Below are positions 1-64,000 of a stretch of 64,000 nt of DNA, piece after piece (position 1 is the first letter of the stretch; the number at the start of each line of letters is the position of its first letter). Source of the DNA: a virus; the IMG/VR virus record IMGVR_UViG_3300050014_000310, positions 1 through 64,000 of that record. One strand, 5' to 3'. The position numbers and the translations under genes are program-made. The notes below the pieces were generated by a model. It was given only the letters and a program-made list of their open reading frames with translations, had not been told where the DNA came from and searched no databases.

Positions 1-658
1 CTTCGATCTCTTTGTCTTTGGCGGCAAGATTTGTCCGAAGTTGGTAATTTTCCAGGCCTAGCAATGTACGCCCCGAATCATAGGTTTGCCGATTGACACA
101 TGTTATTTCCTTGCGTAGGCCGATGTTTTCTTCCTCTACCGCAGATACCCGGTCGGTGAGGGTGGCGATCTCCTCTTCTTTATCAGCGGCTAATCCCATC
201 CAACTGCCTTTTTCACAGTCGTGTTCGATGTTCATCTCCTCGACTGCCTGATCGACCTGTCGAGCGTTTTCAGCCAGGTCGATTTTAAGCTCCGAGATCT
301 CGGCATCCTTGGCGGCTATCTCTTGCTGTAACTGCCTGATCTGCCTGTTCTGTGTAGCTTCATGCACTATCGCATTAATGGCATTCTTTTCCCGCCGGAG
401 TAGAGCTTTGTCGAGGACGTCATTTCGCTTCTGCAGTTCGGCGTTCTCGTCGGCCAACACCCTTGCAGTCTCCATATGAGCCTCAGCAATCTCGACAAAT
501 TTTATGGCAGATCGTAGAGTTGTCCCGTTATACTGTTCTGCCGCGTCCAGCAGATCAGGCAGGGCACCCCACGCTTTCTTAAGGGTTTGTTGCGTAGGGT
601 AAAATCCTCTGTTCCACTTCTCCAGTTCCCGAAGATCCTTAATCTCCTGTGGTGTCAT
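1..658 (-). CDS. Coiled-coil hypothetical protein, C-terminus cut by window edge
   Basis: The frame is open from an ATG at 658 to the edge of the window, so about 219 residues are visible and the C-terminus is missing. The ATG overlaps the stop of the upstream gene as ATGA, typical of translational coupling here. After a short N-terminal segment the protein is rich in Glu, Gln, Leu, Ala and Lys in heptad-like runs, which predicts a long coiled coil. There is no signal peptide or membrane segment. I do not recognise the family; a structural or scaffolding role would be a guess. Confidence 0.7.
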   Translation of the reverse strand, partial: MTPQEIKDLRELEKWNRGFYPTQQTLKKAWGALPDLLDAAEQYNGTTLRSAIKFVEIAEAHMETARVLADENAELQKRNDVLDKALLRREKNAINAIVHEATQNRQIRQLQQEIAAKDAEISELKIDLAENARQVDQAVEEMNIEHDCEKGSWMGLAADKEEEIATLTDRVSAVEEENIGLRKEITCVNRQTYDSGRTLLGLENYQLRTNLAAKDKEIE

Positions 659-1080
659 CCAGCAAACTTCCTCCCGTCGTCTAGGTTGCTAAGTGAGCTG
701 ACCTGCTCCCGGAGATCCTCGATCTCCTCATCCATCTTCTCCCTCAGCCGCAACTCGGCTTCCAGAGTCTTTGCGCTATCGGCAGTTAACTGGGCATAAT
801 GCGCTTTCCAATAATTAGCGGCCTTCTCCCACATTTCTACATCGTCGGCCAGCACCCTCAACTGCTCCTGAAACGCCTGCCCCTCGTTGTGCCAGGACAA
901 AGCGGTCTCAGAGAGCATGTTAAACTGCTCATGCCCATACGTGCAGGTCACACAACCTTTGGCGAAGCTCTCTGCCGCGTCCAGCAACTGAAACATATCT
1001 CCCCGGACAACGCGAACAGGATCATATTCGGGGTGTTTTAGCAGGTTATTTCGCCAGTTTTGTATTGCTTTACTGTCCAT
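655..1080 (-). CDS. Hypothetical protein with C-terminal coiled coil
   Basis: 141 residues from an ATG at 1080, chosen because GGGAGG lies 8-9 bases upstream; an in-frame upstream ATG lacks such a site. The N-terminal third is Trp/His-containing and globular. The C-terminal half is a Glu/Leu-rich coiled coil resembling the downstream gene, so the two may be distant paralogues or partners. The stop overlaps the next start. Function unknown. Confidence 0.75.
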   Translation of the reverse strand: MDSKAIQNWRNNLLKHPEYDPVRVVRGDMFQLLDAAESFAKGCVTCTYGHEQFNMLSETALSWHNEGQAFQEQLRVLADDVEMWEKAANYWKAHYAQLTADSAKTLEAELRLREKMDEEIEDLREQVSSLSNLDDGRKFAG

Positions 1081-1118
1081 CGATTTTCGCCTCCCTGTAA
1101 TCAGCAATCACGTTTCCC

Positions 1119-1385
1119 TCAGCGTCGAAATACGTTGTTTGTGCCACTTCTGCCCATCAAATCTGACTGGTATCCCCAACTTAGTTTCGCCTCGTACAAT
1201 TTGTACAATGGCAGCAGAATAGGGCGGTACGCGTTGCCATCTTTGTCGGTGACGGTCTCGATCTCGTTGGCATCGCACACTGTTTGTGCAAAGCGGCATC
1301 TAGTGTTCTGCTTGGCTTCATCTTCCGTCTCTCCGGGAGCAATACAAGAACAACCATCCTCGTCATCTAGCTGCCATAATTTCAC
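1119..1385 (-). CDS. Small hypothetical protein, probably frameshifted near its 3' end
   Basis: 88 residues as read, from a GTG at 1385 that overlaps the preceding stop as GTGA, with AGGAGG upstream. The N-terminus is acidic (LDDEDG) and has a Cys-rich middle. Near 1150, removing one G from a GGG run makes the frame continue to a TAA at 1070 with a far more protein-like C-terminus (YFDAEGNVIADYREAKIDG). The real gene is therefore probably 1070..1385, with a one-base insertion in a homopolymer, either a sequencing error or a mutation. Function unknown. Confidence 0.55.
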   Translation of the reverse strand: MKLWQLDDEDGCSCIAPGETEDEAKQNTRCRFAQTVCDANEIETVTDKDGNAYRPILLPLYKLYEAKLSWGYQSDLMGRSGTNNVFRR

Positions 1386-1561
1386 AGGTTAGCAGCCTCC
1401 TGCCCCATTTCTCCAAGTGCAATAGAGACTTCGGTAATCATCTCCATCGCTTTCCTGACTACCGGGTCTTTCATGCTGGCGACCAGCAACCGCCCAGCAG
1501 CCCCGTCTAATGCGCTGATCATCTCGTTGATAGTCATGGTCAGATCGTCCAGGTTTCGCAT
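1382..1561 (-). CDS. Small helical hypothetical protein
   Basis: 59 residues starting at ATG 1561, with GGAGGAG 8 bases upstream. The sequence is amphipathic and Met/Ala/Leu-rich, predicting two or three helices. It ends in TGA overlapping the GTG of the next gene (GTGA). Codon use and the tight coupling support a real gene; function unknown. Confidence 0.7.
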   Translation of the reverse strand: MRNLDDLTMTINEMISALDGAAGRLLVASMKDPVVRKAMEMITEVSIALGEMGQEAANL

Positions 1562-1588
1562 AGGTTCGCTCCTCCTCAGAATGCATAA

Positions 1589-1813
1589 TTATTCATCCTC
1601 AAAAAGTTGTTGCTGCACTGCTTTCCACGGTCGTTCCCCGCAAAACGGGCACACCTGCACCTGTTTGGCCTCAGCCTTCCGGATGAGAAACGTCTTGCCG
1701 CATTTGCAGACGATGGCGTAGTATTCCTTGTTCGCCACCCGCTTCATCTCGCTGAGCTCACGGCTTAGATCGGCGTTGCGTTGGACCAGTTTCTTGGTGT
1801 TCTCGTTGGTCAT
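1589..1813 (-). CDS. Small zinc-ribbon protein
   Basis: 74 residues. The N-terminal 30 residues form a short coiled coil (VQRNADLSRELSEMKRVA). They are followed by a zinc ribbon with paired cysteines, CKCG and CPFCG, about 17 residues apart. Small zinc ribbons of this kind are common among phage accessory genes and may bind nucleic acid or protein. Precise role unknown. Confidence 0.75.
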   Translation of the reverse strand: MTNENTKKLVQRNADLSRELSEMKRVANKEYYAIVCKCGKTFLIRKAEAKQVQVCPFCGERPWKAVQQQLFEDE

Positions 1814-1823
1814 GGGTCACTCC

Positions 1824-2324
1824 CTAGCGAACGACATGGCCAAACTTTTCTAGCGCATCAGTCTGCTCTTGCCATAACGGTCCATCCTTGAACACTACCA
1901 GCGCGCTGGGGAACATGGCCGGGTCTTTCGCCCCCACGAATTTGATCCGTCCCCGGATGAAGCAGATCGCCTGAGCATGGGGAAAGATTACATTCTGCCA
2001 CGCTTTGGTATCTGGCCGGGCCGCGACCAGGCAGACAACGGTGCAACCTTTCAGGGCTTCCTCATAGGCTTTCTTGAGCCATTTCTCTGCCTGGTTGTAG
2101 GGCGGGTTGCACCAACAAACCGGAGCGTAATCTCCTTCTCTTTCTTCAAACTTTTCCTTCCAACCGGTTTCTAGGCTGCCGTTGTAGATAAAGTGTGGAC
2201 ACTTGGTATTAGTGTCATTGGCGCATACGTCGATATCAAAGTGAAACGCATTGTCAAGCGGGTTGAATAGTGTCCACGGTGTCTCCCAGTCCTGCTTATC
2301 ACTTGATAGAATTGATCTATTCAA
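1824..2324 (-). CDS. dam: Phage N6-adenine DNA methyltransferase (Dam-type, PF05869-like)
   Basis: 166 residues from a TTG at 2324 that overlaps the upstream stop (TTGA) and follows GGGGAGG; an ATG at 2369 is the alternative. The order of motifs is that of phage DNA N-6-adenine methyltransferases: DWETPWTLFNPLD near the N-terminus, FDIDVCAND, then the catalytic CNPPY (NPPY), and VVCLVAARPDTKAW. The family transfers a methyl group from SAM to adenine, probably protecting phage DNA from restriction. It is coupled to a second adenine methylase just upstream. Confidence 0.9.
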   Translation of the reverse strand: MNRSILSSDKQDWETPWTLFNPLDNAFHFDIDVCANDTNTKCPHFIYNGSLETGWKEKFEEREGDYAPVCWCNPPYNQAEKWLKKAYEEALKGCTVVCLVAARPDTKAWQNVIFPHAQAICFIRGRIKFVGAKDPAMFPSALVVFKDGPLWQEQTDALEKFGHVVR

Positions 2325-3130
2325 TCGAACAGCCTCCCCTGCCGCCTCACACATTCCGGGTTCATCCACAAAATTTCCGTCCGCTTCTTTCCTCGTTCCG
2401 CCGTGGCATCATGGGTCAACCGTGTCCAGTGTTTCAGCCTGTCATCGTAGAGCGGACAGGCGTAGCCGGAGAGGATGACCGGGCCCGGGTGAGCATCTAA
2501 GACATCGAGTAATTCAGCGTGATCGGCGTCGGTCAATTCGGCGCTGTACATTTCTCCGCTCCATCTGTCGCCTCGTATTTTCTGAACGTAGGGCGGATCG
2601 CAGTAGATAAGCACTTCAGGATTGCTGTACCGCTTAATAACTTTGACCCCTGGTTGATTTTCGATCTGGGCATGTAGCAAACGGTCAGCAACAACCGCGA
2701 TTCTCTTCGGCAATGCTCTCCAGTTCTGAGTACAATAGCGGCCTCTGGATGATATGGAGTGCGCCCAGCCTGTTTCATCGTTGAACTTTGCACCAAAGGA
2801 TTGCCAACACCTTACGAGAAATCTCCGGGCATCTTCTAGCTCATCGCCGGCGTGCGTAAAACTGGCATCGTATTCTTCGCGGCTCCAGGGAGTCATTTCA
2901 ACTGCGGCAGCTAGTTCATCTTTGCGAGTCCGGATCACTCGGAACAGGTTTGTAACATCACTATCCAAGTCGTTGATCGTCTCAAACTTCGAGGGTTGTT
3001 TGCAGAAGAACACCGCGCCGCTTCCGAAGAACGGCTCCAGGTAATGCACATGTTCGGGCATTTGGTCAATGATCCACTGAGCGAGAGTCCATTTGCTCCC
3101 CGGCCATCTAAGCACTGGCGCGATGTTCAT
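2321..3130 (-). CDS. DNA adenine methylase, D12 class
   Basis: 269 residues. It shows the D12-class order: PVLRWPGSKW for SAM binding at the N-terminus (the PxxRxxGSK motif), YLEPFFGSGAVFF, INDLDSDVTNLF, and the catalytic YCDPPY (DPPY) near residue 200. The chosen ATG at 3130 overlaps the previous stop as ATGA; an upstream in-frame ATG would add nine residues of the neighbour's tail. It modifies adenine in a sequence-specific way, likely for self-protection. Two adenine methylases side by side suggest two recognition sites. Confidence 0.92.
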   Translation of the reverse strand: MNIAPVLRWPGSKWTLAQWIIDQMPEHVHYLEPFFGSGAVFFCKQPSKFETINDLDSDVTNLFRVIRTRKDELAAAVEMTPWSREEYDASFTHAGDELEDARRFLVRCWQSFGAKFNDETGWAHSISSRGRYCTQNWRALPKRIAVVADRLLHAQIENQPGVKVIKRYSNPEVLIYCDPPYVQKIRGDRWSGEMYSAELTDADHAELLDVLDAHPGPVILSGYACPLYDDRLKHWTRLTHDATAERGKKRTEILWMNPECVRRQGRLFD

Positions 3131-3315
3131 GCCTCTGCCACCCCTTCGAATAAACATCTGTCGTCTGGGTAACGGCTACTGCTGGTCCACCCACCGCCAA
3201 TATCCCGTTGCCCTACTTTGCCGCAGTCGAGGGTCAACTTGATCGTGCTTCCTCTCAGCGGGCACAGGAAGCAGCATTCCGGCCTGCTATCGGCTATGAC
3301 CTTGTAGATTTTCAT
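3127..3315 (-). CDS. Small Cys-containing hypothetical protein
   Basis: 62 residues from ATG 3315, coupled on both sides by ATGA overlaps. It contains CCFLCP and a later DCGKVG, possible metal ligands. Its last residues (GVAEA) and the DNA encoding them repeat the end of the upstream gene almost exactly, because both 3' ends also serve as the ribosome binding site for the next gene. Function unknown. Confidence 0.65.
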   Translation of the reverse strand: MKIYKVIADSRPECCFLCPLRGSTIKLTLDCGKVGQRDIGGGWTSSSRYPDDRCLFEGVAEA

Positions 3316-3521
3316 GCCTCCGCCACCCCCTTTGTGCATACTGCACTGTCGCTCTCTGTCCCGTAGTACTCCCAAGTCCCTCGCTGCTCGATCTCGGACA
3401 CCCTCAGTCTGATCAGCCCCGGGTGCTTCTTTTCGATCTTCTCGACCGCCGTCTCCCTGCTGGCTGCGAATACGCGTCCCATGTGGCAAATGACTGTGCC
3501 TGCGATGTAGTCTTGGTTCAT
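3312..3521 (-). CDS. Small hypothetical protein
   Basis: 69 residues from ATG 3521, which overlaps the upstream stop as ATGA. A longer reading from 3542 is possible but lies inside the neighbour. It has the pattern AGTVICHMGRVFAASRETAVEKI, as in short phage proteins with a beta hairpin plus helix. It ends with the GVAEA tail shared with the next gene. Function unknown. Confidence 0.65.
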   Translation of the reverse strand: MNQDYIAGTVICHMGRVFAASRETAVEKIEKKHPGLIRLRVSEIEQRGTWEYYGTESDSAVCTKGVAEA

Positions 3522-4018
3522 ATTGCCACGCTCCATCTCCACTTTTTCTCCACGAACAAACTGGGTTGCCGATGCCTACCGTCAACGTCCCAACTACCGC
3601 CGCCGTGCAACCCCTCGTTGATCCACCCGACCGCCCGGAGTGATGCGCCTGATTCCTCCTTGAAGGTGTAGGTGATCAGCCGTTTGAACCCCATGGCCTT
3701 TGCTGCCCGCTGACAAGCTCCGTACAGCATACTGTTGGCGTTCCTGGTGCCGTCCGTGCAGGTTCGTCGGACTTCCGCTGTCAGACCGATCTCCATTGGA
3801 TTCTCTGACCAAGAAAAGAGCCACACCTGTGCTGTCAGGCCATTTTTCAGGTATTGAGAGAGCGGATTCCCGCCAATCGCCACGCCACAGAGTCTTCCAT
3901 CGTCAGCCACGCCAAGGCAGAAACGGTATCCATTGTTGATCGGTTTGTGGTGCCGATGATAGGCAACGATGAAGGCGTTGGCCTCTTTCAGCGTGACTGG
4001 AACGACGGCCAGACTCAT
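3518..4018 (-). CDS. XF1762-family phage protein
   Basis: 166 residues matching the pattern of the XF1762 family seen in many temperate phages: PVTLKEANAFIVAYHRHH near the N-terminus, a CGVAIGGNP strand, EVRRTCTDGTRNANSMLYGA, and a C-terminal LITYTFKEESGASLRAVGW. The fold is often likened to GNAT acyltransferases, but no substrate is known to me. It is coupled to both neighbours by ATGA overlaps. Confidence 0.85.
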   Translation of the reverse strand: MSLAVVPVTLKEANAFIVAYHRHHKPINNGYRFCLGVADDGRLCGVAIGGNPLSQYLKNGLTAQVWLFSWSENPMEIGLTAEVRRTCTDGTRNANSMLYGACQRAAKAMGFKRLITYTFKEESGASLRAVGWINEGLHGGGSWDVDGRHRQPSLFVEKKWRWSVAI

Positions 4019-4245
4019 ACCTCACACCCCCAAAACTGTTCAAACTCTGGTGCTGGATACCTCACGCAGTCGAGCGGCGGCGTGTAGCTCAGGCCGTGAT
4101 TCTCGCAGGTTTTGGCCGCCATTCGCTCGTTGATCGGCATGCCATAGGGGATATCGTTGATTTCGCAAAAACGTTTGATCATTGATTCGCTCGGTTCTTC
4201 ATCATATCGGTTTTTGATGAACTCTTTGTATTCATTGACTGTCAT
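4015..4245 (-). CDS. Small hypothetical protein downstream of HNH gene
   Basis: 76 residues from ATG 4245, overlapping the end of the HNH gene by 14 bases. It is helical at the N-terminus (VNEYKEFIKNRYDEEPSESM) with a later Cys pair. The overlap with a mobile HNH gene suggests the endonuclease inserted just upstream and supplied the translation context. Function unknown. Confidence 0.65.
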   Translation of the reverse strand: MTVNEYKEFIKNRYDEEPSESMIKRFCEINDIPYGMPINERMAAKTCENHGLSYTPPLDCVRYPAPEFEQFWGCEV

Positions 4246-4741
4246 AGATATACTCCTGCATATGCTTTATGCTTTTTATCTTGCCATCATATTTAGAATG
4301 GCAGGATCGGCACATTCGCTTATAATCAGCGGGATCTTCATAATTACCGGTGAGATTTGCCCAATCATATCCTTTGCTTGGATCTGTTGTTCCGCATATT
4401 TCGCATTTTTGCGGTTTGCCATAAAGCGCATATAGCCTCTTGTGCAAAGCAACATAACAAGAATTTGAACCTTTCCATGATTTTTTACGACCAATATCTC
4501 TTTTAATCTCTATTCTTGGCTTGTATTGATTGCGCCGAAATGTTTTGAGTATAACCGTTTGCGTTGTTCCCAGGGCTGCACCAACTTCTGATTGAGTCAT
4601 GCCTGATTCGTATAGCCTCTTAACGTCTTCAAAAGAAATCGGGTACATTCGCGCTTTTACAGTGCATTGCCTTGAGCAGCATTTTGCTTTCGAATTATAG
4701 CTAATAAATTGCTTACCGCATTGCTGGCAGATATGATTCAT
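4232..4741 (-). CDS. Free-standing HNH homing endonuclease
   Basis: 169 residues. Residues 1-30 hold a zinc finger (CQQCGKQF ... CCSRQC). Residues 45-75 look like a helix-turn-helix (MTQSEVGAALGTTQTVILKTF). The C-terminal part is the HNH nuclease of phage type: CEICGTTDPSKGYDWANLTG then RMCRSCHSKYD. Such genes cut intronless or insertless alleles and spread by homing. It sits between two small genes in an operon and overlaps a 39-codon frame that it may have truncated. Confidence 0.9.
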   Translation of the reverse strand: MNHICQQCGKQFISYNSKAKCCSRQCTVKARMYPISFEDVKRLYESGMTQSEVGAALGTTQTVILKTFRRNQYKPRIEIKRDIGRKKSWKGSNSCYVALHKRLYALYGKPQKCEICGTTDPSKGYDWANLTGNYEDPADYKRMCRSCHSKYDGKIKSIKHMQEYIYDSQ

Positions 4742-4832
4742 GTGGAATTACTCCCTTCTCGACGAAGAATGATCTCACCTCGGCGCAGGAGGTGAATCGG
4801 GCGCGGACGGTGGTGGTATCGTCAAGGTTCAA
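4713..4832 (-). CDS. Short frame interrupted by the HNH gene (possible gene remnant)
   Basis: A TTG-started 39-codon frame with GCGGGGTG upstream. Its start overlaps the frameshift-extended end of the PAPS-reductase-family gene, and its end runs 29 bases into the HNH gene. The first 30 residues (LDDTTTVRARFTSCAEVRSF and on) look coding. The rest is simply the HNH gene read in another frame, which suggests the 5' end of a gene truncated by HNH insertion. Low confidence. Confidence 0.35.
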   Translation of the reverse strand: MNLDDTTTVRARFTSCAEVRSFFVEKGVIPHESYLPAMR

Positions 4833-4970
4833 AGAAGAGCACCCCGCTTTCGTCTGTCATCCTCAATTGATCCTTGAACTCTTTTGGTGCTGCTTTTCCG
4901 CTGATCCACCAGTTGAACATGTCTTCACCTGATTGCCAGCAAGAGTCTGCCAATTTGCCTTTCTTTTCTA

Positions 4971-5678
4971 TCAGATGGGCATATGCTTTGTTGCAAGTCG
5001 TTTATACTGGTCGGCTACTTTCGGCCAATATGCCATGTCTTTTTTGATGGCATGGGGTGATTGCTGGGGACACATGATACAGCCCAATCGCTTGAAAGCC
5101 CGTGGCGCTTCTCCCCCGCTGGACGAAGGCCACTCAGTACGAATGTCGTAAAGGTTGCAATATGGAATGCTGTGTTTGTGGATATATTCCCAAACATCTG
5201 CCTCTGTCCAATCAAAGATCGGGTGCAGAAACCGCTTGGAATTGTCGTTATAACAGGCCTCTACCTGCTGCCTTTTGCGGCGTTTGGTGCTCTCCCATTT
5301 CCTCACGCCTGTTACAACAAAGCGGCCAGCACCACCACGCTCTTTCAGGTAAGCGCAGCAATAACGCATGATATGGGTAGGTGGAATCATTTTCTTCTCA
5401 ATCAGCCGCCACATACTGATTGTTGGCCTCTCCCTAATCGTCTCCGGGTGATTATCCCGGATGAAATGCACCAGCTCCGGCGGGTCAACGGTGGTAATGT
5501 GGTAGTGGGCATCGAACTTGACGCCAGAGCGAATAAGCAGATCGCGGACGACGGTTGAATCCTTGCTCCCGGAATTGGCGAAGTAGTAACCTTCTGGCGG
5601 CTCAAAATGGCGCAGGGCTGCGATGGAATTAGCTATTTTATCGACGTCGCCGAATAGGGTATGCTCGATCAGGCTCAT
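4971..5678 (-). CDS. Phosphoadenosine-phosphosulfate-reductase-family protein, 3' end frameshifted
   Basis: 235 residues from ATG 5678 (ATGA overlap with the upstream stop). It has the PP-loop-like motif YYFANSGSKDSTVV (SGSKDS), DAHYHITTVDPPEL, a Cys pair MRYCCAYLK and GCIMCPQQSP. Relatives belong to the adenine-nucleotide alpha-hydrolase superfamily and probably adenylate a substrate; phage copies have no proven reaction. Around 4991 one A seems missing from an A run. Restoring it continues the frame for about 50 residues (EKKGKLADSCWQSGEDMFNW) to a TGA at 4822. The intact gene would thus be 4822..5678. Confidence 0.85.
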   Translation of the reverse strand: MSLIEHTLFGDVDKIANSIAALRHFEPPEGYYFANSGSKDSTVVRDLLIRSGVKFDAHYHITTVDPPELVHFIRDNHPETIRERPTISMWRLIEKKMIPPTHIMRYCCAYLKERGGAGRFVVTGVRKWESTKRRKRQQVEACYNDNSKRFLHPIFDWTEADVWEYIHKHSIPYCNLYDIRTEWPSSSGGEAPRAFKRLGCIMCPQQSPHAIKKDMAYWPKVADQYKRLATKHMPI

Positions 5679-5839
5679 CTCTCCAACTCCCTCACCCTGG
5701 CTTCTAGCCGCTTGCACTCGGCGATCCTCTGCCGTAGCAGGTTCAAATATCTGCCGGCGCGGGCTTCAGCCATGTAGCACTTTTGCTCCCAGGTGCTCTT
5801 GTGGGGGATGTTGTTTGTGGGATCGGGGCATCGGTTCAT
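5675..5839 (-). CDS. Small Arg/Glu-rich hypothetical protein
   Basis: 54 residues from ATG 5839, which shares its A with the upstream TAA (TAATG). The C-terminal 35 residues are a basic and acidic coiled coil. It follows the duplicated methyltransferase tail, so it may be the original downstream neighbour of the methyltransferase. Function unknown. Confidence 0.65.
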   Translation of the reverse strand: MNRCPDPTNNIPHKSTWEQKCYMAEARAGRYLNLLRQRIAECKRLEARVRELER

Positions 5840-5997
5840 TACTGCACCTCGATCCATTCCGGCGCCTCATTCTGTCCGCTCACCCACACTCCCGTGCATC
5901 CCAGCACCCACTCGCCTGCAGCAGCTACTAGCAGCGATGTCAGGATCTCCTCGCCCATCGCCTGGGCACTTTTAGTAGGAACCATGTTATTTCTCAT
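5839..5997 (-). CDS. Fragment duplicating the C-terminus of the cytosine methyltransferase
   Basis: 52 residues from ATG 5997 (ATGA overlap with the HNH stop). Residues from about 10 onward (SAQAMGEEILTSLLVA, EWVLGCTGVWV, PEWIEVQ) closely match the last 45 residues of the cytosine methyltransferase at 6545..9781. It is therefore a displaced methyltransferase tail separated from the intact enzyme by the HNH gene. The two copies differ at roughly a third of positions, so the event is not recent. It may be non-functional, or may persist as part of the HNH cassette. Confidence 0.7.
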   Translation of the reverse strand: MRNNMVPTKSAQAMGEEILTSLLVAAAGEWVLGCTGVWVSGQNEAPEWIEVQ

Positions 5998-6545
5998 TGA
6001 GCAACACTCTCCAATTCCGGCTGTTTCTTGAGCCGATCCAGCCGGGCGTGTTCTCTGCCGTGATGTTTTCTGCACAACCTGACTAGGTTCGATGGTTCAT
6101 TGTTGAAGGGGTCCTCATCTTTGTGATGCACGTCTACCCCGTTATGGTCACACTGAGCGCATGGCCCCGGTGGAAGCAGATGCCTTGCCCTCCACCTGGA
6201 TTCAGCAGCCGTTATGGACTCTTTCCAGTTGGAGTTCTCCGGGCCGAATTTTGCTATTGCTTTATGCGTCTCAGAACGTTTCTGCTTTGTCGCTTCGCTC
6301 TGTTTGATGCCCGTTAACGATTGAGCAATTTTAGCCCGGTTCTCCGGTGTCCTTGTTCGTCCGGAATTGATCTGTGACTTGATTTTGGCGAAGATTTCTG
6401 GTCGCTTTTTAACTTTTAACCGGGACGCTCGATGCTTGATGGCATTGTGGGTACGCTCAGGTAAGAAACCTTCATTCCAGCCAAGATTCGGGTAGACTTC
6501 ACGAATCCAAGTATCTTCTTGGGGTGTCCATGGTTTGCTTGACAT
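5994..6545 (-). CDS. HNH endonuclease with N-terminal SANT-like and NUMOD3-like DNA-binding segments
   Basis: 183 residues, starting at an ATG that shares one base with the methyltransferase stop (TGATG). Residues 1-45 resemble a Myb/SANT-like module (KPWTPQEDTWIREVYPNLGW). Residues 55-100 are NUMOD3-like (PENRAKIAQSLTGIKQSEAT). The C-terminus is HNH: CAQCDHNGVDVHHKDEDP then NLVRLCRKHHGREH. It lies exactly between the methyltransferase and a second copy of the methyltransferase tail, so it probably arrived by homing at that 3' end. Confidence 0.9.
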   Translation of the reverse strand: MSSKPWTPQEDTWIREVYPNLGWNEGFLPERTHNAIKHRASRLKVKKRPEIFAKIKSQINSGRTRTPENRAKIAQSLTGIKQSEATKQKRSETHKAIAKFGPENSNWKESITAAESRWRARHLLPPGPCAQCDHNGVDVHHKDEDPFNNEPSNLVRLCRKHHGREHARLDRLKKQPELESVAQ

Positions 6546-9500
6546 CACCGTACCTCGATCCATTCTGGACTATTTGGGTTTTTGATTACCCATACTCCAG
6601 TGCTACCGAGCGTCCATTCGTCCATACTAGCTACCAATAAAGCAGTCAAGATTTCTTCACCCATTGCTCTAGCTGAGGCAACAGGAACAGCATTGCCGAT
6701 GCGTTCTCTATGGCGGGAGTCCGATTTCCCGGCCAGCACCAGGGGCGATCCGTCCGGCATGGTTGGCTCCATCCCCTGCAAAACTGCCAATTCCAATGTT
6801 GTGAGGGGCCGGTGCCAGGTCCCGTCCAGGGCAATAATCAAGTAAGCTCCGGTCTCGTTGTCGGCCGGAACTCTCGGGTCGGCTATCGCATTGGTTCCGG
6901 AATGAATGTCAGCGGCGCCGCAGACGGTAACGCCTGATTTGTCCCAGTCCATGACACCGTAGATACCATTGCGCTTGCGGGGATCGGCAACTGATGGCGC
7001 CCCGTTCGTTGGCCCTGCGGCTCCGGTCACTACCTTGGCCGGAGTGTCCCATTGACCAACCTGCAAAATATTGGGCATTGCATTTGGGTTAAGGTTATAG
7101 CGAGGGTCGGCCACAGTAGCAACCCCATTGGAACTGCTGACCGTGACGCTGCCAGTCACGGTTTTTGCTGGCTTGCCCCAGTCGGCCACGCCCATGAGGT
7201 TCGGTCTCGAGTTACACCCGATGCGAGGATCGGCAATCGAAGGCGCTCCGGCCTGAACGTCGGCAATCCCTGTCACGCAGGCAGCCGGTTCGTCGAAGGC
7301 GCACAGTTGATACTTGTTGTGGAAGCGAGTCTTAACCTGTGGCAATCTCGGATCGGCCACGCCCGGGGCCCCGCTGCCGAACCTGGTCCCGGTCACGCAT
7401 GGCGCTGGATCATCGAACTTGATCACCTGGTAGACGGAAGGATACCGGCCGTCCCGGGGATTGAGCCGGGGATCGGATACAGAAAGTGATCCCGCTATCG
7501 GCCGGGTCGCTCCGGTCACCACATAGGACGGTTCATCCCAGGCCTGTACCTGATGGCAATTAGAGAATGTTTGTCCGCTCACCCGGGGATCGGACACTGC
7601 AGCCACTCCATTACTTCCACCTGTCCGGGCATGCCCAACAACTGCCTTACTCGGTTCATTCCAATCTGCAACCTGGAACACTCCAGCCCGTGGTTCATGC
7701 CCGAGCCTCGGATCTGCAACGCTGGTGGCGCCGTTGGATGGAGAATGTCCACTCGTAACCGTCCCGGCCGCTTCGTCCCAGGGCACGATCCGGTAGGAGT
7801 TTTTAAACGAGTCTCCGATCTTCTCGAGGTCCCGCCAATCACCCCCGGCCGGAATCAGCGCCAACCTGACCCACGTCTTCCACTGCAGATTTGGCAGTCG
7901 GTGCATGGGGCCAAGCGAAGGATCTCCCGGCAACGCCAACGGGCCGATGATCTCGCCAATAGACTTTACCCGGCGCTTCGGAGGCAGGTAGATGTGGTTC
8001 GGCATCTTCTCTTTGTTCCGGGCGATCAGCAGATACCGTGTCCTGTGCTGTCCCAGTCCGCCGATCTCGCCGCAGTCATAGGAGTTTTCGTCGAATTCGT
8101 AGCCATGGGCGCCCAGCATCTTTTTGATCTGGTCGAGTAGGGCTTTTCCTCGAGATGTGATCTTGGGCACGTTCTCGAATAGAAGCACAGCCGGCGGGTC
8201 ATCCTCGAAAGCCTCAACAACCAGACTGAGCCCCCGGTATGCCAGTTTGTTCAACGCCTGATACTTCGGGCTCTCCGCCGCTTTCTTGGGCAGCAACCCG
8301 CTGAAGCCCTTGCAGTTATGGGTAGCCATCATTGGTACACAGAAGGTATTATCTTCGTCAACTTCAAGATTCCAGACCTGTGCGATTGTTTGATATGACT
8401 TAATTTCTTTAACTCTTACCCAAATTGCTCCATCAATAAATTCATGAACAGGCCTCTTTTTTGGATCAAATCGAAAAGCTAGTTCCCATCGTTGCTTTGT
8501 CTGGACATCTCTGCCCATAATCGTTTGTTTTCCGCCTGGCCAACAGTTATTAATGCCTCCATATAATCCTAAACGAAGCATGAGGATCTGTAGACTCTTG
8601 AGAAGTTGCAGAGATACTGATGGTAGTTTCCACCGCGCCTGAAGCTCATTATTTGCTTGGCACCGGGGTTGTATGCTGCCATCTGTAGCCATATAGCCAT
8701 CGAATAATGCTTTAATGAGCGGTGTTTCTAGTTCCATGAGACTCCATGGGATATTTTTGTTTTCCGCTCCATCTCCGAAGGCACCCATTATCATGCTAAG
8801 ATGACGTGAATCGAGACGGATCTTGATATTATTTTCTCCGTTCGAAGCATCTTCGTTCCAATTCAAACCGAGATGTTGCAGGATTGAGCGAATCCTGACT
8901 GCTAAGTCACTTTTTGAATCTCCAATGCAGAAGTTAGTTCCATATCGATCATGGCGGCGATAACCATCCCCAAGATAAGCACCGATAAGAAACCAGAGAT
9001 CAATATCTTCAGCATAGGGATTGAGATCTATGATTTTTGATATTCTGGCTGTGTGGGAAGCATTTTTTTCGCCGTTTTTCTGGACAACCTGTGGATCTCC
9101 GAATGATTCAACAAACTTTCTTGCACAACCAGGAGATTCATTGATTACCGGAAATCCTATTCTGTCGCCTACTTTTATTTTATTTGCTGCCACAAATTCC
9201 GGTTTTCCCAGTGCTCTTTTTCTGTTGGTTGCTTTGCAACGAATAACCTTTCTTCGCCAGATTGGGTGATCAGCAGTAAGATCTCGAAAATCAACGTCTC
9301 CATTAAGACGGATCTCAACCATGTTACCTTGATACAGTTCAGTGCCCACCTTATTAACTTGCCGATACCGTCCCCTGTGGGTGAGTACCATATCGCCGTG
9401 TCGAATGGCATCAATACGCCGTGGGCCATCGATCGCCAGAACTTTTTCATATCCTGGTAGGCAGGGTGCCGAAAAGAAAACAGTGTCGGGAGTCTTGTAT

Positions 9501-9781
9501 CCGCAGATTCGCCGGATGTCTTCGGCCGTGACTTCCTGCCACCCGGCCGGAGGTTCGCTGCCGTGGAATGCTACGTAATCTTCCCTCGAGAATAGATCCA
9601 TCTGGACGGCCGGCGCGCCGGTTAACATCTCGAAGTCCTGGCAGGCCTCGGGATCGCAGTCGATACCCGCGATGGTCCGGAACTTGGCGACTACGCCCCG
9701 GAACTCTCCGGCCGCCTGCTGGAAACCTAGAGCGGCGCCGCCCAGGCCGCAGAACATATGTAAAATGGTGAACTCTTGCAT
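6545..9781 (-). CDS. dcm: C5 cytosine DNA methyltransferase with in-frame intein and eight-repeat recognition region
   Basis: 1078 codons. Motif I is at the N-terminus (MFCGLGGAALGF), and DCDPEACQDF follows as motif II. The intein occupies residues 107-489. After splicing, motif IV reads VFFSAP then CKGFSG, so the catalytic Cys is the residue just after the intein. FENVP is motif VI and GQHRTRYLLIAR motif VIII. Motifs IX/X follow near the end (LTTLELAVLQGM, RIGNAVP). Between VIII and IX, where the target-recognition domain belongs, lie eight repeats of about 40 residues ending in ADPR or SDPR. Mature enzyme: about 695 residues. Likely role: methylating phage DNA against restriction. Confidence 0.93.
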   Translation of the reverse strand: MQEFTILHMFCGLGGAALGFQQAAGEFRGVVAKFRTIAGIDCDPEACQDFEMLTGAPAVQMDLFSREDYVAFHGSEPPAGWQEVTAEDIRRICGYKTPDTVFFSAPCLPGYEKVLAIDGPRRIDAIRHGDMVLTHRGRYRQVNKVGTELYQGNMVEIRLNGDVDFRDLTADHPIWRRKVIRCKATNRKRALGKPEFVAANKIKVGDRIGFPVINESPGCARKFVESFGDPQVVQKNGEKNASHTARISKIIDLNPYAEDIDLWFLIGAYLGDGYRRHDRYGTNFCIGDSKSDLAVRIRSILQHLGLNWNEDASNGENNIKIRLDSRHLSMIMGAFGDGAENKNIPWSLMELETPLIKALFDGYMATDGSIQPRCQANNELQARWKLPSVSLQLLKSLQILMLRLGLYGGINNCWPGGKQTIMGRDVQTKQRWELAFRFDPKKRPVHEFIDGAIWVRVKEIKSYQTIAQVWNLEVDEDNTFCVPMMATHNCKGFSGLLPKKAAESPKYQALNKLAYRGLSLVVEAFEDDPPAVLLFENVPKITSRGKALLDQIKKMLGAHGYEFDENSYDCGEIGGLGQHRTRYLLIARNKEKMPNHIYLPPKRRVKSIGEIIGPLALPGDPSLGPMHRLPNLQWKTWVRLALIPAGGDWRDLEKIGDSFKNSYRIVPWDEAAGTVTSGHSPSNGATSVADPRLGHEPRAGVFQVADWNEPSKAVVGHARTGGSNGVAAVSDPRVSGQTFSNCHQVQAWDEPSYVVTGATRPIAGSLSVSDPRLNPRDGRYPSVYQVIKFDDPAPCVTGTRFGSGAPGVADPRLPQVKTRFHNKYQLCAFDEPAACVTGIADVQAGAPSIADPRIGCNSRPNLMGVADWGKPAKTVTGSVTVSSSNGVATVADPRYNLNPNAMPNILQVGQWDTPAKVVTGAAGPTNGAPSVADPRKRNGIYGVMDWDKSGVTVCGAADIHSGTNAIADPRVPADNETGAYLIIALDGTWHRPLTTLELAVLQGMEPTMPDGSPLVLAGKSDSRHRERIGNAVPVASARAMGEEILTALLVASMDEWTLGSTGVWVIKNPNSPEWIEVR
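6872..7792 (-). repeat. Eight tandem ~40-residue coding repeats in the methyltransferase recognition region
   Basis: Residues about 664-970 carry eight units with the pattern aromatic-D/N-x-P/S, VxG or VTG, a Gly/Ser-rich stretch, then S/AxADPR or SDPR. The DPR triplets are spaced 41, 39, 40, 41, 41, 41 and 35 residues apart. The units are diverged, so they are protein repeats rather than recent DNA duplications. Their position between motifs VIII and IX is that of the target-recognition domain. Confidence 0.9.
8315..9463 (-). mobile_element. Intein with LAGLIDADG endonuclease inside the cytosine methyltransferase
   Basis: 383 residues. It begins with Cys (CLPGYEKVLAI) and ends in THN, followed by Cys as the +1 residue, all canonical splice-junction residues. 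Block B is LTADHPIW and block F is VWNLEVDEDNTF. Two dodecapeptide motifs (IGAYLGDG and DGYMATDG) mark a DOD-type homing endonuclease. The insertion point is directly before the catalytic cysteine of motif IV, so the enzyme is inactive until splicing. Confidence 0.93.
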
Positions 9782-9785
9782 CGTC

Positions 9786-9947
9786 TCAGCCTCTCTCCTC
9801 GAAATACTCCGTTACTCGCTCGATGCACTTCGTACTGTCCTGGCTATACGCGCATCCCTGCTTGACAGGGCAGAAGTGGCAGGGAGATGTTACGGTCTCG
9901 AATACCTTATCCATGATTGATTCTGAAGCGAAGTTATAAGTTGGCAT
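9786..9947 (-). CDS. Small Cys-rich hypothetical protein
   Basis: 53 residues, starting at an ATG that shares its A with the upstream TAA. It has four cysteines (CHFCPVKQGC and a later C), probably a zinc or structural knuckle, followed by an amphipathic helix. It lies directly upstream of the methyltransferase in the same transcript. Function unknown. Confidence 0.7.
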   Translation of the reverse strand: MPTYNFASESIMDKVFETVTSPCHFCPVKQGCAYSQDSTKCIERVTEYFEERG

Positions 9948-10303
9948 TAGGACCGCTCCTTCTCTTTGCACGTTTCCGAAATACCCACGATCTCGCATAT
10001 TGCCTCAAGCTGTTCGACGGTTAGCCCATTCAGACCACTGTTGTTTACCCATCTACCGATCATGCTCATGAGGTTTTCCTTGTGCAATCTCGCCTTCAGG
10101 TTGTCATCGTAGAGCACCAGCCGGGCATAGTAACCGTCTCCTATCGATCTGCCATCAGGGTTGAAAGATAAGTCCCTGCTCGTCCGTATGATCCCCGATG
10201 GCGTGATCTTCGTGATTGTGGCCGTGATGTATGATTCGAAGTTGTATCCGACTTTGTAGCAGACTTCATCCCCGGCTTTCAGTGATTTCAGCCAATCATC
10301 CAT
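9947..10303 (-). CDS. Hypothetical protein
   Basis: 118 residues with GGGGAG about 9 bases before ATG 10303. The N-terminal 50 residues are rich in beta-type sequence (GDEVCYKVGYNFESYITATI). The C-terminus is helical (GLTVEQLEAICEIVGI). No known family recognised. It overlaps the next start (TAATG). Confidence 0.7.
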   Translation of the reverse strand: MDDWLKSLKAGDEVCYKVGYNFESYITATITKITPSGIIRTSRDLSFNPDGRSIGDGYYARLVLYDDNLKARLHKENLMSMIGRWVNNSGLNGLTVEQLEAICEIVGISETCKEKERS

Positions 10304-10317
10304 TTTTGATCTCCCCT

Positions 10318-10476
10318 TTATTGCTTTTTGCGCCAGCCATATTGCTCACCAACCTGTTCCCATACCCACTGCTTCCATTCTTCTTCGATTTCCTCATCGG
10401 TGGCATCGTCTTCAAATTCCATTTCTTCTTCAGACTGGTTCATGTTTTCGTAGCACTCAAAGATTATGGTTATCAT
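10318..10476 (-). CDS. Small acidic hypothetical protein
   Basis: 52 residues, ATG at 10476. It is strongly acidic (NQSEEEMEFEDDATDEEIEE), ending in a Trp-rich segment (WKQWVWEQVGEQYGW). Similar short acidic/Trp proteins recur in Firmicute phages, with no known role. Spacing to both neighbours is tight, supporting translation in the operon. Confidence 0.6.
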   Translation of the reverse strand: MITIIFECYENMNQSEEEMEFEDDATDEEIEEEWKQWVWEQVGEQYGWRKKQ

Positions 10477-10482
10477 TTCACT

Positions 10483-10689
10483 TCACTCCTTCAAATCGAC
10501 TCCCCATATTTCTTCAACCAGACCGATAATCCAGGCGCTCCACCCGATGATTCCTTCCCAGTGCAGACATTCGTTGAGGACGTGATTTTTGTTATACTTC
10601 ATGATTTCTTCATCCACTGACGTATCATTAGGCTTGAGACCTTCTCTTTGCCGCAAGCGCTCCATTATTGGCCGTGAGTAGGTTTTCAT
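10483..10689 (-). CDS. Small hypothetical protein
   Basis: 68 residues from ATG 10689 (ATGA overlap with the upstream zinc-ribbon gene). The sequence has a helical basic N-terminus and a hydrophobic Trp-rich C-terminus (HWEGIIGWSAWIIGLVEEI) that could be a short membrane-associated helix. Function unknown. Confidence 0.6.
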   Translation of the reverse strand: MKTYSRPIMERLRQREGLKPNDTSVDEEIMKYNKNHVLNECLHWEGIIGWSAWIIGLVEEIWGVDLKE

Positions 10690-10847
10690 GGTTTGATCGT
10701 TCCCTCGTCCAGAACGATCTCTCCGAGGGTGAAGTCCTCTCCGCAGAACGGACAAACCTTGATATGCTCGACATCCTTGTCTTCAGCGTAGAACGATCTT
10801 CCGCAGTAGCAGCACTCACATTGGTTCGCCATGATCTCAGTTGGCAT
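10686..10847 (-). CDS. Small zinc-ribbon protein
   Basis: 53 residues from ATG 10847 with GGGAG upstream. Cysteines are arranged CECCYCG and CPFCGED, about 19 residues apart, as in rubredoxin-like zinc ribbons. It is coupled to the next gene by ATGA. Probably binds one zinc ion; role unknown. Confidence 0.7.
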   Translation of the reverse strand: MPTEIMANQCECCYCGRSFYAEDKDVEHIKVCPFCGEDFTLGEIVLDEGTIKP

Positions 10848-10853
10848 TGGTAT

Positions 10854-11051
10854 TCACTCCCTATCTAGGATTTCATAGCCTGCTTCTACGTCGCCAATTC
10901 CTTCTGCCGAATCTACCCATTCTCTTGGATTGCTTTCGAAGTTAGTCAGATCCATCTTTGCCATCTCTTCAATGGTGCGATCTGGCTTATAGTCATTTGG
11001 ATCAGGCTTATACTCAATCGTGTAGGTCACGGTCAATTTAATCCTTTGCAT
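10854..11051 (-). CDS. Small hypothetical protein
   Basis: 65 residues from ATG 11051, overlapping the upstream gene by 14 bases. The N-terminus is a beta strand (MQRIKLTVTYTIEYKPD), the middle is rich in charged residues. No recognisable family. Confidence 0.65.
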   Translation of the reverse strand: MQRIKLTVTYTIEYKPDPNDYKPDRTIEEMAKMDLTNFESNPREWVDSAEGIGDVEAGYEILDRE

Positions 11052-11325
11052 GGTTGATCATCTCCTTCACGGCATCCGGCCAGTTGCACGTCACCATATA
11101 CTCTTTTTTCTGGTTCTTCCGCGTACCCCCATAGAACTGGCAAGGAGCCACTATTAGACCATCCGGACCACGATAGACGCAGGTAACATCCTCTTCCCTT
11201 TGGCCATATAATCGCTGAATCGGGCATGAACCGAGAGCGATATGGACTTCCTCGATCCTCACTGATTTGCCAGTGTTCAACTTGGCGCTTCCGAAGCAGC
11301 AGCAACTTGAACGGATTTTAGGCAA
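11038..11325 (-). CDS. Cys-rich hypothetical protein
   Basis: 95 residues from a TTG at 11325 that overlaps the upstream gene by 8 bases and has AGGAG about 10 bases upstream. It contains a CCCFG cluster near the N-terminus and three further cysteines, so metal binding is possible. Function unknown. Confidence 0.65.
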   Translation of the reverse strand: MPKIRSSCCCFGSAKLNTGKSVRIEEVHIALGSCPIQRLYGQREEDVTCVYRGPDGLIVAPCQFYGGTRKNQKKEYMVTCNWPDAVKEMINHAKD

Positions 11326-11851
11326 TTTTGATCATCTCCTCGATCTCCTCGGGTACGTTCCACAGTCCCTGCTGCCCACGGCACGGAACCGGTGTCTCTA
11401 GCACCCGCATACTTTGCAACACCAAAGCTTTGCGTCCACTTGAGTAGTCCCCGAACGATCGCTCCGGCTCTCCCGGCAGCGGGGCTATTCGTACTTCCAT
11501 CTCCTCGGATCCGCTCACCATACCCGGCAGTTTAACCCGCTGGTACAATCCGCCCTCTTCTATCCGCAGCACGTCCGCTAGTTCGCAGACGGCGATGATA
11601 CAGCCCATTCCCGGCGTCAGTATGGAGCACTTCCCGTTGTTCAATATGGCATCCCCATGCAGCGCCTCCAATGCCGAGTAGAACGGTTCCTCGTGAGACA
11701 AATTCATGTGCCACGGCTTGCGAGACTTGCTCACGTGAATGGCGAGAGGGCCGCGATAGTTTGATGGGAAATTCCACGGGCGAGTCTCATGAGGCTTCTT
11801 ATTTAACGCCAGTAGCCAGGGGTACGGGAACAGCACGGTTATTGCCTTCAT
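11318..11851 (-). CDS. ASCH-domain protein
   Basis: 177 residues from ATG 11851 (TGATG with the upstream gene). The N-terminal pattern is that of ASCH/PUA-like proteins: ITVLFPYPWLLALNKKPHET, then RGPLAIHVSKS, and later LTPGMGCIIAVCELADVLRI. ASCH domains bind RNA or modified nucleotides and several are RNA hydrolases or cytidine-derivative amidohydrolases. The phage role is not established. A longer reading from 11917 lies inside the neighbour and is rejected. Confidence 0.82.
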   Translation of the reverse strand: MKAITVLFPYPWLLALNKKPHETRPWNFPSNYRGPLAIHVSKSRKPWHMNLSHEEPFYSALEALHGDAILNNGKCSILTPGMGCIIAVCELADVLRIEEGGLYQRVKLPGMVSGSEEMEVRIAPLPGEPERSFGDYSSGRKALVLQSMRVLETPVPCRGQQGLWNVPEEIEEMIKIA

Positions 11852-12048
11852 CACTTCATCATCCCTTCCCGGTACAAATAAACGATGTTTCTGACCATAC
11901 AGATCGCTGAAGCGCACAGGAAGCCTTCACCTAATAAAAATAGCGCACAGTTGAACGGGGTAAGTCGTAGCATGGGCAGGCTCACGACGAATAGGAAGAT
12001 GGCAAGCGCCAGCATAGCGGCTGGGCAGAGCCAGATTATGTGTTTCAT
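11851..12048 (-). CDS. Small membrane protein, two transmembrane helices
   Basis: 65 residues. Hydrophobic segments at about 3-24 (IIWLCPAAMLALAIFLFVVS) and 33-57 span the membrane twice, with a short basic tail. It is coupled to both neighbours. It could be a membrane-active accessory factor such as a superinfection-exclusion protein, but nothing in the sequence proves this. Confidence 0.65.
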   Translation of the reverse strand: MKHIIWLCPAAMLALAIFLFVVSLPMLRLTPFNCALFLLGEGFLCASAICMVRNIVYLYREGMMK

Positions 12049-12560
12049 TTGGGCACCTCGCTCTGCTTCTCCAGTTCTTGTTTCAGCGCCTCGGCCAACC
12101 TGGGCATCAATTTTTCAGCAAACATCCGGGCGTCCATATCGTAGCCCTCGCTCATGAACTCCCCGGCGTCGCTAATTTTTGTGGCGTCATACCACCTAGT
12201 GCAGGCAGGTATGCTGTCCAGGCCGTCACATTCAGCGAGTAGATCCCATTCTTCCCGGGCCTCTTCCTTCGACCATTCGCCATCTCGGCGGCACTCCAGG
12301 ATATATTCTTTAACGCTCTTTAGGGTCGCCTCTCCGTCGTGCTCCACCTTTGCCACTTTCCCCAGTAGGTAGCCAGGACTCAGCCCGATCACGAACTTCC
12401 GGAAATCCCCCGGCCCCCAGTTGCTCCATTTGAAAGCATAGTTGCCGTAGTCAGTTACCGCTGCAAACATGCCGGTGGAATCCAGGAGGAAGATGCCCCA
12501 GCCGGAGAGGCCGTCCTCGGTAGGGATGCAGTAGCGCCATATTTTTATATCCTCAGGCAT
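12045..12560 (-). CDS. Hypothetical protein
   Basis: 171 residues. The N-terminal half is globular with aromatic residues (GWGIFLLDSTGMFAAVTDYG, FKWSNWGPGDFRKFV). The C-terminal part is helical and acidic (MFAEKLMPRLAEALKQELEK). This resembles conserved phage proteins of unknown role. Start ATG 12560. Confidence 0.7.
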   Translation of the reverse strand: MPEDIKIWRYCIPTEDGLSGWGIFLLDSTGMFAAVTDYGNYAFKWSNWGPGDFRKFVIGLSPGYLLGKVAKVEHDGEATLKSVKEYILECRRDGEWSKEEAREEWDLLAECDGLDSIPACTRWYDATKISDAGEFMSEGYDMDARMFAEKLMPRLAEALKQELEKQSEVPK

Positions 12561-12723
12561 CTGTTTTCACCTTCCTCACGTTCCGTCTTGGTACTACTAC
12601 CACCAGCCCGATCCCCGTCTGCACCAGGACGTTCTTGCGGCTCCACACCAGCACCCGGCAGGACTGATCTCTCAGGCGGGGGTCGATGGGATTTTGGGGC
12701 GCGTAATGCAACCTATATGGCAT
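12553..12723 (-). CDS. Small basic hypothetical protein
   Basis: 56 residues. The ATG at 12723 directly follows the TAG of the HD-hydrolase gene, and the stop lies 8 bases inside the next gene. It is Arg-rich with a Val-rich strand (VLVQTGIGLVVVVPRRNVRK). Function unknown. Confidence 0.6.
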   Translation of the reverse strand: MPYRLHYAPQNPIDPRLRDQSCRVLVWSRKNVLVQTGIGLVVVVPRRNVRKVKTDA

Positions 12724-14118
12724 CTAAATGGGCATCAGACAAGCGCTATAGCCATCCGCGGGCATCACGTCGCGGGCATCCCGCATTAATTGTTCCAGAA
12801 ACACCTTGAACTCTTCCTCGACTGCAGCCGGTCGCCTCTCCACGATCGGGATGTCCGTTCGTGGGTCATATCCAAGGTTGCTCCATCCAACGTAGGGCAT
12901 CAGGATCTTGGCTTCCGTGGTCAGCATTTCATTGTCAATTTCATTGATGCAATCAGCCTCGATCGGGTAAGCGCCCGGGATGTCCAGAGCACAAAGGATC
13001 GTGCGGTGAATCCGATCTTCCATATCTTGATAGCCTTTGAGATAGGGCTTGATCGGGCGTGTGACGTCAGAAACGTAGGCTTCTCCAGCATCATGAAGAA
13101 GGGCCAGCAGTTGAATCCGAGGATTAAAGTGGTTGATCCTGGCCAGAATTGCACAAAGGATAGAGTGCTGACCTACGGAGTTGTGCGCCCCATATCCCTC
13201 GCAGATATAGGTGTGCGTTGATGTTTCTATCCCCATAAGATCTTGTACTCCATCGTCGTATGCCCCCACAATTTCTATGGGTTCACCCAAACCAGCAAGC
13301 TCTTTTCCTCCGTATGCCAACCCTTCTTGAAAGTTGTCCAACAACCTTATTGGGCGAACGGTACCCAAGAGCCGTAGAATTTCACGCCAACCACCCTGTA
13401 TCTGCAAGTTAACAACCCCTGCCCCTTCAAGATGATGCCCCGCAAAAGATTGCCCGTACTGAAAACCAAAATGGTCTAGCATCGTTCGCATTCTATCGAG
13501 AATATGTCCTTGTTTTTGGGAGACTCCGCACTGGAACCCCTGTCTATTTTTGAATGAAATAGAACCCTCTCCATCGCAAATCCCTGCTAACCAACCAGAG
13601 TTATAGCTGCTATCTGTGTCCCACGGCACCAAGAATCTGTGTATATATCTTTTTCTACCAAGGGATATGTCTTGCGCTATTTGGCTGGCAGTAACCCACT
13701 TTTGGTTGCGGCTTACCTTTGTTGCAACAAGCCAAGGGTGCTCAGGCGAAGACTTTATTGTTGAACCATCAGACATTTCTAACCTTATCGTCCTACCCAT
13801 AAACGGTGCAGCTTCAACAATAAACGCTGGTCTTAGCTTGCGTTTTTTGCGTTTCATATCGCCAATAGCGTATTCATCGAAACCTAATATTCTATCCCCA
13901 GCAACAAGCTCGCCAGCGCGCACCCATCTTAAATCTGCCGTCAAGATGCGTTCATCAACTGTGGGGCAGTAGAAATGCTTGCAATGGCCGTTGTAGCGGC
14001 AGGTCAATGATAGAGCGTGAGCAATGTCGTCGATTGAAACCTCTTCGGGCTTCGGGTCTAATGGCCAAAAATGCTTGCCAGTATATGTTTCGCACCAATC
14101 GTCAAGTCTTGTGCTCAT
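12724..14118 (-). CDS. YfbR-like HD-domain nucleotidohydrolase with in-frame intein
   Basis: 464 codons; residues 51-313 are an intein. The spliced protein of about 201 residues reads NGHCKHFY joined to SVGQHSILCA, then LALLHDAGEAYVSDVTRPIK and EIDNEMLTTEAKILM. This is the order of metal ligands in YfbR-type 5'-deoxyribonucleotidases and related HD hydrolases. The family dephosphorylates deoxynucleoside monophosphates, so a phage copy could adjust nucleotide pools beside the phage thymidylate synthase and kinase. The intein sits one residue before the segment carrying the first HD histidines. Confidence 0.88.
   Translation of the reverse strand: MSTRLDDWCETYTGKHFWPLDPKPEEVSIDDIAHALSLTCRYNGHCKHFYCPTVDERILTADLRWVRAGELVAGDRILGFDEYAIGDMKRKKRKLRPAFIVEAAPFMGRTIRLEMSDGSTIKSSPEHPWLVATKVSRNQKWVTASQIAQDISLGRKRYIHRFLVPWDTDSSYNSGWLAGICDGEGSISFKNRQGFQCGVSQKQGHILDRMRTMLDHFGFQYGQSFAGHHLEGAGVVNLQIQGGWREILRLLGTVRPIRLLDNFQEGLAYGGKELAGLGEPIEIVGAYDDGVQDLMGIETSTHTYICEGYGAHNSVGQHSILCAILARINHFNPRIQLLALLHDAGEAYVSDVTRPIKPYLKGYQDMEDRIHRTILCALDIPGAYPIEADCINEIDNEMLTTEAKILMPYVGWSNLGYDPRTDIPIVERRPAAVEEEFKVFLEQLMRDARDVMPADGYSACLMPI
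13180..13968 (-). mobile_element. Intein with LAGLIDADG motif inside the HD hydrolase
   Basis: 263 residues, starting with Cys (CPTVDERILTADLRW) and ending in AHN with Ser as +1 residue. Block B is SSPEHPWLV and block F is VQDLMGIETSTHTYICEGYG. A LAGLIDADG-type motif (LAGICDGEGSISF) shows a homing endonuclease, shorter than in the other two inteins. Splicing is needed to restore the HD active site. Confidence 0.9.
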
Positions 14119-14131
14119 CTATGGGTTCCTC

Positions 14132-14407
14132 CTATTGTTCGATTTCCACTGTTTTCACCCGTTGGTACTCCCCATCAGGGCAGACCACATATTTCTCGAT
14201 CCGTCCCTTCGCCTCTGCCGCCATCCCCGGTGTCGCAAACGTGCCGATGTCAACGCCGGTCACCGTTCCCCAGTCGCCTACTAGCCGGACATGGCAGCCT
14301 TCAACTTTAACGATGGCCTGAGTCTGGCTTCTCTGTGACCAGAAGCTTATTGATTGAGGCCACAGCCAGCGGATACCACCGTCTAGATCTGCGATTATTG
14401 GAGTCAT
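14132..14407 (-). CDS. Hypothetical protein
   Basis: 91 residues, ATG at 14407 with ATGA overlap. Beta-rich sequence with Trp and Gly (IRWLWPQSISFW, VRLVGDWGTVTGVDIG). No family recognised. Confidence 0.65.
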   Translation of the reverse strand: MTPIIADLDGGIRWLWPQSISFWSQRSQTQAIVKVEGCHVRLVGDWGTVTGVDIGTFATPGMAAEAKGRIEKYVVCPDGEYQRVKTVEIEQ

Positions 14408-14802
14408 GGTAAGATCCTCACTTGTAGCTTTTTTCTCCCGAATTTTCGGGCTGATTGTTCATCGTGCATCCAAACATCCAAACGATCATTGGTTATTCCG
14501 CCACCCCTATCCGCAACCACCGCTGGGCCATAACCGGGTATTTCGAGCCTCGTCCCCGGCGGGAGTGTATGCCAGTCGGCTGCTACAGTTCCCGGGCCTG
14601 CCTTACTTCCTGTGGCCGTGATGCCGTCATGTTTCCCGCAGTCGGCATCGGTCGAGGTGTAGGCGGTCACCTCGCATTCGATCACCCTGTCTGGTGCGGC
14701 CTGGCGGCTGGCGATCATTTTGTTGGTGTCACCGATATGGTCAACGGCGACGGAGCGCGGCCAGATCACCAGAAGCAGCATGGCCAGCGCTACCCGCCGC
14801 AT
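14404..14802 (-). CDS. Secreted 3D-domain (double-psi beta-barrel) protein
   Basis: 132 residues from ATG 14802, chosen because GAGGGG precedes it and it opens a signal-peptide-like segment (RRVALAMLLLVIWP). The mature part has the 3D signature: VTAYTSTDADCGKHDG, TATGSKAGPGTVAADW, GTRLEIPGYGPAVVADRGGG, then RLDVWM with conserved Asp residues. 3D domains occur in MltA-like and RlpA-like cell-wall enzymes, so it probably acts on peptidoglycan or at the envelope. It lies far from the lysis genes. Confidence 0.82.
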   Translation of the reverse strand: MRRVALAMLLLVIWPRSVAVDHIGDTNKMIASRQAAPDRVIECEVTAYTSTDADCGKHDGITATGSKAGPGTVAADWHTLPPGTRLEIPGYGPAVVADRGGGITNDRLDVWMHDEQSARKFGRKKLQVRILP

Positions 14803-15128
14803 GGCTTCCCCTCGGCCTTGGGCGCATGTGCTATGCCTGATGCCCATAGTGAGAACCACGGACATTCCTTGTAATAAGTCGGGCATGATCCGCTGACGCA
14901 TTTATGGCAGTCGGCGCAGGGCGTGTGCCCGTGCTTGTGCATGATGGCGTAGACCTCGGCGGCGTAGGGCTCGTCGATGTTGAGCACGAGGTAGTGGTTA
15001 TTCGGTTGCTTGCCCTCTTGCTTGCGGTAATCAGTTATTTCGTCAAGTATGTTGTATAGCGTATTAAGCCTTGATTCTGTAAGCGTTTTATTGATGTCGC
15101 CCTGTTTGACTACCAGATATTTAGACAT
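14790..15128 (-). CDS. Cys-rich hypothetical protein
   Basis: 112 residues from ATG 15128 with AGGAG upstream. The N-terminal half is helical. The C-terminal half has a cysteine cluster (CADCHKCVSGSC, later YKEC) likely to bind zinc. It overlaps both neighbours by 8-13 bases. Confidence 0.65.
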   Translation of the reverse strand: MSKYLVVKQGDINKTLTESRLNTLYNILDEITDYRKQEGKQPNNHYLVLNIDEPYAAEVYAIMHKHGHTPCADCHKCVSGSCPTYYKECPWFSLWASGIAHAPKAEGKPCGG

Positions 15129-15444
15129 CCTTCGCATCTCCTCTCAGCCTTGCAATGATCTCCTTGGCCTGTTTCTCCAGATCCGGATCGAGCCAGTCAC
15201 GTTTTGTCGGCAGATCGTCGATGATCCGGGACAGGATACGGAGCAGATCAGGCGCCGCCGCCATTGCCTTGGCGTTCTCTCCTGATTGCTCATAAGGCGG
15301 TTGATCGCCCTGATTGGTAATGGCATCCGCATAGTCGCTCCAACCAATACGGCTTCCGTTTTCGGTCTCGATGATCCAGCCCATATTTCTGCCTGTTCTG
15401 CTGTTTGTCTGTTGCCGGGCTACCCACGGTCCTGGAGTTAACAT
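15121..15444 (-). CDS. Conserved phage hypothetical, paralogue of next gene
   Basis: 107 residues. It shares a layout with its neighbour at 15445..15780: GPWVA near the start, then NAKAMAAAPDLLRILSRIID, ending in a helical tail. This GPW ... AAPDLL pattern recurs in many phages. The pair seems to be a tandem duplication. Function unknown. Confidence 0.75.
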   Translation of the reverse strand: MLTPGPWVARQQTNSRTGRNMGWIIETENGSRIGWSDYADAITNQGDQPPYEQSGENAKAMAAAPDLLRILSRIIDDLPTKRDWLDPDLEKQAKEIIARLRGDAKDV

Positions 15445-15780
15445 TTAGATATCTCTCCCCTCAGCCTTGGCGATAACTTTCCTTGCCGCTGCTATCTTGT
15501 CGCTCGTCACTGTTGAGCCGTAATCAGGTCTGCCTTCCTTACTGGTCACCGGGATATCGTCAACAATGGCTTTCAGGGCTTTCAGCAGATCGGGTGCCGC
15601 AACTATGAGGCTGGCATTATCCCGATCTTCATGCGCCTCTTCTTCCGTATATCCCAATGTTAGGGTTATATCTGCGACAACACGGCTATCATCCATGTCG
15701 CCACGGTATCCAGGCGCTCCAATAATGGTCAGCGTACTTTCGTCGAATGCTGTGACCATCCACGGTCCTTGAGTTATCAC
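15445..15780 (-). CDS. Conserved phage hypothetical, paralogue of previous gene
   Basis: 111 residues with the same architecture as its downstream neighbour: QGPWMV near the start and NASLIVAAPDLLKALKAIVDD in the middle. Stop and next start are directly adjacent. Function unknown. Confidence 0.75.
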   Translation of the reverse strand: MITQGPWMVTAFDESTLTIIGAPGYRGDMDDSRVVADITLTLGYTEEEAHEDRDNASLIVAAPDLLKALKAIVDDIPVTSKEGRPDYGSTVTSDKIAAARKVIAKAEGRDI

Positions 15781-16184
15781 ATCTCCCCCGCTGTTTCCAG
15801 CCCTGGCGCTATCGAAGTTTCCATTTCCACATATTTCAAACTTGAATTTCTAGCTTTCCATCCTGGCCAGTCTTCCGGAGGCTCAAAAATCATTTCCCAG
15901 TCAACGTGGGTGTTTACGCAACCATTGGAGACAAGCCATGTCCGGTTAAGTTGCCAAACAGGTAGTTTATTGTCTATCGCCACAGAAAGAGCCCTCATTC
16001 CCTCTTCCTGCGATCCACGGAAACTGACCGTTGGCCAGTAATAACCATGTCCGGGGCTTCCTTCGCAGGACCCGAAAGTATCCACCCCATTTTTTCTCAG
16101 CAAATAAACGATGTCGCGGATACCCACGTCCATGCTATCCAAGCCGGCCTGTTCATAGGCAGTCAGTTTTTTATCGTCGCTCAT
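15777..16184 (-). CDS. Conserved phage hypothetical (CEGSPGH family)
   Basis: 135 residues, helical N-terminus followed by VDTFGSCEGSPGHGYYWPTV, where Cys, His and Gly are conserved in a group of phage proteins of unknown function. The rest is alpha/beta. ATGA overlap with the next gene. Confidence 0.75.
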   Translation of the reverse strand: MSDDKKLTAYEQAGLDSMDVGIRDIVYLLRKNGVDTFGSCEGSPGHGYYWPTVSFRGSQEEGMRALSVAIDNKLPVWQLNRTWLVSNGCVNTHVDWEMIFEPPEDWPGWKARNSSLKYVEMETSIAPGLETAGEM

Positions 16185-16512
16185 CTACGGCCACCCCCCA
16201 TCTCACGAACAACGCTGTCACCGGCAGGAAGAGCAGCGGCAGGATGCCAATGCGGAGACGGCTAAGGCGGAGGGCGAAGTCGGTCATGGCTCTCTGTTGA
16301 GCATCGTTGTCAATGTACGTGATTGCTCCTGTATCCTGATCGAGTCTTAATGACACATTTGGCAGGTTATACTTTTTTATGATCTCATCCCATGACTGTC
16401 CATGCATGAGTCGCATGGTCTCAAAATGGCCTTGCGCTGCAACTAAACAACCATTGATCGAAGCCATATGTGCATTTTCTTTCGTGGATAACGTGACTAA
16501 TGTTTCGGTCAA
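16171..16512 (-). CDS. Small protein with C-terminal membrane segment, led by tRNA-like element
   Basis: 113 residues from a TTG at 16512, the only start with a good site (AAAGGAGAG). Residues 20-80 are soluble and helical. A hydrophobic stretch near the C-terminus (IGILPLLFLPVTALFVRWGV) should anchor it in the membrane. Its leader is the tRNA-like element at 16535-16649, so expression may be controlled by that structure. The frame is also open through the element, but the repeat of this element elsewhere argues that the element is RNA. Confidence 0.65.
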   Translation of the reverse strand: MTETLVTLSTKENAHMASINGCLVAAQGHFETMRLMHGQSWDEIIKKYNLPNVSLRLDQDTGAITYIDNDAQQRAMTDFALRLSRLRIGILPLLFLPVTALFVRWGVAVDERR

Positions 16513-16534
16513 AGCGATCTCTCCTTTCAAAATT

Positions 16535-16649
16535 GTGCGGGGCGGGCAGGATTCCCCACCCTGCTCCTTCAGCACTATCCCGAACCCGCGGCAGTAGGGG
16601 TTCATGATCTCCAAGCCCTTACCCTGTGCTACCTCACCGCCGCCCCGCA
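16535..16649 (-). ncRNA. tRNA-like structured leader element, copy A
   Basis: 115 bases closed by a perfect 10-bp stem (TGCGGGGCGG with CCGCCCCGCA). Inside are a D-arm-like segment with AGGGTA, a hairpin GAACCC/GGGTTC, and a T-arm-like hairpin GCAGG/CCTGC. It ends 22 bases before the TTG of the downstream gene, just ahead of AAAGGAGAG. Copy B at 33377-33518 has the same ends, the same internal landmarks and the same downstream TTTT-AAAGGAGAG. No valid anticodon arm is seen, so it is not called a tRNA gene. Confidence 0.5.
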
Positions 16650-16653
16650 ACCC

Positions 16654-16941
16654 CTATGCGCTCCGTTTCTTCTTCCTATCAGCTAGCCACACCCGATGAG
16701 CCGCTTGCTGCCGCAGCCACACGCCACGTCTTTCCGTGTTATCCGCCTGCCTCTTTCGCCGCTTTTCTAACCGGTTCAATTTATCGGCGCATTCCTTGCA
16801 CAGACGCTTATTGGACATGTGCTTATCCGACTTCTTGCTGTGGCAGTGATGGCATTCCTGTTTCTGCGGCAAGTTCATCTTGTTTTGAATCAGTGAGCGG
16901 TCTACGAGAATGCGCCGGAATACTTTGTCCATGGTTTTCAA
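16654..16941 (-). CDS. Zinc-finger, highly basic hypothetical protein
   Basis: 95 residues from a TTG at 16941 (AGGAG 11 bases upstream); an ATG nine bases later is the alternative. Cysteines are arranged CHHCHSKK and CKECADK, a zinc ribbon, followed by a very basic helix (LNRLEKRRKRQADNTERRG). It probably binds nucleic acid. Its stop lies just before RNA element A. Confidence 0.7.
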   Translation of the reverse strand: MKTMDKVFRRILVDRSLIQNKMNLPQKQECHHCHSKKSDKHMSNKRLCKECADKLNRLEKRRKRQADNTERRGVWLRQQAAHRVWLADRKKKRSA

Positions 16942-17046
16942 TGCGTGATCATCTCCTCTCAAAATCGTAGTATAGAATCGTTTGCTTCCGGGGACCATAA
17001 AACTGGGTGAGCTGTTCCGAGAGGGGCGGTTCTTTTTATGGCTTAT

Positions 17047-17367
17047 TTATTTCGTTTTATTAACAAGTTTCTCATAGACCTTGATTTCCAGTTCCCTGCA
17101 CTTCTGATACCCTGGATTGTCAGGATCGTTGTTCCACCCGATATATTCCTTCGGGTCTTGTTGCAAGGCCGTTTTAAGCCGCCTGAATGACTCTTCCTGA
17201 TACATTTTCAGAATAAAAGGTTTGGTATCCGGCTGGATGTCCATTGTCAGGGTATGATGATCCATGTTCGACAGGAAATCTAAGACCAACAATGCGTAAC
17301 GCAATTCCTCATAGTCAGGTTTACCACCAGATTTTACTTCTTCGACGATCTCGCTCAGATTTCGCAT
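17047..17367 (-). CDS. Hypothetical protein
   Basis: 106 residues from ATG 17367 (AGAGGA 8 bases upstream). Helical and acidic, without recognisable motifs. No family recognised. Confidence 0.65.
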   Translation of the reverse strand: MRNLSEIVEEVKSGGKPDYEELRYALLVLDFLSNMDHHTLTMDIQPDTKPFILKMYQEESFRRLKTALQQDPKEYIGWNNDPDNPGYQKCRELEIKVYEKLVNKTK

Positions 17368-17421
17368 TTGCGTTTCCTCTCTTTTTAAAGGTATGTTCAT
17401 TTTCCCCTCAAGGTAAAAGTT

Positions 17422-17847
17422 TTACCCCGTTTTCCCCCGCCATTCCCGCCAAGCTATCGCTTCGATCAACTGGATGTAGCAATCCACCGATAGATCCTGC
17501 AACCTTCGGCACCTTTTCGTAAACTCGTACCGAAAGTAGTCTTTGCCCACCGGCGTTAATTCGATCAGCCCCACTCTTGGGTCCAGCTCTTCCGGCTTAA
17601 TAATCCCTTTAGGACTAAGGAAATAAAGATGCGTCGCGTATGGGAGATATTTTTGCCACTTTTTATCCGCTAAAAAGTCACTTCTTGATATTTTGATCTC
17701 AATTATTCTGGAGATGCGCTTACTTCTTCTGATACCCACAACGTCGAACCTGATAGAAGAGTGGTAGGGCCCCATCTCGGCAGTGACGAAATCATAGCCG
17801 GGATACAAGTTTTGGACTGCGAAATTTGCGATTTGTTGAGCGGTCAT
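17422..17847 (-). CDS. MmcB-like PD-(D/E)XK nuclease-fold protein
   Basis: 141 residues. The pattern FDVVGIRR, then RIIEIKISRSDFLADKKWQKY, LYFLSPKGIIKPEELDPRVG matches MmcB-type proteins. There D, ExK and the following D/W residues form a restriction-endonuclease-like core. The family is linked to DNA repair. Its position next to the sliding clamp fits a replication or repair role. Confidence 0.8.
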   Translation of the reverse strand: MTAQQIANFAVQNLYPGYDFVTAEMGPYHSSIRFDVVGIRRSKRISRIIEIKISRSDFLADKKWQKYLPYATHLYFLSPKGIIKPEELDPRVGLIELTPVGKDYFRYEFTKRCRRLQDLSVDCYIQLIEAIAWREWRGKTG

Positions 17848-17884
17848 TGGAAGTTACCTCTGCTAAGATTGTTCTGCTAAGATT

Positions 17885-18967
17885 CTAAGATTGTTCTGTC
17901 CCTATTCTCCTAACTGGTAGCACGAGCCCCAGAAAACATCCATCCCGGTATACTCCCGGCTTCTCCCCCGCCACGTCCAACCGCGCCTTCTGTCCCAAAC
18001 ATCCCAGTGGCTCCAACAAATAGGCTACCGTGAACATCCCGCTTACACTCTCCGGGATTTCTTCAATCGCCAGCACTTCGCGTAGCGATTCCCCCCTGTT
18101 TTCGGCGTCGATCACCAATTCATTCCCCGACGCATTAAACGTCACTACGGCCTGCTGCGTTCCGTCAGAGAACAATGCCGCCCTGCTCAAAGTCTTTTTC
18201 AGTGCGTCCCGGTCGATCACCAGCGGGTGGTCAACTTCGGGCGGGATTACCCTGCGATAATCGGGGAAAGCAGAGTCCATCAATCGACCAATAATTTCCC
18301 AAGAACTCGTTGAAAATTTGATCATACTGTCCTGCCAGACTACGGTCAGGGGTTCATCGTCAACCATCCGGTTAACTTCCTGCAAAAGCTTGCCGGGGAT
18401 CAGCAGATTCGCTTCGCAATCTGTTTCAAGATCGATTCTGTCGTGGCAGAGCCGATAGGAGTCGGTTGCAGTGATCCTGACGCGATCTGGCAGTATTTCT
18501 GCGTAGACCCCGGCGCAATTCGGTCTGATCTCCTGTGGTGCGGCAGCAAACAGCACTTTTGAGATGTGCGACTTCCAGGCATCTCCAGGCAGTGTAAAAT
18601 TGTCGCCATCCACTTCTGGGATGACCGGGTATTCGGCGGCGTCGATTGTGGTTAATTTGACGTTGCCTTTGTTGCCGTAGCGGATATGCAATAAGTCGTC
18701 TTGTTGATCGATTTGAATTTCGCCTTGCAACTTTTTGACCAGGTTAAGCAAGGATTTGGCCTGGACGCAAACGATGCCCGGTTCCTCTATTTGGCAGGGG
18801 ATAGTTATTTGCATATAGGTTTCCAGATCTGTAGTGGAGAGCGTCAGATTGTTGTCTGCTTCGATTTTGACGGCGGCTAATTGCGGATAGGTTATTTTGC
18901 CCGATGTTAGCCGGGAGACTGACGACAATGCTGATTGGAAAGACGATTGTGAAACGGTGAATTTCAT
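17885..18967 (-). CDS. dnaN: DNA polymerase III beta subunit (sliding clamp)
   Basis: 360 residues from ATG 18967 with AGGAGG upstream. Three similar clamp domains are visible: an N-terminal MKFTVSQSSFQSALSSVSRL, a central domain with ATDSYRLCHDRIDLE, and a C-terminal domain with the usual MFTVAYLLEPL segment and LPVRR end. It forms a ring that tethers polymerase to DNA. Length is close to bacterial DnaN, suggesting the phage supplies its own processivity factor. Confidence 0.92.
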   Translation of the reverse strand: MKFTVSQSSFQSALSSVSRLTSGKITYPQLAAVKIEADNNLTLSTTDLETYMQITIPCQIEEPGIVCVQAKSLLNLVKKLQGEIQIDQQDDLLHIRYGNKGNVKLTTIDAAEYPVIPEVDGDNFTLPGDAWKSHISKVLFAAAPQEIRPNCAGVYAEILPDRVRITATDSYRLCHDRIDLETDCEANLLIPGKLLQEVNRMVDDEPLTVVWQDSMIKFSTSSWEIIGRLMDSAFPDYRRVIPPEVDHPLVIDRDALKKTLSRAALFSDGTQQAVVTFNASGNELVIDAENRGESLREVLAIEEIPESVSGMFTVAYLLEPLGCLGQKARLDVAGEKPGVYRDGCFLGLVLPVRRIGTEQS

Positions 18968-19025
18968 GTTGCCTCCTATTAATGAATGGGACGTGAAGCG
19001 TACATTGGTTTTATCTCGCATTCCT

Positions 19026-19280
19026 CTAAGTATCAAAGTACCCTAGTCTCCCCGACCCCGAATACTGATTCCCCGGCCCCTTCTTCTTTCTGATTTCCTG
19101 ATTCCGCCGCATCGTCTCCAGGTCAGCAGGGTTCACATTTTGACTTTGCCGGCACAAATTAGGGTCATTCCGCCATGGGCTTGCGAGGCTACCTTTTAAC
19201 CCGGCTTTTGTGTTGCCATGGTACTGGATATGTTTGTTACCTGATTTGGTTTCCTGGCCGCAGCCGCAGGCACAAAGCAT
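19026..19280 (-). CDS. Small CxCGCG protein, possible homing-endonuclease remnant
   Basis: 84 residues starting CACGCGQETKSGNKHIQYHG. The same Cys signature opens the HNH protein at 25266-25925 (CKCGCGQKTK). The rest is basic and carries a NUMOD-like stretch but no HNH motif. It may be an N-terminal relic of such an endonuclease, lying between the clamp and helicase genes. Low certainty on function. Confidence 0.5.
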   Translation of the reverse strand: MLCACGCGQETKSGNKHIQYHGNTKAGLKGSLASPWRNDPNLCRQSQNVNPADLETMRRNQEIRKKKGPGNQYSGSGRLGYFDT

Positions 19281-19313
19281 TTAGGATTCACCTCACCCTA
19301 TTGGAATTCCTAA

Positions 19314-19535
19314 TTAATCATTTTCGTGGTGGTCATCCTTCGTTAATGCTGAGATCATAGCTTCCGCTGAAATTTTTAACAGTTGGAAATAGTGATAACG
19401 AGAGTTTAACTTTGTAACATCAGCCAGGTGTTCGTCAATCTTCTTATTGACTTCTGCCTGCTCATATTCACATTCTGCAATTAATTCTTTATAGGCTGCT
19501 GGAGATTGCAAAATACGAATTCCAACGTTGCTCAT
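19314..19535 (-). CDS. Small coiled-coil hypothetical protein
   Basis: 73 residues with GAAAGGAG before ATG 19535. Mostly helical, Glu/Lys-rich (AECEYEQAEVNKKIDEHLAD). No family recognised; it lies just downstream of the helicase. Confidence 0.65.
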   Translation of the reverse strand: MSNVGIRILQSPAAYKELIAECEYEQAEVNKKIDEHLADVTKLNSRYHYFQLLKISAEAMISALTKDDHHEND

Positions 19536-19565
19536 CCCTCAATCGCTCCTTTCAACGAATCTCGC

Positions 19566-22469
19566 CTACATTGCCCTCCTAACTTGATTTCCGAACATCC
19601 CCAACTTCGCGTATACGCTTCTCCTGGCCCAGAATTGCGCCGCCAGCACCGGAACTTCGTCGATAAAGTCGAACACCATGCAATCCCGTTTTCCCCAGCA
19701 AACCCCTTGAATCCGTCCAACCTCTTGCTCTATTTTTGCCTTGCTGTTGCACCCCGCTACCAGGAACAGCCTGTCAAACCTTGAGATATCAAGGCCTTCG
19801 CGGGCCAGGTTAACGGCGAACAGGATGTCAAGGTGTCCGTCCTTCATCGCCTTCAAAATCTCTTCCCTCTTGCGATCGGGTAATTCGCCATATGTTACAG
19901 CGCATTTCAATCCTGCGTCGCTAGCATAGAGCATGTTCGCCAGCGTCTGAATATGGTCTATCTTTTCTGATAGGACTAGCGAATAATGCCCGGGGCACTC
20001 CTGGATCAAGGTTTGGACGATCAGGTGATTCCTTTCCTGATCGCATAAAATATCATTCAGGATTGCCGTATAGTTCATTTGTGGCGGCCTGGGCTCTTTG
20101 ACCAGGTTCAACCGGGCTTCTTCGCACTTTTTTTCCCATTCTTTTATACGTTCCTCATGCTTGACGAAACTCTCCGAAACCGTTGATACGTGGATAGTAC
20201 GAAGGCTCGGAATCATTATTTTGCCGGATGCCTGAACCGCGGATCGGTCTATCTTGGCTAATGTTGGGCCAATGAACCGGTCAATCATGTCCGTGAGTCC
20301 ATCAGCCCGCTCTTTTGTGGCCGTGTTATGGACTAAAAAACCGTTAGCAATGAAAGTTTCAACAGATTGATCAACTGAAACATCGTAAACATATTTCTCT
20401 GAGACTTCTTCTATAGATCGTATCTTTATTGGATGCCCTTCTATGGAGTTGCTCATAAATATAGAGTGATGTCCAAAATATCCGCTTGTATTTCCATTGT
20501 AAGACGCTTGAGACCAAGTAACATCGTAACGCCAATGTCGTCCAACAATCTGACGATTTCCCTCTACAATACCTCCTTGACGGGGTTCGTTCCGATAAAG
20601 ACTACCAATTACTCCGCAATGGCTTAAACAATGTAGAAGATCATTGGCTAACCCTTCAGATGTTGTTGTGTAGCAATAGCGATTACGATTTCTTGTGGCT
20701 TTGCAAAGGCTGCCATCTGTTACGAGTAAGCCATCGATCATTTCCCTGATTGCTTCAATCGGCCATGACCAAACTATAGATGGAATGCGCTTTTCATAGG
20801 ATTTTGGTCGTCCACCCATAATTGTTTGAATTAAATTAAGCAGCGGCATACAGAGGAGAATAATTTCTTTTGAATTTTTCCCTCTTGTAGGCTCTATGAT
20901 CCTTATCTTCATATGAATTAAGTCTGAAAAGCTTTCGAGAAAAGTTATCATTTCATCAACTTGATGATTTGCGACAAAAATGCGAATTTGATCTTTGGAA
21001 ATTGCACCATCTCCAATAAGGATTCCGATTAGGCGTGCAATCCTGGTTACCGGCAACAATGCTTTTATCCAATGGCCATTTGCGCCTTCAGTGTAGATGC
21101 GCGATTCTTTATCTAATGGAAAACTATTACGATGAAATTTGAAAAAATCTAAGGGTAAATAAGGTCCATATACTCCAGTTTTATATTCGTATCTTTTGCC
21201 TCGGTTTTTTGCTCCGCTACCATTTATTATTTGTGGAATGATAGTTTTCCATGCTCCGGTTATATATAAATTGTTTTCATCCAATAGAGATGTAACGTCT
21301 AAGGTTTCTTGTATTTTTGTACAAGAGAACGCCTGATCTTCCAGTAATAAATAATCTCCGATTTTTAGTTCTTTGCCAATTGCCAAAGACAATTTTGGTT
21401 CATACTTAATGCCACGCACCTCCGTATTTATTTTCGTTGATCGTTCAACCTTAAAGATTGAATGATCTTCAGTTATGGTTAATTCACGTCCATGGGTTGT
21501 CTTTACCTTAAATGTTTGTTTTGTATTAAGATATTTATGAATATGCTCAAGATTCAACCATTCATACGCTCTGACATTTGTGTTATAGCCCCATATTTTA
21601 TAGTTTGGAGTGGCAACAATTGCGTTTGGTTCTACATTGAATCTATTAGCCAGTTCACTGATTTTGAGATGTTCGATTGTTCCTTTATACTCGACGATAA
21701 TCCATGAATCTCCTCCTACGCTTAGGCCGTAGCGCCACCGCGCAGGTAGCCGGTCAATCACATTACTAAACGTAGCCGCGGGCACATGATGGCATTCATC
21801 GAGTGCAACTAAACCGAATAACCCGGCGATCTCGTCAAATTCTTCCGTGCCCATAGCGGCTAACGTCTGCACCATGCCGATAGTGATCCTGCTTCCTATG
21901 CGTCGTTTCTTCCCGGCGATCAGGCCGATCTCGCCTCCTGGGATGCCAAGCCTCTCTTCAATCCGATCCATGGTCTGCCCGGCCAGGTCTTTAGTGTGTG
22001 TGACCCATAGCGCTGGTTGACCTACCCTGGCGATGATTTCCAGGCCGCATTCTGTCTTGCCACTACGGGCCGGCGCTTCCAAAACTCCCTGGGTGCCCCT
22101 CAGCATGGCCGTGATGGCCGGCTCCTGATAGATACGTAGTTCGATCTGGCTTTCGAATGTCACCATCGGCAGTTCCCTGCGCAAATCCTCAAACGTGTAT
22201 TCGATCCCGTATCGTTTCGCCCACCCCAGCACTCGTGAGGCGTAGCCCCTGGGTAGCGAGATACCACCTTTTTCTGCCCGGACTAGTGGGATCACCGGTG
22301 AAATTCTGCCGGTCCACCGTCCCCTTTTTTCCGCTTCGGCGAAGGCAGGGTTGGAGAGCGTATTCTCCTCTCTGATTTTGGACAGGAAAGCATCGAGATC
22401 AGGCGTGAGAACGTCCGTGGGGATCTGTATGAATATTCTATTGGATACATAAATATTAATCTGTGGCAT
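19566..22469 (-). CDS. XPB/UvsW-type SF2 DNA helicase with in-frame intein
   Basis: 967 codons from ATG 22469; residues 250-715 are an intein. The spliced helicase (about 501 residues) has Walker A EAPARSGKTE, motif Ia THTKDLAGQT, the DECH box ALDECHH and motif III TATKERADG. The C-terminal half has LAREGLDISRFDRLFLVAG and QEVGRIQG as motifs V and VI. This layout is that of ATP-dependent superfamily 2 helicases acting in phage recombination-dependent replication. Thymidylate synthase is the upstream neighbour. The intein splits the RYGL and TATKE sequence, so splicing restores motif III. Confidence 0.92.
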   Translation of the reverse strand: MPQINIYVSNRIFIQIPTDVLTPDLDAFLSKIREENTLSNPAFAEAEKRGRWTGRISPVIPLVRAEKGGISLPRGYASRVLGWAKRYGIEYTFEDLRRELPMVTFESQIELRIYQEPAITAMLRGTQGVLEAPARSGKTECGLEIIARVGQPALWVTHTKDLAGQTMDRIEERLGIPGGEIGLIAGKKRRIGSRITIGMVQTLAAMGTEEFDEIAGLFGLVALDECHHVPAATFSNVIDRLPARWRYGLSVGGDSWIIVEYKGTIEHLKISELANRFNVEPNAIVATPNYKIWGYNTNVRAYEWLNLEHIHKYLNTKQTFKVKTTHGRELTITEDHSIFKVERSTKINTEVRGIKYEPKLSLAIGKELKIGDYLLLEDQAFSCTKIQETLDVTSLLDENNLYITGAWKTIIPQIINGSGAKNRGKRYEYKTGVYGPYLPLDFFKFHRNSFPLDKESRIYTEGANGHWIKALLPVTRIARLIGILIGDGAISKDQIRIFVANHQVDEMITFLESFSDLIHMKIRIIEPTRGKNSKEIILLCMPLLNLIQTIMGGRPKSYEKRIPSIVWSWPIEAIREMIDGLLVTDGSLCKATRNRNRYCYTTTSEGLANDLLHCLSHCGVIGSLYRNEPRQGGIVEGNRQIVGRHWRYDVTWSQASYNGNTSGYFGHHSIFMSNSIEGHPIKIRSIEEVSEKYVYDVSVDQSVETFIANGFLVHNTATKERADGLTDMIDRFIGPTLAKIDRSAVQASGKIMIPSLRTIHVSTVSESFVKHEERIKEWEKKCEEARLNLVKEPRPPQMNYTAILNDILCDQERNHLIVQTLIQECPGHYSLVLSEKIDHIQTLANMLYASDAGLKCAVTYGELPDRKREEILKAMKDGHLDILFAVNLAREGLDISRFDRLFLVAGCNSKAKIEQEVGRIQGVCWGKRDCMVFDFIDEVPVLAAQFWARRSVYAKLGMFGNQVRRAM
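20325..21722 (-). mobile_element. Intein with two LAGLIDADG motifs inside the helicase
   Basis: 466 residues. It starts with Ser (SVGGDSWIIVEYKG) instead of the commoner Cys, ends in VHN, and the +1 residue is Thr. Block B is LTITEDHSIF and block F YVYDVSVDQSVETF. Two endonuclease motifs (IGILIGDGAIS and DGLLVTDGS) mark a DOD-type homing endonuclease. A start at the following Gly would break the block A pattern, so Ser1 is preferred. Confidence 0.9.
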
Positions 22470-22471
22470 CG

Positions 22472-23146
22472 TTACCCCGCCTTTCTGACTAGCTGCCCTA
22501 CCTGTTCCCAAACATAGTCATAGACGTGGAGCCCCTTGCTGGATACGATCATTCCGCCGTCCTGTACCCCAATCTCTTCGGCCATATATTCTTTTAGCAG
22601 TTGCAACCCCCCAAGGTTTTCCGGCAAGCCAGCCCAGAGATCCCATGACCGGAAGTAGACTATGAAGTGCAGTTGACCGTCTTTGATACGGCAGTCGATG
22701 TGGCGCAGGCACGGCGGGTCACTGATCATAATGTCACCGGGTTGCCCGATCTCGATAATGGCCTGATTGGTGTTCGGGCCTTCTTTTAGCATCTTGATCA
22801 CCAGATCAAGACTTTGATTGATCCGGCAACCATAGGTATACGTCTCGTTGGGTGCCACAGTCGTGCCCATGATGTAGTTGGCGAAGTATTGTTCAATGCG
22901 CTCCATGTCGGTCGTCGGAGCGATGTTCAAATACTCCGGGATGATTGGCACAAATGGCCTGTTGCCTGGGTTGGTCACATAGGCCTGGAAGTAGTCGAAC
23001 TCCCTGCGCTGGTGCATCCCGGCAAAGCTGCCCTGCTGTACCATGTACTCCCGGCTGTTTCCTGAATGTTGGTGCCAGAGTTCATATAGCGCCCGGAACC
23101 ACAATTCCGGGAGGTCAAATACTTGAAGCACTGTTGGTTTAAGCAT
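22472..23146 (-). CDS. Thymidylate-synthase-family protein
   Basis: 224 residues. The C-terminal two thirds match the thymidylate synthase / dCMP hydroxymethylase fold: ISDPPCLRHIDCRI with the catalytic Cys, YFRSWDLWAGLPENLGGL for substrate contacts, and SSKGLHVYDYVW near the end. It is shorter than bacterial ThyA and closer to archaeal or phage-type enzymes. It may make dTMP or a hydroxymethylated pyrimidine. The adjacent kinase acting on dTMP supports dTMP. Confidence 0.85.
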   Translation of the reverse strand: MLKPTVLQVFDLPELWFRALYELWHQHSGNSREYMVQQGSFAGMHQRREFDYFQAYVTNPGNRPFVPIIPEYLNIAPTTDMERIEQYFANYIMGTTVAPNETYTYGCRINQSLDLVIKMLKEGPNTNQAIIEIGQPGDIMISDPPCLRHIDCRIKDGQLHFIVYFRSWDLWAGLPENLGGLQLLKEYMAEEIGVQDGGMIVSSKGLHVYDYVWEQVGQLVRKAG

Positions 23147-23765
23147 GTTGTTTTTCCCCTTTCAGGTAATCAAGCACGGCGTTCAGTGCTTCCTCGCAAA
23201 CCTTTTCAATCGGGCATAATGCGTCAATCGGGTAAATATTCTTGGAGTTCCGCGCCCAGTATCGCCAGTAACCAAATTCAACGCCCTGCCTAAATCGAAG
23301 CCCCTCTTGCTCGATCCGGTCTTTGCCTGCAGACCTTTTAGCTCCGATTTCAGGGTTTATATGAAGCAAGATCGTGAAGAAGGAGCCGGCTTTCTCGATA
23401 GCCGGTTTATTGATTGCCTCGATGTACTCTGCCCCAAGCCCCCTGGCATCTCCCTGGTAAGCGTAGCTGGATCCCACGAAGCGGTCACATAGCACCACTT
23501 TGCCCTGGAGCAGTGCCGGCAGGATAACCTCTGCTACAAGTTGCGCTCTGGCTGCCGCATAGAGCAGGGCTTCGGCGCATGGTTCGATCTTGGATGCAGG
23601 GTTCAACAGTATCTGCCTGATGTCTTCGGCTAGCTTGGTGCCTCCTGGGTCCCTGGTGCAGACGACGCTGAACCCTCTGTCGGTTAACTGCTGGGCAATT
23701 TCCTTCATAACCGTTGTCTTGCCCGCTCCGTCTGGGCCCTCAAACGTGATGAATTTCTGTGGCAA
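23139..23765 (-). CDS. tmk: Thymidylate kinase
   Basis: 208 residues from a TTG at 23765, 12 bases after AGGAGG. P-loop FEGPDGAGKTTVMKEIAQQL at the N-terminus, then the DR motif CTRDPGGTKLAEDIR, a base-binding CDRFVGSSYAYQG, and a C-terminal LID region with basic residues. It phosphorylates dTMP to dTDP. It overlaps the synthase gene by 8 bases, so both steps of phage dTTP supply are co-translated. Confidence 0.93.
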   Translation of the reverse strand: MPQKFITFEGPDGAGKTTVMKEIAQQLTDRGFSVVCTRDPGGTKLAEDIRQILLNPASKIEPCAEALLYAAARAQLVAEVILPALLQGKVVLCDRFVGSSYAYQGDARGLGAEYIEAINKPAIEKAGSFFTILLHINPEIGAKRSAGKDRIEQEGLRFRQGVEFGYWRYWARNSKNIYPIDALCPIEKVCEEALNAVLDYLKGEKQHA

Positions 23766-23770
23766 CTTTG

Positions 23771-23971
23771 TTACCCCGCCTCCTTTGCTTCTTCCCTGCA
23801 GATCGCCACGATCACCCGGTCTAAAACTTCGCTGCACCCCACCACTTCCGGTGCTGTCAGGCTTTTGTGTTGCTCGATCTTCTTGGCCAGTTGCTTCTCC
23901 AGTTGTTCTCTCTCGTAGTTGAGACAGTAGAGACGAATGTTTTGGTGGTTGTCTACAATTCTTTCAGGCAT
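23771..23971 (-). CDS. Spo0E-like aspartyl-phosphate phosphatase
   Basis: 66 residues. The layout fits the small Spo0E family: a first helix with basic and acidic residues (YEREQLEKQLAKKIEQ), a turn with LTAPEVVG, then CSEVLDRVIVAI in place of the usual SxELD motif. Spo0E-type proteins dephosphorylate Spo0A~P and so block sporulation. The Asp of the signature is present; the usual Gln-Glu before it is altered. A phage copy could delay spore entry of a sporulating host. Inferred from pattern only. Confidence 0.55.
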   Translation of the reverse strand: MPERIVDNHQNIRLYCLNYEREQLEKQLAKKIEQHKSLTAPEVVGCSEVLDRVIVAICREEAKEAG

Positions 23972-24288
23972 CCGGTCACCATCTCCCGCAGCGCCATCTT
24001 CAGGGCAACCCTGTCCTCTTCGTCCGGCATCGCCTTGATCATTTTGATCGTGTCATCGAGCAGCACCTTGGTTCCCAGCACCAGTTCAGCTGGGTTGCAG
24101 GCCGCTAGAACTTTGACATCAGGTAATGTTGCGCCGACGTCCGTGAATCCGACCGTGGCGAAGGAATCATAGTGGGCCAGGATTTTGCCGATCTTGACCT
24201 CGCAGGTGTGAGGCGGGATGATCTTGCTACCGCTGTCGGCTATGAGCAGCATTTCGTCGAATTCTGTTAAGTTTTCTGATTTGTTCAT
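23953..24288 (-). CDS. Hypothetical protein
   Basis: 111 residues, overlapping the next gene by 19 bases. Mixed alpha/beta with a Cys-containing C-terminal helix. No family recognised. Confidence 0.65.
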   Translation of the reverse strand: MNKSENLTEFDEMLLIADSGSKIIPPHTCEVKIGKILAHYDSFATVGFTDVGATLPDVKVLAACNPAELVLGTKVLLDDTIKMIKAMPDEEDRVALKMALREMVTGCLKEL

Positions 24289-25278
24289 TTAGGCAACCCT
24301 CCCTTGCAATGCTTCGCGTGCCTCACTAATCCGTCGTAGAGAGTCCTGTATCACCGGCAACGGCAGCGCATCTCTTCTCGCGATGTCCTCGACGATCTCC
24401 CGCGTTGACAGGAAGCGGGATTCGCCCTCGCTTGCTAACAGGGAAAGGAAATTCGCGGTGCGGTCCTCCCGCTCCAACTCCTGCGTCAGGTAGTCACGAG
24501 ATAGTACCTCTGAGCCTGGCCGGGCACATTCAAGTGGTAGCAACTCCATCTTGATTTCTCCATCCTCATATACCTCGATCTTGGATACCTGTACCGTCCT
24601 GGTCATGTCCCCTATCCCCGCAGACAACCGCCCCAGGGCGCCTGGATTGATGATCATGCTCTTGCCTATCTGCCTGTACCCGATCCCCGGGTGGTAGTCG
24701 CCTACGCAGAGCACGTCGGCATCGGTTTTCAGATCAGATAAGGGCGTGCATCGGATGTCGAAGCCTGGTTTGCTCTCCATCACCAGACCGTGCGCCAGGT
24801 GGATAGTAATAATGCCATCCTCGGTCGGCGGAGTATTGTAATAGCCGTTGTCGCCCCCATCGGCGTCTGTGTCGTAGTGCCGTCCGCTGATCCTAACCTG
24901 CTTGTCCCCGATGGAAAACCAGGCCTCGTTGTTGTCCACATCCTGGATGTACCCAAGCCGTCTCAGGAGTCCAAATGGTGTCCGGTAAAGCGTCTCCGGG
25001 TTATGTTCCCACTGGTCATGCTGGCCCGCGATGGCCAGGATCGGGCAGGGAGACTGATCCAGCAGAGCGGCCAGTTCCGTGATGGCATTCAGACTGAGCC
25101 CGGGGGTGTCCGTGATGTCCCCGGGGATCAGGATGGCGACAGCGTGATAGACTTGTGCCATGGCGAAGATTTCCCTGATCTTCTCTGCCATTGCATCGTT
25201 GTAATTGTCTAATCTGGCTCGGGGGTTGGCCAGCCGCCAGTGAATGTCGTTGGTTTCGATGAAAGTTAGCTTGCGCAC
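24289..25278 (-). CDS. sbcD: SbcD/Mre11-like metallophosphoesterase
   Basis: 329 residues from a GTG at 25278 with GGAGAGG upstream. The phosphoesterase motifs appear in order: NDIHW (DxH), IPGDITD (GD), AGQHDQW in place of GNHD, LAHG, and VGDYHPG (GxH). It should be the nuclease subunit of an SbcCD (gp46/47-like) complex that processes DNA ends in phage recombination. The ATPase subunits lie just upstream, separated by a homing endonuclease. Confidence 0.88.
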   Translation of the reverse strand: MRKLTFIETNDIHWRLANPRARLDNYNDAMAEKIREIFAMAQVYHAVAILIPGDITDTPGLSLNAITELAALLDQSPCPILAIAGQHDQWEHNPETLYRTPFGLLRRLGYIQDVDNNEAWFSIGDKQVRISGRHYDTDADGGDNGYYNTPPTEDGIITIHLAHGLVMESKPGFDIRCTPLSDLKTDADVLCVGDYHPGIGYRQIGKSMIINPGALGRLSAGIGDMTRTVQVSKIEVYEDGEIKMELLPLECARPGSEVLSRDYLTQELEREDRTANFLSLLASEGESRFLSTREIVEDIARRDALPLPVIQDSLRRISEAREALQGRVA

Positions 25279-25925
25279 AGTAATCCCGCCTCTCCTAAAG
25301 CGTTATTCCAAGTACCGAAACGAGCCTTAATAGTTTTAATGTTGGGGAGAAGCCTAGCATGATCCCAGGCAATTAACGTTGGCTTTTTCCCATGGACGAT
25401 TACATAATTTTTGAGTGCGTTCAGCATTTCTTCTTTGCTGTATTTAATATTGCTAAAAGAGCTATGCTTCCCCCAAGGAACTAATTGCAGATTTTCTGGG
25501 CGGTCATCTGTTGGATCTTCATTGATGTGATGTACTATTTCTGTACTAAGTAACGGGCGCTTTAAGATACATTCCATTACCGCCCTATAATAAAGTACAT
25601 AATGACGACCATCTCGGGGGTTGATATAGCAACGCCCATCGTTTGTGTTATCAACCCAGAGCCCACCATTATAGGAATGACTCTCTGTGCCGCGTTTTGC
25701 CCCACGCCTAACAGCTTCTTTGTGCCCTTCAGTTAGTGGCTTTCCTATGTGACATTGTCTTATTTTTTCTTTAGTTTCAGGGCTTAAGTGTGCTCCTTTT
25801 CTTTGATGACCATGAATATAATCAAATGGCTGTCCTTTAACCCAGTTACGGGATTTATTATTGTATGGAGCTATTTTTGTTTTCTGCCCGCAGCCACACT
25901 TGCATAGCCCACCGGGGTTAGCCAA
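25266..25925 (-). CDS. HNH homing endonuclease inserted between sbcC and sbcD
   Basis: 219 residues from a TTG at 25925. The N-terminus has CKCGCGQKTK and a NUMOD3-like stretch (SPETKEKIRQCHIGKPLTEG). HNH follows: VLYYRAVMECIL, STEIVHHINEDPTDDRPENL. The C-terminal 70 residues probably bind DNA. It overlaps SbcC by 8 bases and SbcD by 13, so it entered the operon without breaking either gene. Confidence 0.9.
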   Translation of the reverse strand: MANPGGLCKCGCGQKTKIAPYNNKSRNWVKGQPFDYIHGHQRKGAHLSPETKEKIRQCHIGKPLTEGHKEAVRRGAKRGTESHSYNGGLWVDNTNDGRCYINPRDGRHYVLYYRAVMECILKRPLLSTEIVHHINEDPTDDRPENLQLVPWGKHSSFSNIKYSKEEMLNALKNYVIVHGKKPTLIAWDHARLLPNIKTIKARFGTWNNALGEAGLLCAS

Positions 25926-26559
25926 GTTGTTTCACCTCCGAGATCCCGTCCGTCTGGATCACTTCGTAGCTCCTATCCGCGGCCTCGATCAGCTGAGCAC
26001 TATGTGAAACCATGATCACCTGCCTGCCCGTTTTGGCGGCGTACTGCTTCAGAAAGTAGGCCAGGTTAGGCGCATACTCGGACGATAAATGTTTCCCCGG
26101 CTCGTCGCAGAGCAGGGGCCCGTCTACATGCGGCCGTAAAATTTCCAGCATGGCCAGCCTTAGCGCAATGGAAATCACATCGACCAGCCCGCCACCGTGA
26201 GAGCTCTCAGGGTCTGCCGCTACCTCTACGCCGCCATAATTCGTTATTACCTGCCACTCCGCAGCGGCCTGGTTGCCAATAGTTTTCAGGTTGATCTTGA
26301 ATGTGTAGCCTTCACCAAAGACTGCAAATAGGGCAGCAGAGACGATTCCTTCTACGTGCGATACCATTTGAACTTTGGCGAAATCACTGACTTTGCCTAA
26401 TAGAAGCTGCGACATTTCCCAGGTGGCGATATCCCCTTTGGCCATGGTCAGCCCGGTCTGGGCGGTTTGAAGCTGGGACTGCAGCAGGTCACGCTGACCC
26501 TTGCCGGTGTTGTAGTCTTTGCGCATTTTGGCGAGACAGGAATCATAAAGATCGAACAT
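25918..26559 (-). CDS. sbcC: SbcC/Rad50-like ATPase, C-terminal half
   Basis: 213 residues. After a short coiled coil it carries the ABC-type signature SSHGGGLVDVISIALRLAM, Walker B GPLLCDEPGKHLS and the H-loop VMVSHS-type segment IMVSHSAQLIE. There is no Walker A. The matching N-terminal half with Walker A is a separate gene at 26827-28410, so SbcC is split into parts. Together they should form one ATPase that works with SbcD. Confidence 0.85.
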   Translation of the reverse strand: MFDLYDSCLAKMRKDYNTGKGQRDLLQSQLQTAQTGLTMAKGDIATWEMSQLLLGKVSDFAKVQMVSHVEGIVSAALFAVFGEGYTFKINLKTIGNQAAAEWQVITNYGGVEVAADPESSHGGGLVDVISIALRLAMLEILRPHVDGPLLCDEPGKHLSSEYAPNLAYFLKQYAAKTGRQVIMVSHSAQLIEAADRSYEVIQTDGISEVKQLG

Positions 26560-26572
26560 TGCTTCGGCCCCC

Positions 26573-26824
26573 CTATCCGACCTTATATTCCGCAGGAATC
26601 AAATCATCGAGCCTCAAAAAGTCCTCATCAATCCCCGTCCTCAGTTCCAGGATCACCTGGTCCAACTGGTCAGGCTCCACGCCCTGCGCTCTTATTTCAC
26701 CAACGATTCCTTCCTGCTGCTTCTCCAGCGATTCCTTGGTCGTTTGCGCTTTGATGCGATCGGTCTTGGCCTTGTCAATGGAGACTTTCAGGGACTCCAG
26801 CTTTGGGGTGTAATTCTCTGACAT
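26573..26824 (-). CDS. Small coiled-coil protein between the two SbcC halves
   Basis: 83 residues from ATG 26824, two bases after the upstream TAA. It is Lys/Glu-rich and helical (LESLKVSIDKAKTDRIKAQ). In a normal SbcC this position would hold part of the returning coiled coil, so it may be the third piece of the split protein. Function inferred from context. Confidence 0.65.
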   Translation of the reverse strand: MSENYTPKLESLKVSIDKAKTDRIKAQTTKESLEKQQEGIVGEIRAQGVEPDQLDQVILELRTGIDEDFLRLDDLIPAEYKVG

Positions 26825-26826
26825 TT

Positions 26827-28410
26827 TTATACAGCCTCCCTCAGAATTTTTGGTGTTATCTCCGACCCGCACACCGGGCAGACCCCGGCGGCAAGTAAAG
26901 TGTTCTTGTAGTCTGCGATTGCGCTTTGTTCCCTAATGGTGAACGTGTCAATCGCCCTGCTGCAGTCTCCGATCTCGCCTTCTACTGCTCCATGCTGCAT
27001 TCCTAAATGCTGAAGCCGGTCGGCCTTGATTGCCTTTGCCCTAACTGTGTCCAGGATAGTTTCGGCTTCGTCGATCCCGGCCAGTTTACTCAGTTTCATG
27101 TCCTGCATGATGATCGCATTGGCGCAGTTGTCGTATCTCTCAGAAGCGTTTCTGAGCGCTCGCAGCTTCACTAAGTTGTCCTGTATCGTCTTGCCTACCA
27201 ATATGGCATGGTCAATGCCCTGTGTAGCATCTAGCGTCTTTTGAGCGTTTTGCAGATGGAAGTTGACCATGTTTAAGGCTTCCCTGCGGCCTTGCAGATA
27301 GGAACGTCTAGCTTCATGCTTAACTGCGCAGGAGAGGATGATCTCGGCCTCGCCAATAGTCTGAGTCCGGAGCAGGGTACATTCCTCGTTGGCAAGCTTG
27401 CCGCCGATCACCGCGTATTCGTGCCGGGCATTTTGCAAATTTGTGAGCCTATCAGCCTTTGCAGTCGCCTGGGCGTGCAGGGTAGCGGCCTCGTCAATGT
27501 GCTGGGTGTGGTCCAGGATGTCCTGTACTTTGCTTATCTGCCCGATGGCCATCTCCCAATTGGTATTCAGCGCCTGCAGCCTCTGATAGCGGTCAAGCTT
27601 CTGCGCGGCTCCGGCCAGGATAGGCTCAGCGACGTTGACGATGCCGTCAAGGTAGGCAATCTGGTAAATTGTCTCTTCCTGGTTCTCCATGACTTGCATC
27701 AGTTGGTCTTGGAGGCGTTTCAATTGGTTCAGCCGCTCACTTTTTTCTTTGATCGAGGCCAACAGGATCTCTGCCACTTGTATTTTGGTTGCTAATTCTT
27801 CGAGGTAGGCATATCCTTCAATGCTTTTTGTCAGCCTGATCTCATCATTTTGGTGCCTCTCCTTGTCCTGCCTGCGTCGGTACAGGTCTGTCCCTGCAGT
27901 TTTCGCGGCGTAGTCCACTTCCTCGGTGCCGGCCAGTTTGCCCAGGACTTTGGCGCGGGCCGGGGCAGACACCGCGGACCCAAGGAATGGCCCCTGAAGC
28001 TGATCGGCCAGATTAATAAGTAAAGTCATGTCGCCGATCTCGACCGGCCTCACGCCAGTTATTGTCTGCACTTCTAATGGAACATTTAACCCGAAGCCTT
28101 CAAATTTCTCTGGCGCCTTGTCCGGGTAAATAACTTCGTAGCGGTTAAGCCCCTTGTGACTTTTCGTTCTTGTTACTGAGTGACCATCAGCGTAGTCAAT
28201 TCTCACCACGGAGGAATTCGATCCGACCTGGATGAAATCAGTACCCGTGGGCAGGTTGTAGTAAACGTGGCGCAGCGCCCTCAAGATAGATGTTTTGCCT
28301 TGATCGGACGCCCCGACCAAAACAGTCAAAAATCCTGACGGGGCCGGGATGATCTCGGTGTCACTGTGTGATTGGAAGTTTTTTATTGTGATCTTGCTGA
28401 TCTCGTTCAT
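26827..28410 (-). CDS. sbcC: SbcC/Rad50-like ATPase, N-terminal half with zinc hook
   Basis: 527 residues. The start is ATG 28410, nine bases after AGAGGG. The N-terminus has the SMC-type opening ISKITIKNFQSHSDTEI and Walker A VGASDQGKTSILRAL. About 350 residues of coiled coil follow, ending in the zinc hook CPVCGSE. The protein stops right after the hook, while a full SbcC would return along the coil to the Walker B domain, here encoded by the next genes. Confidence 0.87.
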   Translation of the reverse strand: MNEISKITIKNFQSHSDTEIIPAPSGFLTVLVGASDQGKTSILRALRHVYYNLPTGTDFIQVGSNSSVVRIDYADGHSVTRTKSHKGLNRYEVIYPDKAPEKFEGFGLNVPLEVQTITGVRPVEIGDMTLLINLADQLQGPFLGSAVSAPARAKVLGKLAGTEEVDYAAKTAGTDLYRRRQDKERHQNDEIRLTKSIEGYAYLEELATKIQVAEILLASIKEKSERLNQLKRLQDQLMQVMENQEETIYQIAYLDGIVNVAEPILAGAAQKLDRYQRLQALNTNWEMAIGQISKVQDILDHTQHIDEAATLHAQATAKADRLTNLQNARHEYAVIGGKLANEECTLLRTQTIGEAEIILSCAVKHEARRSYLQGRREALNMVNFHLQNAQKTLDATQGIDHAILVGKTIQDNLVKLRALRNASERYDNCANAIIMQDMKLSKLAGIDEAETILDTVRAKAIKADRLQHLGMQHGAVEGEIGDCSRAIDTFTIREQSAIADYKNTLLAAGVCPVCGSEITPKILREAV

Positions 28411-28424
28411 GGCTACCAACCCTC

Positions 28425-28685
28425 TCAGTCTTTCAATTGTTCATTGATCTCGGGCTTCTGCATTTCCTTGAACCTTTGCAAGGCAGCAATCAGGTCATCA
28501 ATGCCCATCGGCGTCAGCGCAGCGGGAAGATCAGGCAAACTGGAAGTAATACTTTCCGCTGGCACCCACGTTTCATTCTCGCCCGTTTTCACTAGATAAG
28601 GTAGATCATCGTCATCTTTATCCACCTCAATGATTTTGCCTGTGAAATTAAGCGTGTCACCAACCTTGAATTTGAGCTTAGGCAT
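28425..28685 (-). CDS. Small hypothetical protein
   Basis: 86 residues. The N-terminus reads like a small SH3/KOW-type barrel (KFKVGDTLNFTGKIIEVD, YLVKTGENETWVPAE) and the C-terminus is a helix. Similar small barrels are common next to phage recombination genes. Function unknown. Confidence 0.65.
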   Translation of the reverse strand: MPKLKFKVGDTLNFTGKIIEVDKDDDDLPYLVKTGENETWVPAESITSSLPDLPAALTPMGIDDLIAALQRFKEMQKPEINEQLKD

Positions 28686-28908
28686 TGGCGATCACCCCCT
28701 CAACAACCGCACTACCCCCTATTTCCCGGTTGCACCCGGGGCAAACATAGCTGCATTCATCTCTGTTCGCAGCATCATCGATTGATATGCATCCGTCGCC
28801 AAAACGCTGGGCAGTTGCCGTGTCCCATTGCTCTGTCGTGGAACTTTCATGACATTCTGGGCATTGAAACGTCTTTGTGATCTCGCTCACTTCGGTTTTT
28901 TCAGGCAT
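28678..28908 (-). CDS. Small zinc-ribbon protein
   Basis: 76 residues with two Cys pairs, CPECHESS and CPGCNREIG, about 38 residues apart, forming a probable zinc ribbon. It overlaps the next gene by 8 bases. Role unknown. Confidence 0.7.
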   Translation of the reverse strand: MPEKTEVSEITKTFQCPECHESSTTEQWDTATAQRFGDGCISIDDAANRDECSYVCPGCNREIGGSAVVEGVIANA

Positions 28909-28911
28909 CTC

Positions 28912-30909
28912 CTATCGTTCCTCCCCCATAAATCGTTCAACTTCCCCCAACGACCGTACAATCGAAGCCCCCGGCAGCGACTTCAGTACGGTCGCCCCGT
29001 ACCTCTTCGTCGTAACCCGGTTGTCCAAGATACAAACCACTCCCCGATCGGATCTCGTCCGAATTAGGCGCCCAAACCCCTGCTTCAATGACAGGATGGC
29101 TTCGGGCAGGGTCAAAGCATTGAAGATCTGATAATCGTTCTTCCCCTGCTTTTTGAGCCGATCAACTCTGGCCCGAGAAATAGGTTCGTCCGGGACCGCG
29201 AAGGGCAGCCGGTCAATAATGACGCAGGAGAGAGATTCGCCATCGATGGAAACCCCTTCCCAAAAGCTCGAAGTGGCGAACAGCACAGAATGCACGTCGT
29301 CCCTGAATGCGTCCAGCAGTGCTCTCTTGGGCATGTCACTCTGCTTGTAGACCTGGTAGGGCAACTTACCTTCTAACCGCTGATAGACCTCGTTCATCCC
29401 CCTGTAGGACGTGAACAGACATAAGGCACGGCCCTGGGTAACCGCCAGCAGGTCATAAATCGTTTTAACAATCCCCTGGTGGAAACTCGGTGAGTTCGGT
29501 TCCGGCAAATCTTGCGGCAGGTATAGTAAGCATTGCTGCGAAAAGTCGAATGGAGATTTTACGATTAATTCTTCTGCGGCCGGGCACCCAATTTGCCCTT
29601 TCAGGTAAGAAAAGCTGCCGCCAGTGGATAAAGTGGCAGAGGTTAAAATTACTGAGTTCATCTTGCTAAACAGCATCTCAGACAACATTTCAGACACGTC
29701 AATGGGCGTTCCGTGGAGCACTATCTTCTGTCCGCCTCGTGATGTTTTGCTTTTTTCGACCCAGTAAACATTGCTTTTCTGGTTGTCGGCCGATAGGATG
29801 TAAACTAAATCGTCGAAATATTTGCCCACGTTACTTAAAACGATGGTGTCATGGTCAGACATGCCATCTGACTCTGTTTTAGCAATACTCTCGACCAGTT
29901 CCAGCACTTTGTTGCCCTGGATGATTAATTCGTCGGTCGGTATGAGGCAGAACCGGTCTTTGCCGTCTGGGGTACCTGCGACTAGGTTGAAAAAAGCCTC
30001 ATTCTGCAGCAAGGCGTCCTCGCATAGGTTGAAATCGACGCCTGGGACTTTTCTGGCCTGCTTCAATAAAAGTGGTAGCCGGTAATTGGAGCACTGGGTA
30101 CTGAGCGCTGACTGGGCAATGCTTGACAGTTTGTGGCCTTCATCCAGCACCACAATGGTATAGTCTGGCAGGAGCGACGCATTCCCGTCTGTCTTGTCCT
30201 TGATGACCAGGTCGAGCATGAGCAGGTTGTGGTTCGTTATTATCAGTTGGGCATCGTTCAGCAGCGCCTTGGCCTTAGCTAAAAAGCAGTTAGAGTACGA
30301 TAGACATTTGCGGCCGGGGCAGTTGTCGTCTACGCAGATTTTTGCCCATAGGGAAGAGGGTTCAACTTTCAGATCGGCGCGGTCCCCTGATTTTGTGCTG
30401 TGCGCCCATTCCTCTATCTCGATCAGTTCCTGCGCTTCTTTGTCGTGGAACATGCCGCCCAGTTGGGTGAGTTCAGATTCTAGGCGTACCCGGCATAGAT
30501 AGTTGCTTTTCCCCTTGGCCAGCCGGGCGTGAAACGATTCTTTTAATATGTTTTCCAGTAGCGGGATGTCTTTACTAATTAGCTGTTCCTGCAAGGCAAT
30601 CGTCCCGGTAGAAACGACGGCGCGGCCCCCTGTAGCCTTCAAGTGTTCGTGCAGGGGGGCCAGGTAAGCAATCGACTTCCCAGTCCCCGTGCCAGCCTCG
30701 AAGAAGCCGTGTCGCTGCTCTGTTAGGGCAGATTCGATCATCAGGGCCATCTCGATTTGAGGCTCTCGGATCTCGTATCCAGGAATTTCGCGGGGCAGCG
30801 TTCCCCGGAGAATTGCTTCTACCGGGGAGAGATGCTTTTTCACCAGTTCGGGGGAGCGCGCCGCGAGTCTGTCTGATAGGTCAATGAGGTTGCTTGCCGG
30901 GAGGCTCAT
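28912..30909 (-). CDS. dinG: DinG/XPD-family iron-sulfur DNA helicase
   Basis: 665 residues from ATG 30909 (ATGA overlap). Walker A FEAGTGTGKSIAYLAPL, the DEAH-type box VVLDEGHK, and C-terminal motifs LFATSSFWEGVSIDGE and KQGFGRLIRTRSDRG. Between motif Ia and II are clustered cysteines (NYLCRV, then CVDDNCPGRKCLSYSNC), consistent with the 4Fe-4S cluster of XPD/DinG helicases. It unwinds DNA 5' to 3', including R-loops and forks. No exonuclease domain is present. Confidence 0.9.
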   Translation of the reverse strand: MSLPASNLIDLSDRLAARSPELVKKHLSPVEAILRGTLPREIPGYEIREPQIEMALMIESALTEQRHGFFEAGTGTGKSIAYLAPLHEHLKATGGRAVVSTGTIALQEQLISKDIPLLENILKESFHARLAKGKSNYLCRVRLESELTQLGGMFHDKEAQELIEIEEWAHSTKSGDRADLKVEPSSLWAKICVDDNCPGRKCLSYSNCFLAKAKALLNDAQLIITNHNLLMLDLVIKDKTDGNASLLPDYTIVVLDEGHKLSSIAQSALSTQCSNYRLPLLLKQARKVPGVDFNLCEDALLQNEAFFNLVAGTPDGKDRFCLIPTDELIIQGNKVLELVESIAKTESDGMSDHDTIVLSNVGKYFDDLVYILSADNQKSNVYWVEKSKTSRGGQKIVLHGTPIDVSEMLSEMLFSKMNSVILTSATLSTGGSFSYLKGQIGCPAAEELIVKSPFDFSQQCLLYLPQDLPEPNSPSFHQGIVKTIYDLLAVTQGRALCLFTSYRGMNEVYQRLEGKLPYQVYKQSDMPKRALLDAFRDDVHSVLFATSSFWEGVSIDGESLSCVIIDRLPFAVPDEPISRARVDRLKKQGKNDYQIFNALTLPEAILSLKQGFGRLIRTRSDRGVVCILDNRVTTKRYGATVLKSLPGASIVRSLGEVERFMGEER

Positions 30910-31184
30910 AGGGTCGCTCCTTTCCAAAACACATGAAACATCAGGCGTCCACCGTATAAATTCACAGTTCCCAAGAAGGCGTGACCGTCGATATTTGAAA
31001 TAGGATGACCAGTGCCGTGGATTCTAATGCCGTACCTTATAGTGGTTGGCTGATCGGGGTCAACCAGGGCATACAGAACTATGTCATCATCTTGGGTGGC
31101 AACTGATAGAACCTGGCTACCTATGGGCAGGGATAGCGTTTGGTCATCGACTACTTCTAGGACATACTTGTAAACTGTTTTCAT
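30906..31184 (-). CDS. Conserved phage hypothetical (DUF7352-like)
   Basis: 92 residues from ATG 31184. The pattern KYVLEVVDDQTLSLPIGSQV, ALVDPDQP, IHGTGHPI, then FLGTVNL and FHVFWKG matches a widespread small phage family of unknown function. Coupled by ATGA at both ends. Confidence 0.8.
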   Translation of the reverse strand: MKTVYKYVLEVVDDQTLSLPIGSQVLSVATQDDDIVLYALVDPDQPTTIRYGIRIHGTGHPISNIDGHAFLGTVNLYGGRLMFHVFWKGATL

Positions 31185-31693
31185 AATGGCACCCCGATTC
31201 CCCACGGATGGTAGGCGCTGCAAACTTTCATCCACATTTCGATCGGTTCAGGCTTCATGCTTTCCCCGAAGCAGAAACCGATATTTGCTTTGGATGTATC
31301 TTCTACCGGGCATCCAGCAGAATAGTTATCCTTGCCCCACTCGATCAGGCCGTTGTAGAACCTGGTTGCGTCCTCTTCGTTGTCGATTGCCATGACAGCC
31401 CGGACGAACTGGCCGACATTGTGAGATTCTCCGCCAACTTTTTGGACGAAGAATTCCCGGTCAGTCAGGGATGGAGTCTCTTTCCTAAACATGGGCAATT
31501 CCTGTTTCCCTGCAGACTTCGGCCTGAAATAAAGGTGAGAATCGCTCTTCTTGATTGCTACACAGTCGCAGCAAGGCATAAACAGGGCGATATCCTGTCT
31601 GTGGGCGCAGAACTGGCAGAGAGCGAAAATGTGAGTGTCATCGTACTCGACAAACTGCCACCCGTCTTTATCCGGCAACGGGATCGCCCCCAT
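31181..31693 (-). CDS. Hypothetical protein
   Basis: 170 residues as read from ATG 31693, overlapping the upstream gene by 26 bases; a start a few codons later is possible. It has an N-terminal Cys-rich part (LCQFCAH, MPCCDCVAI) suggesting metal binding, and a helical C-terminus. No family recognised. Confidence 0.65.
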   Translation of the reverse strand: MGAIPLPDKDGWQFVEYDDTHIFALCQFCAHRQDIALFMPCCDCVAIKKSDSHLYFRPKSAGKQELPMFRKETPSLTDREFFVQKVGGESHNVGQFVRAVMAIDNEEDATRFYNGLIEWGKDNYSAGCPVEDTSKANIGFCFGESMKPEPIEMWMKVCSAYHPWGIGVPL

Positions 31694-32072
31694 CTACTTG
31701 TTCATCAGTGGCGATGGCCTCAGTTTCGCCCTGCCCATCGTCGTCAGCGCTGGTCACGGTTTCGCCCTGCTCCGCTCCATCGCCCACTTCATCCTTCTTC
31801 ACCGGCTTCTCCCCTTCGGCCACGTCAATGGCTTCCTGCAGCATCCTGGTCAGCGCCGGTTCATCGCAGACCCCGATATAGTCCCGGGCATCCTTGCAGG
31901 CGGCCAGCAGCAGCTTCTTGGTCTCCACTTCGTCCTTGAGCGCCCCAACAAGAAAGCGCATATTCTCCGATGCCTGCACCAGACCCGCGTTCTCCTTCTG
32001 CAGAAAGCTTACTTTAACTTTCAGCACGTCTCTTTCCAGGGCTAATTCCCTGATTTTTACTTCACCTTTCAC
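31668..32072 (-). CDS. Coiled-coil protein with acidic tail
   Basis: 134 residues. The first 85 residues are helical (LALERDVLKVKVSFLQKENA). The last 40 are disordered and acidic (VGDGAEQGETVTSADDDGQG). Function unknown. Confidence 0.65.
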   Translation of the reverse strand: MKGEVKIRELALERDVLKVKVSFLQKENAGLVQASENMRFLVGALKDEVETKKLLLAACKDARDYIGVCDEPALTRMLQEAIDVAEGEKPVKKDEVGDGAEQGETVTSADDDGQGETEAIATDEQVDGGDPVAG

Positions 32073-32092
32073 TTGGTTTCACCTCGACTTTC

Positions 32093-32788
32093 CTAATTGT
32101 CGAACCAGAACACGATACGCACGTCCTCGGGTTTGCCCAAGCGGAGTAACTGAGGAATGGAGTCAGAGAGAAATGCCCGGCAGGTTTTGTAGTATGGCTG
32201 TTCCCACGTGCACAGACCGTAGTAACTCCGCCCGATTTCATCCAACTCCTGCTCCTGATTGGCATAGGTGTTGCCGTTTTCCCGGATCGGTTTGACGATG
32301 GCCTCTAATTCTTCTTGCGTTATATGCTCGATGTTGCCGCCGCCTATGCCGCCACAATAGCTATCAGGGCCTTCCCCGTGGCTCTTGTCGTAGCGAGACC
32401 ATTGCCAGTATTCTTTGAGCGACAACCAACCCCGCAGTGTGACCGTTTGCGTCCAATCATAGTCAAGCAGGTCTTGCAAGAGATGGAAGCTGTGGCTATG
32501 CCCATCGCAACCCCAGTCATCGGAGTTGGCCTGGACGTCAGGAGACATATCAGTAGGTAAACCCTTTGGCATGGCTATGGGGCTAAATCGTTTATCTGAA
32601 TTGCAGCCATCAACATCTTGTTCATTGCGGACATTAGCCAAAATAGAGAACAAGTTGTAGGATCGTTGTCCTGCCAGCCAGAAAAGCGTGGATTTTCCAT
32701 AGTCCCATGTATCCTCGCTGGGGCGTTTGACCGCAACCCACTTGCCATCAATCTTTTGTTCTACGCAGAGGTGTATATCGCAACCCAT
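32093..32788 (-). CDS. Conserved phage protein, MGCDIH family
   Basis: 231 residues beginning MGCDIHLCVEQKIDGKW, a signature shared by many large and temperate phages. A second conserved stretch is DDWGCDGHSHSFHLLQDLLD. His and Asp residues suggest a metal site, but the role is unknown. Confidence 0.82.
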   Translation of the reverse strand: MGCDIHLCVEQKIDGKWVAVKRPSEDTWDYGKSTLFWLAGQRSYNLFSILANVRNEQDVDGCNSDKRFSPIAMPKGLPTDMSPDVQANSDDWGCDGHSHSFHLLQDLLDYDWTQTVTLRGWLSLKEYWQWSRYDKSHGEGPDSYCGGIGGGNIEHITQEELEAIVKPIRENGNTYANQEQELDEIGRSYYGLCTWEQPYYKTCRAFLSDSIPQLLRLGKPEDVRIVFWFDN

Positions 32789-32817
32789 TTTCCTTGTCCC
32801 CCTTCTAATCGTTTTCT

Positions 32818-33036
32818 TTAGTACCCGCCAAACCCGTACCCCAACGTGGCGATCCGTTCGCCCCTATATTTGATTGCCTTGACTACCCGGGACTCCGCCT
32901 CTTCGTGCTGGCTCGTGCCGACAACGGCGTGGCGGTCATTACCCGGCAATACGTGGACTCTGAATTTGTGCTTATCGAGGTTCCGTGATATTACCTTGTG
33001 GCCGCATAGTCGGCATTTTGTGTATCTGGGCATCAT
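32818..33036 (-). CDS. Small C2H2-type zinc-finger protein
   Basis: 72 residues. The N-terminus has CRLCGHKV then NLDKHKFRVHV, a classical Cys2-His2 spacing, which is unusual in bacteria but known in a few phage and Ros-type regulators. The C-terminus is basic. A DNA-binding role is plausible. Confidence 0.65.
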   Translation of the reverse strand: MMPRYTKCRLCGHKVISRNLDKHKFRVHVLPGNDRHAVVGTSQHEEAESRVVKAIKYRGERIATLGYGFGGY

Positions 33037-33076
33037 GTCACCCCTTCTACTATTGGGATTAAGGTTCGATGTATTT

Positions 33077-33352
33077 TTATGGCATTAGCAAACTTTGATG
33101 CGATACACCCCTGAAGGTACAGCCACCGGGATTTTGATTCCATACTTGTCTTTTTTCTATTTGACAGCACATTTGTTCCAAGCAATCGTTATGAATTATG
33201 TAGGCATCTTTATCGCCAATCTTTTGAATATTTAAATGCCCAATGTGATCAAATAAACTAGCTATTCTATTTATGGATTCACTCTTGTTCTTTATTTCAT
33301 AAACCTGAGAGTTAGCTTCGTCGCACTTCTTATAGCACCAAGAACAATGCAT
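33077..33352 (-). CDS. Small Cys-rich protein, led by tRNA-like element
   Basis: 91 residues from ATG 33352, preceded by AAAGGAGAG at the right distance. The N-terminus has CSWCYKKC and later DCLEQMCCQ, likely zinc ligands. The reading frame is open further upstream, but that part runs through RNA element B and is not thought to be coding. The gene product has no recognised family. Confidence 0.65.
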   Translation of the reverse strand: MHCSWCYKKCDEANSQVYEIKNKSESINRIASLFDHIGHLNIQKIGDKDAYIIHNDCLEQMCCQIEKRQVWNQNPGGCTFRGVSHQSLLMP

Positions 33353-33376
33353 TGCTCTCTCTCCTTTAAAAAATGC

Positions 33377-33518
33377 TGCGGGGACGGGCAGGGATTCGTA
33401 CCCTGCATGACTGTCTAGCCTCTGCCGCTTTCTGACTACATGAGCCAAGGATTTGAACCTTCAAGACAGCCTCGCCCGGCTTAGCTAAGCGTCTACCCTA
33501 TTCCGCCACCGCCCCGCA
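33377..33518 (-). ncRNA. tRNA-like structured leader element, copy B
   Basis: 142 bases closed by TGCGGGG(CGG) pairing with (CCG)CCCCGCA. It contains a D-arm-like segment (TGGCGGAATAGGGTAGACGC), a palindrome GCTTAGCTAAGC, and two T-arm-like hairpins: AAGG-TTCAAAT-CCTT and CAGGG-TACGAAT-CCCTG. A second D-arm-like segment and an 8-bp stem GGCTGTCT/AGACAGTC enclose the middle. It looks like a fused or degenerate tRNA. It ends 24 bases before the ATG of the next gene, with the same flanking bases as copy A. Confidence 0.5.
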
Positions 33519-33779
33519 ACCTTCTATGTCAATGTGATTGATTTCGTAGCGCCGCCTCGTGGACCGGGTTGGGCGAGGCGGCTATAAAGTTGTATTTGAG
33601 GTGTTACTCTGCGCCCAAGGTAGCTTTACCTCCGCCGCATCCGCATGGTAACCACCTGCCTTAATTTTCAAGAATTATTCTTTAAGATTTATTGCCGCCC
33701 CGCCGTTGGCTGGAACAGACGAGGCGGCCAGTTTCCGGAAGCGGGGGCAACCGGAAAGGTTATTTTTACGTCAGATAGG
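33519..33779 (-). other. Untranslated region with three hairpins and a six-codon frame
   Basis: No gene is seen here. A 9-bp hairpin (GCCGCCTCG with CGAGGCGGC) lies at 33551-33582 and a related GCCGCC...GGCGGC hairpin at about 33693-33727. A third, TTTCCGG/CCGGAAA, is at 33732-33757. Between them is a short frame ATG-CGG-ATG-CGG-CGG-AGG-TAA with AAGGCAGG upstream. The hairpins may end transcription of the 373-residue gene or control the RNA element downstream. Confidence 0.45.
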
Positions 33780-34901
33780 CTAAATGATGGGTTCCTCGGG
33801 CAGAACCTCGGCCTTGCCTGTGTAGACCTTCTGCGTTGTCGTCACCGTCGTCTGCCCTTCAGCACCGCCAGCATCCACTACCCCGCCCGACCCTTCATCG
33901 TCCTCGTTGAAGTAATCATCTGCTTCGACTTCCTGCTGCAGGCAGATGTCCCGGTATTCGTCCTGCTTTTTCTTGTATTTCATCGTCTCCAGCGGCTTCA
34001 GCACTGCCCCGTTGCGAGGCTTGATCACTGCGAAGGTAAATCCTCCAGCAGTCGCCTTATCCAGCCCCAGGATGACCTCAGCCTTGAGATCGGTATAGCC
34101 ACAGGCCAGGCGACCGGAGATGAACGTATCCCAGATTTTAATTGACTTGGGCGACAGGGAGACGAAGAACGGGAACTCGGAGATTGGCAGCATCATGTGC
34201 AGCCTTCTCATTTCCTTGCACGCCTTGCCCTTGCTGGGATCTCCCTTCTCGTCCACGCTGGTGCCCCATTCGTTCTTCTCGCACAGGGCACAGAGCGGAA
34301 CCATGTCCTCGCAGTAAGTGTCATCGCGGTGCGCCAGCACGGCCTTGTGCAGTTCCAGCATCCTTGTCGCGCCTTCGGATAGGACCATTTCTTCCAACTT
34401 CTCAGCGTCAGCGCCGTTGAATGCTTTCCAGTTGAGCACCGGATGGGTGCTGAACGGCCAGACAACGCCTGCGTCCCGGAAACGATTGCATTTGCCGAAG
34501 TGCAGGCAGACTCCGCAGACCTGATGGTCAAACACTTGCAGCAGGTGTCCATCATCATCGGAGCGCATCTTGCCGACCAGCGCATCCTTAGACGTGCACA
34601 TCGGGATCTTGTCCGGACCACCCTTGATCCACAGTCCCTTGGTCGCTTGCTTGGCGATCAGGACGCCCCGGACCTCGTCGGAGATGGCATTCATGGGATC
34701 GACAAACTTCTGGAGGTCCTTGTTGATCTTGATCTGCTGCAGCTTGAATGTCACACCTACGGCACTGTTCTGCCAGTCCTGCCAGAGCACCAGGGTGTAC
34801 TCGTCGATGTCCTGCGGCGTCATGCCCGCGGTGTCCACGTTGACGAGGAGCATCTTTTTCTGTTCTTCTGTTGGGGCGCTTGCTATCATCGGTACTGCCA
34901 T
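33780..34901 (-). CDS. Conserved phage hypothetical with Cys clusters and acidic tail
   Basis: 373 residues. The centre has two Cys clusters (CGVCLHFGKCNRF and CALCEKNEWG ... KACKEM), probable zinc sites. The C-terminus is acidic (VEADDYFNEDDEGSGG) as in single-stranded DNA-binding proteins. Lying at the head of the replication and recombination operon, it could bind ssDNA, but no OB-fold motif is certain. Family not recognised. Confidence 0.65.
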   Translation of the reverse strand: MAVPMIASAPTEEQKKMLLVNVDTAGMTPQDIDEYTLVLWQDWQNSAVGVTFKLQQIKINKDLQKFVDPMNAISDEVRGVLIAKQATKGLWIKGGPDKIPMCTSKDALVGKMRSDDDGHLLQVFDHQVCGVCLHFGKCNRFRDAGVVWPFSTHPVLNWKAFNGADAEKLEEMVLSEGATRMLELHKAVLAHRDDTYCEDMVPLCALCEKNEWGTSVDEKGDPSKGKACKEMRRLHMMLPISEFPFFVSLSPKSIKIWDTFISGRLACGYTDLKAEVILGLDKATAGGFTFAVIKPRNGAVLKPLETMKYKKKQDEYRDICLQQEVEADDYFNEDDEGSGGVVDAGGAEGQTTVTTTQKVYTGKAEVLPEEPII

Positions 34902-34951
34902 TGTTTTTGTCTCCCTTCGAATTCTTAAATCGAATTGCTGATCGTAAGGTT

Positions 34952-35119
34952 TTACTTGTTTACTTCGCCTTTAATAAATCTGATTGCATCTCCTAGAGTA
35001 TTTTCACTGTTATAGTCGCTCCACCGTCCGTTGGAAGGATCGAGATGATAGATATACCACCTGTCGTCGATTCCTTGTTTGTAGCACCACTCATGGTTAA
35101 GCATTTCCGCAAAAGTCAT
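34952..35119 (-). CDS. Small hypothetical protein
   Basis: 55 residues from ATG 35119. Aromatic-rich (HEWCYKQGIDDRWYIYHLDP) with a helical end. No family recognised; upstream of the 373-residue gene and likely co-transcribed. Confidence 0.6.
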   Translation of the reverse strand: MTFAEMLNHEWCYKQGIDDRWYIYHLDPSNGRWSDYNSENTLGDAIRFIKGEVNK

Positions 35120-35148
35120 TTTGCTGTTGGCATCCCTTCGAATTTGTC

Positions 35149-35649
35149 TTACACTGTCCCGCCGAATATGGCGGTTAATTGCGCTGCTCTCGACGACAGG
35201 ATCGCCCGGTAATTTGCCATTGTGCTTTCCAGTTTGGAGACCTCATTCTTCGCCAGACCGATGTCCAGATATTCGGTAGAAATCTGTTCCTCATATCCCT
35301 GGGCCTCTTCCCTGGCCGCCTGATATTCCTCGCTTGCCGCCAGCCGCCGGGTAGTCTCGGCGCTCCGTAGTTTGTCGTTGCTGAAACGCGGTTTGCCGTC
35401 TCCGTTAGGCTCGACCGTGACCTCGGCCTCAGTGACCGCCTTGATGTCGCCGGCCGCCGCCTTGTACTCCTCAGCGGAGCGTTTCAAGGCCTCAATAGCC
35501 GCTTGATTTGCCGTGATCTGGTCCTGCTTCTCCTTGATCCTGTCCGGCAGTCCCATCAGCCTGGTTTCAATGTCGGACAGACCGAAGTCGATGATCAACT
35601 GTTTCGCTGAATCTTGGAGCGCCTTGGTGATTTCCTGGGAAAATATCAT
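35149..35649 (-). CDS. Coiled-coil hypothetical protein
   Basis: 166 residues with AGAGGAG before ATG 35649. Almost entirely helical and rich in Ala, Glu, Gln and Lys, with two coiled-coil segments separated by VEPNGDGKPRFS. It could be a scaffold or a DNA-recombination accessory. Function unknown. Confidence 0.65.
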   Translation of the reverse strand: MIFSQEITKALQDSAKQLIIDFGLSDIETRLMGLPDRIKEKQDQITANQAAIEALKRSAEEYKAAAGDIKAVTEAEVTVEPNGDGKPRFSNDKLRSAETTRRLAASEEYQAAREEAQGYEEQISTEYLDIGLAKNEVSKLESTMANYRAILSSRAAQLTAIFGGTV

Positions 35650-35677
35650 TTTGGGATCTCCTCTCGTAAGCTAATTT

Positions 35678-35890
35678 TTATTTCCTCTCGGGGTTGATGA
35701 ATTCTCCAAACTGTGCCATCTGCTCCCGGCTATACAGGCAATCCCGCGGAATATTGTGCAGTTTCCTGAACTCCTGATGTCTCCCGCTGATCCAATGGAT
35801 ATACCCAAAGCGTGCATGTGGCGGAGGATTGCTGGCGTCATAGCCGAATGTTTGCAGGTACGCCTGGTAATACGGCTGGTAAGGCGTCAT
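35678..35890 (-). CDS. Small hypothetical protein
   Basis: 70 residues from ATG 35890 (ATGA overlap). Tyr/Pro-rich N-terminus (PYQPYYQAYLQTFGYDAS) and a helical C-terminus. No family recognised. Confidence 0.65.
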   Translation of the reverse strand: MTPYQPYYQAYLQTFGYDASNPPPHARFGYIHWISGRHQEFRKLHNIPRDCLYSREQMAQFGEFINPERK

Positions 35891-36321
35891 TTCCTTATTA
35901 CCCAGAACTGCCAACAGTGCCGGCACATCGCTACCAGCGCCAGACCCCCGTCGCATCCATACGAGTCCACGATCTCCCCGTGATCCTCGTTCAGCAGATC
36001 AAGTTTGCAACTGGGGCAGCGGTGATCCGGACCGCAGCGCTGTTCGACGTGCAAGCAAATATGGGGAAGCAGACTCTTTTCAGTGGGAAACCGGGGATCC
36101 GACCCGCTTACTCGCTCGACCACGATCCCCTGAGATGTGGTGTATTTCGCATAGTCCGCGGGTAACGCCGTCTCGATGACCAGGAGCATTTCGGTCCGTA
36201 TTATGGTTGAAGTGGTATGGAAATAGGCTTTACTGGCTGCGTCCACGGTTTCGAGACGCAGGTTAAGGGGAATTTTGGGGATAGAATTATTGACTTTGTC
36301 TGACGTTGCCTGTATACTCAT
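35887..36321 (-). CDS. Zinc-ribbon hypothetical protein
   Basis: 144 residues. The C-terminus has CPSCKLDL and CRHCWQFW, a probable zinc ribbon. The N-terminal part is alpha/beta. Function unknown; coupled to the next gene. Confidence 0.65.
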   Translation of the reverse strand: MSIQATSDKVNNSIPKIPLNLRLETVDAASKAYFHTTSTIIRTEMLLVIETALPADYAKYTTSQGIVVERVSGSDPRFPTEKSLLPHICLHVEQRCGPDHRCPSCKLDLLNEDHGEIVDSYGCDGGLALVAMCRHCWQFWVIRK

Positions 36322-36377
36322 TGGTAGATGTTCCTTTCTAAGCCTTTCAACGAAGGCTTTTTTCTTTTTTACGCGAT

Positions 36378-36581
36378 CTACGCTGCCGGCAACGATCCGT
36401 TAGAGCCGTGAATCTGTAGCAGCGCATCCTTGGCCTTGGCCTGGCGCATCATTCGCTGAACCTTCTTCTGATCGTCTTTCAGCGAGAGCCCCAACATGGC
36501 CGCTTTCTTCAATGCCGGCAGCACATATTCCCTGAAGCCCCTAGCCGTGCCTGCGAAACCAATGCCACTCAAGCCGCTCAA
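36378..36581 (-). CDS. Small basic helical protein
   Basis: 67 residues from ATG 36581, overlapping the XRE-like gene (ATGA). Basic and helical (LSLKDDQKKVQRMMRQAKAK). Function unknown; perhaps works with the upstream regulator. Confidence 0.55.
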   Translation of the reverse strand: MSGLSGIGFAGTARGFREYVLPALKKAAMLGLSLKDDQKKVQRMMRQAKAKDALLQIHGSNGSLPAA

Positions 36582-36847
36582 GCTGCCTCCTCCTTTTCCT
36601 GCTCGTTGTAGAAGTAATCCACCAGCCCATCAATGCCGTACGCCTGCTCCATTAACCGGAGTATGTGTTCCTTTGGCATGACCTCTCCGGACTCGTAGCG
36701 TTTCAGTTGTCTCTCGCAGATGTGGATCCTCATTGACGCTGCTAGCTGACTGCATCCCCTGCCGCTGTCCGCCGCTTCTCTCGCCAGTCTCATGTACATT
36801 TGCAAACTGGCTACCTTGAATTTTGCGATTGTCACTTTTTGTGACAC
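36578..36847 (-). CDS. XRE-family helix-turn-helix regulator
   Basis: 89 residues as read from GTG 36847; a second GTG four codons in lies at a better distance from GAGAGGA. The HTH reads CSQLAASMRIHICERQLKRY followed by ESGEVMP, the usual XRE pattern. A perfect inverted repeat covers its start, suggesting autoregulation. It stands at the head of the leftward early operon. Confidence 0.75.
   Translation of the reverse strand: MSQKVTIAKFKVASLQMYMRLAREAADSGRGCSQLAASMRIHICERQLKRYESGEVMPKEHILRLMEQAYGIDGLVDYFYNEQEKEEAA
36830..36846. promoter_or_regulatory. Perfect inverted repeat over the XRE start codon (operator candidate)
   Basis: TGTCAC-TTTTT-GTGACA, two 6-base arms around a 5-base spacer, covers the first codons of the XRE-like gene. 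The position would let a dimeric regulator block its own expression. Confidence 0.45.
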
Positions 36848-36884
36848 TCCTCTCTGTTATATTTGTGGCGGCAGGGAATTTGGG

Positions 36885-36968
36885 TCACCTGATATGACCC
36901 GATGCTTTCAACAATTTTTCAACTGTGGTCAATTTTCTGTGAAACAGCTTCCGCAACCATTTGCCCAT
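36885..36968 (-). CDS. Possible 27-residue peptide
   Basis: ATG at 36968 preceded by GAGGTGGG. The product is basic and amphipathic (GKWLRKLFHRKLTTVEKLLK). It is short and could be a leader or an accessory peptide. About 135 bases upstream of it (36969-37104) hold no gene I can support but do hold a CCGGG/CCCGG hairpin at about 37076-37096. Confidence 0.4.
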   Translation of the reverse strand: MGKWLRKLFHRKLTTVEKLLKASGHIR

Positions 36969-37104
36969 TTGCCCACCTCACTTTTTGGTCTTTGACAATT
37001 TCTTCATCTTTGCCTTGGCCACCAGGTCATACCGGCCCGATGGCCAGGCCAAAAACGAAGCTATATGGGAAGGGATGTACTCCGGGCTATGCCGTAACCC
37101 GGAA

Positions 37105-37335
37105 TTATAAGTGCTGAAGCAATGCTTTGATCTTTAGGATCTGGTCGGCATACCAGTCTGCCAGATTGGGTTCCTCGGGGACCGGGTGCTGATCTAGATG
37201 TTGGGCATTGTCCTGGTATTTTTGTAGCAGGTCCCGCAGGGCAATCTTGATGATGACCGAGTAATCAGGGTCGTCGGTGGTGATGGTCAGGGTTCCAAAG
37301 CTTTCTTTGGCGTATTTGCGGTCTACTGTAGTCAT
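37105..37335 (-). CDS. Small hypothetical protein
   Basis: 76 residues from ATG 37335 (ATGA overlap with the previous small gene). Alpha/beta with a helical C-terminus. No family recognised. Confidence 0.65.
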   Translation of the reverse strand: MTTVDRKYAKESFGTLTITTDDPDYSVIIKIALRDLLQKYQDNAQHLDQHPVPEEPNLADWYADQILKIKALLQHL

Positions 37336-37427
37336 GTCGGGATGCCTAGCCTTTCTGCTATTTGACAATAAGCGGATTCAATGATACCGATGAGGCAGCA
37401 GAGGATGACCAGTAAGTCTTGCATCAT
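37332..37427 (-). CDS. Tiny membrane peptide
   Basis: 31 residues, ATG at 37427 overlapping the Rha stop and its own stop overlapping the next start. A single hydrophobic helix (LLVILCCLIGIIES) would insert into the membrane. Real coding is supported by the double coupling. Confidence 0.5.
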   Translation of the reverse strand: MMQDLLVILCCLIGIIESAYCQIAERLGIPT

Positions 37428-38077
37428 GACGCAATGGCCTTCATTGCTCGGCGCTGGTATGAATCTGTTAGAACACGTTTTCTCTCCTGGAAATCCGGGA
37501 TTGCCATGATTAAGCCGATGTCAATTCTCTGGAGCGATCTGACTGATGCGATTTGTTCCGGTGACAGGTAGGGGCGAATAGACGGCACTTTTTCTATCCG
37601 ATGTGCTTCCCGGAATTGCTTTGATGACACACCCAGCACTATGCGATTGATCATGTCGAGCTCATTGGAAAAGTGATAATGTTTCGGCTCCTCATGGGTC
37701 AGCATGATCGCCTGGGTAAATTCGGGGAAATCGGCCTTCGCCTCGTAAAGGTTTTTGATGAAGGTTTCCATGTTGTTGAAACTATTGATATAGGCTTCCT
37801 TGAACTGAGCGGCCTTCTTGCCAGTAAAACCCATTACCGTGAAGGCGAATCCATCTCTGGTTAACAGATATTCCGGCTGCTTTTTGTTCTGAGAGTTTTT
37901 GTATGAGGACTCCACAAAATTGCGTTGTCTAAAATCTTCACTGCACTCGCAGTTGTCGATTGCCCTAAGTACGATGTCGTGTCTTTTCTTAAATTTCTCA
38001 GCCACGTAGCGACTACCCACAACTGGGATCCCCTTGTACTCGGTTACTCCGAATTCATCAATCGGCTGAATGTTCAT
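37424..38077 (-). CDS. rha: Rha-family phage regulatory protein
   Basis: 217 residues. The N-terminal 110 residues match Rha: VVGSRYVAEKFKKRHDIVLR, NFVESSYKNSQNKKQPEYLL, LTRDGFAFTVMGFTGKKAAQ and FKEAYINSFNNME. Rha proteins are phage regulators that interfere with lytic growth in some hosts. The C-terminal half is unlike the antirepressor KilA-C domain. It is coupled to the excisionase-like gene by ATGA. Confidence 0.88.
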   Translation of the reverse strand: MNIQPIDEFGVTEYKGIPVVGSRYVAEKFKKRHDIVLRAIDNCECSEDFRQRNFVESSYKNSQNKKQPEYLLTRDGFAFTVMGFTGKKAAQFKEAYINSFNNMETFIKNLYEAKADFPEFTQAIMLTHEEPKHYHFSNELDMINRIVLGVSSKQFREAHRIEKVPSIRPYLSPEQIASVRSLQRIDIGLIMAIPDFQERKRVLTDSYQRRAMKAIAS

Positions 38078-38367
38078 CGTGCTACCGCTTCCTCTCTATG
38101 CTTCCGTCCGCAGCCGGGCTTCGGTTTCCATTGCATCTGGGATGGCACTCTGGCTTGTATCCGCAGCGGTTCCCTGAGAGCAGATTGCAAATTGTTCAGC
38201 GCCGTCTCGGCTAGCCATTTTTCAAAGGTTTCCTTCGGAATGGAGAGTTTGCGATTGCCAGCTCGCACGAAAGGTATCTGATGGTTTCTGACCATGCTAT
38301 AAATGAGATCCTTGCTCCATCCAGTGCGTTTTGAAGTTTCCGTGATGCTCATGTTCAGTTCTGCCAT
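38074..38367 (-). CDS. Excisionase-like MerR-type HTH protein
   Basis: 97 residues from ATG 38367 with AAGGAG upstream. A winged-helix motif of the excisionase class is visible: SITETSKRTGWSKDLIYSMV, then PFVRAGNRKLSIPKETFEKW. It could direct the integrase toward excision, or regulate early genes. It is the first leftward gene after the plus-strand Cse60-like gene. Confidence 0.75.
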   Translation of the reverse strand: MAELNMSITETSKRTGWSKDLIYSMVRNHQIPFVRAGNRKLSIPKETFEKWLAETALNNLQSALREPLRIQARVPSQMQWKPKPGCGRKHREEAVAR

Positions 38368-38426
38368 GGGTGCTCCTTGTAAAATCTTGATTTCCGGGCA
38401 CACTACCCGAAAAAGGGGTGTGTGCA

Positions 38427-38612
38427 ATGGTGCAGTACAAGTTTCAGTTGATAGCCGACAACGATCACGAATCGCTTAAAACTAAGTTGAATGCCTGGTT
38501 GCTTGAGGAGAAACCTGAGCGAATATTGAAGACGGATTTTGTAACAGATGGAAGCGAGTTCACTTACTGTGCGATGGTTCTTTACATTGGGAAAAAGCAG
38601 ATCGCTGGTTAG
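38427..38612 (+). CDS. Small Cse60-like protein
   Basis: 61 residues from ATG 38427, eight bases after GGGG. The pattern VQYKFQLIADNDHESLKTKL, then a strand ending YCAMVLYIG, matches the short Cse60-type family found in Firmicutes and their phages. Function unknown. It faces the repressor gene and overlaps its 3' end by four bases. Confidence 0.65.
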   Translation: MVQYKFQLIADNDHESLKTKLNAWLLEEKPERILKTDFVTDGSEFTYCAMVLYIGKKQIAG

Positions 38613-38845
38613 TCTCCGTCCGTGCCTGTAGCATTTAGCTGTGGCGTACCGCCACTTTCTTGGTTAAAAAAAATGGTCCAGTCAAAGCTAAGGACATCAG
38701 CAATTTTCTTTGCAGTCTCTACGCTTGGGCTTCTTATCCCAGATTCTATCTGGGTATAAAAAGAGCGGTCAATTCCTGCTAAATCGGCAGTTTCCTGATG
38801 CGTCTTATTTCCTCTGAGTGTTGTGAGCCAAACCCTCTGCAACAT
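38609..38845 (-). CDS. XRE-family regulator (Cro-like)
   Basis: 78 residues from ATG 38845 with AGAGGTGAT upstream. HTH: KTHQETADLAGIDRSFYTQI followed by ESGIRSPSVETAKKIADVL. It is transcribed leftwards from a promoter that carries operator 2 between its -35 and -10 boxes. By position it is the Cro-like partner of the CI-like protein at 38993. Confidence 0.85.
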   Translation of the reverse strand: MLQRVWLTTLRGNKTHQETADLAGIDRSFYTQIESGIRSPSVETAKKIADVLSFDWTIFFNQESGGTPQLNATGTDGD

Positions 38846-38858
38846 TATCACCTCTATT

Positions 38859-38964
38859 GTGGCGTTACGCAACCTTTGCATCCTTATTATAATGGTGCGC
38901 TACGCAACATGTCAATAGGTCTTGTTGAGAATCGCCACAAATATTTTAAGTTGCAGAGCGCAAC
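38859..38964. promoter_or_regulatory. Three 15-base operators of the lysogeny switch
   Basis: Near-identical imperfect palindromes at 38859-38873, 38894-38908 and 38950-38964 read GTTGCGTAACGCCAC, GTTGCGTAGCGCACC (both on the minus strand) and GTTGCAGAGCGCAAC. One covers the Cro-like leader, one sits inside the leftward promoter, one inside the rightward promoter. This is the expected layout of a bistable switch. Confidence 0.75.
38886..38915 (-). promoter_or_regulatory. Leftward early promoter
   Basis: On the minus strand TTGACA and TATAAT are separated by 18 bases, both perfect consensus boxes. Operator 2 fills the spacer, so repressor binding would block RNA polymerase. Confidence 0.8.
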
Positions 38965-38972
38965 GATATAAT
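38944..38972 (+). promoter_or_regulatory. Rightward repressor promoter
   Basis: TATAAT at 38967-38972 lies about 20 bases before the CI-like start; the -35 region (TTTTAA) is weak. Operator 3 occupies the spacer, which suggests autoregulation. Confidence 0.55.
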
Positions 38973-38992
38973 AAGATAAAGGCGGTGATTTT

Positions 38993-39349
38993 ATGCTAGG
39001 CAACAGGCTCACTAAATTAAGAAAAGAGGTTGGTCTGACCCAACAACAGTTGGCAGATAAACTATACATCTCAAGAGATACGTACGCTCAATACGAAATT
39101 GGCCGAAGAAACCCTGATTACGAAACTCTAACCAAGATAGCCGATTATTTTCATGTATCAACAGACTATTTTCTTGGGCGTACCGATGTTCGGAGTGCTA
39201 TTCAATCTGCTTCTGTTTCCGAAAAAGAGGTGGATGACGCTGCCCTGGCCGCCGCTAAGGAATTGGGGAGTGTTGACGTTAAGGTATTGAGAAAAATTGT
39301 CAAAGAAACTATCATGGAGGCCTTTGAATCCGACAGAAGAGGAAGATAG
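38993..39349 (+). CDS. CI-like XRE repressor
   Basis: 118 residues with GGCGGTG before ATG 38993. HTH: LTQQQLADKLYISRDTYAQY followed by EIGRRNPDYETLTKIADYF. The C-terminus is short and lacks a LexA-type peptidase. Inactivation by the ImmA-like protease encoded directly downstream is therefore likely, as in other Firmicute phages with repressor-ImmA pairs. Confidence 0.88.
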   Translation: MLGNRLTKLRKEVGLTQQQLADKLYISRDTYAQYEIGRRNPDYETLTKIADYFHVSTDYFLGRTDVRSAIQSASVSEKEVDDAALAAAKELGSVDVKVLRKIVKETIMEAFESDRRGR

Positions 39350-39351
39350 CC

Positions 39352-39849
39352 ATGGATAGTCTCCTCGAAATTGTCCACAGGGAAAATATCTATCTGGCGT
39401 ATAAGGATTTGAGATCGGCGGGCCCCCTTTTGGGGTTATATATCAATTGTAAAAATAAGGGGATCATTCTCTTGGACAACTCTTTATTTTACGGTTATAG
39501 ACTTCATAGGTGTATTCTGGCGCATGAGTTGGGACATCATTTTTTCCCGCCTCGATCTAGAATTATTGCCTTTCACCGGAGTGACTTCAACCAGGATATA
39601 ACTACGAGCCAAGACGAGCAGAAAGCTATGAAATATGGCACTAACCTGCTTTTGCCAACAGAGCAGGTTTGGACGGCGATCAAGAATGGTTACGATAGCG
39701 TTTCCCTGCTAGCTGAATATTTCTATGTCACAGATTGGTTTGTTCGAGCAAAGATAGGATTTATCCGGTTGGATGAACGAGAACGAGGGAACAAACTAAA
39801 ATGGAGAGACATCCTGAACAGACCGCCTAACGGCGGTTTCTGTATCTAA
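39352..39849 (+). CDS. immA: ImmA/IrrE-family metallo-endopeptidase
   Basis: 165 residues. The zinc-binding HELGHHF motif (HExxH) sits in CILAHELGHHFFPPR. A later segment (EQKAMKYGTNLLLPTEQVW) supplies the usual Glu/Asn-containing helix. ImmA-type proteases cut the neighbouring XRE repressor upon DNA damage or quorum signals and trigger induction. The gene starts two bases after the repressor stop. Confidence 0.9.
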   Translation: MDSLLEIVHRENIYLAYKDLRSAGPLLGLYINCKNKGIILLDNSLFYGYRLHRCILAHELGHHFFPPRSRIIAFHRSDFNQDITTSQDEQKAMKYGTNLLLPTEQVWTAIKNGYDSVSLLAEYFYVTDWFVRAKIGFIRLDERERGNKLKWRDILNRPPNGGFCI

Positions 39850-39922
39850 TAAAGCATTCGACAGGTTACGACCATATTCGACATTAACCAGGTTTTTAGC
39901 CCTACATAAGAATTATTGTGAG

Positions 39923-41086
39923 GTGATCCCTACGTTCAGCAGTCACGTTGAAGACCGCGGCAATGCATGGCGAATCATAATCAACACAAAGCCCAAACGC
40001 ACACTTAAAAACATCAAAAAGAGCATCTTGAAAACTCAGAAGGAAGCAGAAAGATATGCGGATAGGTTGGCTGAAGAGATAGAAAAAGGTCTCTACCAGG
40101 AATCTTCGAACATGTCTGTGTCCGCCTACTTTGACAAGTGGCTGCAGCACATAGAAAGCACTAACGCGTGGGAATACAAAACGTATGTCCGCAATAAAGG
40201 AATTATTGATAATTATTTCTTACCGGCGCTGGGAATCATCAAAATATCCCAGCTTAAACCATTGGAAATCCAAGAACATCTTGATCGGACACAGCAGACG
40301 GAAAATGATGGACCAGGGCTTAAAGCCAGCACAGCCTTGAAACATTACAATTTGCTCCATGCAGCTTTTAAGCAGGCATTTAAGTGGGAACTCATACCCG
40401 GCAACCCCGTTGATAAAGTTAGCCCGCCAACAGTCAAAGAAAAATATGATGTGCCAATCTTGCCAAACGGCAAAGCTATAGTAGAGTTCCAAGAATCCTT
40501 CGAGCCGGGTACGACGCTATATCTGCCGGTATTGATTTCAACCACTGGAAGTTTAAGGCGTGGCGAGGTATGCGGGTTGCAATGGCGAGATATGGAGTGG
40601 GAAACCAGAAGGCTTTGGGTCAGGCGCAGTTTGCAGCGGATCACAGGCGAAGGGTTGAAGTTAAAACCATACACAAAAAATGACAAAATAAGGTCGGTTG
40701 TTTTGCCACCAACAGTTGTAGAAATTTTAAAGAAAGAATACATGGCTCGCTTTAATGGGGACGATCTCGGTCTTCACGGCGAAGAATATATATGCCTGAA
40801 TACCAAGGGATGTCCGGTCGCCCCCGATCTTATAACCCTCACGTTTAAGAGGAAGAAGTTGCCGATCACCTTCCACGGTTGCCGGCACTCCCACGATAGC
40901 CTTCTGGCAAGACTAGGCGTAAGGAACAAGTTGATTGCCGACAGAGCAGGAAGGGGTGAGGTGCTAACAGAGAAAATCTATACGCATCTCCAGCCCGATC
41001 AGCAAGATGAGGTTTCGCTAATTGTTGAAAAGGACTTGTATAAGACAAAGAAAAAAATCAGAATGAAACTGGTCAGGAAGAAATAG
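39923..41086 (+). CDS. int: Tyrosine recombinase, phage integrase
   Basis: 387 residues. The N-terminal arm-binding region (WRIIINTKPKRTL) and SAM-like core-binding domain are followed by the catalytic domain: GSLRRGEVCGLQW with the first Arg, a Lys-bearing beta hairpin, FHGCRHSHDSLLA (HxxR) and the nucleophile in EKIYTHL. It recombines attP with a tRNA-Thr gene copy, whose 3' part lies just downstream. The start is unclear: GTG 39923 overlaps the Shine-Dalgarno-like GAGGTG. An ACG at 39932 is at the ideal distance. Confidence 0.93.
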   Translation: MIPTFSSHVEDRGNAWRIIINTKPKRTLKNIKKSILKTQKEAERYADRLAEEIEKGLYQESSNMSVSAYFDKWLQHIESTNAWEYKTYVRNKGIIDNYFLPALGIIKISQLKPLEIQEHLDRTQQTENDGPGLKASTALKHYNLLHAAFKQAFKWELIPGNPVDKVSPPTVKEKYDVPILPNGKAIVEFQESFEPGTTLYLPVLISTTGSLRRGEVCGLQWRDMEWETRRLWVRRSLQRITGEGLKLKPYTKNDKIRSVVLPPTVVEILKKEYMARFNGDDLGLHGEEYICLNTKGCPVAPDLITLTFKRKKLPITFHGCRHSHDSLLARLGVRNKLIADRAGRGEVLTEKIYTHLQPDQQDEVSLIVEKDLYKTKKKIRMKLVRKK

Positions 41087-41139
41087 CACCTATTTTAGCA
41101 CCTTTTTGAGTTTAACGCCCGATAATGGACAATCAAAAA

Positions 41140-41170
41140 CCCCGCAATCGCTTGCGGGGCTTGCTTTCTG
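41140..41170 (+). terminator. Terminator of the integrase transcript
   Basis: CCCCGCAA-TCGC-TTGCGGGG, an 8-bp stem with a 4-base loop, followed by CTTGCTTTCT. It ends the rightward transcript just before the attachment site. Confidence 0.8.
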
Positions 41171-41171
41171 C

Positions 41172-41229
41172 TGGAGCCCACATCCGGGCTCGAACCGGAG
41201 ACCTCCGCCTTACCAAGGCGACGAGCACC
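41172..41229 (-). other. attP core: 3' part of a tRNA-Thr(GGU) gene
   Basis: On the minus strand the sequence mat­ches the 3' 58 bases of a tRNA-Thr: anticodon arm CGCCTTGGTAAGGCG with anticodon GGT, T-arm TCCGG-TTCGAGC-CCGGA, acceptor strand TGTGGGC and encoded CCA. There is no D-arm or 5' acceptor strand. A 3' tRNA fragment beside an integrase is the usual attP core. It lies between integrase and the distal end of the late region, as in an excised genome. Confidence 0.85.
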
Positions 41230-41367
41230 ATGCTACTGTTGTGATTACCGTTGATGCAACCCTGATATACCAAGCGTTTCATGTCTCTAGTTCTGGCTTT
41301 TTAAGGCGCTTTATAGGTGCTTTCGGGTGCTGATTAGCACCTGTTTTAGCACCTGAAAAACTCTAGC

Positions 41368-41547
41368 CTACAACGACTGTTTCCTCCGCTTCACCCGCTC
41401 GATCAGATCATCCTGTTTCCCTTCTAAAACTTCATCCACCAGGGCATTGATCACGTCATGCATCGTCACTCCCTGCTGCGCGCAATAAACCTTGAACGCC
41501 TGCTTCTTGTCGTCCGGCATCCAGACAGATAGTTGTGGCTGTCTCAT
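41368..41547 (-). CDS. Ribbon-helix-helix-like small protein
   Basis: 59 residues from ATG 41547. The N-terminal strand PQLSVWMPDDKKQAFKVY and two helices (GVTMHDVINALVDEVLEG) fit the RHH fold of plasmid copy-control and antitoxin proteins. It probably binds DNA near the attachment site. No partner toxin is visible. Confidence 0.65.
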   Translation of the reverse strand: MRQPQLSVWMPDDKKQAFKVYCAQQGVTMHDVINALVDEVLEGKQDDLIERVKRRKQSL

Positions 41548-41634
41548 TATTCCTCACCTTCCATATTTTACTACACACATTTTAACATTCCTGCTCATAT
41601 AAATAAATAAAATCGCACAAGGGGGAATGTGAAC

Positions 41635-41811
41635 ATGTTAAGAAGCGTGAGAAATACTGCCCTGGCCATGTCAGCAGGATTAATAATCTCCGGCTTTCTG
41701 TCTATCGGCCTACCGCTAGCCCTAATCAGCGTCTCCACCCTGCTCGGTTCCGGCATCGCCGCCGGCGTGATCGGCATCGGACTGGAGGTGATTTCACATG
41801 GAAATAACTAA
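41635..41811 (+). CDS. Small membrane protein
   Basis: 58 residues from ATG 41635 with GGGGG upstream. Nearly all hydrophobic, with one or two helices (MSAGLIISGFLSIGLPLALI and a Gly/Ala-rich second). It overlaps the next gene. Role unknown. Confidence 0.6.
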   Translation: MLRSVRNTALAMSAGLIISGFLSIGLPLALISVSTLLGSGIAAGVIGIGLEVISHGNN

Positions 41812-42175
41812 ATTGGCAGAAGAAGACATTCATGTGATCCGTACCTGCGTCTCATTGTTTCTCAAAAGCAGGAACGGCCCGGCCCGCGACATGATGGCGA
41901 GATCGATCAGATACATTTTGAATCAGTACGGCATTCCAAGGTTACAGTTGGATACATTTTCGGTGAGGGCGACCGGGAAAAAGTTCGCGGTGGTGGAAGG
42001 GATCGATTGGATTTCGGGGGATCGGAGATGTCCTTCCTGCGAGGCACCTATTTATGGAGATGATTCCAAGGTGGCAATACTCTCGATTAGAGAGAATCAG
42101 CCGGAAGGATTTGACGAATGTTCCTACGGGTGTGTTTGTGGAAGGATTTTTCGCAAGCTAGAAAAAAACGAGTGA
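41798..42175 (+). CDS. Hypothetical zinc-finger protein
   Basis: 125 residues with GGAGGTGAT before ATG 41798. The C-terminus has CPSCEAPIYG and a later CSYGCVCG, a probable zinc ribbon; the N-terminus is helical. Function unknown. Confidence 0.65.
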   Translation: MEITKLAEEDIHVIRTCVSLFLKSRNGPARDMMARSIRYILNQYGIPRLQLDTFSVRATGKKFAVVEGIDWISGDRRCPSCEAPIYGDDSKVAILSIRENQPEGFDECSYGCVCGRIFRKLEKNE

Positions 42176-42254
42176 GGGTTGGCTGATAAAGCTTGTCCAC
42201 GGTTGAACCGAATATAAACTAAGAACATGTTTTCGTCATGCGCCACTTTGCAGA

Positions 42255-42282
42255 TTGACACCCTTAAAATTTATGATATATT
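42255..42282 (+). promoter_or_regulatory. Promoter in the non-coding region
   Basis: TTGACA, a 16-base spacer and TATATT on the plus strand. No gene follows; a terminator lies about 30 bases downstream, so the product would be a short RNA of about 60 bases. Confidence 0.6.
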
Positions 42283-42312
42283 TTGACCATGGCGTAAGTT
42301 GGTTTTCCAGCT

Positions 42313-42346
42313 AGAAGGGGTGATGCCAAAAAGTATCACCCCTTCT
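42313..42346. terminator. Strong hairpin, likely bidirectional terminator
   Basis: AGAAGGGGTGAT and ATCACCCCTTCT form a perfect 12-bp stem around a 10-base loop; CTGTTTCT follows on the plus strand. Confidence 0.7.
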
Positions 42347-42582
42347 CTGTTTCTGGGCATTTAAGGCTCGGGTGCGTTCTGATAGGACAGAATCAGACAG
42401 GATTTGCCCCAGGTTGCGCGATCGGCGGCTCCTACGTGTGATTCTACCTATGGGGATGCTACACCCCCCTAGAATCGCAAAATATGAGGGTATTGATTTA
42501 GCCTTCGTGTAGGTTGGATAAAGTTAGCAAGAGGATGGAATATTTCGGGGAATATTTTACGCGGGAAATGCAAAGCCCCCGG

Positions 42583-42798
42583 TCATTTGTCGGGGTCTCT
42601 GCATGCTTTGTACTGCTCAATCGTCGTTCGTAGCCACACCGGTTGCATCTTCCCATTGCTTTTATCGATCTGTTCATCCGCCGGCGGGAACACACCCCGT
42701 TTGATGTATTCCGCTACCTGTTGCTTTTTCCATCCCAGGACAGCGGCCGCTGCTGCCACCCCGAGCATCGGCTCTCTAATATTCGTCGTATCGCTCAT
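42583..42798 (-). CDS. Small HTH (excisionase/AlpA-like) protein
   Basis: 71 residues, ATGA overlap with the upstream gene. GVAAAAAVLGWKKQQVAEYI followed by KRGVFPPADEQ has the spacing of a small winged-helix DNA-binding protein. It is the last gene of the late leftward transcript. A role in excision or late regulation is possible. Confidence 0.65.
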   Translation of the reverse strand: MSDTTNIREPMLGVAAAAAVLGWKKQQVAEYIKRGVFPPADEQIDKSNGKMQPVWLRTTIEQYKACRDPDK

Positions 42799-43319
42799 AA
42801 TGGATTCTCCGATATGAATTTAGCCTTGACCAGGTCAAAATCTCCGCCGCCGGTACGGGCTATAATTGCCTTTGCTTTTTCGATGATCTCTTTAGCCGTG
42901 TCTCGCTGCAGTTGTTCCCAATGTATCCCTGATGACCGGACATACTTCAGATTCTCGTCATACCAGTGGAACACCATCCATTCCTGCTCAGCCAGGGCCT
43001 CGATGGCCGGCTCATGATCCCGGTCTGGCCGGTTGATATTAAGGAAGGCGTCCATGTGAAGCGGATCACCAGGCCGGTCATAAACCTTCACGTCCAGCCG
43101 AATCAGAGGGCAGCCGTCCACTTCGTGCAGCTCCAGTTTGACACTGTGGACCGCGTTCTGACAATCCCTAATAGTCTTAGCATCAACATGGGTGAAGAGG
43201 GCGCAACCGGTATTGGTCCAGGTAGGGATGCAGCCGAAGCCCATAAGCCTGAATCCGGTGATCATATTTTCGTCAAGGTAACTGAGGGGTGCCTGTAGGA
43301 TATGCTCAGGAATTTTCAA
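42795..43319 (-). CDS. Hypothetical protein
   Basis: 174 residues. Alpha/beta, with Cys and His residues (CIPTWTNTGCALFTHVD) and a helical C-terminus. No family recognised. Confidence 0.65.
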   Translation of the reverse strand: MKIPEHILQAPLSYLDENMITGFRLMGFGCIPTWTNTGCALFTHVDAKTIRDCQNAVHSVKLELHEVDGCPLIRLDVKVYDRPGDPLHMDAFLNINRPDRDHEPAIEALAEQEWMVFHWYDENLKYVRSSGIHWEQLQRDTAKEIIEKAKAIIARTGGGDFDLVKAKFISENPL

Positions 43320-43331
43320 GGTAATTCCTCC

Positions 43332-43628
43332 CTAGTATTCGTCGTATTGATCATCTGTCAGCAACCCCAATTCGCTGCTGTAGTCAGCCTCGACAACCAC
43401 ATACCCGTCAACGAATCTATACCCCTTCTCCAGCACGTACTTAACCGGGACAGGCACTTCGTAATCGTCCATATTTCCTTTGGCCTCTTCTAGGTGCATC
43501 TCCAGGACGCACATGATCGAATGGCCGGAGTCCAGGATGTAATAATGATACGGTTTCAACTCTTCCGGCAAACCGGGATATGGCCGATTTTGAACCATGT
43601 GGGCGATGTCTTCTAGACTTTTGCGCAT
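43332..43628 (-). CDS. Hypothetical protein
   Basis: 98 residues from ATG 43628 with AGGAGG upstream. Acidic and Tyr-rich (PYHYYILDSGHSIMCVLEMH). No family recognised. Confidence 0.65.
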   Translation of the reverse strand: MRKSLEDIAHMVQNRPYPGLPEELKPYHYYILDSGHSIMCVLEMHLEEAKGNMDDYEVPVPVKYVLEKGYRFVDGYVVVEADYSSELGLLTDDQYDEY

Positions 43629-43645
43629 ATTGCCCTCCTGCAATT

Positions 43646-44155
43646 TTAGTTGCCTTCCCACGCTCGGGAAAATTCGCGATCCTTAAACAGCGCTGCCAGG
43701 CCGGTGATCTGTTTCAGCCGCAGCACCTCCTCGGCATCCATGCCCAGATGCTTGGCGATCCAGGTGTCGCTCCGGCCGAGATCGTGCAGTTCCGCAACAA
43801 TGTTGCTCATCAGGTCGATGTCATGGCTACCTCTGGCGCGGTTATGCCTGATCGTGCTGGCTATTCTGTCGGCCATAGGTTTATCAATCACAGACACCGG
43901 CAAACAACCGTTTTCCCGCTCGAAGATGTCTTTATGCTTCAGCATTACAGTGTAACGGTGGAAGCCATCCACGATCTCATAGGTGTCGGTTTCAGGGTCA
44001 TAATAGCAGACGATAGGCATCGTGTAGCCGTCCTCTTTGATGCTCCAGTAGAGCAGTTCCATCTCCGGGGGAGCAACGGCATTGGGATTCCAGGAATTGG
44101 CCTTTATCTTTCCAATTGGCACTGATATCACATTGTAAGCAGGGCTTTTAAACAT
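43646..44155 (-). CDS. ibrB: ParB-like (IbrB-type) nuclease-domain protein
   Basis: 169 residues. The ParB/sulfiredoxin core is clear: VPIGKIKANSWNPNAV, SIKEDGYTMPIVCYYDPETD and EIVDGFHRYTVML (G-x-H-R). A helical tail with WIAKHLGMDAEEVLRL follows. It lies 12 bases after a PAPS-reductase-like gene, the same pairing as IbrA/IbrB, where the two act together to control gene expression in E. coli. Here the target is unknown. Confidence 0.85.
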   Translation of the reverse strand: MFKSPAYNVISVPIGKIKANSWNPNAVAPPEMELLYWSIKEDGYTMPIVCYYDPETDTYEIVDGFHRYTVMLKHKDIFERENGCLPVSVIDKPMADRIASTIRHNRARGSHDIDLMSNIVAELHDLGRSDTWIAKHLGMDAEEVLRLKQITGLAALFKDREFSRAWEGN

Positions 44156-44167
44156 GTTATCACCCTC

Positions 44168-45478
44168 TCAAATATCTCTGTATTTTTCTTTTATCGCGTT
44201 GATCCTTGACTGCTGCTCCTTGTTGGGGCCGAACCCCATAAACCTGCACATATGGTCGTTTTTCAGGATGCAAGCGCACATTCGCTTCCAACTTGGAATA
44301 TCAATGGTACCCCTTACATTGTCGGTATCGTCGGCCATCTCTCCTTCAAAAACTATCTTACTTTTTCCATCCTTGGTGAAATTGGAAACACCGTTGCGCT
44401 GTATTCCGTAGCCGCACGCTTCTATTTCTCTTATCACATCTTCAGCGAACCCTCCCCCAGTCTTTGCCCAGAACTCAGCAGATGTCTTGAATTTCTCCAG
44501 ATAGTTCTCCCGGATTCTCTCCGGCAATGTGCTCAGCAAAAACTCAGTATAGCTTTTCCAAGTGTGCCCTTCCGGTAGTGTCATGTTCCGGTAGCCCATC
44601 GCCTTGGTACCGCCGTAGATGGCGCCGAAGTTCGCCCCTTTGACTCTGCCCACTAGTTTGGCCCAGGTCTCGGGTTCAAGCACCCGGTACATATTTAGTG
44701 ATTCCATCGCCCACTCGTTGAAGGGGGACGCCACACGCATCTGATCGATTGTCAGCCCGGCCTTGTAATAGAGATCATACAGCTTGTTGTAATCGTACCC
44801 GAATTTCCCGTTAGCCGTCCAAACGTCCTCCACCCGCCAATCATACAGAGGTGATGCGCTCCAGACATCCTTGAAGCCGGCGGTGATCCAATTCTTACCC
44901 TGATAGGGATGGCGCTTGTTTATTACAGCGCTATACCGGCTCAGCGACTCATCAGCCCTGAGGCCCAGCAGCCCTATGGTAGTGCCGCCCATTTTGTTTT
45001 TGTACCAGCGCCCAAACTGCTTGAATATATCTTCCTGGTTCATCTTGTGCTTGTAAAAATCGAATGGATTATTCTCAAGGTTGATCACATAGGGCATTGC
45101 CGGCATATCCCGGACCCAGATATCCTTTTTGGCATCATCCCAGGGATACCAGTAGATCTCCTCGTTGCTCAGGGGTGTCTTGGATGCCATAGGCAGGCAT
45201 GTCCAATAGGGGTCAATGTCGTCAAGATTATCTGCGAACATTCTGGTCACATAATCGGTTGTTGCCTGGTATTGAGCTTCGAAATCCTGGTGAAACAGGC
45301 CGATCTTTTTGGCTATGCCGTTCCTGCGCTTGAAATCTAAGACCAGGTTGAGCAGCAGTCCGCTGTCCTTGCCGCCGCTGAAAGAAATATAAACGTTGTC
45401 AAACTCACTAAAGATAAATGCCAGCCGGTCTTGGAAAGCGTCGTAAACGTTCTGTTTCAGATACTTTTTCTCACTCAT
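44168..45478 (-). CDS. ibrA: PAPS-reductase-like protein, DUF3440 (IbrA-type)
   Basis: 436 residues. The PP-loop NVYISFSGGKDSGLLLNLVL, GLFHQDFEAQYQAT, LLGLRADESLSRYSAV and PLYDWRVEDVWTANGKFG follow the order in DUF3440 adenine-nucleotide hydrolases. The C-terminus has MCACILKNDHMCRFMGFG. It is coupled to the upstream helicase by ATGA and is followed by the ParB-like gene. A role in nucleotide or sulfur transfer chemistry on DNA or RNA is possible. Confidence 0.87.
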   Translation of the reverse strand: MSEKKYLKQNVYDAFQDRLAFIFSEFDNVYISFSGGKDSGLLLNLVLDFKRRNGIAKKIGLFHQDFEAQYQATTDYVTRMFADNLDDIDPYWTCLPMASKTPLSNEEIYWYPWDDAKKDIWVRDMPAMPYVINLENNPFDFYKHKMNQEDIFKQFGRWYKNKMGGTTIGLLGLRADESLSRYSAVINKRHPYQGKNWITAGFKDVWSASPLYDWRVEDVWTANGKFGYDYNKLYDLYYKAGLTIDQMRVASPFNEWAMESLNMYRVLEPETWAKLVGRVKGANFGAIYGGTKAMGYRNMTLPEGHTWKSYTEFLLSTLPERIRENYLEKFKTSAEFWAKTGGGFAEDVIREIEACGYGIQRNGVSNFTKDGKSKIVFEGEMADDTDNVRGTIDIPSWKRMCACILKNDHMCRFMGFGPNKEQQSRINAIKEKYRDI

Positions 45479-46863
45479 AGCGACTTGATCATCTCCCTGA
45501 GTTTCCCCTTCTTATCTTTCACTTTGTCAACCTCATTCTTAAATTCGCTTACTAAATTGCCTTTTTTAGCTAAGTTTTTGGCGATCCGGTCATCAATACT
45601 GGGAGTACATTGGAGACTGGTATATAAAACTTGGTATTCCTGCCCTCTCCGATAATTACGGCCTTCTGCTTGCAACCTATCACTAAATTTGAAGCCATCA
45701 TTATAAAAAATTGTATGATGCGCCTCATTCAGCGTCAGACCATGACCGCCGCAACTCTGAGTCGCTAGAAAAAATTTAGCCTCATCATCGTGAAATCGTT
45801 TTTCCTGCCGGTTTCTTTCCTTTTCCTTAATCCCGCCGTGGAATAGAGCGATGGAGTCCTGACCGTATAGTTTTGTCAGCGCAGCGCTTATTCCCTTGAT
45901 GTCGTATTGATATTTGCACCAAATGATCACTTTCTTATCTGCCGGGATGCTAGTAATAGTGTCGAGCAGCACCTCGATCCGATGATGGTTGAACTCAAGC
46001 AGCGTAAAACCCTTTTTGGTGCGCCGGTTCCAAAATCCGCAGGTAATCGATTGCAATACCGAAAACAGCCGGAAAATAGAGATCGAATCAATTTCCTCTA
46101 AGTTTTCCAGCAATTCATCTTTGGCCAATCCATAATAGTGCATCTGCTCATCGGTCATCCAGAAATACCGGGTTTCGTAGAATTTATCCGGCAGATCTAG
46201 GCACTCCTCTTTCGTCACTTGATAGATGTAAGGTTGAATCTTAGCCGCCAGATAATTGACGTTGTGACTCCGGACTATGCGACCGGGGTACTTCTCTGAA
46301 TACTCCAAATGGTTGGCAGCGAAGGAGTAGAACGAATCGTAGCCCAGGATTTTCGGGCTGAGGAAACGCATCTGACCAAACAGATCCACTACGCCCTGAC
46401 TTAATATTGTACCGGTTAGGATCATCCGGTAGCGTGCCCGCTTGCAGATCTCGGTAATCCGCAGCGTCCGCATAGAATTATGTCCCTTGATGTAACTGGA
46501 CTCGTCCAGAATGGCCATTGTCTCTTCAGTGACCAATTCGTTGACTGCCAACGTTACCCGGGTGCTGGTGCTCATAGACTCGATGCCGACGATATACCAG
46601 AGCACGTTTGGCAGGTTCCTCTCGTTTGTTTTGTCATCGAATACGCAGATGTCAGCATCAGAGCAGTCAGTGTGCTTTAGGATCTCCCGCCGGATCGTTT
46701 CTTTGACCGACACAGGGCAGAACCACAGCGCATGATCGATCTTGGGTAGGCGCCGGCTCACGAGCTCAATAGCCGTCCGCGACTTGCCAGTTCCTACGTC
46801 CATTAGGAGGCCGCCGATCCGGGATGGAGATACCTTGTTCACGGCATCGGCCTGGTGAGGCAT
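45475..46863 (-). CDS. SNF2-type DEAD-box helicase
   Basis: 462 residues from ATG 46863 (AAGGAC eight bases upstream; 4 bases after the previous stop). Walker A LLMDVGTGKSRTAIELV, the DEAH-like box TMAILDESSYIK, motif III LTGTILSQG, and C-terminal SCGGHGLTLNEAHHTIFYND plus QAEGRNYRRGQ. This is a compact phage SNF2-family ATPase that moves along duplex DNA. It is operonic with the IbrA/B-like pair. Confidence 0.9.
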   Translation of the reverse strand: MPHQADAVNKVSPSRIGGLLMDVGTGKSRTAIELVSRRLPKIDHALWFCPVSVKETIRREILKHTDCSDADICVFDDKTNERNLPNVLWYIVGIESMSTSTRVTLAVNELVTEETMAILDESSYIKGHNSMRTLRITEICKRARYRMILTGTILSQGVVDLFGQMRFLSPKILGYDSFYSFAANHLEYSEKYPGRIVRSHNVNYLAAKIQPYIYQVTKEECLDLPDKFYETRYFWMTDEQMHYYGLAKDELLENLEEIDSISIFRLFSVLQSITCGFWNRRTKKGFTLLEFNHHRIEVLLDTITSIPADKKVIIWCKYQYDIKGISAALTKLYGQDSIALFHGGIKEKERNRQEKRFHDDEAKFFLATQSCGGHGLTLNEAHHTIFYNDGFKFSDRLQAEGRNYRRGQEYQVLYTSLQCTPSIDDRIAKNLAKKGNLVSEFKNEVDKVKDKKGKLREMIKSL

Positions 46864-46867
46864 GAGA

Positions 46868-48016
46868 TTAGTCCTTAAATTCATCGGCGATAGCGACATG
46901 TTCCGGGACCTCCAGTATAGGCGGTTTGCCTAGCGGGGTAACGTGCTCCTGTTCCGGGCCAGGACCAACCTTGACCACCAGCATATTCTCCCTGCTTATC
47001 TGGGCAGCATCGGCAAACCCTTGCGCCGTTTCCGACACCTTGAAATCGTACATCTTGGCGAAGTCGAGTACATCCTCGAACCGTTCTGCCGGCACTACAA
47101 CATTGGGCTTATCGTAGCGGCTTCCAGAGATCTTTCTGGCCGCTTGGTAGAAATCTTCATCCCGGCTCCAGGAGATGGAGAACCAACCCTTGTATTCGCC
47201 TTTGACCATGCCCATTACCCACCGGGTGCGCTCAGGCTCATACTCCCCGGCGATGGCCTTCTCTCTGATTGCCTCGTCGTAGATCCGTATAGGGAATCCT
47301 GCCGCTAATAGCCGATGTCCAGCCTCTGCCGCCCGATCTGCCGGAGTTCCATTCCGTGGTTTCAGAACGCGGACCCACCGATCTTTCCACACCATCTTCA
47401 GTTTTTCTTTGACCAATTCTCGGAAGTCATCCCGGCGCTCCGGGAAAGAGATTTCAATCGAGTTTTCGAGGACGCGGATCTCGGCCACCGTCTCGGTTAT
47501 AGAATGTTCCGGCCTAATCGTGGCCTCTGCCTTGGCATCGGCGATGATCTCCGGCGGGGGTGCCATCTGTTCTGCCTGGATATTCCTGGCTGCTTCTTCG
47601 AGCAGCTGCTCAATTCCCTGCGACATACTCAGATTCCGGTGGTCGATCCACCAGTGAGCATTGGTTTTATTGCTAATTCGTTCTACGGATTCGACCAGTT
47701 TAGGGCTGTTTCGCTGTTTCATGGCATACCGGTAGATAAAATCATCGATGTTGGTAAGCAGTTGCTGCCTAACCGTCTCTGCCCAGGCAACCTGCTTCTC
47801 AGACCCGGTGAGGGGAGGCAGACCCCGCTCCTTTGCCACCTCGGCGGCCTCCTGGTTTTCCTTTTCCCGCTGCCGGACAAGATCCGTCTGCCAGCACGCA
47901 TAGCACATCTTGTTTGATTCGACGTGCTCCAGTCGCCAGTCACGATCCCTGGTTGGGCCTATTAGGGCAACGGTCTCTTCGTGGCCGCAGGAGCGGGTAA
48001 CGGAGTATTTTGCCAT
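46868..48016 (-). CDS. Hypothetical phage protein
   Basis: 382 residues with AGGGGTGAT before ATG 48016. The N-terminus has SCGHEETV and CYACW, a likely metal site. The middle is helical, and the C-terminus has a beta-rich domain with VRVLKPRNGTPADRAAE and WFSISWSRDEDFYQA. Found before the helicase in this operon; function unknown. Confidence 0.7.
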   Translation of the reverse strand: MAKYSVTRSCGHEETVALIGPTRDRDWRLEHVESNKMCYACWQTDLVRQREKENQEAAEVAKERGLPPLTGSEKQVAWAETVRQQLLTNIDDFIYRYAMKQRNSPKLVESVERISNKTNAHWWIDHRNLSMSQGIEQLLEEAARNIQAEQMAPPPEIIADAKAEATIRPEHSITETVAEIRVLENSIEISFPERRDDFRELVKEKLKMVWKDRWVRVLKPRNGTPADRAAEAGHRLLAAGFPIRIYDEAIREKAIAGEYEPERTRWVMGMVKGEYKGWFSISWSRDEDFYQAARKISGSRYDKPNVVVPAERFEDVLDFAKMYDFKVSETAQGFADAAQISRENMLVVKVGPGPEQEHVTPLGKPPILEVPEHVAIADEFKD

Positions 48017-48028
48017 CGATGATCACCC

Positions 48029-48568
48029 CTATTTTAATTCCCATCGCATGTTCGCGAGTAACCTGAACGCCCCAGAGCACTGCCCGGCGAGGTAGTCATT
48101 CAGGTATGCCTTGGCATCGGCACCGGCCACCGTCTTCACAAATTCATCTGACAGGTGGATATCTTCAGCCTGGTTGACGAACCTTTGAACATTCAGCGCC
48201 CGGTCAGCAGGAGCGCCGTCGATGATTTTGAATTCGCTGCGCAGGAAAGGAGCATACATGATGCGGGTGCTAACGTTGTCGGTGTATTTGATGCGCTGCA
48301 TCGCTATCACCTGCATTGTCTGCAGGTCGATGCCGTAGGTGGCCGGATCGTCCTCGAAAACCTCTATATTGCGTTTTCGGACAGGATCATACAGGTAGCC
48401 ATCCTGATTGTCGCCTGGCCGCACAGTGTACTCCGTAGGCGCATTGTGCTTTGCCTGGCAATCAGGGCACAGATCGGAATCGCTCTCCGGATAGGTGATA
48501 CCCAGGATATCCAGGGCATTGATACCATCACTCCATGCCTTGCCGCACTCTTTGCAGATGATTTGCAT
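48029..48568 (-). CDS. Hypothetical protein with N-terminal zinc finger
   Basis: 179 residues from ATG 48568 with GAAGGAGG upstream. CKECGKAW and CPDCQAKH form a zinc finger. The rest is alpha/beta without motifs. Its leader holds a CCGG hairpin (48587-48601). Confidence 0.65.
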   Translation of the reverse strand: MQIICKECGKAWSDGINALDILGITYPESDSDLCPDCQAKHNAPTEYTVRPGDNQDGYLYDPVRKRNIEVFEDDPATYGIDLQTMQVIAMQRIKYTDNVSTRIMYAPFLRSEFKIIDGAPADRALNVQRFVNQAEDIHLSDEFVKTVAGADAKAYLNDYLAGQCSGAFRLLANMRWELK

Positions 48569-48586
48569 CTTTCGAGACCTCCTTCT

Positions 48587-48601
48587 GCCGGGGCAACCGG
48601 C
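48587..48601 (-). promoter_or_regulatory. Leader hairpin of the CCGG type
   Basis: On the minus strand GCCGG-TTGCC-CCGGC directly precedes the ribosome binding site. Related hairpins precede the genes starting at 48968 (48985-48999) and occur at 33732-33757. Confidence 0.45.
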
Positions 48602-48611
48602 AAAATCATGT

Positions 48612-48968
48612 CTATTTTTGTCCCATTCTTTTGTTGCTGCTGAGGTTAAATCGGCCACCATAGATGGATATACCCTCTACGGCCTCTTTGATCTCGTCCT
48701 CGATATCGCGCCAATCTGTGAATCCCATAGAACTGATGCTATAATTATCGAGCCCATCAGGAGGATTTTGCCATGATACCGCTACGCCATCTCGGCCATT
48801 CCCAGCAACCAAAATGTCCGAAACAGGAACCTTGGTGCTCCTATATTTTCCGTCCAGGACATGGGTGGCTATATCCTTAATCGCCGTAGCATAGGCATCA
48901 TGGTCAAAATTATCCCCTACCAAATCCCTAATGTCATCAGAGCAATAACTGATTGAAATCTGTCCCAT
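48612..48968 (-). CDS. Hypothetical protein
   Basis: 118 residues, AGAGGGAG before ATG 48968. Mixed alpha/beta with Trp-containing loops. No family recognised. A CCGG-type hairpin lies in the leader. Confidence 0.6.
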   Translation of the reverse strand: MGQISISYCSDDIRDLVGDNFDHDAYATAIKDIATHVLDGKYRSTKVPVSDILVAGNGRDGVAVSWQNPPDGLDNYSISSMGFTDWRDIEDEIKEAVEGISIYGGRFNLSSNKRMGQK

Positions 48969-49010
48969 TTTGTTGTCTCCCTCTACCGGGTTGACCGGTT
49001 TTCTCCCTGG

Positions 49011-49220
49011 CTAGTATGTCAGGTAAGACTGCGAAAACGTGTTCCAATATTTTTTCCCTTTTTCGCCTATTAACTCGACAAGTTCTGCTCTCCTGGTCTC
49101 ACGCTTCGCAATCCGCTTGATTGTCTTTTCGTTCGCTGGATTTTCTTCCAGAATCCGTTTGCAATTTATCAACTCAGCATCCAGATCCGTGATTTCATTC
49201 TTCATTTCGTCCTTCGTCAC
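49011..49220 (-). CDS. Small coiled-coil protein
   Basis: 69 residues from a GTG at 49220, nine bases after AAGGGGG. Helical, with EITDLDAELINCKRILEE and a basic middle. It is the first gene behind a strong promoter (49251-49279). Function unknown. Confidence 0.65.
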   Translation of the reverse strand: MTKDEMKNEITDLDAELINCKRILEENPANEKTIKRIAKRETRRAELVELIGEKGKKYWNTFSQSYLTY

Positions 49221-49250
49221 TTTGAAAACCCCCTTCTTCCTCTTGATCCT

Positions 49251-49281
49251 ATTATAGATCATCTGATTTACCGAGTAAATC
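49251..49281 (-). promoter_or_regulatory. Promoter with overlapping palindrome
   Basis: On the minus strand TTTACT and TATAAT are 17 bases apart. GATTTAC-TCG-GTAAATC, a 7-base perfect inverted repeat (49265-49281), overlaps the -35 box, suggesting control by a dimeric repressor. It drives the leftward set of genes from 49220. Confidence 0.6.
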
Positions 49282-49329
49282 ATAATGTTATAAGTATGCC
49301 CAAACGTCCTATATTATCTGAAAATAGAC

Positions 49330-49378
49330 AAAATAAAAAGCCGCCGAACCAACGCATCGCTGCGCGGCCCGGCGGCTT
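49330..49378 (-). terminator. Terminator of the lysis transcript
   Basis: AGCCGCCG with CGGCGGCT (8-bp stem, GC-rich loop) followed by TTTTATTTT on the minus strand, downstream of the holin-like gene. The next gene has its own promoter. Confidence 0.8.
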
Positions 49379-49413
49379 GAGAGGAGAACCCCGGAGGACC
49401 GGGATTTCTTTAT

Positions 49414-49776
49414 TTACATCGGTTGAACCCGACCGGACATGATCGCGGCCGGATCGGTTGATTCGCTGTTGTAAGTCTTCGTGGATGCCGTCAACCCGTG
49501 CTTACCGGTTGCAGAAGTCGTAATAACCGGCGGGGGCGCCAGGGTACCGATAACTGTCATTGCTGCATCGATCTGCTTGGACTGTGCGGCTGAAGGTATC
49601 TGCTTCGCCAGATTGCCGATACCCAGATAGCCGATCAGCGTCAGGAATATCGTGATCCACGATGTGTCAACGGTATGCCCGAAGAATTCACTGACTAGGA
49701 TATACGCCAGGATCAGCAAGGCGAACAGAAAAGCAGCGATGTCAACGAAGGTCACGTTGTCGAGTATGTTGTTCAT
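49414..49776 (-). CDS. Holin-like membrane protein
   Basis: 120 residues with GAAGGAGG before ATG 49776. Two hydrophobic segments, about 11-30 (VDIAAFLFALLILAYILVSE) and 41-58 (ITIFLTLIGYLGIGN), are followed by a Thr/Ala/Pro-rich soluble tail. Size and topology suit a phage holin. The tail is longer than usual. Position just after the large peptidase-like gene supports a lysis role, but this is inference. Confidence 0.6.
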   Translation of the reverse strand: MNNILDNVTFVDIAAFLFALLILAYILVSEFFGHTVDTSWITIFLTLIGYLGIGNLAKQIPSAAQSKQIDAAMTVIGTLAPPPVITTSATGKHGLTASTKTYNSESTDPAAIMSGRVQPM

Positions 49777-49799
49777 GATGTTTTCCTCCTTCTCAGATT

Positions 49800-51272
49800 T
49801 TAACCGGGAAAATTTGCTACTATGTCCGTCAACTTCGCTTCGAGGTCGGCCAGCTTCAATTGAGTCTGCGAGAGAATGCCCTGCGTAGTCGCCAGTTCTG
49901 CCCGCGTAGTCGCCAGTTCACTCTGCGTCGCTTCCAACTCCGCAGCAGTCCCATCCGTGACCGTCATCGTGGCCGTTTTGGTCGGAGTGTCGTAAACCAG
50001 GGCTGCCTTGATCGCCTGGGCGACAAAGTGGACTGGCACCATCATCCTGCCATCGGAGCCGGAATCGACGATGACCGGCGCCTCATCCATCAATATGGTT
50101 ACTCCGTTGTCGATCATATTCTTGTTGCCTACCTGCATGACGACGACGGTATCCGTAGTAATTGCAGTCACGGTAACAATCGCCTCCCCACTGGCATTTC
50201 CGTCAATGGCCAGAATATTGAGCACCCCCGGGGCAATCGCCGTGACCAGCCCCTGACTGACAGTGGCCATATCTTCATTTGCGGATTGCCAGTTAACTAA
50301 TGAGGTAATGTCGTTGCCATTCTGATCAGTCGCGGCCAGTTGAACCGTTGAGCCTACCGGGATACTGGCAGTCGCCGGAGTAACAACTATGGTCAAAGTA
50401 GGTGGCGGTGTAGGTGTAGGTGTCGGTGTCGGTGTCGGTGTCGGTGGCGGTGTCGGTGGCGCATTGTCGATCTCCGCCAGATCCGTCTGCAGCGAAGCCA
50501 GGTCGTAACCTTCCAGCGAAGCCCCGTTTTTGAGCATCTCCGGAGACAGAATCGCGTACAGTTCGTCGCAATACTTCTGAAGGAATGCCTTGGTCATCTT
50601 CTGTGCCCGCGTCCAGGTAACAACGTCCATAACGAGCGTGGCATATTTCTTGACCGCCGGGATGTAATGCCCGCCCTCAATGCCGCCGTCATCCTCTACG
50701 ACGTCCCAGGGCTCTCCGGCGTCGAACTGGGTCATGGCCGAAGCGGGGAACTCAATTCCGATCGCCACGGCCTCAAATAGGTACAGGGCCTCGTACAGCT
50801 CGGAGAAATCACCGGCCTTGATCTTGGACACGTCAAGCGCCACGAAAGCGCCGATTTTGTGCCGAACCCCGTTGACGTCGATCAGGCCGGTCTTGCGCCG
50901 GTAATTCAGGGCAGTCAAAATGTCCGTGCCGTTGTCGGTGCTGGGATCGTTTATAATGTACCCGGTCACCGCGGAGTAATCAGAGATGGCGGTTTTACCG
51001 TTGAATGTTGCCGGGTCGGAGGCTGCCGTCGTCCAGAGCAGGGTCTCGTTGTCACCACCGGCAAATACGCAGTCGCCGGCTCCCCCGAAGCCGGGCTCCA
51101 CGGTAGGGTCCGGGCCATTGCCCCCCATTGGCCAGGCTGAGACTAGATTTTCATCCCCGATGTCGTCCGGGGGAATCGGGAGGGGGCCGGTGCGGTATTT
51201 GCTGAATGGGAGGGTGCGGGGGTCGATTACGGGGGGAAGTTTGCCTAGGTGCATTCCGTTTCTTAGACGCAT
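49800..51272 (-). CDS. Modular phage protein: papain-like domain, Pro-Thr linker, Ig-like and Cu-amine-oxidase-type domains
   Basis: 490 residues with AGAGGAG before ATG 51272. Residues 1-260: a cysteine-peptidase-like domain with GAGDCVFAGGDN (Cys), GGHYIPAVKKY (His). Residues 270-292: (PT)n linker. Residues 295-370: BIG2-type Ig domain (VGSTVQLAATDQNGND). Residues 375-440: copper-amine-oxidase-N-like domain (MMVPVHFVAQAIKAALVYD). C-terminus: coiled coil with repeated ATT-E-LATT. A family of phage proteins has the first domain alone. It may process host surface or act with lysis proteins. No signal peptide is seen. Confidence 0.7.
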   Translation of the reverse strand: MRLRNGMHLGKLPPVIDPRTLPFSKYRTGPLPIPPDDIGDENLVSAWPMGGNGPDPTVEPGFGGAGDCVFAGGDNETLLWTTAASDPATFNGKTAISDYSAVTGYIINDPSTDNGTDILTALNYRRKTGLIDVNGVRHKIGAFVALDVSKIKAGDFSELYEALYLFEAVAIGIEFPASAMTQFDAGEPWDVVEDDGGIEGGHYIPAVKKYATLVMDVVTWTRAQKMTKAFLQKYCDELYAILSPEMLKNGASLEGYDLASLQTDLAEIDNAPPTPPPTPTPTPTPTPTPPPTLTIVVTPATASIPVGSTVQLAATDQNGNDITSLVNWQSANEDMATVSQGLVTAIAPGVLNILAIDGNASGEAIVTVTAITTDTVVVMQVGNKNMIDNGVTILMDEAPVIVDSGSDGRMMVPVHFVAQAIKAALVYDTPTKTATMTVTDGTAAELEATQSELATTRAELATTQGILSQTQLKLADLEAKLTDIVANFPG

Positions 51273-51303
51273 TGGTGCTCCTCTCTGTGAGTGTTGTTGG
51301 GGA

Positions 51304-51332
51304 TCAAAAAAGGACTGCCCATGTGCAATCCT
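51304..51332 (-). terminator. Strong rho-independent terminator
   Basis: On the minus strand AGGATTGC-ACATGG-GCAGTCCT, an 8-bp stem with one G-U pair, followed by TTTTTTG. It lies between the GIY-YIG gene and the modular protein, so the latter needs another promoter or read-through. Confidence 0.8.
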
Positions 51333-51359
51333 CGTGAAACCATTGTTTACTTTTAGTTG

Positions 51360-52151
51360 CTACTTTTCATAATAAGCCCAGCGATAGCCACCCGCCGTTT
51401 TCCGTTTTCCTCGACAAACCTCAGTAATATGAATATGGCAGTTTTGACCACTGGATTCTCTTGCTTTAGCTATGCTAATAAACACCATTCCAGTGTCTAG
51501 ATTTATTACTGAAACGCTTGTTGCTTCTGTAGACGGTTGACGTTTTTTTCTTACTACCCAAGCATCCCGTAGTTTTTGTATATGTTCTTCAGAAAAGCAT
51601 ATGCCCATCCTGGCTAATGAAATTTTTGCCCTTGTTTCCTCAGAAACACAACGGCCCAACAGGGCAGCAGTTATTTTTTCGCAGTGTTCTTTGGTAAGCG
51701 TTTTTCCACGGTGGGCAGCCGATAATTTTGCCCTGTGCTCATCAGAAAGTATTTTTCCCATATGCGCAATAGATATTTTTCTCTTCGACTCTTCTGTGTG
51801 TGGCTTAGATTGCCCTAAATGCGCGATACTAAGTTTTTTCCGATATTCCATGGAACGTTTTATCCCAAGAGAACTGCCAGCAGTAAGACAGATATTGTAT
51901 TCTGGCTTTAGTTTGTCGATATATTTCTGCTCCATTGGGACACATTCTTCTGGAAGTTCTACGGTTTCAAGAATTTTAAAACATAGTGTACTTTCTCCGT
52001 ATTTGTTATAGGCATTTTGAAGACGTGAATTTCCGTGGATACCGTGCCGAAGAGTTCTCAAATGATCGCTTAATCGTTCCGCAATGCTGTGCGCTGCACT
52101 TCCCACATACTTTTTACCATTTAGTTCAATTAGATAAACGCCAATGGCCAA
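51360..52151 (-). CDS. GIY-YIG endonuclease with NUMOD3 repeats
   Basis: 263 residues. The nuclease domain starts GVYLIELNGKKYVGSAAHSI (GIY-YIG) with SDHLRTLRHGIH and a Glu in MEQKYID. Five NUMOD3 repeats follow (KLSIAHLGQ, KISIAHMGK, KLSAAHRGK, KITAALLGR, KISLARMGI). The C-terminus has a NUMOD1-like AGGYRWAYYE segment. It sits between two late genes and is typical of mobile free-standing homing endonucleases. Confidence 0.9.
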   Translation of the reverse strand: MAIGVYLIELNGKKYVGSAAHSIAERLSDHLRTLRHGIHGNSRLQNAYNKYGESTLCFKILETVELPEECVPMEQKYIDKLKPEYNICLTAGSSLGIKRSMEYRKKLSIAHLGQSKPHTEESKRKISIAHMGKILSDEHRAKLSAAHRGKTLTKEHCEKITAALLGRCVSEETRAKISLARMGICFSEEHIQKLRDAWVVRKKRQPSTEATSVSVINLDTGMVFISIAKARESSGQNCHIHITEVCRGKRKTAGGYRWAYYEK

Positions 52152-52189
52152 AATAAATACACCCCCCGTAGTGTCTCCCGAATTTGTTT

Positions 52190-52245
52190 ATGTGGGAAAC
52201 ATAGTCGGGAAACTATGCTTTCAGGCCGCGAACCCTATCCCACAT
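52190..52245 (-). promoter_or_regulatory. Structured leader upstream of the GIY-YIG gene
   Basis: ATGTGGGA pairs with TCCCACAT (8 bp) and encloses a hairpin CATAGT-TTCCCG-ACTATG. The structure lies about 40 bases before the start codon. It may control translation or be the remnant of an intron; no group I core could be recognised. Confidence 0.4.
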
Positions 52246-52264
52246 ATTAATTATAGCATTTTTG

Positions 52265-52843
52265 TTAGCTAATTGATAATACTCCCTGATATATTTCGTG
52301 GACAAAATCGCCTCCTGTGCCCCAGAGCGAAAGCTCTTTTTGCCCAGCCGCACTAAAGAACAGCGTAGCGTTCGCTGTTAGCAAAGCCTGCAGCAGCGTG
52401 GGATACAGGCCGTTCCGCAAAGTTTCAACCGTTGCCACGACGCCTTCAGCCAGGGTTTCATATTCCTTCACGCCAGCGCTGTTCACGTTGTGATCAGGAA
52501 CCATCGCAAAAGTTGTGTTCATCGGGTTGTTGTTCAGCACGTCATTCCAGCCCTGCTCACCGATGATCCAGGCATCCAGGGGTAAACCATTCCCCCCCGT
52601 TGGTGGCCAGATGCCCAGGGCATTGATTATATCTGCTGCCGCGGCATGGATAGGTGCCCCGATCCCGGTAGAGGGAGCAGTCGCCGTTACCATCCTGCCG
52701 TTTCGTGCTGTTCTGGTTGTCGCCATTTTGTGTCTCTCCTCACTAAGCGCATATTCGATCGCATGCTCCGCTTTTTCAAACATTGAGCACCGGGGCAGGG
52801 ATTTCACTAATTGTAATGTTTCTCTTAATTTAGTTTCGCTCAT
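52265..52843 (-). CDS. Putative muralytic (lysozyme/transglycosylase-like) protein
   Basis: 192 residues from ATG 52843 (TAATG); an internal ATG at 52726 has a strong site (GAGGAG) and may be a second start. The main domain has ALGIWPPTGGNGLPLDAWII, GEQGWNDVLNNNPMNTTFAM and VKEYETLAEGVVATVETLRN, in the manner of phage transglycosylase-like proteins in which the Glu acts. The function is inferred from pattern and its place near the holin-like genes. Confidence 0.65.
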   Translation of the reverse strand: MSETKLRETLQLVKSLPRCSMFEKAEHAIEYALSEERHKMATTRTARNGRMVTATAPSTGIGAPIHAAAADIINALGIWPPTGGNGLPLDAWIIGEQGWNDVLNNNPMNTTFAMVPDHNVNSAGVKEYETLAEGVVATVETLRNGLYPTLLQALLTANATLFFSAAGQKELSLWGTGGDFVHEIYQGVLSIS

Positions 52844-52989
52844 TAGGCTCCTGGCTGCCCTTCTCGTTGCTGTCTCTCATGGTTCTCACCTCGTTTCCAC
52901 TTCTTGAAGTCCTCGCAGAACCGTTGGCAACTCAGGCCAGGTAGCGGAGCAGGACAATGCTTGCAGGGGTCTTTCGCTGGGTCACGCAT
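52843..52989 (-). CDS. Small Cys-rich protein
   Basis: 48 residues from ATG 52989. Four cysteines (CKHCPAPLPGLSC and QRFC) suggest a zinc knuckle; the C-terminus is basic. Coupled to the next gene (TAATG). Confidence 0.55.
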   Translation of the reverse strand: MRDPAKDPCKHCPAPLPGLSCQRFCEDFKKWKRGENHERQQREGQPGA

Positions 52990-53200
52990 CTTTCTTTGGC
53001 CACTCCCATTCGCCCGGCAGGCCACCGTGGTCACAATACTCCACGCCGCGAATTGCCTGATTTTCGACTGCTGGGCTATTGAACGCCCAGCCAGCAATCC
53101 TGCCGGACTTGTCAGGGTGAGATCCCGTTACAATCATTGGCTTCTTAACTCCATTCGGGTCGTTGAAAATCACAATCTCGCCAATTTCAGGCACTCTCAT
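52982..53200 (-). CDS. Small hypothetical protein
   Basis: 72 residues from ATG 53200 (ATGA). Beta-rich (GEIVIFNDPNGVKKPMIVTG) with Trp and Gly. No family recognised. Confidence 0.6.
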   Translation of the reverse strand: MRVPEIGEIVIFNDPNGVKKPMIVTGSHPDKSGRIAGWAFNSPAVENQAIRGVEYCDHGGLPGEWEWPKKDA

Positions 53201-53571
53201 TTACCGTATTTCCTCCCTTCCAGATCATCGCTCAACTCGCCATCCCTCAGATACCCGTGCCAGCCCTCGGCTTCCCCTGCCCAGTGGTTGATCGACGGCG
53301 ACACTGTAATCCCAGGCGCCTCACCGGTCACTATCCAGCCGTGTCCATCCTGTGAGCCGCCGCAGACGCAGTCCACACAGAAATCGGTGCCCGTAGGCAG
53401 CACCACTATGATCGGCGGTCGCTTGCCCATGTGGTCCCGCTTGTACTCCAGGGAAAGATAATTTTTCAGATAGTAGGCAGCGTCTTCGCCTTCGACCAGC
53501 CAGGGAGCGAAAAACATATCCCCCGGCTTTTTGGCTGCGTTATGGTCAACTATGCGGCATGGTATCGGCAT
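53197..53571 (-). CDS. DUF6527-like phage protein
   Basis: 124 residues. The C-terminal half carries PPIIVVLPTGTDFCVDCVCG, DGHGWIVTGEAPGITVSPSI and WHGYLRDGELS, matching a common phage protein family of unknown role. Confidence 0.7.
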   Translation of the reverse strand: MPIPCRIVDHNAAKKPGDMFFAPWLVEGEDAAYYLKNYLSLEYKRDHMGKRPPIIVVLPTGTDFCVDCVCGGSQDGHGWIVTGEAPGITVSPSINHWAGEAEGWHGYLRDGELSDDLEGRKYGK

Positions 53572-53577
53572 CAGCGA

Positions 53578-53664
53578 TCAAGCCCCCTCAACGGTGTAAT
53601 TCCACATTTTGTCGCAGTGGGCGCAGTCTGGACAATCGCAGTAACCACAGATCCACACGTCCAT
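53578..53664 (-). CDS. Tiny Cys-rich protein
   Basis: 28 residues, ATG sharing one base with the upstream stop (TGATG). CGYCDCPDCAHCDK gives five cysteines, a probable zinc site. Translation is likely given the coupling; function unknown. Confidence 0.5.
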   Translation of the reverse strand: MDVWICGYCDCPDCAHCDKMWNYTVEGA

Positions 53665-53876
53665 CAGCCATCATCCCCTTCCTTCTCAAGCGCTGTCCGT
53701 AGTCCCGCCGGGTTCCGGTGCTCCCTGAAGCACAGATAAATGGTGCGTATCCCGTATCTGCCGTCTGCCCGGGGTATTCGGACGCAGGCAAAGGTCTCCT
53801 TTTCGCATAGAGCACACGGGCCTAATTGGTATGCGCCCCCGTATTCCGCCTGTTCGATAATTTCCGCTATGGTCAT
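53664..53876 (-). CDS. Small hypothetical protein
   Basis: 70 residues with AGGAGG before ATG 53876. CALCEKETFACVRI has possible metal ligands; the rest is basic. Function unknown. Confidence 0.6.
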   Translation of the reverse strand: MTIAEIIEQAEYGGAYQLGPCALCEKETFACVRIPRADGRYGIRTIYLCFREHRNPAGLRTALEKEGDDG

Positions 53877-53952
53877 AGGCCGCCTCCTCAGTAAATGAAG
53901 TTGCGCTAACCATTTTTTACCCGCAGCACGGGGATCACCCCCATTATTCGAA

Positions 53953-54330
53953 CTATTCTCCTGGCGCTTCCTCGGTCACGGTAACTTCAACCTCATTTGC
54001 TCCGACTTTGATATGTATCTGGCTAACCAACTCCCGGAGATCGTCGTGGGATTCACTGATCAATCTCAGTTCATTCATCGTGCAGTCGTGGGTCTCCTGG
54101 AGCAATGCCTGCTGAGCGGCGCCCTCTTTCTTGCTCACAAAGGCTAAAACCGGCAAAGCTGAAGCCTGAAATACAGCCGTAGAGAAGTACGTCACCCAGC
54201 CCACTAGGGACACTGGTCGCTGCCAGAAGAGGACGACGACGACCATGGACGTGATGATCCAAAAACAGGCCATCGTAGATAACGTATTTGCCAGGAGATC
54301 AGCGATTAGGTCATTGAATCTGGTGAGCAT
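53953..54330 (-). CDS. Membrane protein
   Basis: 125 residues from ATG 54330 with GGGGA upstream. Two membrane segments at about 18-37 (TMACFWIITSMVVVVLFWQ) and 42-62, then a long soluble helical tail ending acidic. It may be a holin-like or envelope protein of the lysis cluster. Confidence 0.6.
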   Translation of the reverse strand: MLTRFNDLIADLLANTLSTMACFWIITSMVVVVLFWQRPVSLVGWVTYFSTAVFQASALPVLAFVSKKEGAAQQALLQETHDCTMNELRLISESHDDLRELVSQIHIKVGANEVEVTVTEEAPGE

Positions 54331-54359
54331 CACATTTCCCCTATTCGCTCGCATCACCC

Positions 54360-54749
54360 CTACATGTGAACCAAAAAGGCGACTGTCAATCCCACGCTCA
54401 GGGAAAACAGGGCCGCGATCAGCACAGTCACTGCCCAGGTCGGGCGCCCTGTCGAAATCTGATCAAGTTTGGTAAAGATCGTCTCGAATTTGGGATTGAG
54501 GTTGTCCATCCGGTCATTCATCGTTTTTTCAAGCTTGTCTGTTCGATCGTTCATTGCTTTCTCAAGCGACGTCTGCTGGCATTCGAGCGCGGCCGTTCTC
54601 GTCTGTAGTACAGCGATCGCTGTTGCGGAGTTTTCCTTGGCCAGCACCTGCGCCGTTGCCTGCGCTGCTTCCGCGACTGCCAGCGCCGTAGCTTTGGCGG
54701 CATCCGCTATCGCACGGGCAACAATTTCCTCGTGGGTCTCTTCAGGCAT
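54360..54749 (-). CDS. XhlA-like haemolysin/holin-type protein
   Basis: 129 residues. A long Ala-rich and Glu-rich coiled coil (residues 10-95) ends in a C-terminal membrane helix (WAVTVLIAALFSLSVGLTVA). This is the architecture of XhlA-type accessory lysis proteins. It is downstream of the tail fibre genes. Confidence 0.65.
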   Translation of the reverse strand: MPEETHEEIVARAIADAAKATALAVAEAAQATAQVLAKENSATAIAVLQTRTAALECQQTSLEKAMNDRTDKLEKTMNDRMDNLNPKFETIFTKLDQISTGRPTWAVTVLIAALFSLSVGLTVAFLVHM

Positions 54750-54767
54750 ATTCCACCGCCTCTCCTA

Positions 54768-54795
54768 ATAAAAATGCCGCCTCGCTGGGGCGGGA
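54768..54795 (-). terminator. Terminator-like hairpin before the XhlA-like gene
   Basis: CCGCC-CCAGCGA-GGCGG followed by CATTTTTATTAGGAG on the minus strand. The uridine tract runs into the next ribosome binding site. Confidence 0.6.
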
Positions 54796-54831
54796 TCTGT
54801 CACCGTTCTATGATGACATCACCTCGCTTTA

Positions 54832-55884
54832 TTACCAAACAATGATGACCTCTCCGGCTGTGCCTGCCGCGCCAGAACCCGCTCCATAGTAGCCGCCGCC
54901 GCCGCCGCCATAGCCCGAGGCAGCGCTAAACCCCTGTCCGTTTACTCCCCCAGCGCCTAGCATGGAACCGCCGCCGCTCCCGCCCATCTGCACCGACGAG
55001 TAGTAGCCTGGCCCCCCAGGTGCGCTAATAGAGGCCAGAGTCGTGCCGCCGGTGTTGCTTACTGTGCCGGGCGTCCCGCCAGCACCCATGTAGGGATAGG
55101 TCACCCCGCTTGCGCCGCCGCCGCCGCCAGTGGCATAGATCGCTACACCGTTGCCTACTATTGACGATGCCCCGCCCGTGCCGCCAGCGGATGAGCCCGA
55201 TCCATAAGCGCCGCCAGCGCCTACGGCAATCGCGTACTGTTGCCCTGGAGACACAGCGATGGATGTCAGTATCGATCCACCGCCGCCGCCGCCGCCGCCG
55301 CCCGTAGCAGCCCCGCCGCCGCCGCCGCCGACAATAGTAGCATAGATCTCATTTACTCCAGCAGGGACAGTGAATGTGCCTCCGGAAGTAAACGCTTGTG
55401 CCCCATGCCCCTGATTCGCCACCGTGCCGGCTGTATAATATCCGGTACCCCCAGCAGAGCCTGGAGATAAAGACGATATGGATCCCTCAGCAGGTAACGA
55501 CGCTGTGATCGTGCCCCCAGGGTTATACCCGGCAGGAACAGTGACTTGACCACCCTGGGTGGAAATCGTCGCTGCCGGGCTGGGGTTGTCAGGCATAGTG
55601 CCGATCACTAATACGCCGTTGACAAAAGCAGTAGTGCTGTTGGCGCCGCCTACATTTCTGATATTGGCTGCTGTGGCCGTAGCGCCGGCCGTATCGACGA
55701 CTGAGGCTTTACCATTGACCCCAAAAATGTTGATCCCAGACTTGATATTCCCTGTCACCAGATCGGGATCACCCAAAATAGTCAATATGGCATCGTACCG
55801 GCTGGGCGGCAGAACAATATTGACCGTCCCGGGCGTGATCGTGCGGCCTTTAAAACCTAACTGAACGCCATCCCTGATCATCAC
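54832..55884 (-). CDS. Glycine-rich tail-tip adhesin
   Basis: 350 residues. The N-terminal 70 residues form a tail-attachment domain (PSRYDAILTILGDPDLVTG). Beta-rich collar sequences follow. The last 170 residues are extremely Gly-rich with runs of four to nine glycines and Gly-Ala-Gly repeats, ending AGEVIIVW. Such polyglycine regions fold as parallel polyglycine-II helices in receptor-binding tip adhesins. It is the likely host-recognition protein. Confidence 0.75.
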   Translation of the reverse strand: MMIRDGVQLGFKGRTITPGTVNIVLPPSRYDAILTILGDPDLVTGNIKSGINIFGVNGKASVVDTAGATATAANIRNVGGANSTTAFVNGVLVIGTMPDNPSPAATISTQGGQVTVPAGYNPGGTITASLPAEGSISSLSPGSAGGTGYYTAGTVANQGHGAQAFTSGGTFTVPAGVNEIYATIVGGGGGGAATGGGGGGGGGSILTSIAVSPGQQYAIAVGAGGAYGSGSSAGGTGGASSIVGNGVAIYATGGGGGASGVTYPYMGAGGTPGTVSNTGGTTLASISAPGGPGYYSSVQMGGSGGGSMLGAGGVNGQGFSAASGYGGGGGGYYGAGSGAAGTAGEVIIVW

Positions 55885-55892
55885 GTCACCCC

Positions 55893-56255
55893 CTATTGGA
55901 CTTCCACTCCGGAGATTGTCACCGTGATCGCATTTGCTGTCCCCTGCAACCCCTGGATCATGTCTGCCGCCGATAGCATGGTGTCGAGGCCGCTGATAAC
56001 CTTGAAGTCGTTGGCCGCTATAGTCAATGTTCCGATAAACTGATTAGCCGCGGCGACTCCGTTGATACCTAGTGTGACAATCGCCGCCAGCCCGGTAGTG
56101 TTGCACAAAATAATCTCTTTGACAACCGCCGTAGCAGAAGGAGTAGTCACGTTTGAGTCGTAAGCAGGCGCCGTGTAGAGAGTAGATCCCCCTGTGCTGG
56201 GCTGCCCAATGTACATCCTCCTGGGGCTTGCAATTGCCGAGTTTAAATATGCCAA
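55893..56255 (-). CDS. Tail-associated hypothetical protein
   Basis: 120 residues, beta-rich, Thr/Ala/Gly-rich (TGGSTLYTAPAYDSNVTT, VVKEIILCNTTGLAAIVTLG). This resembles small phage tail or baseplate decorating proteins. Lies between fibre genes. Confidence 0.65.
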   Translation of the reverse strand: MAYLNSAIASPRRMYIGQPSTGGSTLYTAPAYDSNVTTPSATAVVKEIILCNTTGLAAIVTLGINGVAAANQFIGTLTIAANDFKVISGLDTMLSAADMIQGLQGTANAITVTISGVEVQ

Positions 56256-56281
56256 GGGTGGTTCCTCCTATCTGATATGCT

Positions 56282-56581
56282 TTAGACCCAATATGTTGGG
56301 CTGGATATGCCCGCCGGTATGATCATGGATTGAATCGTCGCCGTCAGTGCCGCGGTTAAAGCAGATTCACTTGTATCCAGCGCAGATTGCCCCTGGGCGA
56401 CCATGATGTTGGCCAGAGCCTTAACCATGATTGTCGCCTGGTGGAACAGTTTATCGTGCATCTGCGGAGAAGCCATCCCGTTTGAAAGACCACCAGTAAC
56501 TGAAGAATCGGATTGATAGGTTGCATCGGATTCGGCGTTAATTAGGGATGGATTAAAAGTTACAAAATTGGTGCTGGCCAA
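56282..56581 (-). CDS. Tail-associated hypothetical protein
   Basis: 99 residues from a TTG at 56581 with AAGGAGGG upstream. Ala/Ser-rich and helical. A terminator-like remnant precedes the start. Function unknown. Confidence 0.6.
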   Translation of the reverse strand: MASTNFVTFNPSLINAESDATYQSDSSVTGGLSNGMASPQMHDKLFHQATIMVKALANIMVAQGQSALDTSESALTAALTATIQSMIIPAGISSPTYWV

Positions 56582-56625
56582 TCAAAGCCCTCCTTCCTAA
56601 ATAAAAAGCACCCCTTTCAGAGATC

Positions 56626-58320
56626 CTAAGCAGGCTCGACCCAATAGCCCTGCCCATAGCCTTGGAATACCGCGTTTTCTTCCCCGTAAGCGAACACAGG
56701 ATTAACCGGGTAATAGTAAAGATATTGAACTCCTTCCGGCCTGGGGATGATGAACCCATTGGAAATTAGATTCTGCTGCAGCACCGAGCTTAACCCGATC
56801 ACCAAAACATCGCACGTCATATTCTGGTTGTCCGTCAAAATCAAATAAACCGAATCAGGGAACAGCGAAGCAAATAGCGAGTAGATGCCTGGCGTAGTGC
56901 CGTCCCACATGTTCTGCGCTATCCTTGCCTTTAAAACAAGTTGGTAGGTTGCGTCATCCAGAATTGGAGAGGTGGAAACGTAATAACTGGTGCTGCCATC
57001 AAACGGAAGCAAGAGCGTGGTAGCTGAGTCTACGACCTGCGCTACTCCCCCATTCACATACGCCTGGTGCTCCACCAGCGTCCTCGCCCTAGATGAAATG
57101 CGGAGATCGTCGATGATGCCGTTTACTCCGCTAGATCCACCTGCGTTTAACATCATAGATGCTGCTAGTATCCCTGCTGGTTCTACATAAGCTATGTCAG
57201 AACCTATCTGGACTCCATTGACGCACAAACGCATTACAGATCCATTTCCTGCTATCATGATCGCGTATGATTGTCCAACATTAAAAATTTGATTACTATG
57301 TATAACGATTGTGGCTCCGCTTGAAGCTACCTGTAAGAATATCTGCTTATTATCTGCAAATAGCCAATAGTAGTCACCACTATCATTCTGTAAAAGCCAT
57401 AAACCTTGTGATGCAATTGACAGAGTATCAGTTGGTATATAGATCGTCTCTACCGCCCAACTTCCCGGCGTAAACACGCCTGCCGTGGGGATGGTCAGGG
57501 ATTCAGTTGCGCGGGTGGTACTTCCAAGCGTCCAACTTGTAGCGTAGGCTTTCTGCTCAAACTGGAGGCCATCAATCCAGAAAGTAATTGCCTGTGCAGT
57601 TGAGGTAACTACCCCTATCCACATGCTCGATCCTGCGGCTGTTGTTGTCAAAGAATACCTCGTCCATATAGAGGTAAGAGTAATTGTATTACTATATAAT
57701 GCTGGACTTGTAGTGATTAGATCTACTGTTCCTGATCCCCTTACCCATACCGAAAAGGTATATGTATTCCCTGATATAGAGGCAGGGTTTATCATTGCCC
57801 CCTCTCGGCTATATGTGCCAGGAGTTACCACTTTTAAGCTATGGGAACCCTGCCACGCATAAGTATTATCTTGGGTAAGCGTTTCATCCCCATGATTGCC
57901 GGTAAATCCTGTTGTTCCGTTCTCTATATTGGATTGGTTTGCCGTTAAGAGGTTGACCGTAGTCTCCTCGAACATGATCCCCTGATTAAACATAGCCGCA
58001 TCATACCGGGGCACACCTGACAGAACCTGTGCGCCAGTCAGGTAATCGTAGGCAACGGATGCCCTGGTAAATGTGCCCGAGACAGGCCCGAACGCGTCTG
58101 TGGGCTGAAAATTCACTACCCGTGAGACGCCTAGGATTTGTCCCAGAATATCAAGTTGCGCCCCCACGGCCTGGTCGATGTCGAAGGCATCATTCAGGCC
58201 TGCGGCGCAGGTTGTGGTGTCGTCAGCGTGGCTGAGCATTGAACTGACAGTGGCCATGAAGTTGGGCTTAGGGCGATGTTGACTGGTTATCAGATTGAGA
58301 TATTGGGTAATATTGGACAA
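56626..58320 (-). CDS. DUF2612 tail protein carrying an inserted adhesin-type domain
   Basis: 564 residues. Residues 1-70 (YLNLITSQHRPKPNFMATVS, AVGAQLDILGQILGVSR) and 451-564 (DDATYQLVLKARIAQNMWDG) are the two ends of a DUF2612 protein. Between them about 380 residues are inserted. They begin with a phage spike/fibre-type opening (TFTRASVAYDYLTGAQVLSG), followed by a carbohydrate-binding jelly-roll region and a LamG-like end (IIDDLRISSRARTLVEHQAY). The insertion probably binds host sugars. It is downstream of the baseplate J gene. Confidence 0.8.
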   Translation of the reverse strand: MSNITQYLNLITSQHRPKPNFMATVSSMLSHADDTTTCAAGLNDAFDIDQAVGAQLDILGQILGVSRVVNFQPTDAFGPVSGTFTRASVAYDYLTGAQVLSGVPRYDAAMFNQGIMFEETTVNLLTANQSNIENGTTGFTGNHGDETLTQDNTYAWQGSHSLKVVTPGTYSREGAMINPASISGNTYTFSVWVRGSGTVDLITTSPALYSNTITLTSIWTRYSLTTTAAGSSMWIGVVTSTAQAITFWIDGLQFEQKAYATSWTLGSTTRATESLTIPTAGVFTPGSWAVETIYIPTDTLSIASQGLWLLQNDSGDYYWLFADNKQIFLQVASSGATIVIHSNQIFNVGQSYAIMIAGNGSVMRLCVNGVQIGSDIAYVEPAGILAASMMLNAGGSSGVNGIIDDLRISSRARTLVEHQAYVNGGVAQVVDSATTLLLPFDGSTSYYVSTSPILDDATYQLVLKARIAQNMWDGTTPGIYSLFASLFPDSVYLILTDNQNMTCDVLVIGLSSVLQQNLISNGFIIPRPEGVQYLYYYPVNPVFAYGEENAVFQGYGQGYWVEPA

Positions 58321-58332
58321 ATGAAATCACCC

Positions 58333-59763
58333 CTATGTGTAAATAAACTGATCCGCGCTACTCACCGGCGATGTCCCGGCCACGTTAATCACCGTCACAT
58401 CGACCGTCCCCGCTGAAACAGCCGGCGAGACGCAGGTGATCTGCGTATCGGAAACCACCACCACAGAAGTCGCGCTGGCGCTCCCAAACTTAACCGCAGA
58501 AGCCCCGGTAAACCCGGCCCCTGTCAAAGTTACCGCGGTCCCCCCGGTATGCGATCCCGTAACAGGTGACACCCCAGTTACCATCGGGGTAATTATGATA
58601 TACAAAAGGTTCCCCTGGGTGACCTGATTGAAGGCCATTACGATCACCGCAGTCCCCTGGGATCCCCCATGCAGGGCATCAGTAACCGTGCTTACCGCGA
58701 ACAAGGGACTGGTAATCGACCCACACTGACCCATCGCCGTCGCCCATATTGCGGAGTTCTGCAGACTCTTTCCAATGGCGATACTGTTCAGATAGTTGTA
58801 AACAGCGGTCCGGATATTCGCCAGCGTCTGCGTCGTATACCCGGTTAACTGCGTGATCGGGATCACCACATCGATGGCCTCGTAGGTCGGCAGGAAGAAA
58901 TAGATCGTGGTTGTCTGCCCGTACTGGTCTATGATGCCAAATGAAGAAGTCCCCCACGTCCCGCAACCCGGCCCCTTATTGTCGCATATAGCCTGGGCAA
59001 TATTTGCTGGTGTAGCAGTGCCGTCCACAACCGCATAGATACAGTGTGAAGGCGCTCCGTTGGCATCTGCTGAAGATGTGAAATTCTCGTAGACAACGAA
59101 GCGGGTTACGCCGATTACTGAGGCAATGGCAGCTTTCGTCTGGTCTAGCAAAGTCGTGTTGCTCTCTGCCGTACTGATTGCTTGCCTAGCTTTCAACGCT
59201 GAATCAGATTCCTGCGATTGCCCTATCTGGGATGCGGAAACGGCGTTAGGATTTGTCACGCTAGACCACCCATAGGTTGGAGTGGCCATGATTGAAATTG
59301 CCCCCGGATTGGCTGCGATGGGGCCCAAGGTGGTGCAGGTAGCCGTGACGGTCACTGTCCCCCCGGTACCGATTACCGTAGCGGGGATTGACCACTGGTA
59401 GCCGGATGTGTCCTGGGCAATGCAGTTGGTCAGCGGGGTTCCTGTGATGCCGGCGCAAATCACTGGGCAGATTGAGTAGGTGGATGATTCCCTGGCGATG
59501 CCGTTTAGCTTGATGATGGAGTCCAGGCCAGAGCCTACGGCGGTGCCGGGGCCGCGGGAGTTGTAAACCTGGACCAGGAGTTGATTGGTATCGTTGATCT
59601 TTGAGGCAAAGGATGAAAGCATTTGGTAGTCCTGGCTTGAGGGTGCCAAGTAGATGTCCTGGCCGTAAATACTCTGCATGTCGGAGACAAGATCGGCGAT
59701 GATATCGGCGAATAGGGGAATGTGGCACCCCGTGGAATCGATGCTAGGCGGTACGTAGCTCAT
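58333..59763 (-). CDS. Baseplate J-like protein with C-terminal IPT/TIG domain
   Basis: 476 residues from ATG 59763 with AAAGGAGGTGAT upstream. Baseplate-J pattern: LFADIIADLVSDMQSIYGQD, SSFASKINDTNQLLVQVYNS, GSGLDSIIKLNGIARES. The last 85 residues are an IPT/TIG Ig-like fold (VTGVSPVTGSHTGGTAVTLT). J forms the wedge of the contractile baseplate. The upstream gene should be W/gp25, from which it is now separated by the TnpB element. Confidence 0.9.
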   Translation of the reverse strand: MSYVPPSIDSTGCHIPLFADIIADLVSDMQSIYGQDIYLAPSSQDYQMLSSFASKINDTNQLLVQVYNSRGPGTAVGSGLDSIIKLNGIARESSTYSICPVICAGITGTPLTNCIAQDTSGYQWSIPATVIGTGGTVTVTATCTTLGPIAANPGAISIMATPTYGWSSVTNPNAVSASQIGQSQESDSALKARQAISTAESNTTLLDQTKAAIASVIGVTRFVVYENFTSSADANGAPSHCIYAVVDGTATPANIAQAICDNKGPGCGTWGTSSFGIIDQYGQTTTIYFFLPTYEAIDVVIPITQLTGYTTQTLANIRTAVYNYLNSIAIGKSLQNSAIWATAMGQCGSITSPLFAVSTVTDALHGGSQGTAVIVMAFNQVTQGNLLYIIITPMVTGVSPVTGSHTGGTAVTLTGAGFTGASAVKFGSASATSVVVVSDTQITCVSPAVSAGTVDVTVINVAGTSPVSSADQFIYT

Positions 59764-59828
59764 ATGGATCACCTCCTTTAGCGGCAAGGAAGCCCACGCC
59801 TTCAGCCGTGGGATGAATTGCCGTATCC

Positions 59829-59857
59829 TTGCCGTATTCTTTCGTATGTGATATAAT
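59829..59857 (+). promoter_or_regulatory. tnpB promoter
   Basis: TTGCCG and TATAAT with 17-base spacing. The -10 box ends six bases before the ATG, so the start of transcription should fall at the ATG, giving a leaderless message. Confidence 0.6.
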
Positions 59858-59863
59858 TAACCT

Positions 59864-61009
59864 ATGAAAACCGCTAAAGCCGTCAAGTGCAAGCTCCAAG
59901 TTAATACCGAAGAAGCAACTATCCTGGCGGAAACACTGTGCAGATTCGCTTCCGCTTGCAACGACATCCTGCAAGTTTCTCAGGATAACCACACCACCAA
60001 CAAGGTCAATCTCCAGCACCTCTGCTACTATGATCTCAGAGAGCGATATAACCTGAACGCCAACCTGGTCATTCGTGCCATCGCCCGTGTCGCCGCGGCC
60101 AGCAAAGAGAAGCGCAAACTGAGCAAGCCCCGGAAATTCAACCCCACAAGTATGAACCTGGACGCCAGGACGTTTGCCTTCGTGGAGAAGCGGGAGGAAA
60201 TAACCGTCTCCACCATTGGCGGCAGGCTCAAGCTTAAACTTGACATTGGTAACTTCCAACGCGGACTCCTTATTAACCAGAAGCCCACTTCGGCTGTCCT
60301 CTTCTACCACAAGCAGAAGAAGGCGTTTTACATCAACATGGTCATCAACCGGGATGTCCCTTTTCCCCCCAACAACGGAAGGGTGGTCGGTATCGACCGG
60401 GGCATCTACAACCTCGCTACTACATCCACCGACTTGAAGTTCTCTGGCCGTCAGGCCATGCACATGAGAAAACACTATTCCAAACTGCGGCAGTCTCTGC
60501 AAAAGAAAGGCACAAAAGGGGCAAAATGCCTCCTGAAACGGCTGTCTGGCAAAGAGCAGAGAGTTATGCGCGATATCAACCACAAGATCAGTAAGGCGAT
60601 TGTCCAGTCCTGCAAACCCGGAGATACCTTGGTCATGGAAGATTTGAAATACATCCGCGACCGCATCCGGGTAGCAAGGAAACAGAGGCAGATCCAGCAC
60701 TCCTGGGCGTTCGGTGAACTCGGTGATTTCATCGAGTATAAGACTACAGAGAGAGGGATCAACGTGGTCTATGTCGATCCCCACTACACCAGCCAGCGAT
60801 GCCCTGTCTGCGGACATGTTTCCCGGAATAATCGTCATAAACACCTCTTTAAATGCGTCTCCTGTGGCCATACCGCTAATGCTGACCTCAATGCTTGCCG
60901 CAATATTCGTCAGGTACACTTGGATACGCTGGCGGATGGGCTGTTGTCAACCAGCCCCGAAGCAGACGATTTGATCTGCAAGCCCCTTGCTTCATCTGTG
61001 GGCAGTTGA
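59864..61009 (+). CDS. tnpB: TnpB, RNA-guided nuclease of the IS605 family
   Basis: 381 residues. RuvC-like catalytic residues are all visible: D in VVGIDRGIYNLAT, E in LVMEDLKYIRD, D in HTANADLNACRNI. A zinc finger (CPVCG and CVSCG, 16-17 residues apart) lies before the last. The N-terminus has the helical recognition region. TnpB is guided by an omega RNA from its 3' end and the flank. Here the guide would begin near CCTCCCACTAGAACG, over the end of the W/gp25-like gene. The protein looks intact. Confidence 0.92.
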   Translation: MKTAKAVKCKLQVNTEEATILAETLCRFASACNDILQVSQDNHTTNKVNLQHLCYYDLRERYNLNANLVIRAIARVAAASKEKRKLSKPRKFNPTSMNLDARTFAFVEKREEITVSTIGGRLKLKLDIGNFQRGLLINQKPTSAVLFYHKQKKAFYINMVINRDVPFPPNNGRVVGIDRGIYNLATTSTDLKFSGRQAMHMRKHYSKLRQSLQKKGTKGAKCLLKRLSGKEQRVMRDINHKISKAIVQSCKPGDTLVMEDLKYIRDRIRVARKQRQIQHSWAFGELGDFIEYKTTERGINVVYVDPHYTSQRCPVCGHVSRNNRHKHLFKCVSCGHTANADLNACRNIRQVHLDTLADGLLSTSPEADDLICKPLASSVGS

Positions 61010-61016
61010 CCTCCCA

Positions 61017-61379
61017 CTAGAACGATATATTTGTAAGCGTGACAGCTCCATAAGCGGTGTTAACAACGCAATTGCCGATGGAATATTGCCGGGTTGGGGG
61101 GCTATATGTGCTACTGAAAGACGAAATCGACGAGACATCCTGAGTGCTCAGAATCTGATTGCGTATAAGCATATCAACGGATTCCTTGGTGACACCAGGC
61201 TTGCCAAGAATCGACTGGAAGGCAGGTAACCCTATTGATGTGTTCTCCCACCATTCGCCGGCCAAAAGCTTTAAATTAGTAAGGATTGCTTGCCCGATAG
61301 CATCTGTGCCTTGCAGGAAATCTTGTGCCCCTTGGCCAAAACTGTAGTCGCCATTCTGGTCTAATTGACGGTATATCAT
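61017..61379 (-). CDS. Baseplate W / gp25-like protein
   Basis: 120 residues. The pattern QGAQDFLQGTDAIGQAILTN, WENTSIGLPAFQSILGKP, IRNQILSTQDVSSI, then VNTAYG matches the W/gp25 family that starts sheath assembly. Coupled by ATGA to the spike gene upstream. The TnpB element begins just after its stop. Confidence 0.85.
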   Translation of the reverse strand: MIYRQLDQNGDYSFGQGAQDFLQGTDAIGQAILTNLKLLAGEWWENTSIGLPAFQSILGKPGVTKESVDMLIRNQILSTQDVSSISSFSSTYSPPTRQYSIGNCVVNTAYGAVTLTNISF

Positions 61380-62008
61380 AGCGCTCCCCCCGTATTCCCA
61401 CCACCGGCCGGCGCCAGATGATAATGTGGAGCGAATGCCACCCCATCCACGGTCAGGCCCCCGGTAATGTTCACCCCGGATGCAGATAATGAAAGCTTAA
61501 CCGTGCCGGCTTCGTTGCGAAGTTCGACGGCCGACATATTGTAATTGCCTATAGGATTGTGCTGCGATGTAATGCCCACTTTGGCAACTGCATCAGATAT
61601 GTCATGGCGCCGCTGCTCCATGGGATTCTGCACGCCACCGTTAGACCACCAGGCATCGATACAGGAATCGCAGAAAGAAAGCTCGCATTCGTCACCCGGA
61701 TTGATGGGAAACGTAAGGAGAAAACCACCACCCCGCGGCCACTGCACTGGCACATCCACTAGGAGAGGGAGATTCACGTAAGAAAAGGTTCCATATTGAT
61801 CCTTGACGCGCTCTCTGATTGCTGGTTGAACGGTGACTGTCTGCTCGCCTGGGGTAGGATTAAAAGATTGAATTATGCCGATGCAAGCCACACGTATGTC
61901 ATTCGAGATATTGTCGCTCATTTTGTCGTAAAACGTGCTCGGATTCTTGTCATTTGTGACTCTCTCACTAATAGGCTGAACGATAATCACCCCCAAATAA
62001 AAAAGCAC
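61376..62008 (-). CDS. Baseplate spike (gpV / Gp138-like) protein
   Basis: About 200 residues. An OB-fold region (SDNISNDIRVACIGIIQSFN, EQTVTVQPAIRERVK) is followed by GDECELSFCDSCIDAWWSNG and a C-terminal beta-helix ending HYHLAPAGGGNTGG. This matches contractile-tail spike proteins. The true start is uncertain: the reading from 62008 begins inside a terminator hairpin, and GGGGGTGATT suggests a start near 61980-61990 with no standard codon. Confidence 0.82.
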   Translation of the reverse strand: MLFYLGVIIVQPISERVTNDKNPSTFYDKMSDNISNDIRVACIGIIQSFNPTPGEQTVTVQPAIRERVKDQYGTFSYVNLPLLVDVPVQWPRGGGFLLTFPINPGDECELSFCDSCIDAWWSNGGVQNPMEQRRHDISDAVAKVGITSQHNPIGNYNMSAVELRNEAGTVKLSLSASGVNITGGLTVDGVAFAPHYHLAPAGGGNTGGAL

Positions 62009-62021
62009 CCCGAAAGGCGCT
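61993..62021 (-). terminator. Terminator-like hairpin before the spike gene
   Basis: GCGCC-TTTCGG-GGTGC followed by TTTTTTATTT and GGGGGTG. The loop matches the hairpin at 63943-63960. Confidence 0.6.
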
Positions 62022-62044
62022 AATATTTGATTTGATTTTAGTCG

Positions 62045-63556
62045 TTAGTATGGACTTTGCGCGCTACTTGTGATCATCGAAGGCTGAACCCCTGCTTGAG
62101 TGCATGTTTCTACGGTCGTGTACCATGCTTGACCGCGCGAGTCTGCTTCAATATTGTATTGGATTACGCGATATAACCCCGACTGATCAAGCTGGTAGAT
62201 CGCGGAACCCTGATTGTATTCTTGATTTGCAATCAAACTATTGTCCACATGCACTATACTACCTATCTTAATTGCAGGATTCAGCAACATTTTGATGGTT
62301 GCCCCATAATTGTTCTGCGCTGGCACCCCGATCAATCCGGTATTCGGCGTAAGATCGACAACCTCGTCTGTCGGCAGATCAGTCATCTTAATGAAATTAA
62401 CCTGCCCATTCTCCAGATAGTAAGCAGCATTCTCACTTTGAGCAAGTTGCCTCAAGTATTTGTTTGCTTTGCCGAAATACGACTTGCCACGGGTCAACTG
62501 CGTCTGGGAGAAGTCAGAAGTAAGCTTCCCTAACTGAGTCGGAACCGAATTAGCAGAAGCTATGTAACCGATCTGCGACCGGGCATTCTGCCCCCTGGTT
62601 AATGTGCCGATCAGAGCGCCGTAGGTCTGAAATTGCTGGGCATTCATGCAAACTAAGGTTAAAGTGTAAGTTGCTGCATCGGGCTTATCTCGAAGGCATT
62701 GCACGATCTCACCCTGGTAAATTTGACCATATTGAGTTCCAATGTATCCGGCCTCAATTATTATGGTATAGCCTTCCTGGATAATCGTATTTTCTGTTTC
62801 TGGCGATAAATTGTAAATTTTGACCGTTGACCATTGCGGAGCGGTGATCATTGTCACAGTTAGAGAAAATTGGCAATGAAGCTGGCTTACGTCCAGGGCA
62901 GTTGTCGGGGTCAGGGGATTCACCAAACTTTGCCCCTGGGTAGCCGTATCCTCGCCTGCCACGCCTGTGATCGGAACACCGCCTATTGTGCCTGTTATGA
63001 ACGGGTTTGGATCTCCCTGTCTTGTTACCAGGATTCTGTATCTGCGGCCATATAAAACGTTGCCCTGCGCCTGTGTGCCAGCGACAACTTCAAAATTTGT
63101 GGCCGGGATTATAAGGTTCGAATATGGACTCGCGAAGGCAGTTGGACTAGTGGGACTTGAAATCCCTGTCAGCGGGACCCCTGAAAGAGCATTATGGGCA
63201 TCCGTCGTATAGTTCAGGTATGCCCCGGAATTATATGTTGACCAGGCTCGGAAGCCTTGCCGATTATAGATTGCCAAGGCAACTTGGGCATTGTTTGCCG
63301 GAACGAATAGCCACTGCTCCCAAGTATCGGGGCTAGTCGATCCTGTAAACTGAATCAACAGATCAGAGTTCGCATTATGTATCTGCCACAATCCCCAGCT
63401 TGTAGCGCCATCCCCACTAGTAGGGCCACCTAGACCGAAATCCCCCGGGCAATTATTGACCCAGGATGATTCAGCACCGGCGATGGCGACCATTGTAGAT
63501 ATAATAGACGAGGGAAAGGTTGCTGCCGCGGCTGTAGCTGCATCTTGGATCGACAT
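62045..63556 (-). CDS. Baseplate hub with N-terminal lysozyme-like domain
   Basis: 503 residues. Residues 1-125 are a lytic-transglycosylase-like domain: AIAGAESSWVNNCPGDFGLG (Glu), TSWGLWQIHNANSD, AQVALAIYNRQGFRAWSTYN. Residues 150-500 form a gp27-like hub (VTMITAPQWSTVKIYNLSPE, GYIGTQYGQIYQGEIVQCLR). The protein would cap the tube and cut peptidoglycan during injection. Fusing lysozyme to the hub fits compact contractile tails. Confidence 0.83.
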   Translation of the reverse strand: MSIQDAATAAAATFPSSIISTMVAIAGAESSWVNNCPGDFGLGGPTSGDGATSWGLWQIHNANSDLLIQFTGSTSPDTWEQWLFVPANNAQVALAIYNRQGFRAWSTYNSGAYLNYTTDAHNALSGVPLTGISSPTSPTAFASPYSNLIIPATNFEVVAGTQAQGNVLYGRRYRILVTRQGDPNPFITGTIGGVPITGVAGEDTATQGQSLVNPLTPTTALDVSQLHCQFSLTVTMITAPQWSTVKIYNLSPETENTIIQEGYTIIIEAGYIGTQYGQIYQGEIVQCLRDKPDAATYTLTLVCMNAQQFQTYGALIGTLTRGQNARSQIGYIASANSVPTQLGKLTSDFSQTQLTRGKSYFGKANKYLRQLAQSENAAYYLENGQVNFIKMTDLPTDEVVDLTPNTGLIGVPAQNNYGATIKMLLNPAIKIGSIVHVDNSLIANQEYNQGSAIYQLDQSGLYRVIQYNIEADSRGQAWYTTVETCTQAGVQPSMITSSAQSPY

Positions 63557-63568
63557 GGGAAATCACCT

Positions 63569-63934
63569 CTACGTAAGCGAGTCGCCCCAAACCAAAATGA
63601 ATTCTTGACCTAATACCCCTGCCTGGTCGTTTGGCGAATCTAGCATCGAATTGCCAACATTCATGATAAAGCACGATCCAATGCCGAGATATTGGTATTG
63701 CCCTAAAAGATCCTGCGCGGGTGGTTGCCCACAGAGTAAAGGTATAGAGTCAAGGATCATGTTATTTGATTGATCAAGAATAGTCATGACCCAGTATTGT
63801 GCTTGTTGATTATATGAAAACTTGAGATTAAGGGTAATATTAGAACCGTTGATCGAAATCGTAGCTGTTAAACTTTGATTTGGCAAACTGCTTAAAGGAA
63901 TCACTGAATAAGTTGCCGTAAGATCATCCCCCAA
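63569..63934 (-). CDS. Baseplate plug protein (Pam3 gp18-like)
   Basis: 121 residues. PLSSLPNQSLTATISINGSN, ITLNLKFSYNQQAQYWVMTI and LGQYQYLGIGSCFIMNVG match the small plug proteins of compact contractile baseplates. The visible start is a TTG at 63934. A codon ACG at 63919 lies at a better distance from GGGGGATGAT. Confidence 0.8.
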   Translation of the reverse strand: MGDDLTATYSVIPLSSLPNQSLTATISINGSNITLNLKFSYNQQAQYWVMTILDQSNNMILDSIPLLCGQPPAQDLLGQYQYLGIGSCFIMNVGNSMLDSPNDQAGVLGQEFILVWGDSLT

Positions 63935-63960
63935 AATAAAAAGAAGCCCCGAAAGGCTTC
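63930..63960 (-). terminator. Terminator hairpin before the plug gene
   Basis: On the minus strand GAAGCC-TTTCGG-GGCTTC followed by TTTTTATTTTGGGGG. It lies upstream of the plug gene and ends a transcript from further right, or attenuates one that continues. About 40 bases remain to the window edge, with no gene seen. Confidence 0.75.
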
Positions 63961-64000
63961 TAAATATTCATTTTTATTTACTTTTAAGATTTATTGAATT

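Follow-up and report, generated by a model that had tools for sequence, protein, structure and literature searches.

How a phage cytosine methyltransferase recognises its target when a tandem array of eight similar repeats occupies the region before motif IX is the question raised by a gene in the window analysed here, a stretch of 64,000 nucleotides from a 128,693-bp virus record whose other ORFs include those for phage helicases and for baseplate or head proteins. A preliminary description, made from the sequence alone, had proposed that these repeats replace a normal recognition domain and read DNA in another way, perhaps as a solenoid along a longer site or as a multivalent clamp. Our analyses point instead to a principle already known from other phage enzymes, built here on a different backbone and with many more modules.

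The gene (6545..9781, minus strand) encodes a precursor of 1078 aa, with a predicted mature product of 695 aa after removal of an intein. The ORF matches PF00145 (E 1.1e-15) and, when aligned with seven phage homologues of 43–48% identity, shows motifs I, IV, VI, VIII, IX and X in order, confirming its initial identification as a C5-methyltransferase. Motif IV is complete only once the intein, a predicted 383-aa element of the LAGLIDADG type (PF14528; 8315..9463, minus strand; junctions read from the sequence), is removed. This element, not mentioned in the preliminary description, comprises precursor residues 107–489 and is inserted immediately N-terminal to the motif IV catalytic Cys (SAP^C...HN^CKGFSG), such that splicing would restore SAPCKGFSG and yield the 695-aa methyltransferase. 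The codon of this Cys (8312..8314, minus strand) is that of precursor residue 490, the first of the C-extein, and the P-C-K stretch is invariant in both family alignments. The distance between motifs IV and VI is 47–51 aa in the family, with one regex outlier, and by this measure the intein of the window is absent from all other members examined (171 proteins). The catalytic motifs are kept throughout the family, with PC in 167 and ENV in 170 of the 171 proteins. A phmmer search of the PDB with the whole precursor gave no match. AlphaFold2 models of two homologues, L017 with eight units and L064 with three, have a core with pLDDT above 90, and among the 50 best Foldseek matches of the L064 model are C5-methyltransferases and their relatives, including M.HaeIII (1dct, E 9e-11). 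By its motifs and by the methyltransferase fold of these models, the window protein is thus a C5-cytosine DNA methyltransferase, predicted to methylate cytosine at C5.

A profile of the repeat unit finds all eight ADPR repeats between motifs VIII and IX, with 31–54 bits each, in an array spanning 7801–6872; the first reading of its limits, 6872–7792, was correct within three residues. The pattern given at that time, W-D-x-P ... V-T-G ... S-V-A-D-P-R, is also correct, recurs far beyond chance and is found in 171 family proteins, and the estimate of some 40 residues per unit agrees with unit ends that lie mostly 37–47 aa apart in the family, modally 39–41. In the window, the DPR unit ends fall at residues 690, 731, 770, 810, 851, 892, 933 and 968. 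The eight copies are not near-identical, sharing 19–56% identity among themselves, and each is 63–81% identical to its nearest unit in other phages, in some cases at another array position. All are on the minus strand. Unit 1 (NSYRIVPWDEAAGTVTSGHSPSNGATSVADPR; 7706..7801, 54.0 bits) is of type 52 in the classification described below and is closest to unit 4 of 5 in locus L031; it is followed by unit 2 (7583..7684, 31.6 bits, type 39) and unit 3 (7466..7555, 37.7 bits), of a rare type. Unit 4, of the TRFGSG type (7346..7435, 35.8 bits; type 22, present in 35 backbones), is 81% identical to unit 2 of 3 in L064, and unit 5, of the ADVQAG type (7223..7318, 36.3 bits), belongs to type 32, present in 26 backbones. 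Unit 6 (7100..7195, 35.7 bits) falls in type 38 at the loose cut, unit 7, of the PTNGA type (6977..7072, 45.5 bits; type 30, 35 backbones), is nearest to unit 3 of 8 in L017, and unit 8, of the ADIHSG type (6872..6967, 40.1 bits), is of type 38. This last unit sits before motif IX, the usual place of type 38, of which 47 among 49 members come last in their arrays.

With the spliced protein as query, 34 phage records matched at around 37–40% identity, among them Pseudomonas phages of Hollowayvirus and Citexvirus, Sinorhizobium phage PBC5, Marinobacter phage PS3 and Achromobacter phage CF418P1. Searching viral contigs with the extein as a single sequence gave no match; an alignment-based search succeeded, with at least 565–596 relatives confirmed in viral contigs and at least 289 in genome contigs, from Firmicutes and Proteobacteria. 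We used the best 80 relatives from each of the two contig sets, which favours proteins resembling the query, and compared 171 family proteins from phages and prophages of Proteobacteria and Firmicutes; removal of near-duplicates left 126 backbones with 778 units. In these best-80 samples, proteins contain 2–10 units, most often six, and 25 of the 126 backbones have eight or more. Closely related phages differ in unit number (4–6). The methylases of phiCTX (orf41) and H66, LKA5 (Hollowayvirus), Dobby (Citexvirus), PBC5 (orf51), PS3 and CF418P1 belong to the same family, sharing both the backbone, at 43–48% identity to the spliced window protein, and the ADPR units, although they have 4–8 units and lack the intein. 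They are annotated merely as methylase, unknown or hypothetical, and the annotation of PBC5 orf51 names phiCTX orf41. In Pseudomonas phage PA8 (L013), the methyltransferase is annotated as a 265-aa fragment (3153–3950) with four units and the C-terminus, and the gene looks truncated because the catalytic part lies outside the annotated ORF. In the literature searched, from which most subscription papers were absent, we found neither a description of the ADPR array nor a measured specificity for any member of the family.

Ordinary C5-methyltransferases contain one conserved TL motif, 10–50 aa before motif IX, with the consensus (YFW)X(RK)X5P(STCA)PT(ILV)(TASV)X5-16H(PFYWL) (PMC2413257). The framework of the units, [GN]x[YLF][GR]V-x2-W-[DE]-x-[PTA]-[AS]-x-[TA]-[VI]-[TI]-G...G...[SA]-V-A-D-P-R, resembles this module in sequence, register and position. 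When the unit profile was run against ordinary phage C5-methyltransferases, 46 of the 53 enzymes open to this positional test had their best match in the 65 aa that precede motif IX, against 9.1 expected; since these 53 enzymes are kin to each other, the formal p-value of 2e-28 is too small to be taken literally, and the argument is one of position and register. The register agrees, with VYGRMEWDKPSPTITTQCF aligned to unit columns 2–20, and the enzyme of Moraxella phage Mcat28 matches the unit profile with an iE of 0.006. In enzymes of this W-D-x-P type, as in the window protein, motif IX is thus directly preceded by a module that the unit profile recognises, but by a single one instead of a tandem array. 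The ordinary layout is GGTWRDWPEEL...YGRM.WDKPAPT.TT...HPEQ.RAISLREA and that of the window GGDWRDL...YRIVPWDEAAGTVTSG...ADPR (x8)...HRPLTTLELA, where the A/S-D-P-R of the units takes the place of H-P. Because the elements that precede the module also correspond (GG-T-W-R-D-W in ordinary enzymes, GG-D-W-R-D-L in the window), unit 1 stands in the place of the single TL module and is followed by seven further copies before motif IX. Against this reading counts that the upstream R/K of the TL consensus is usually V/I in ADPR units. No hhalign match was obtained between the 32-column unit and aligned SPbeta-type enzymes, the unit being too short and too divergent, and the unit profile scored negatively on SPbeta-type recognition domains; the likeness to ordinary modules therefore rests on recognition domains of the W-D-x-P type. 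From these alignments, we consider it very likely that the units are copies of the TL target-recognition module. The array does stand where a recognition domain is expected, as had been proposed, but the agreement in sequence, register and position speaks against another mode of DNA reading. Nor are the repeats common to all ordinary Dcm enzymes.

The units cluster at the loose cut into around 50–55 types, 29 of which have five or more members. We scored how informative each column is on unit type after clustering the units without it, and the most informative were columns 2, 18–23 and 26; the hinge columns 7–12 vary yet carry little type information. The published contact scheme, NNN-x10-TL-x3-CCC (PMC2413257), places contacts at unit columns 1–3 and 19–21. 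The informative columns coincide with these contacts on both sides of TL, indicating that the type signal lies where ordinary enzymes touch DNA. From the types and the contact columns together, it appears fairly likely that each unit has a separate short site of its own.

Most types occur once per protein, and the same type twice almost never. Among the middle units of one protein, there were no same-type pairs at the strict cut, against 22 +/- 5 in shuffles, and 16 at the loose cut against 62 in shuffled arrays. Distinct units could also have descended from a single ancestral array that was already diverse, with no selection for distinct targets; since such descent could add to the avoidance of duplicates, avoidance alone is no proof of selection. 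The array of the P. aeruginosa phage BR228a is a mosaic at the DNA level: its units 1–2 are 99% identical to those of H66, units 3–4 are 98% identical to units 4–5 of Dobby, and unit 5 is 96% identical to unit 6 of LKA5, with backbones that are 91% identical. Whole units are thus swapped between related phages, and the modules are exchangeable. Middle units keep the framework and the type-specific residues in distant backbones; for the units of the window, identity is 63–81% where backbone identity is 51–66%. The last array position is nearly always occupied by one of two types, which are last in 47 of 49 and 75 of 78 of their members.

Multispecific enzymes of Bacillus phages have modules of about 40 aa, about two to five in number, and the SPR enzyme reportedly has three targets. 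In these C5-methyltransferases, tandem recognition domains provide several targets (PMC8936443). The contrast initially drawn between such enzymes and the array of the window falls away, because they are reported to be built likewise: those of SPR, SPbeta, phi3T and H2 are solitary phage enzymes in which a single core bears several recognition domains in tandem, placed between motifs VIII and IX, and the window enzyme, predicted to be solitary too, has the same layout. They differ in backbone and module sequences, which show no significant profile match to the window family, whereas the latter has up to ten units on a uniform [GN]xY[GR]V..W[DE]..TVTG..ADPR framework and occurs in phages of Proteobacteria and other Firmicutes. 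Since there is no profile similarity to the SPbeta-type array, the window enzyme would work like the SPbeta type without being a member of it, and common descent is not indicated.

Tandem TL modules are also found in the C5-methyltransferases of Rhizobium phage RR1-A (L352, 41579–43672), with nine modules 32–42 aa apart, and of Aeromonas phage phiARM81mr (ARM81mr_p29; L353, 16513–18210), with five modules 33–35 aa apart. They share this arrangement with the window enzyme, although their units end without ADPR, and BLASTP comparisons of their backbones with those of the window and PBC5 found no significant similarity (best E 0.094). The P. aminophilus enzymes JCM7686_0772 and _2655 protect at several unrelated sites (PMC3925955), and the ARM81 enzymes show relaxed specificity (PMC5537653). 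Phi2LM21_p23, 44% identical to relaxed-specificity enzymes, was inactive in E. coli (PMC5537653), which counts against a multispecific reading. The RR1-A and ARM81mr_p29 enzymes make up another lineage in which TL modules stand in tandem, and it belongs to a group measured as having relaxed specificity; the comparison with the Paracoccus enzymes is by their description and serves as an analogy. The relaxed specificity of the RR1-A and ARM81mr enzymes may then be the sum of several defined specificities.

Taken together, these results make it quite likely that the window enzyme is a solitary, phage-borne, multispecific anti-restriction C5-methyltransferase with eight recognition modules, probably shielding phage DNA at numerous sites simultaneously. 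It could instead be an enzyme of relaxed specificity, in which the whole array loosens recognition, for instance towards many CC-containing sites, and no unit has its own site. We regard this as unlikely, because the unit types are conserved, their type-specific columns lie at the N-TL and C-TL contact positions, and proteins avoid carrying a type twice; a single relaxed reader would have no need of cassettes that are distinct and conserved. It is less probable still that activity is confined to one or two units, such as the conserved last type, the rest being decayed remnants: the near-constant last position fits such a view, and an inactive unit would cost little, but the middle units retain both their framework and the residues typical of their type even in distant backbones, and phages pass them on by exchange.

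The regular spacing of about 40 aa and the strict framework would suit a combinatorial, TALE-like solenoid, with consecutive units on one long site, or a multivalent, non-specific clamp conferring processivity. Yet no solenoid is predicted: in the AlphaFold2 models of L017 and L064, the arrays have pLDDT values mostly of 28–53 and almost no secondary structure, although such low confidence is no proof of absence, and neither did these predictions show one compact, known recognition-domain fold. The models would agree with the array being a flexible chain of small modules, of which only one at a time could dock. In addition, unit number varies from 4 to 6 among close phages, the module to which each unit corresponds acts singly in ordinary enzymes, and equivalent units of a clamp would not avoid same-type pairs. 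With no such pair found where 22 were expected, a clamp or one long composite site fits poorly, and we hold the solenoid and the clamp to be quite improbable. We likewise give little credence to a joint specificity code, in which the combination or order of cassettes would set the methylated motif and the shuffling of some 50 parts would create new or longer sites.

In the multispecific enzyme that we favour, one core (motifs I–VIII and IX–X) would bear the eight TL modules of about 40 aa as alternative specificity cassettes, and intein splicing would precede activity. One unit at a time would dock to the core and the DNA while the others hang clear; the docked unit would read a short cytosine-containing site through the residues flanking its T-V pair, and the flipped cytosine would then be methylated. 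By gaining, losing and swapping units through recombination, phages would alter the set of sites shielded from host restriction enzymes, in a putative anti-restriction role. The best reading of the array is that it is modular, unusually long and apparently undescribed; its principle is known from SPbeta and SPR, and what differs is the backbone and the much larger number of modules.

The gene neighbourhood fits a modification cluster against restriction, with genes on the minus strand for a Dam-type adenine methyltransferase (2321..3157; PF02086, E 1.1e-24), an XF1762/Mom-like protein (3518..4018; NF045478, E 5e-49; Mom PF25680, E 5e-5, below the cut-off) and a PAPS-reductase-like protein (4971..5717; PF01507, E 1.7e-18). 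Dam relatives flank the family methyltransferase in 14 of 160 loci. The XF1762/Mom-like gene, lying near two DNA methyltransferase genes, raises the possibility of an extra DNA modification. PAPS-reductase-like genes lie after or near multi-module methyltransferases in several unrelated phages (L008 4815–6047, L011 4683–5915, L352 43669–44880 and the window). We considered them as a conserved partner of the methyltransferase (Dobby, D14A, RR1-A) and rejected this, as the window version has matches near only four of 160 loci, none of them just downstream. Among the nearby genes scanned (HNH, PAPS-reductase-like, XF1762/Mom-like and Dam), none matched a type II endonuclease family, although profiles often miss endonucleases.

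The HNH endonuclease gene (5994–6563) overlaps the stop codon of the methyltransferase gene, and beyond it, at 5846–5961 on the minus strand, there is a degraded second copy of the methyltransferase 3' end (EEILTSLLVAAAGEWVLGCTGVWVSGQNEAPEWIEVQ). The arrangement resembles a scar left by the insertion of a homing endonuclease, in which the 3' end of the gene was replaced. LAGLIDADG domains also occur on the minus strand inside a DNA helicase ORF (20571–20753, in ORF 19566–22511) and inside the ORF of an HD-domain protein (13459–13602, in ORF 12724–14118), which may bring the number of inteins or in-frame homing endonucleases in this phage to three or more.

If our reading is right, these enzymes constitute a large family with up to ten predicted specificities per enzyme, compared with a handful in Bacillus phages, and their approximately 50 recurring, swapped cassettes of 40 aa would be a data set on how target choice is encoded by the residues flanking the TL pair. 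Phage m5C enzymes of relaxed specificity would then be explained as sums of defined specificities, and the exchange of cassettes would provide phages with a broad evasion of restriction.
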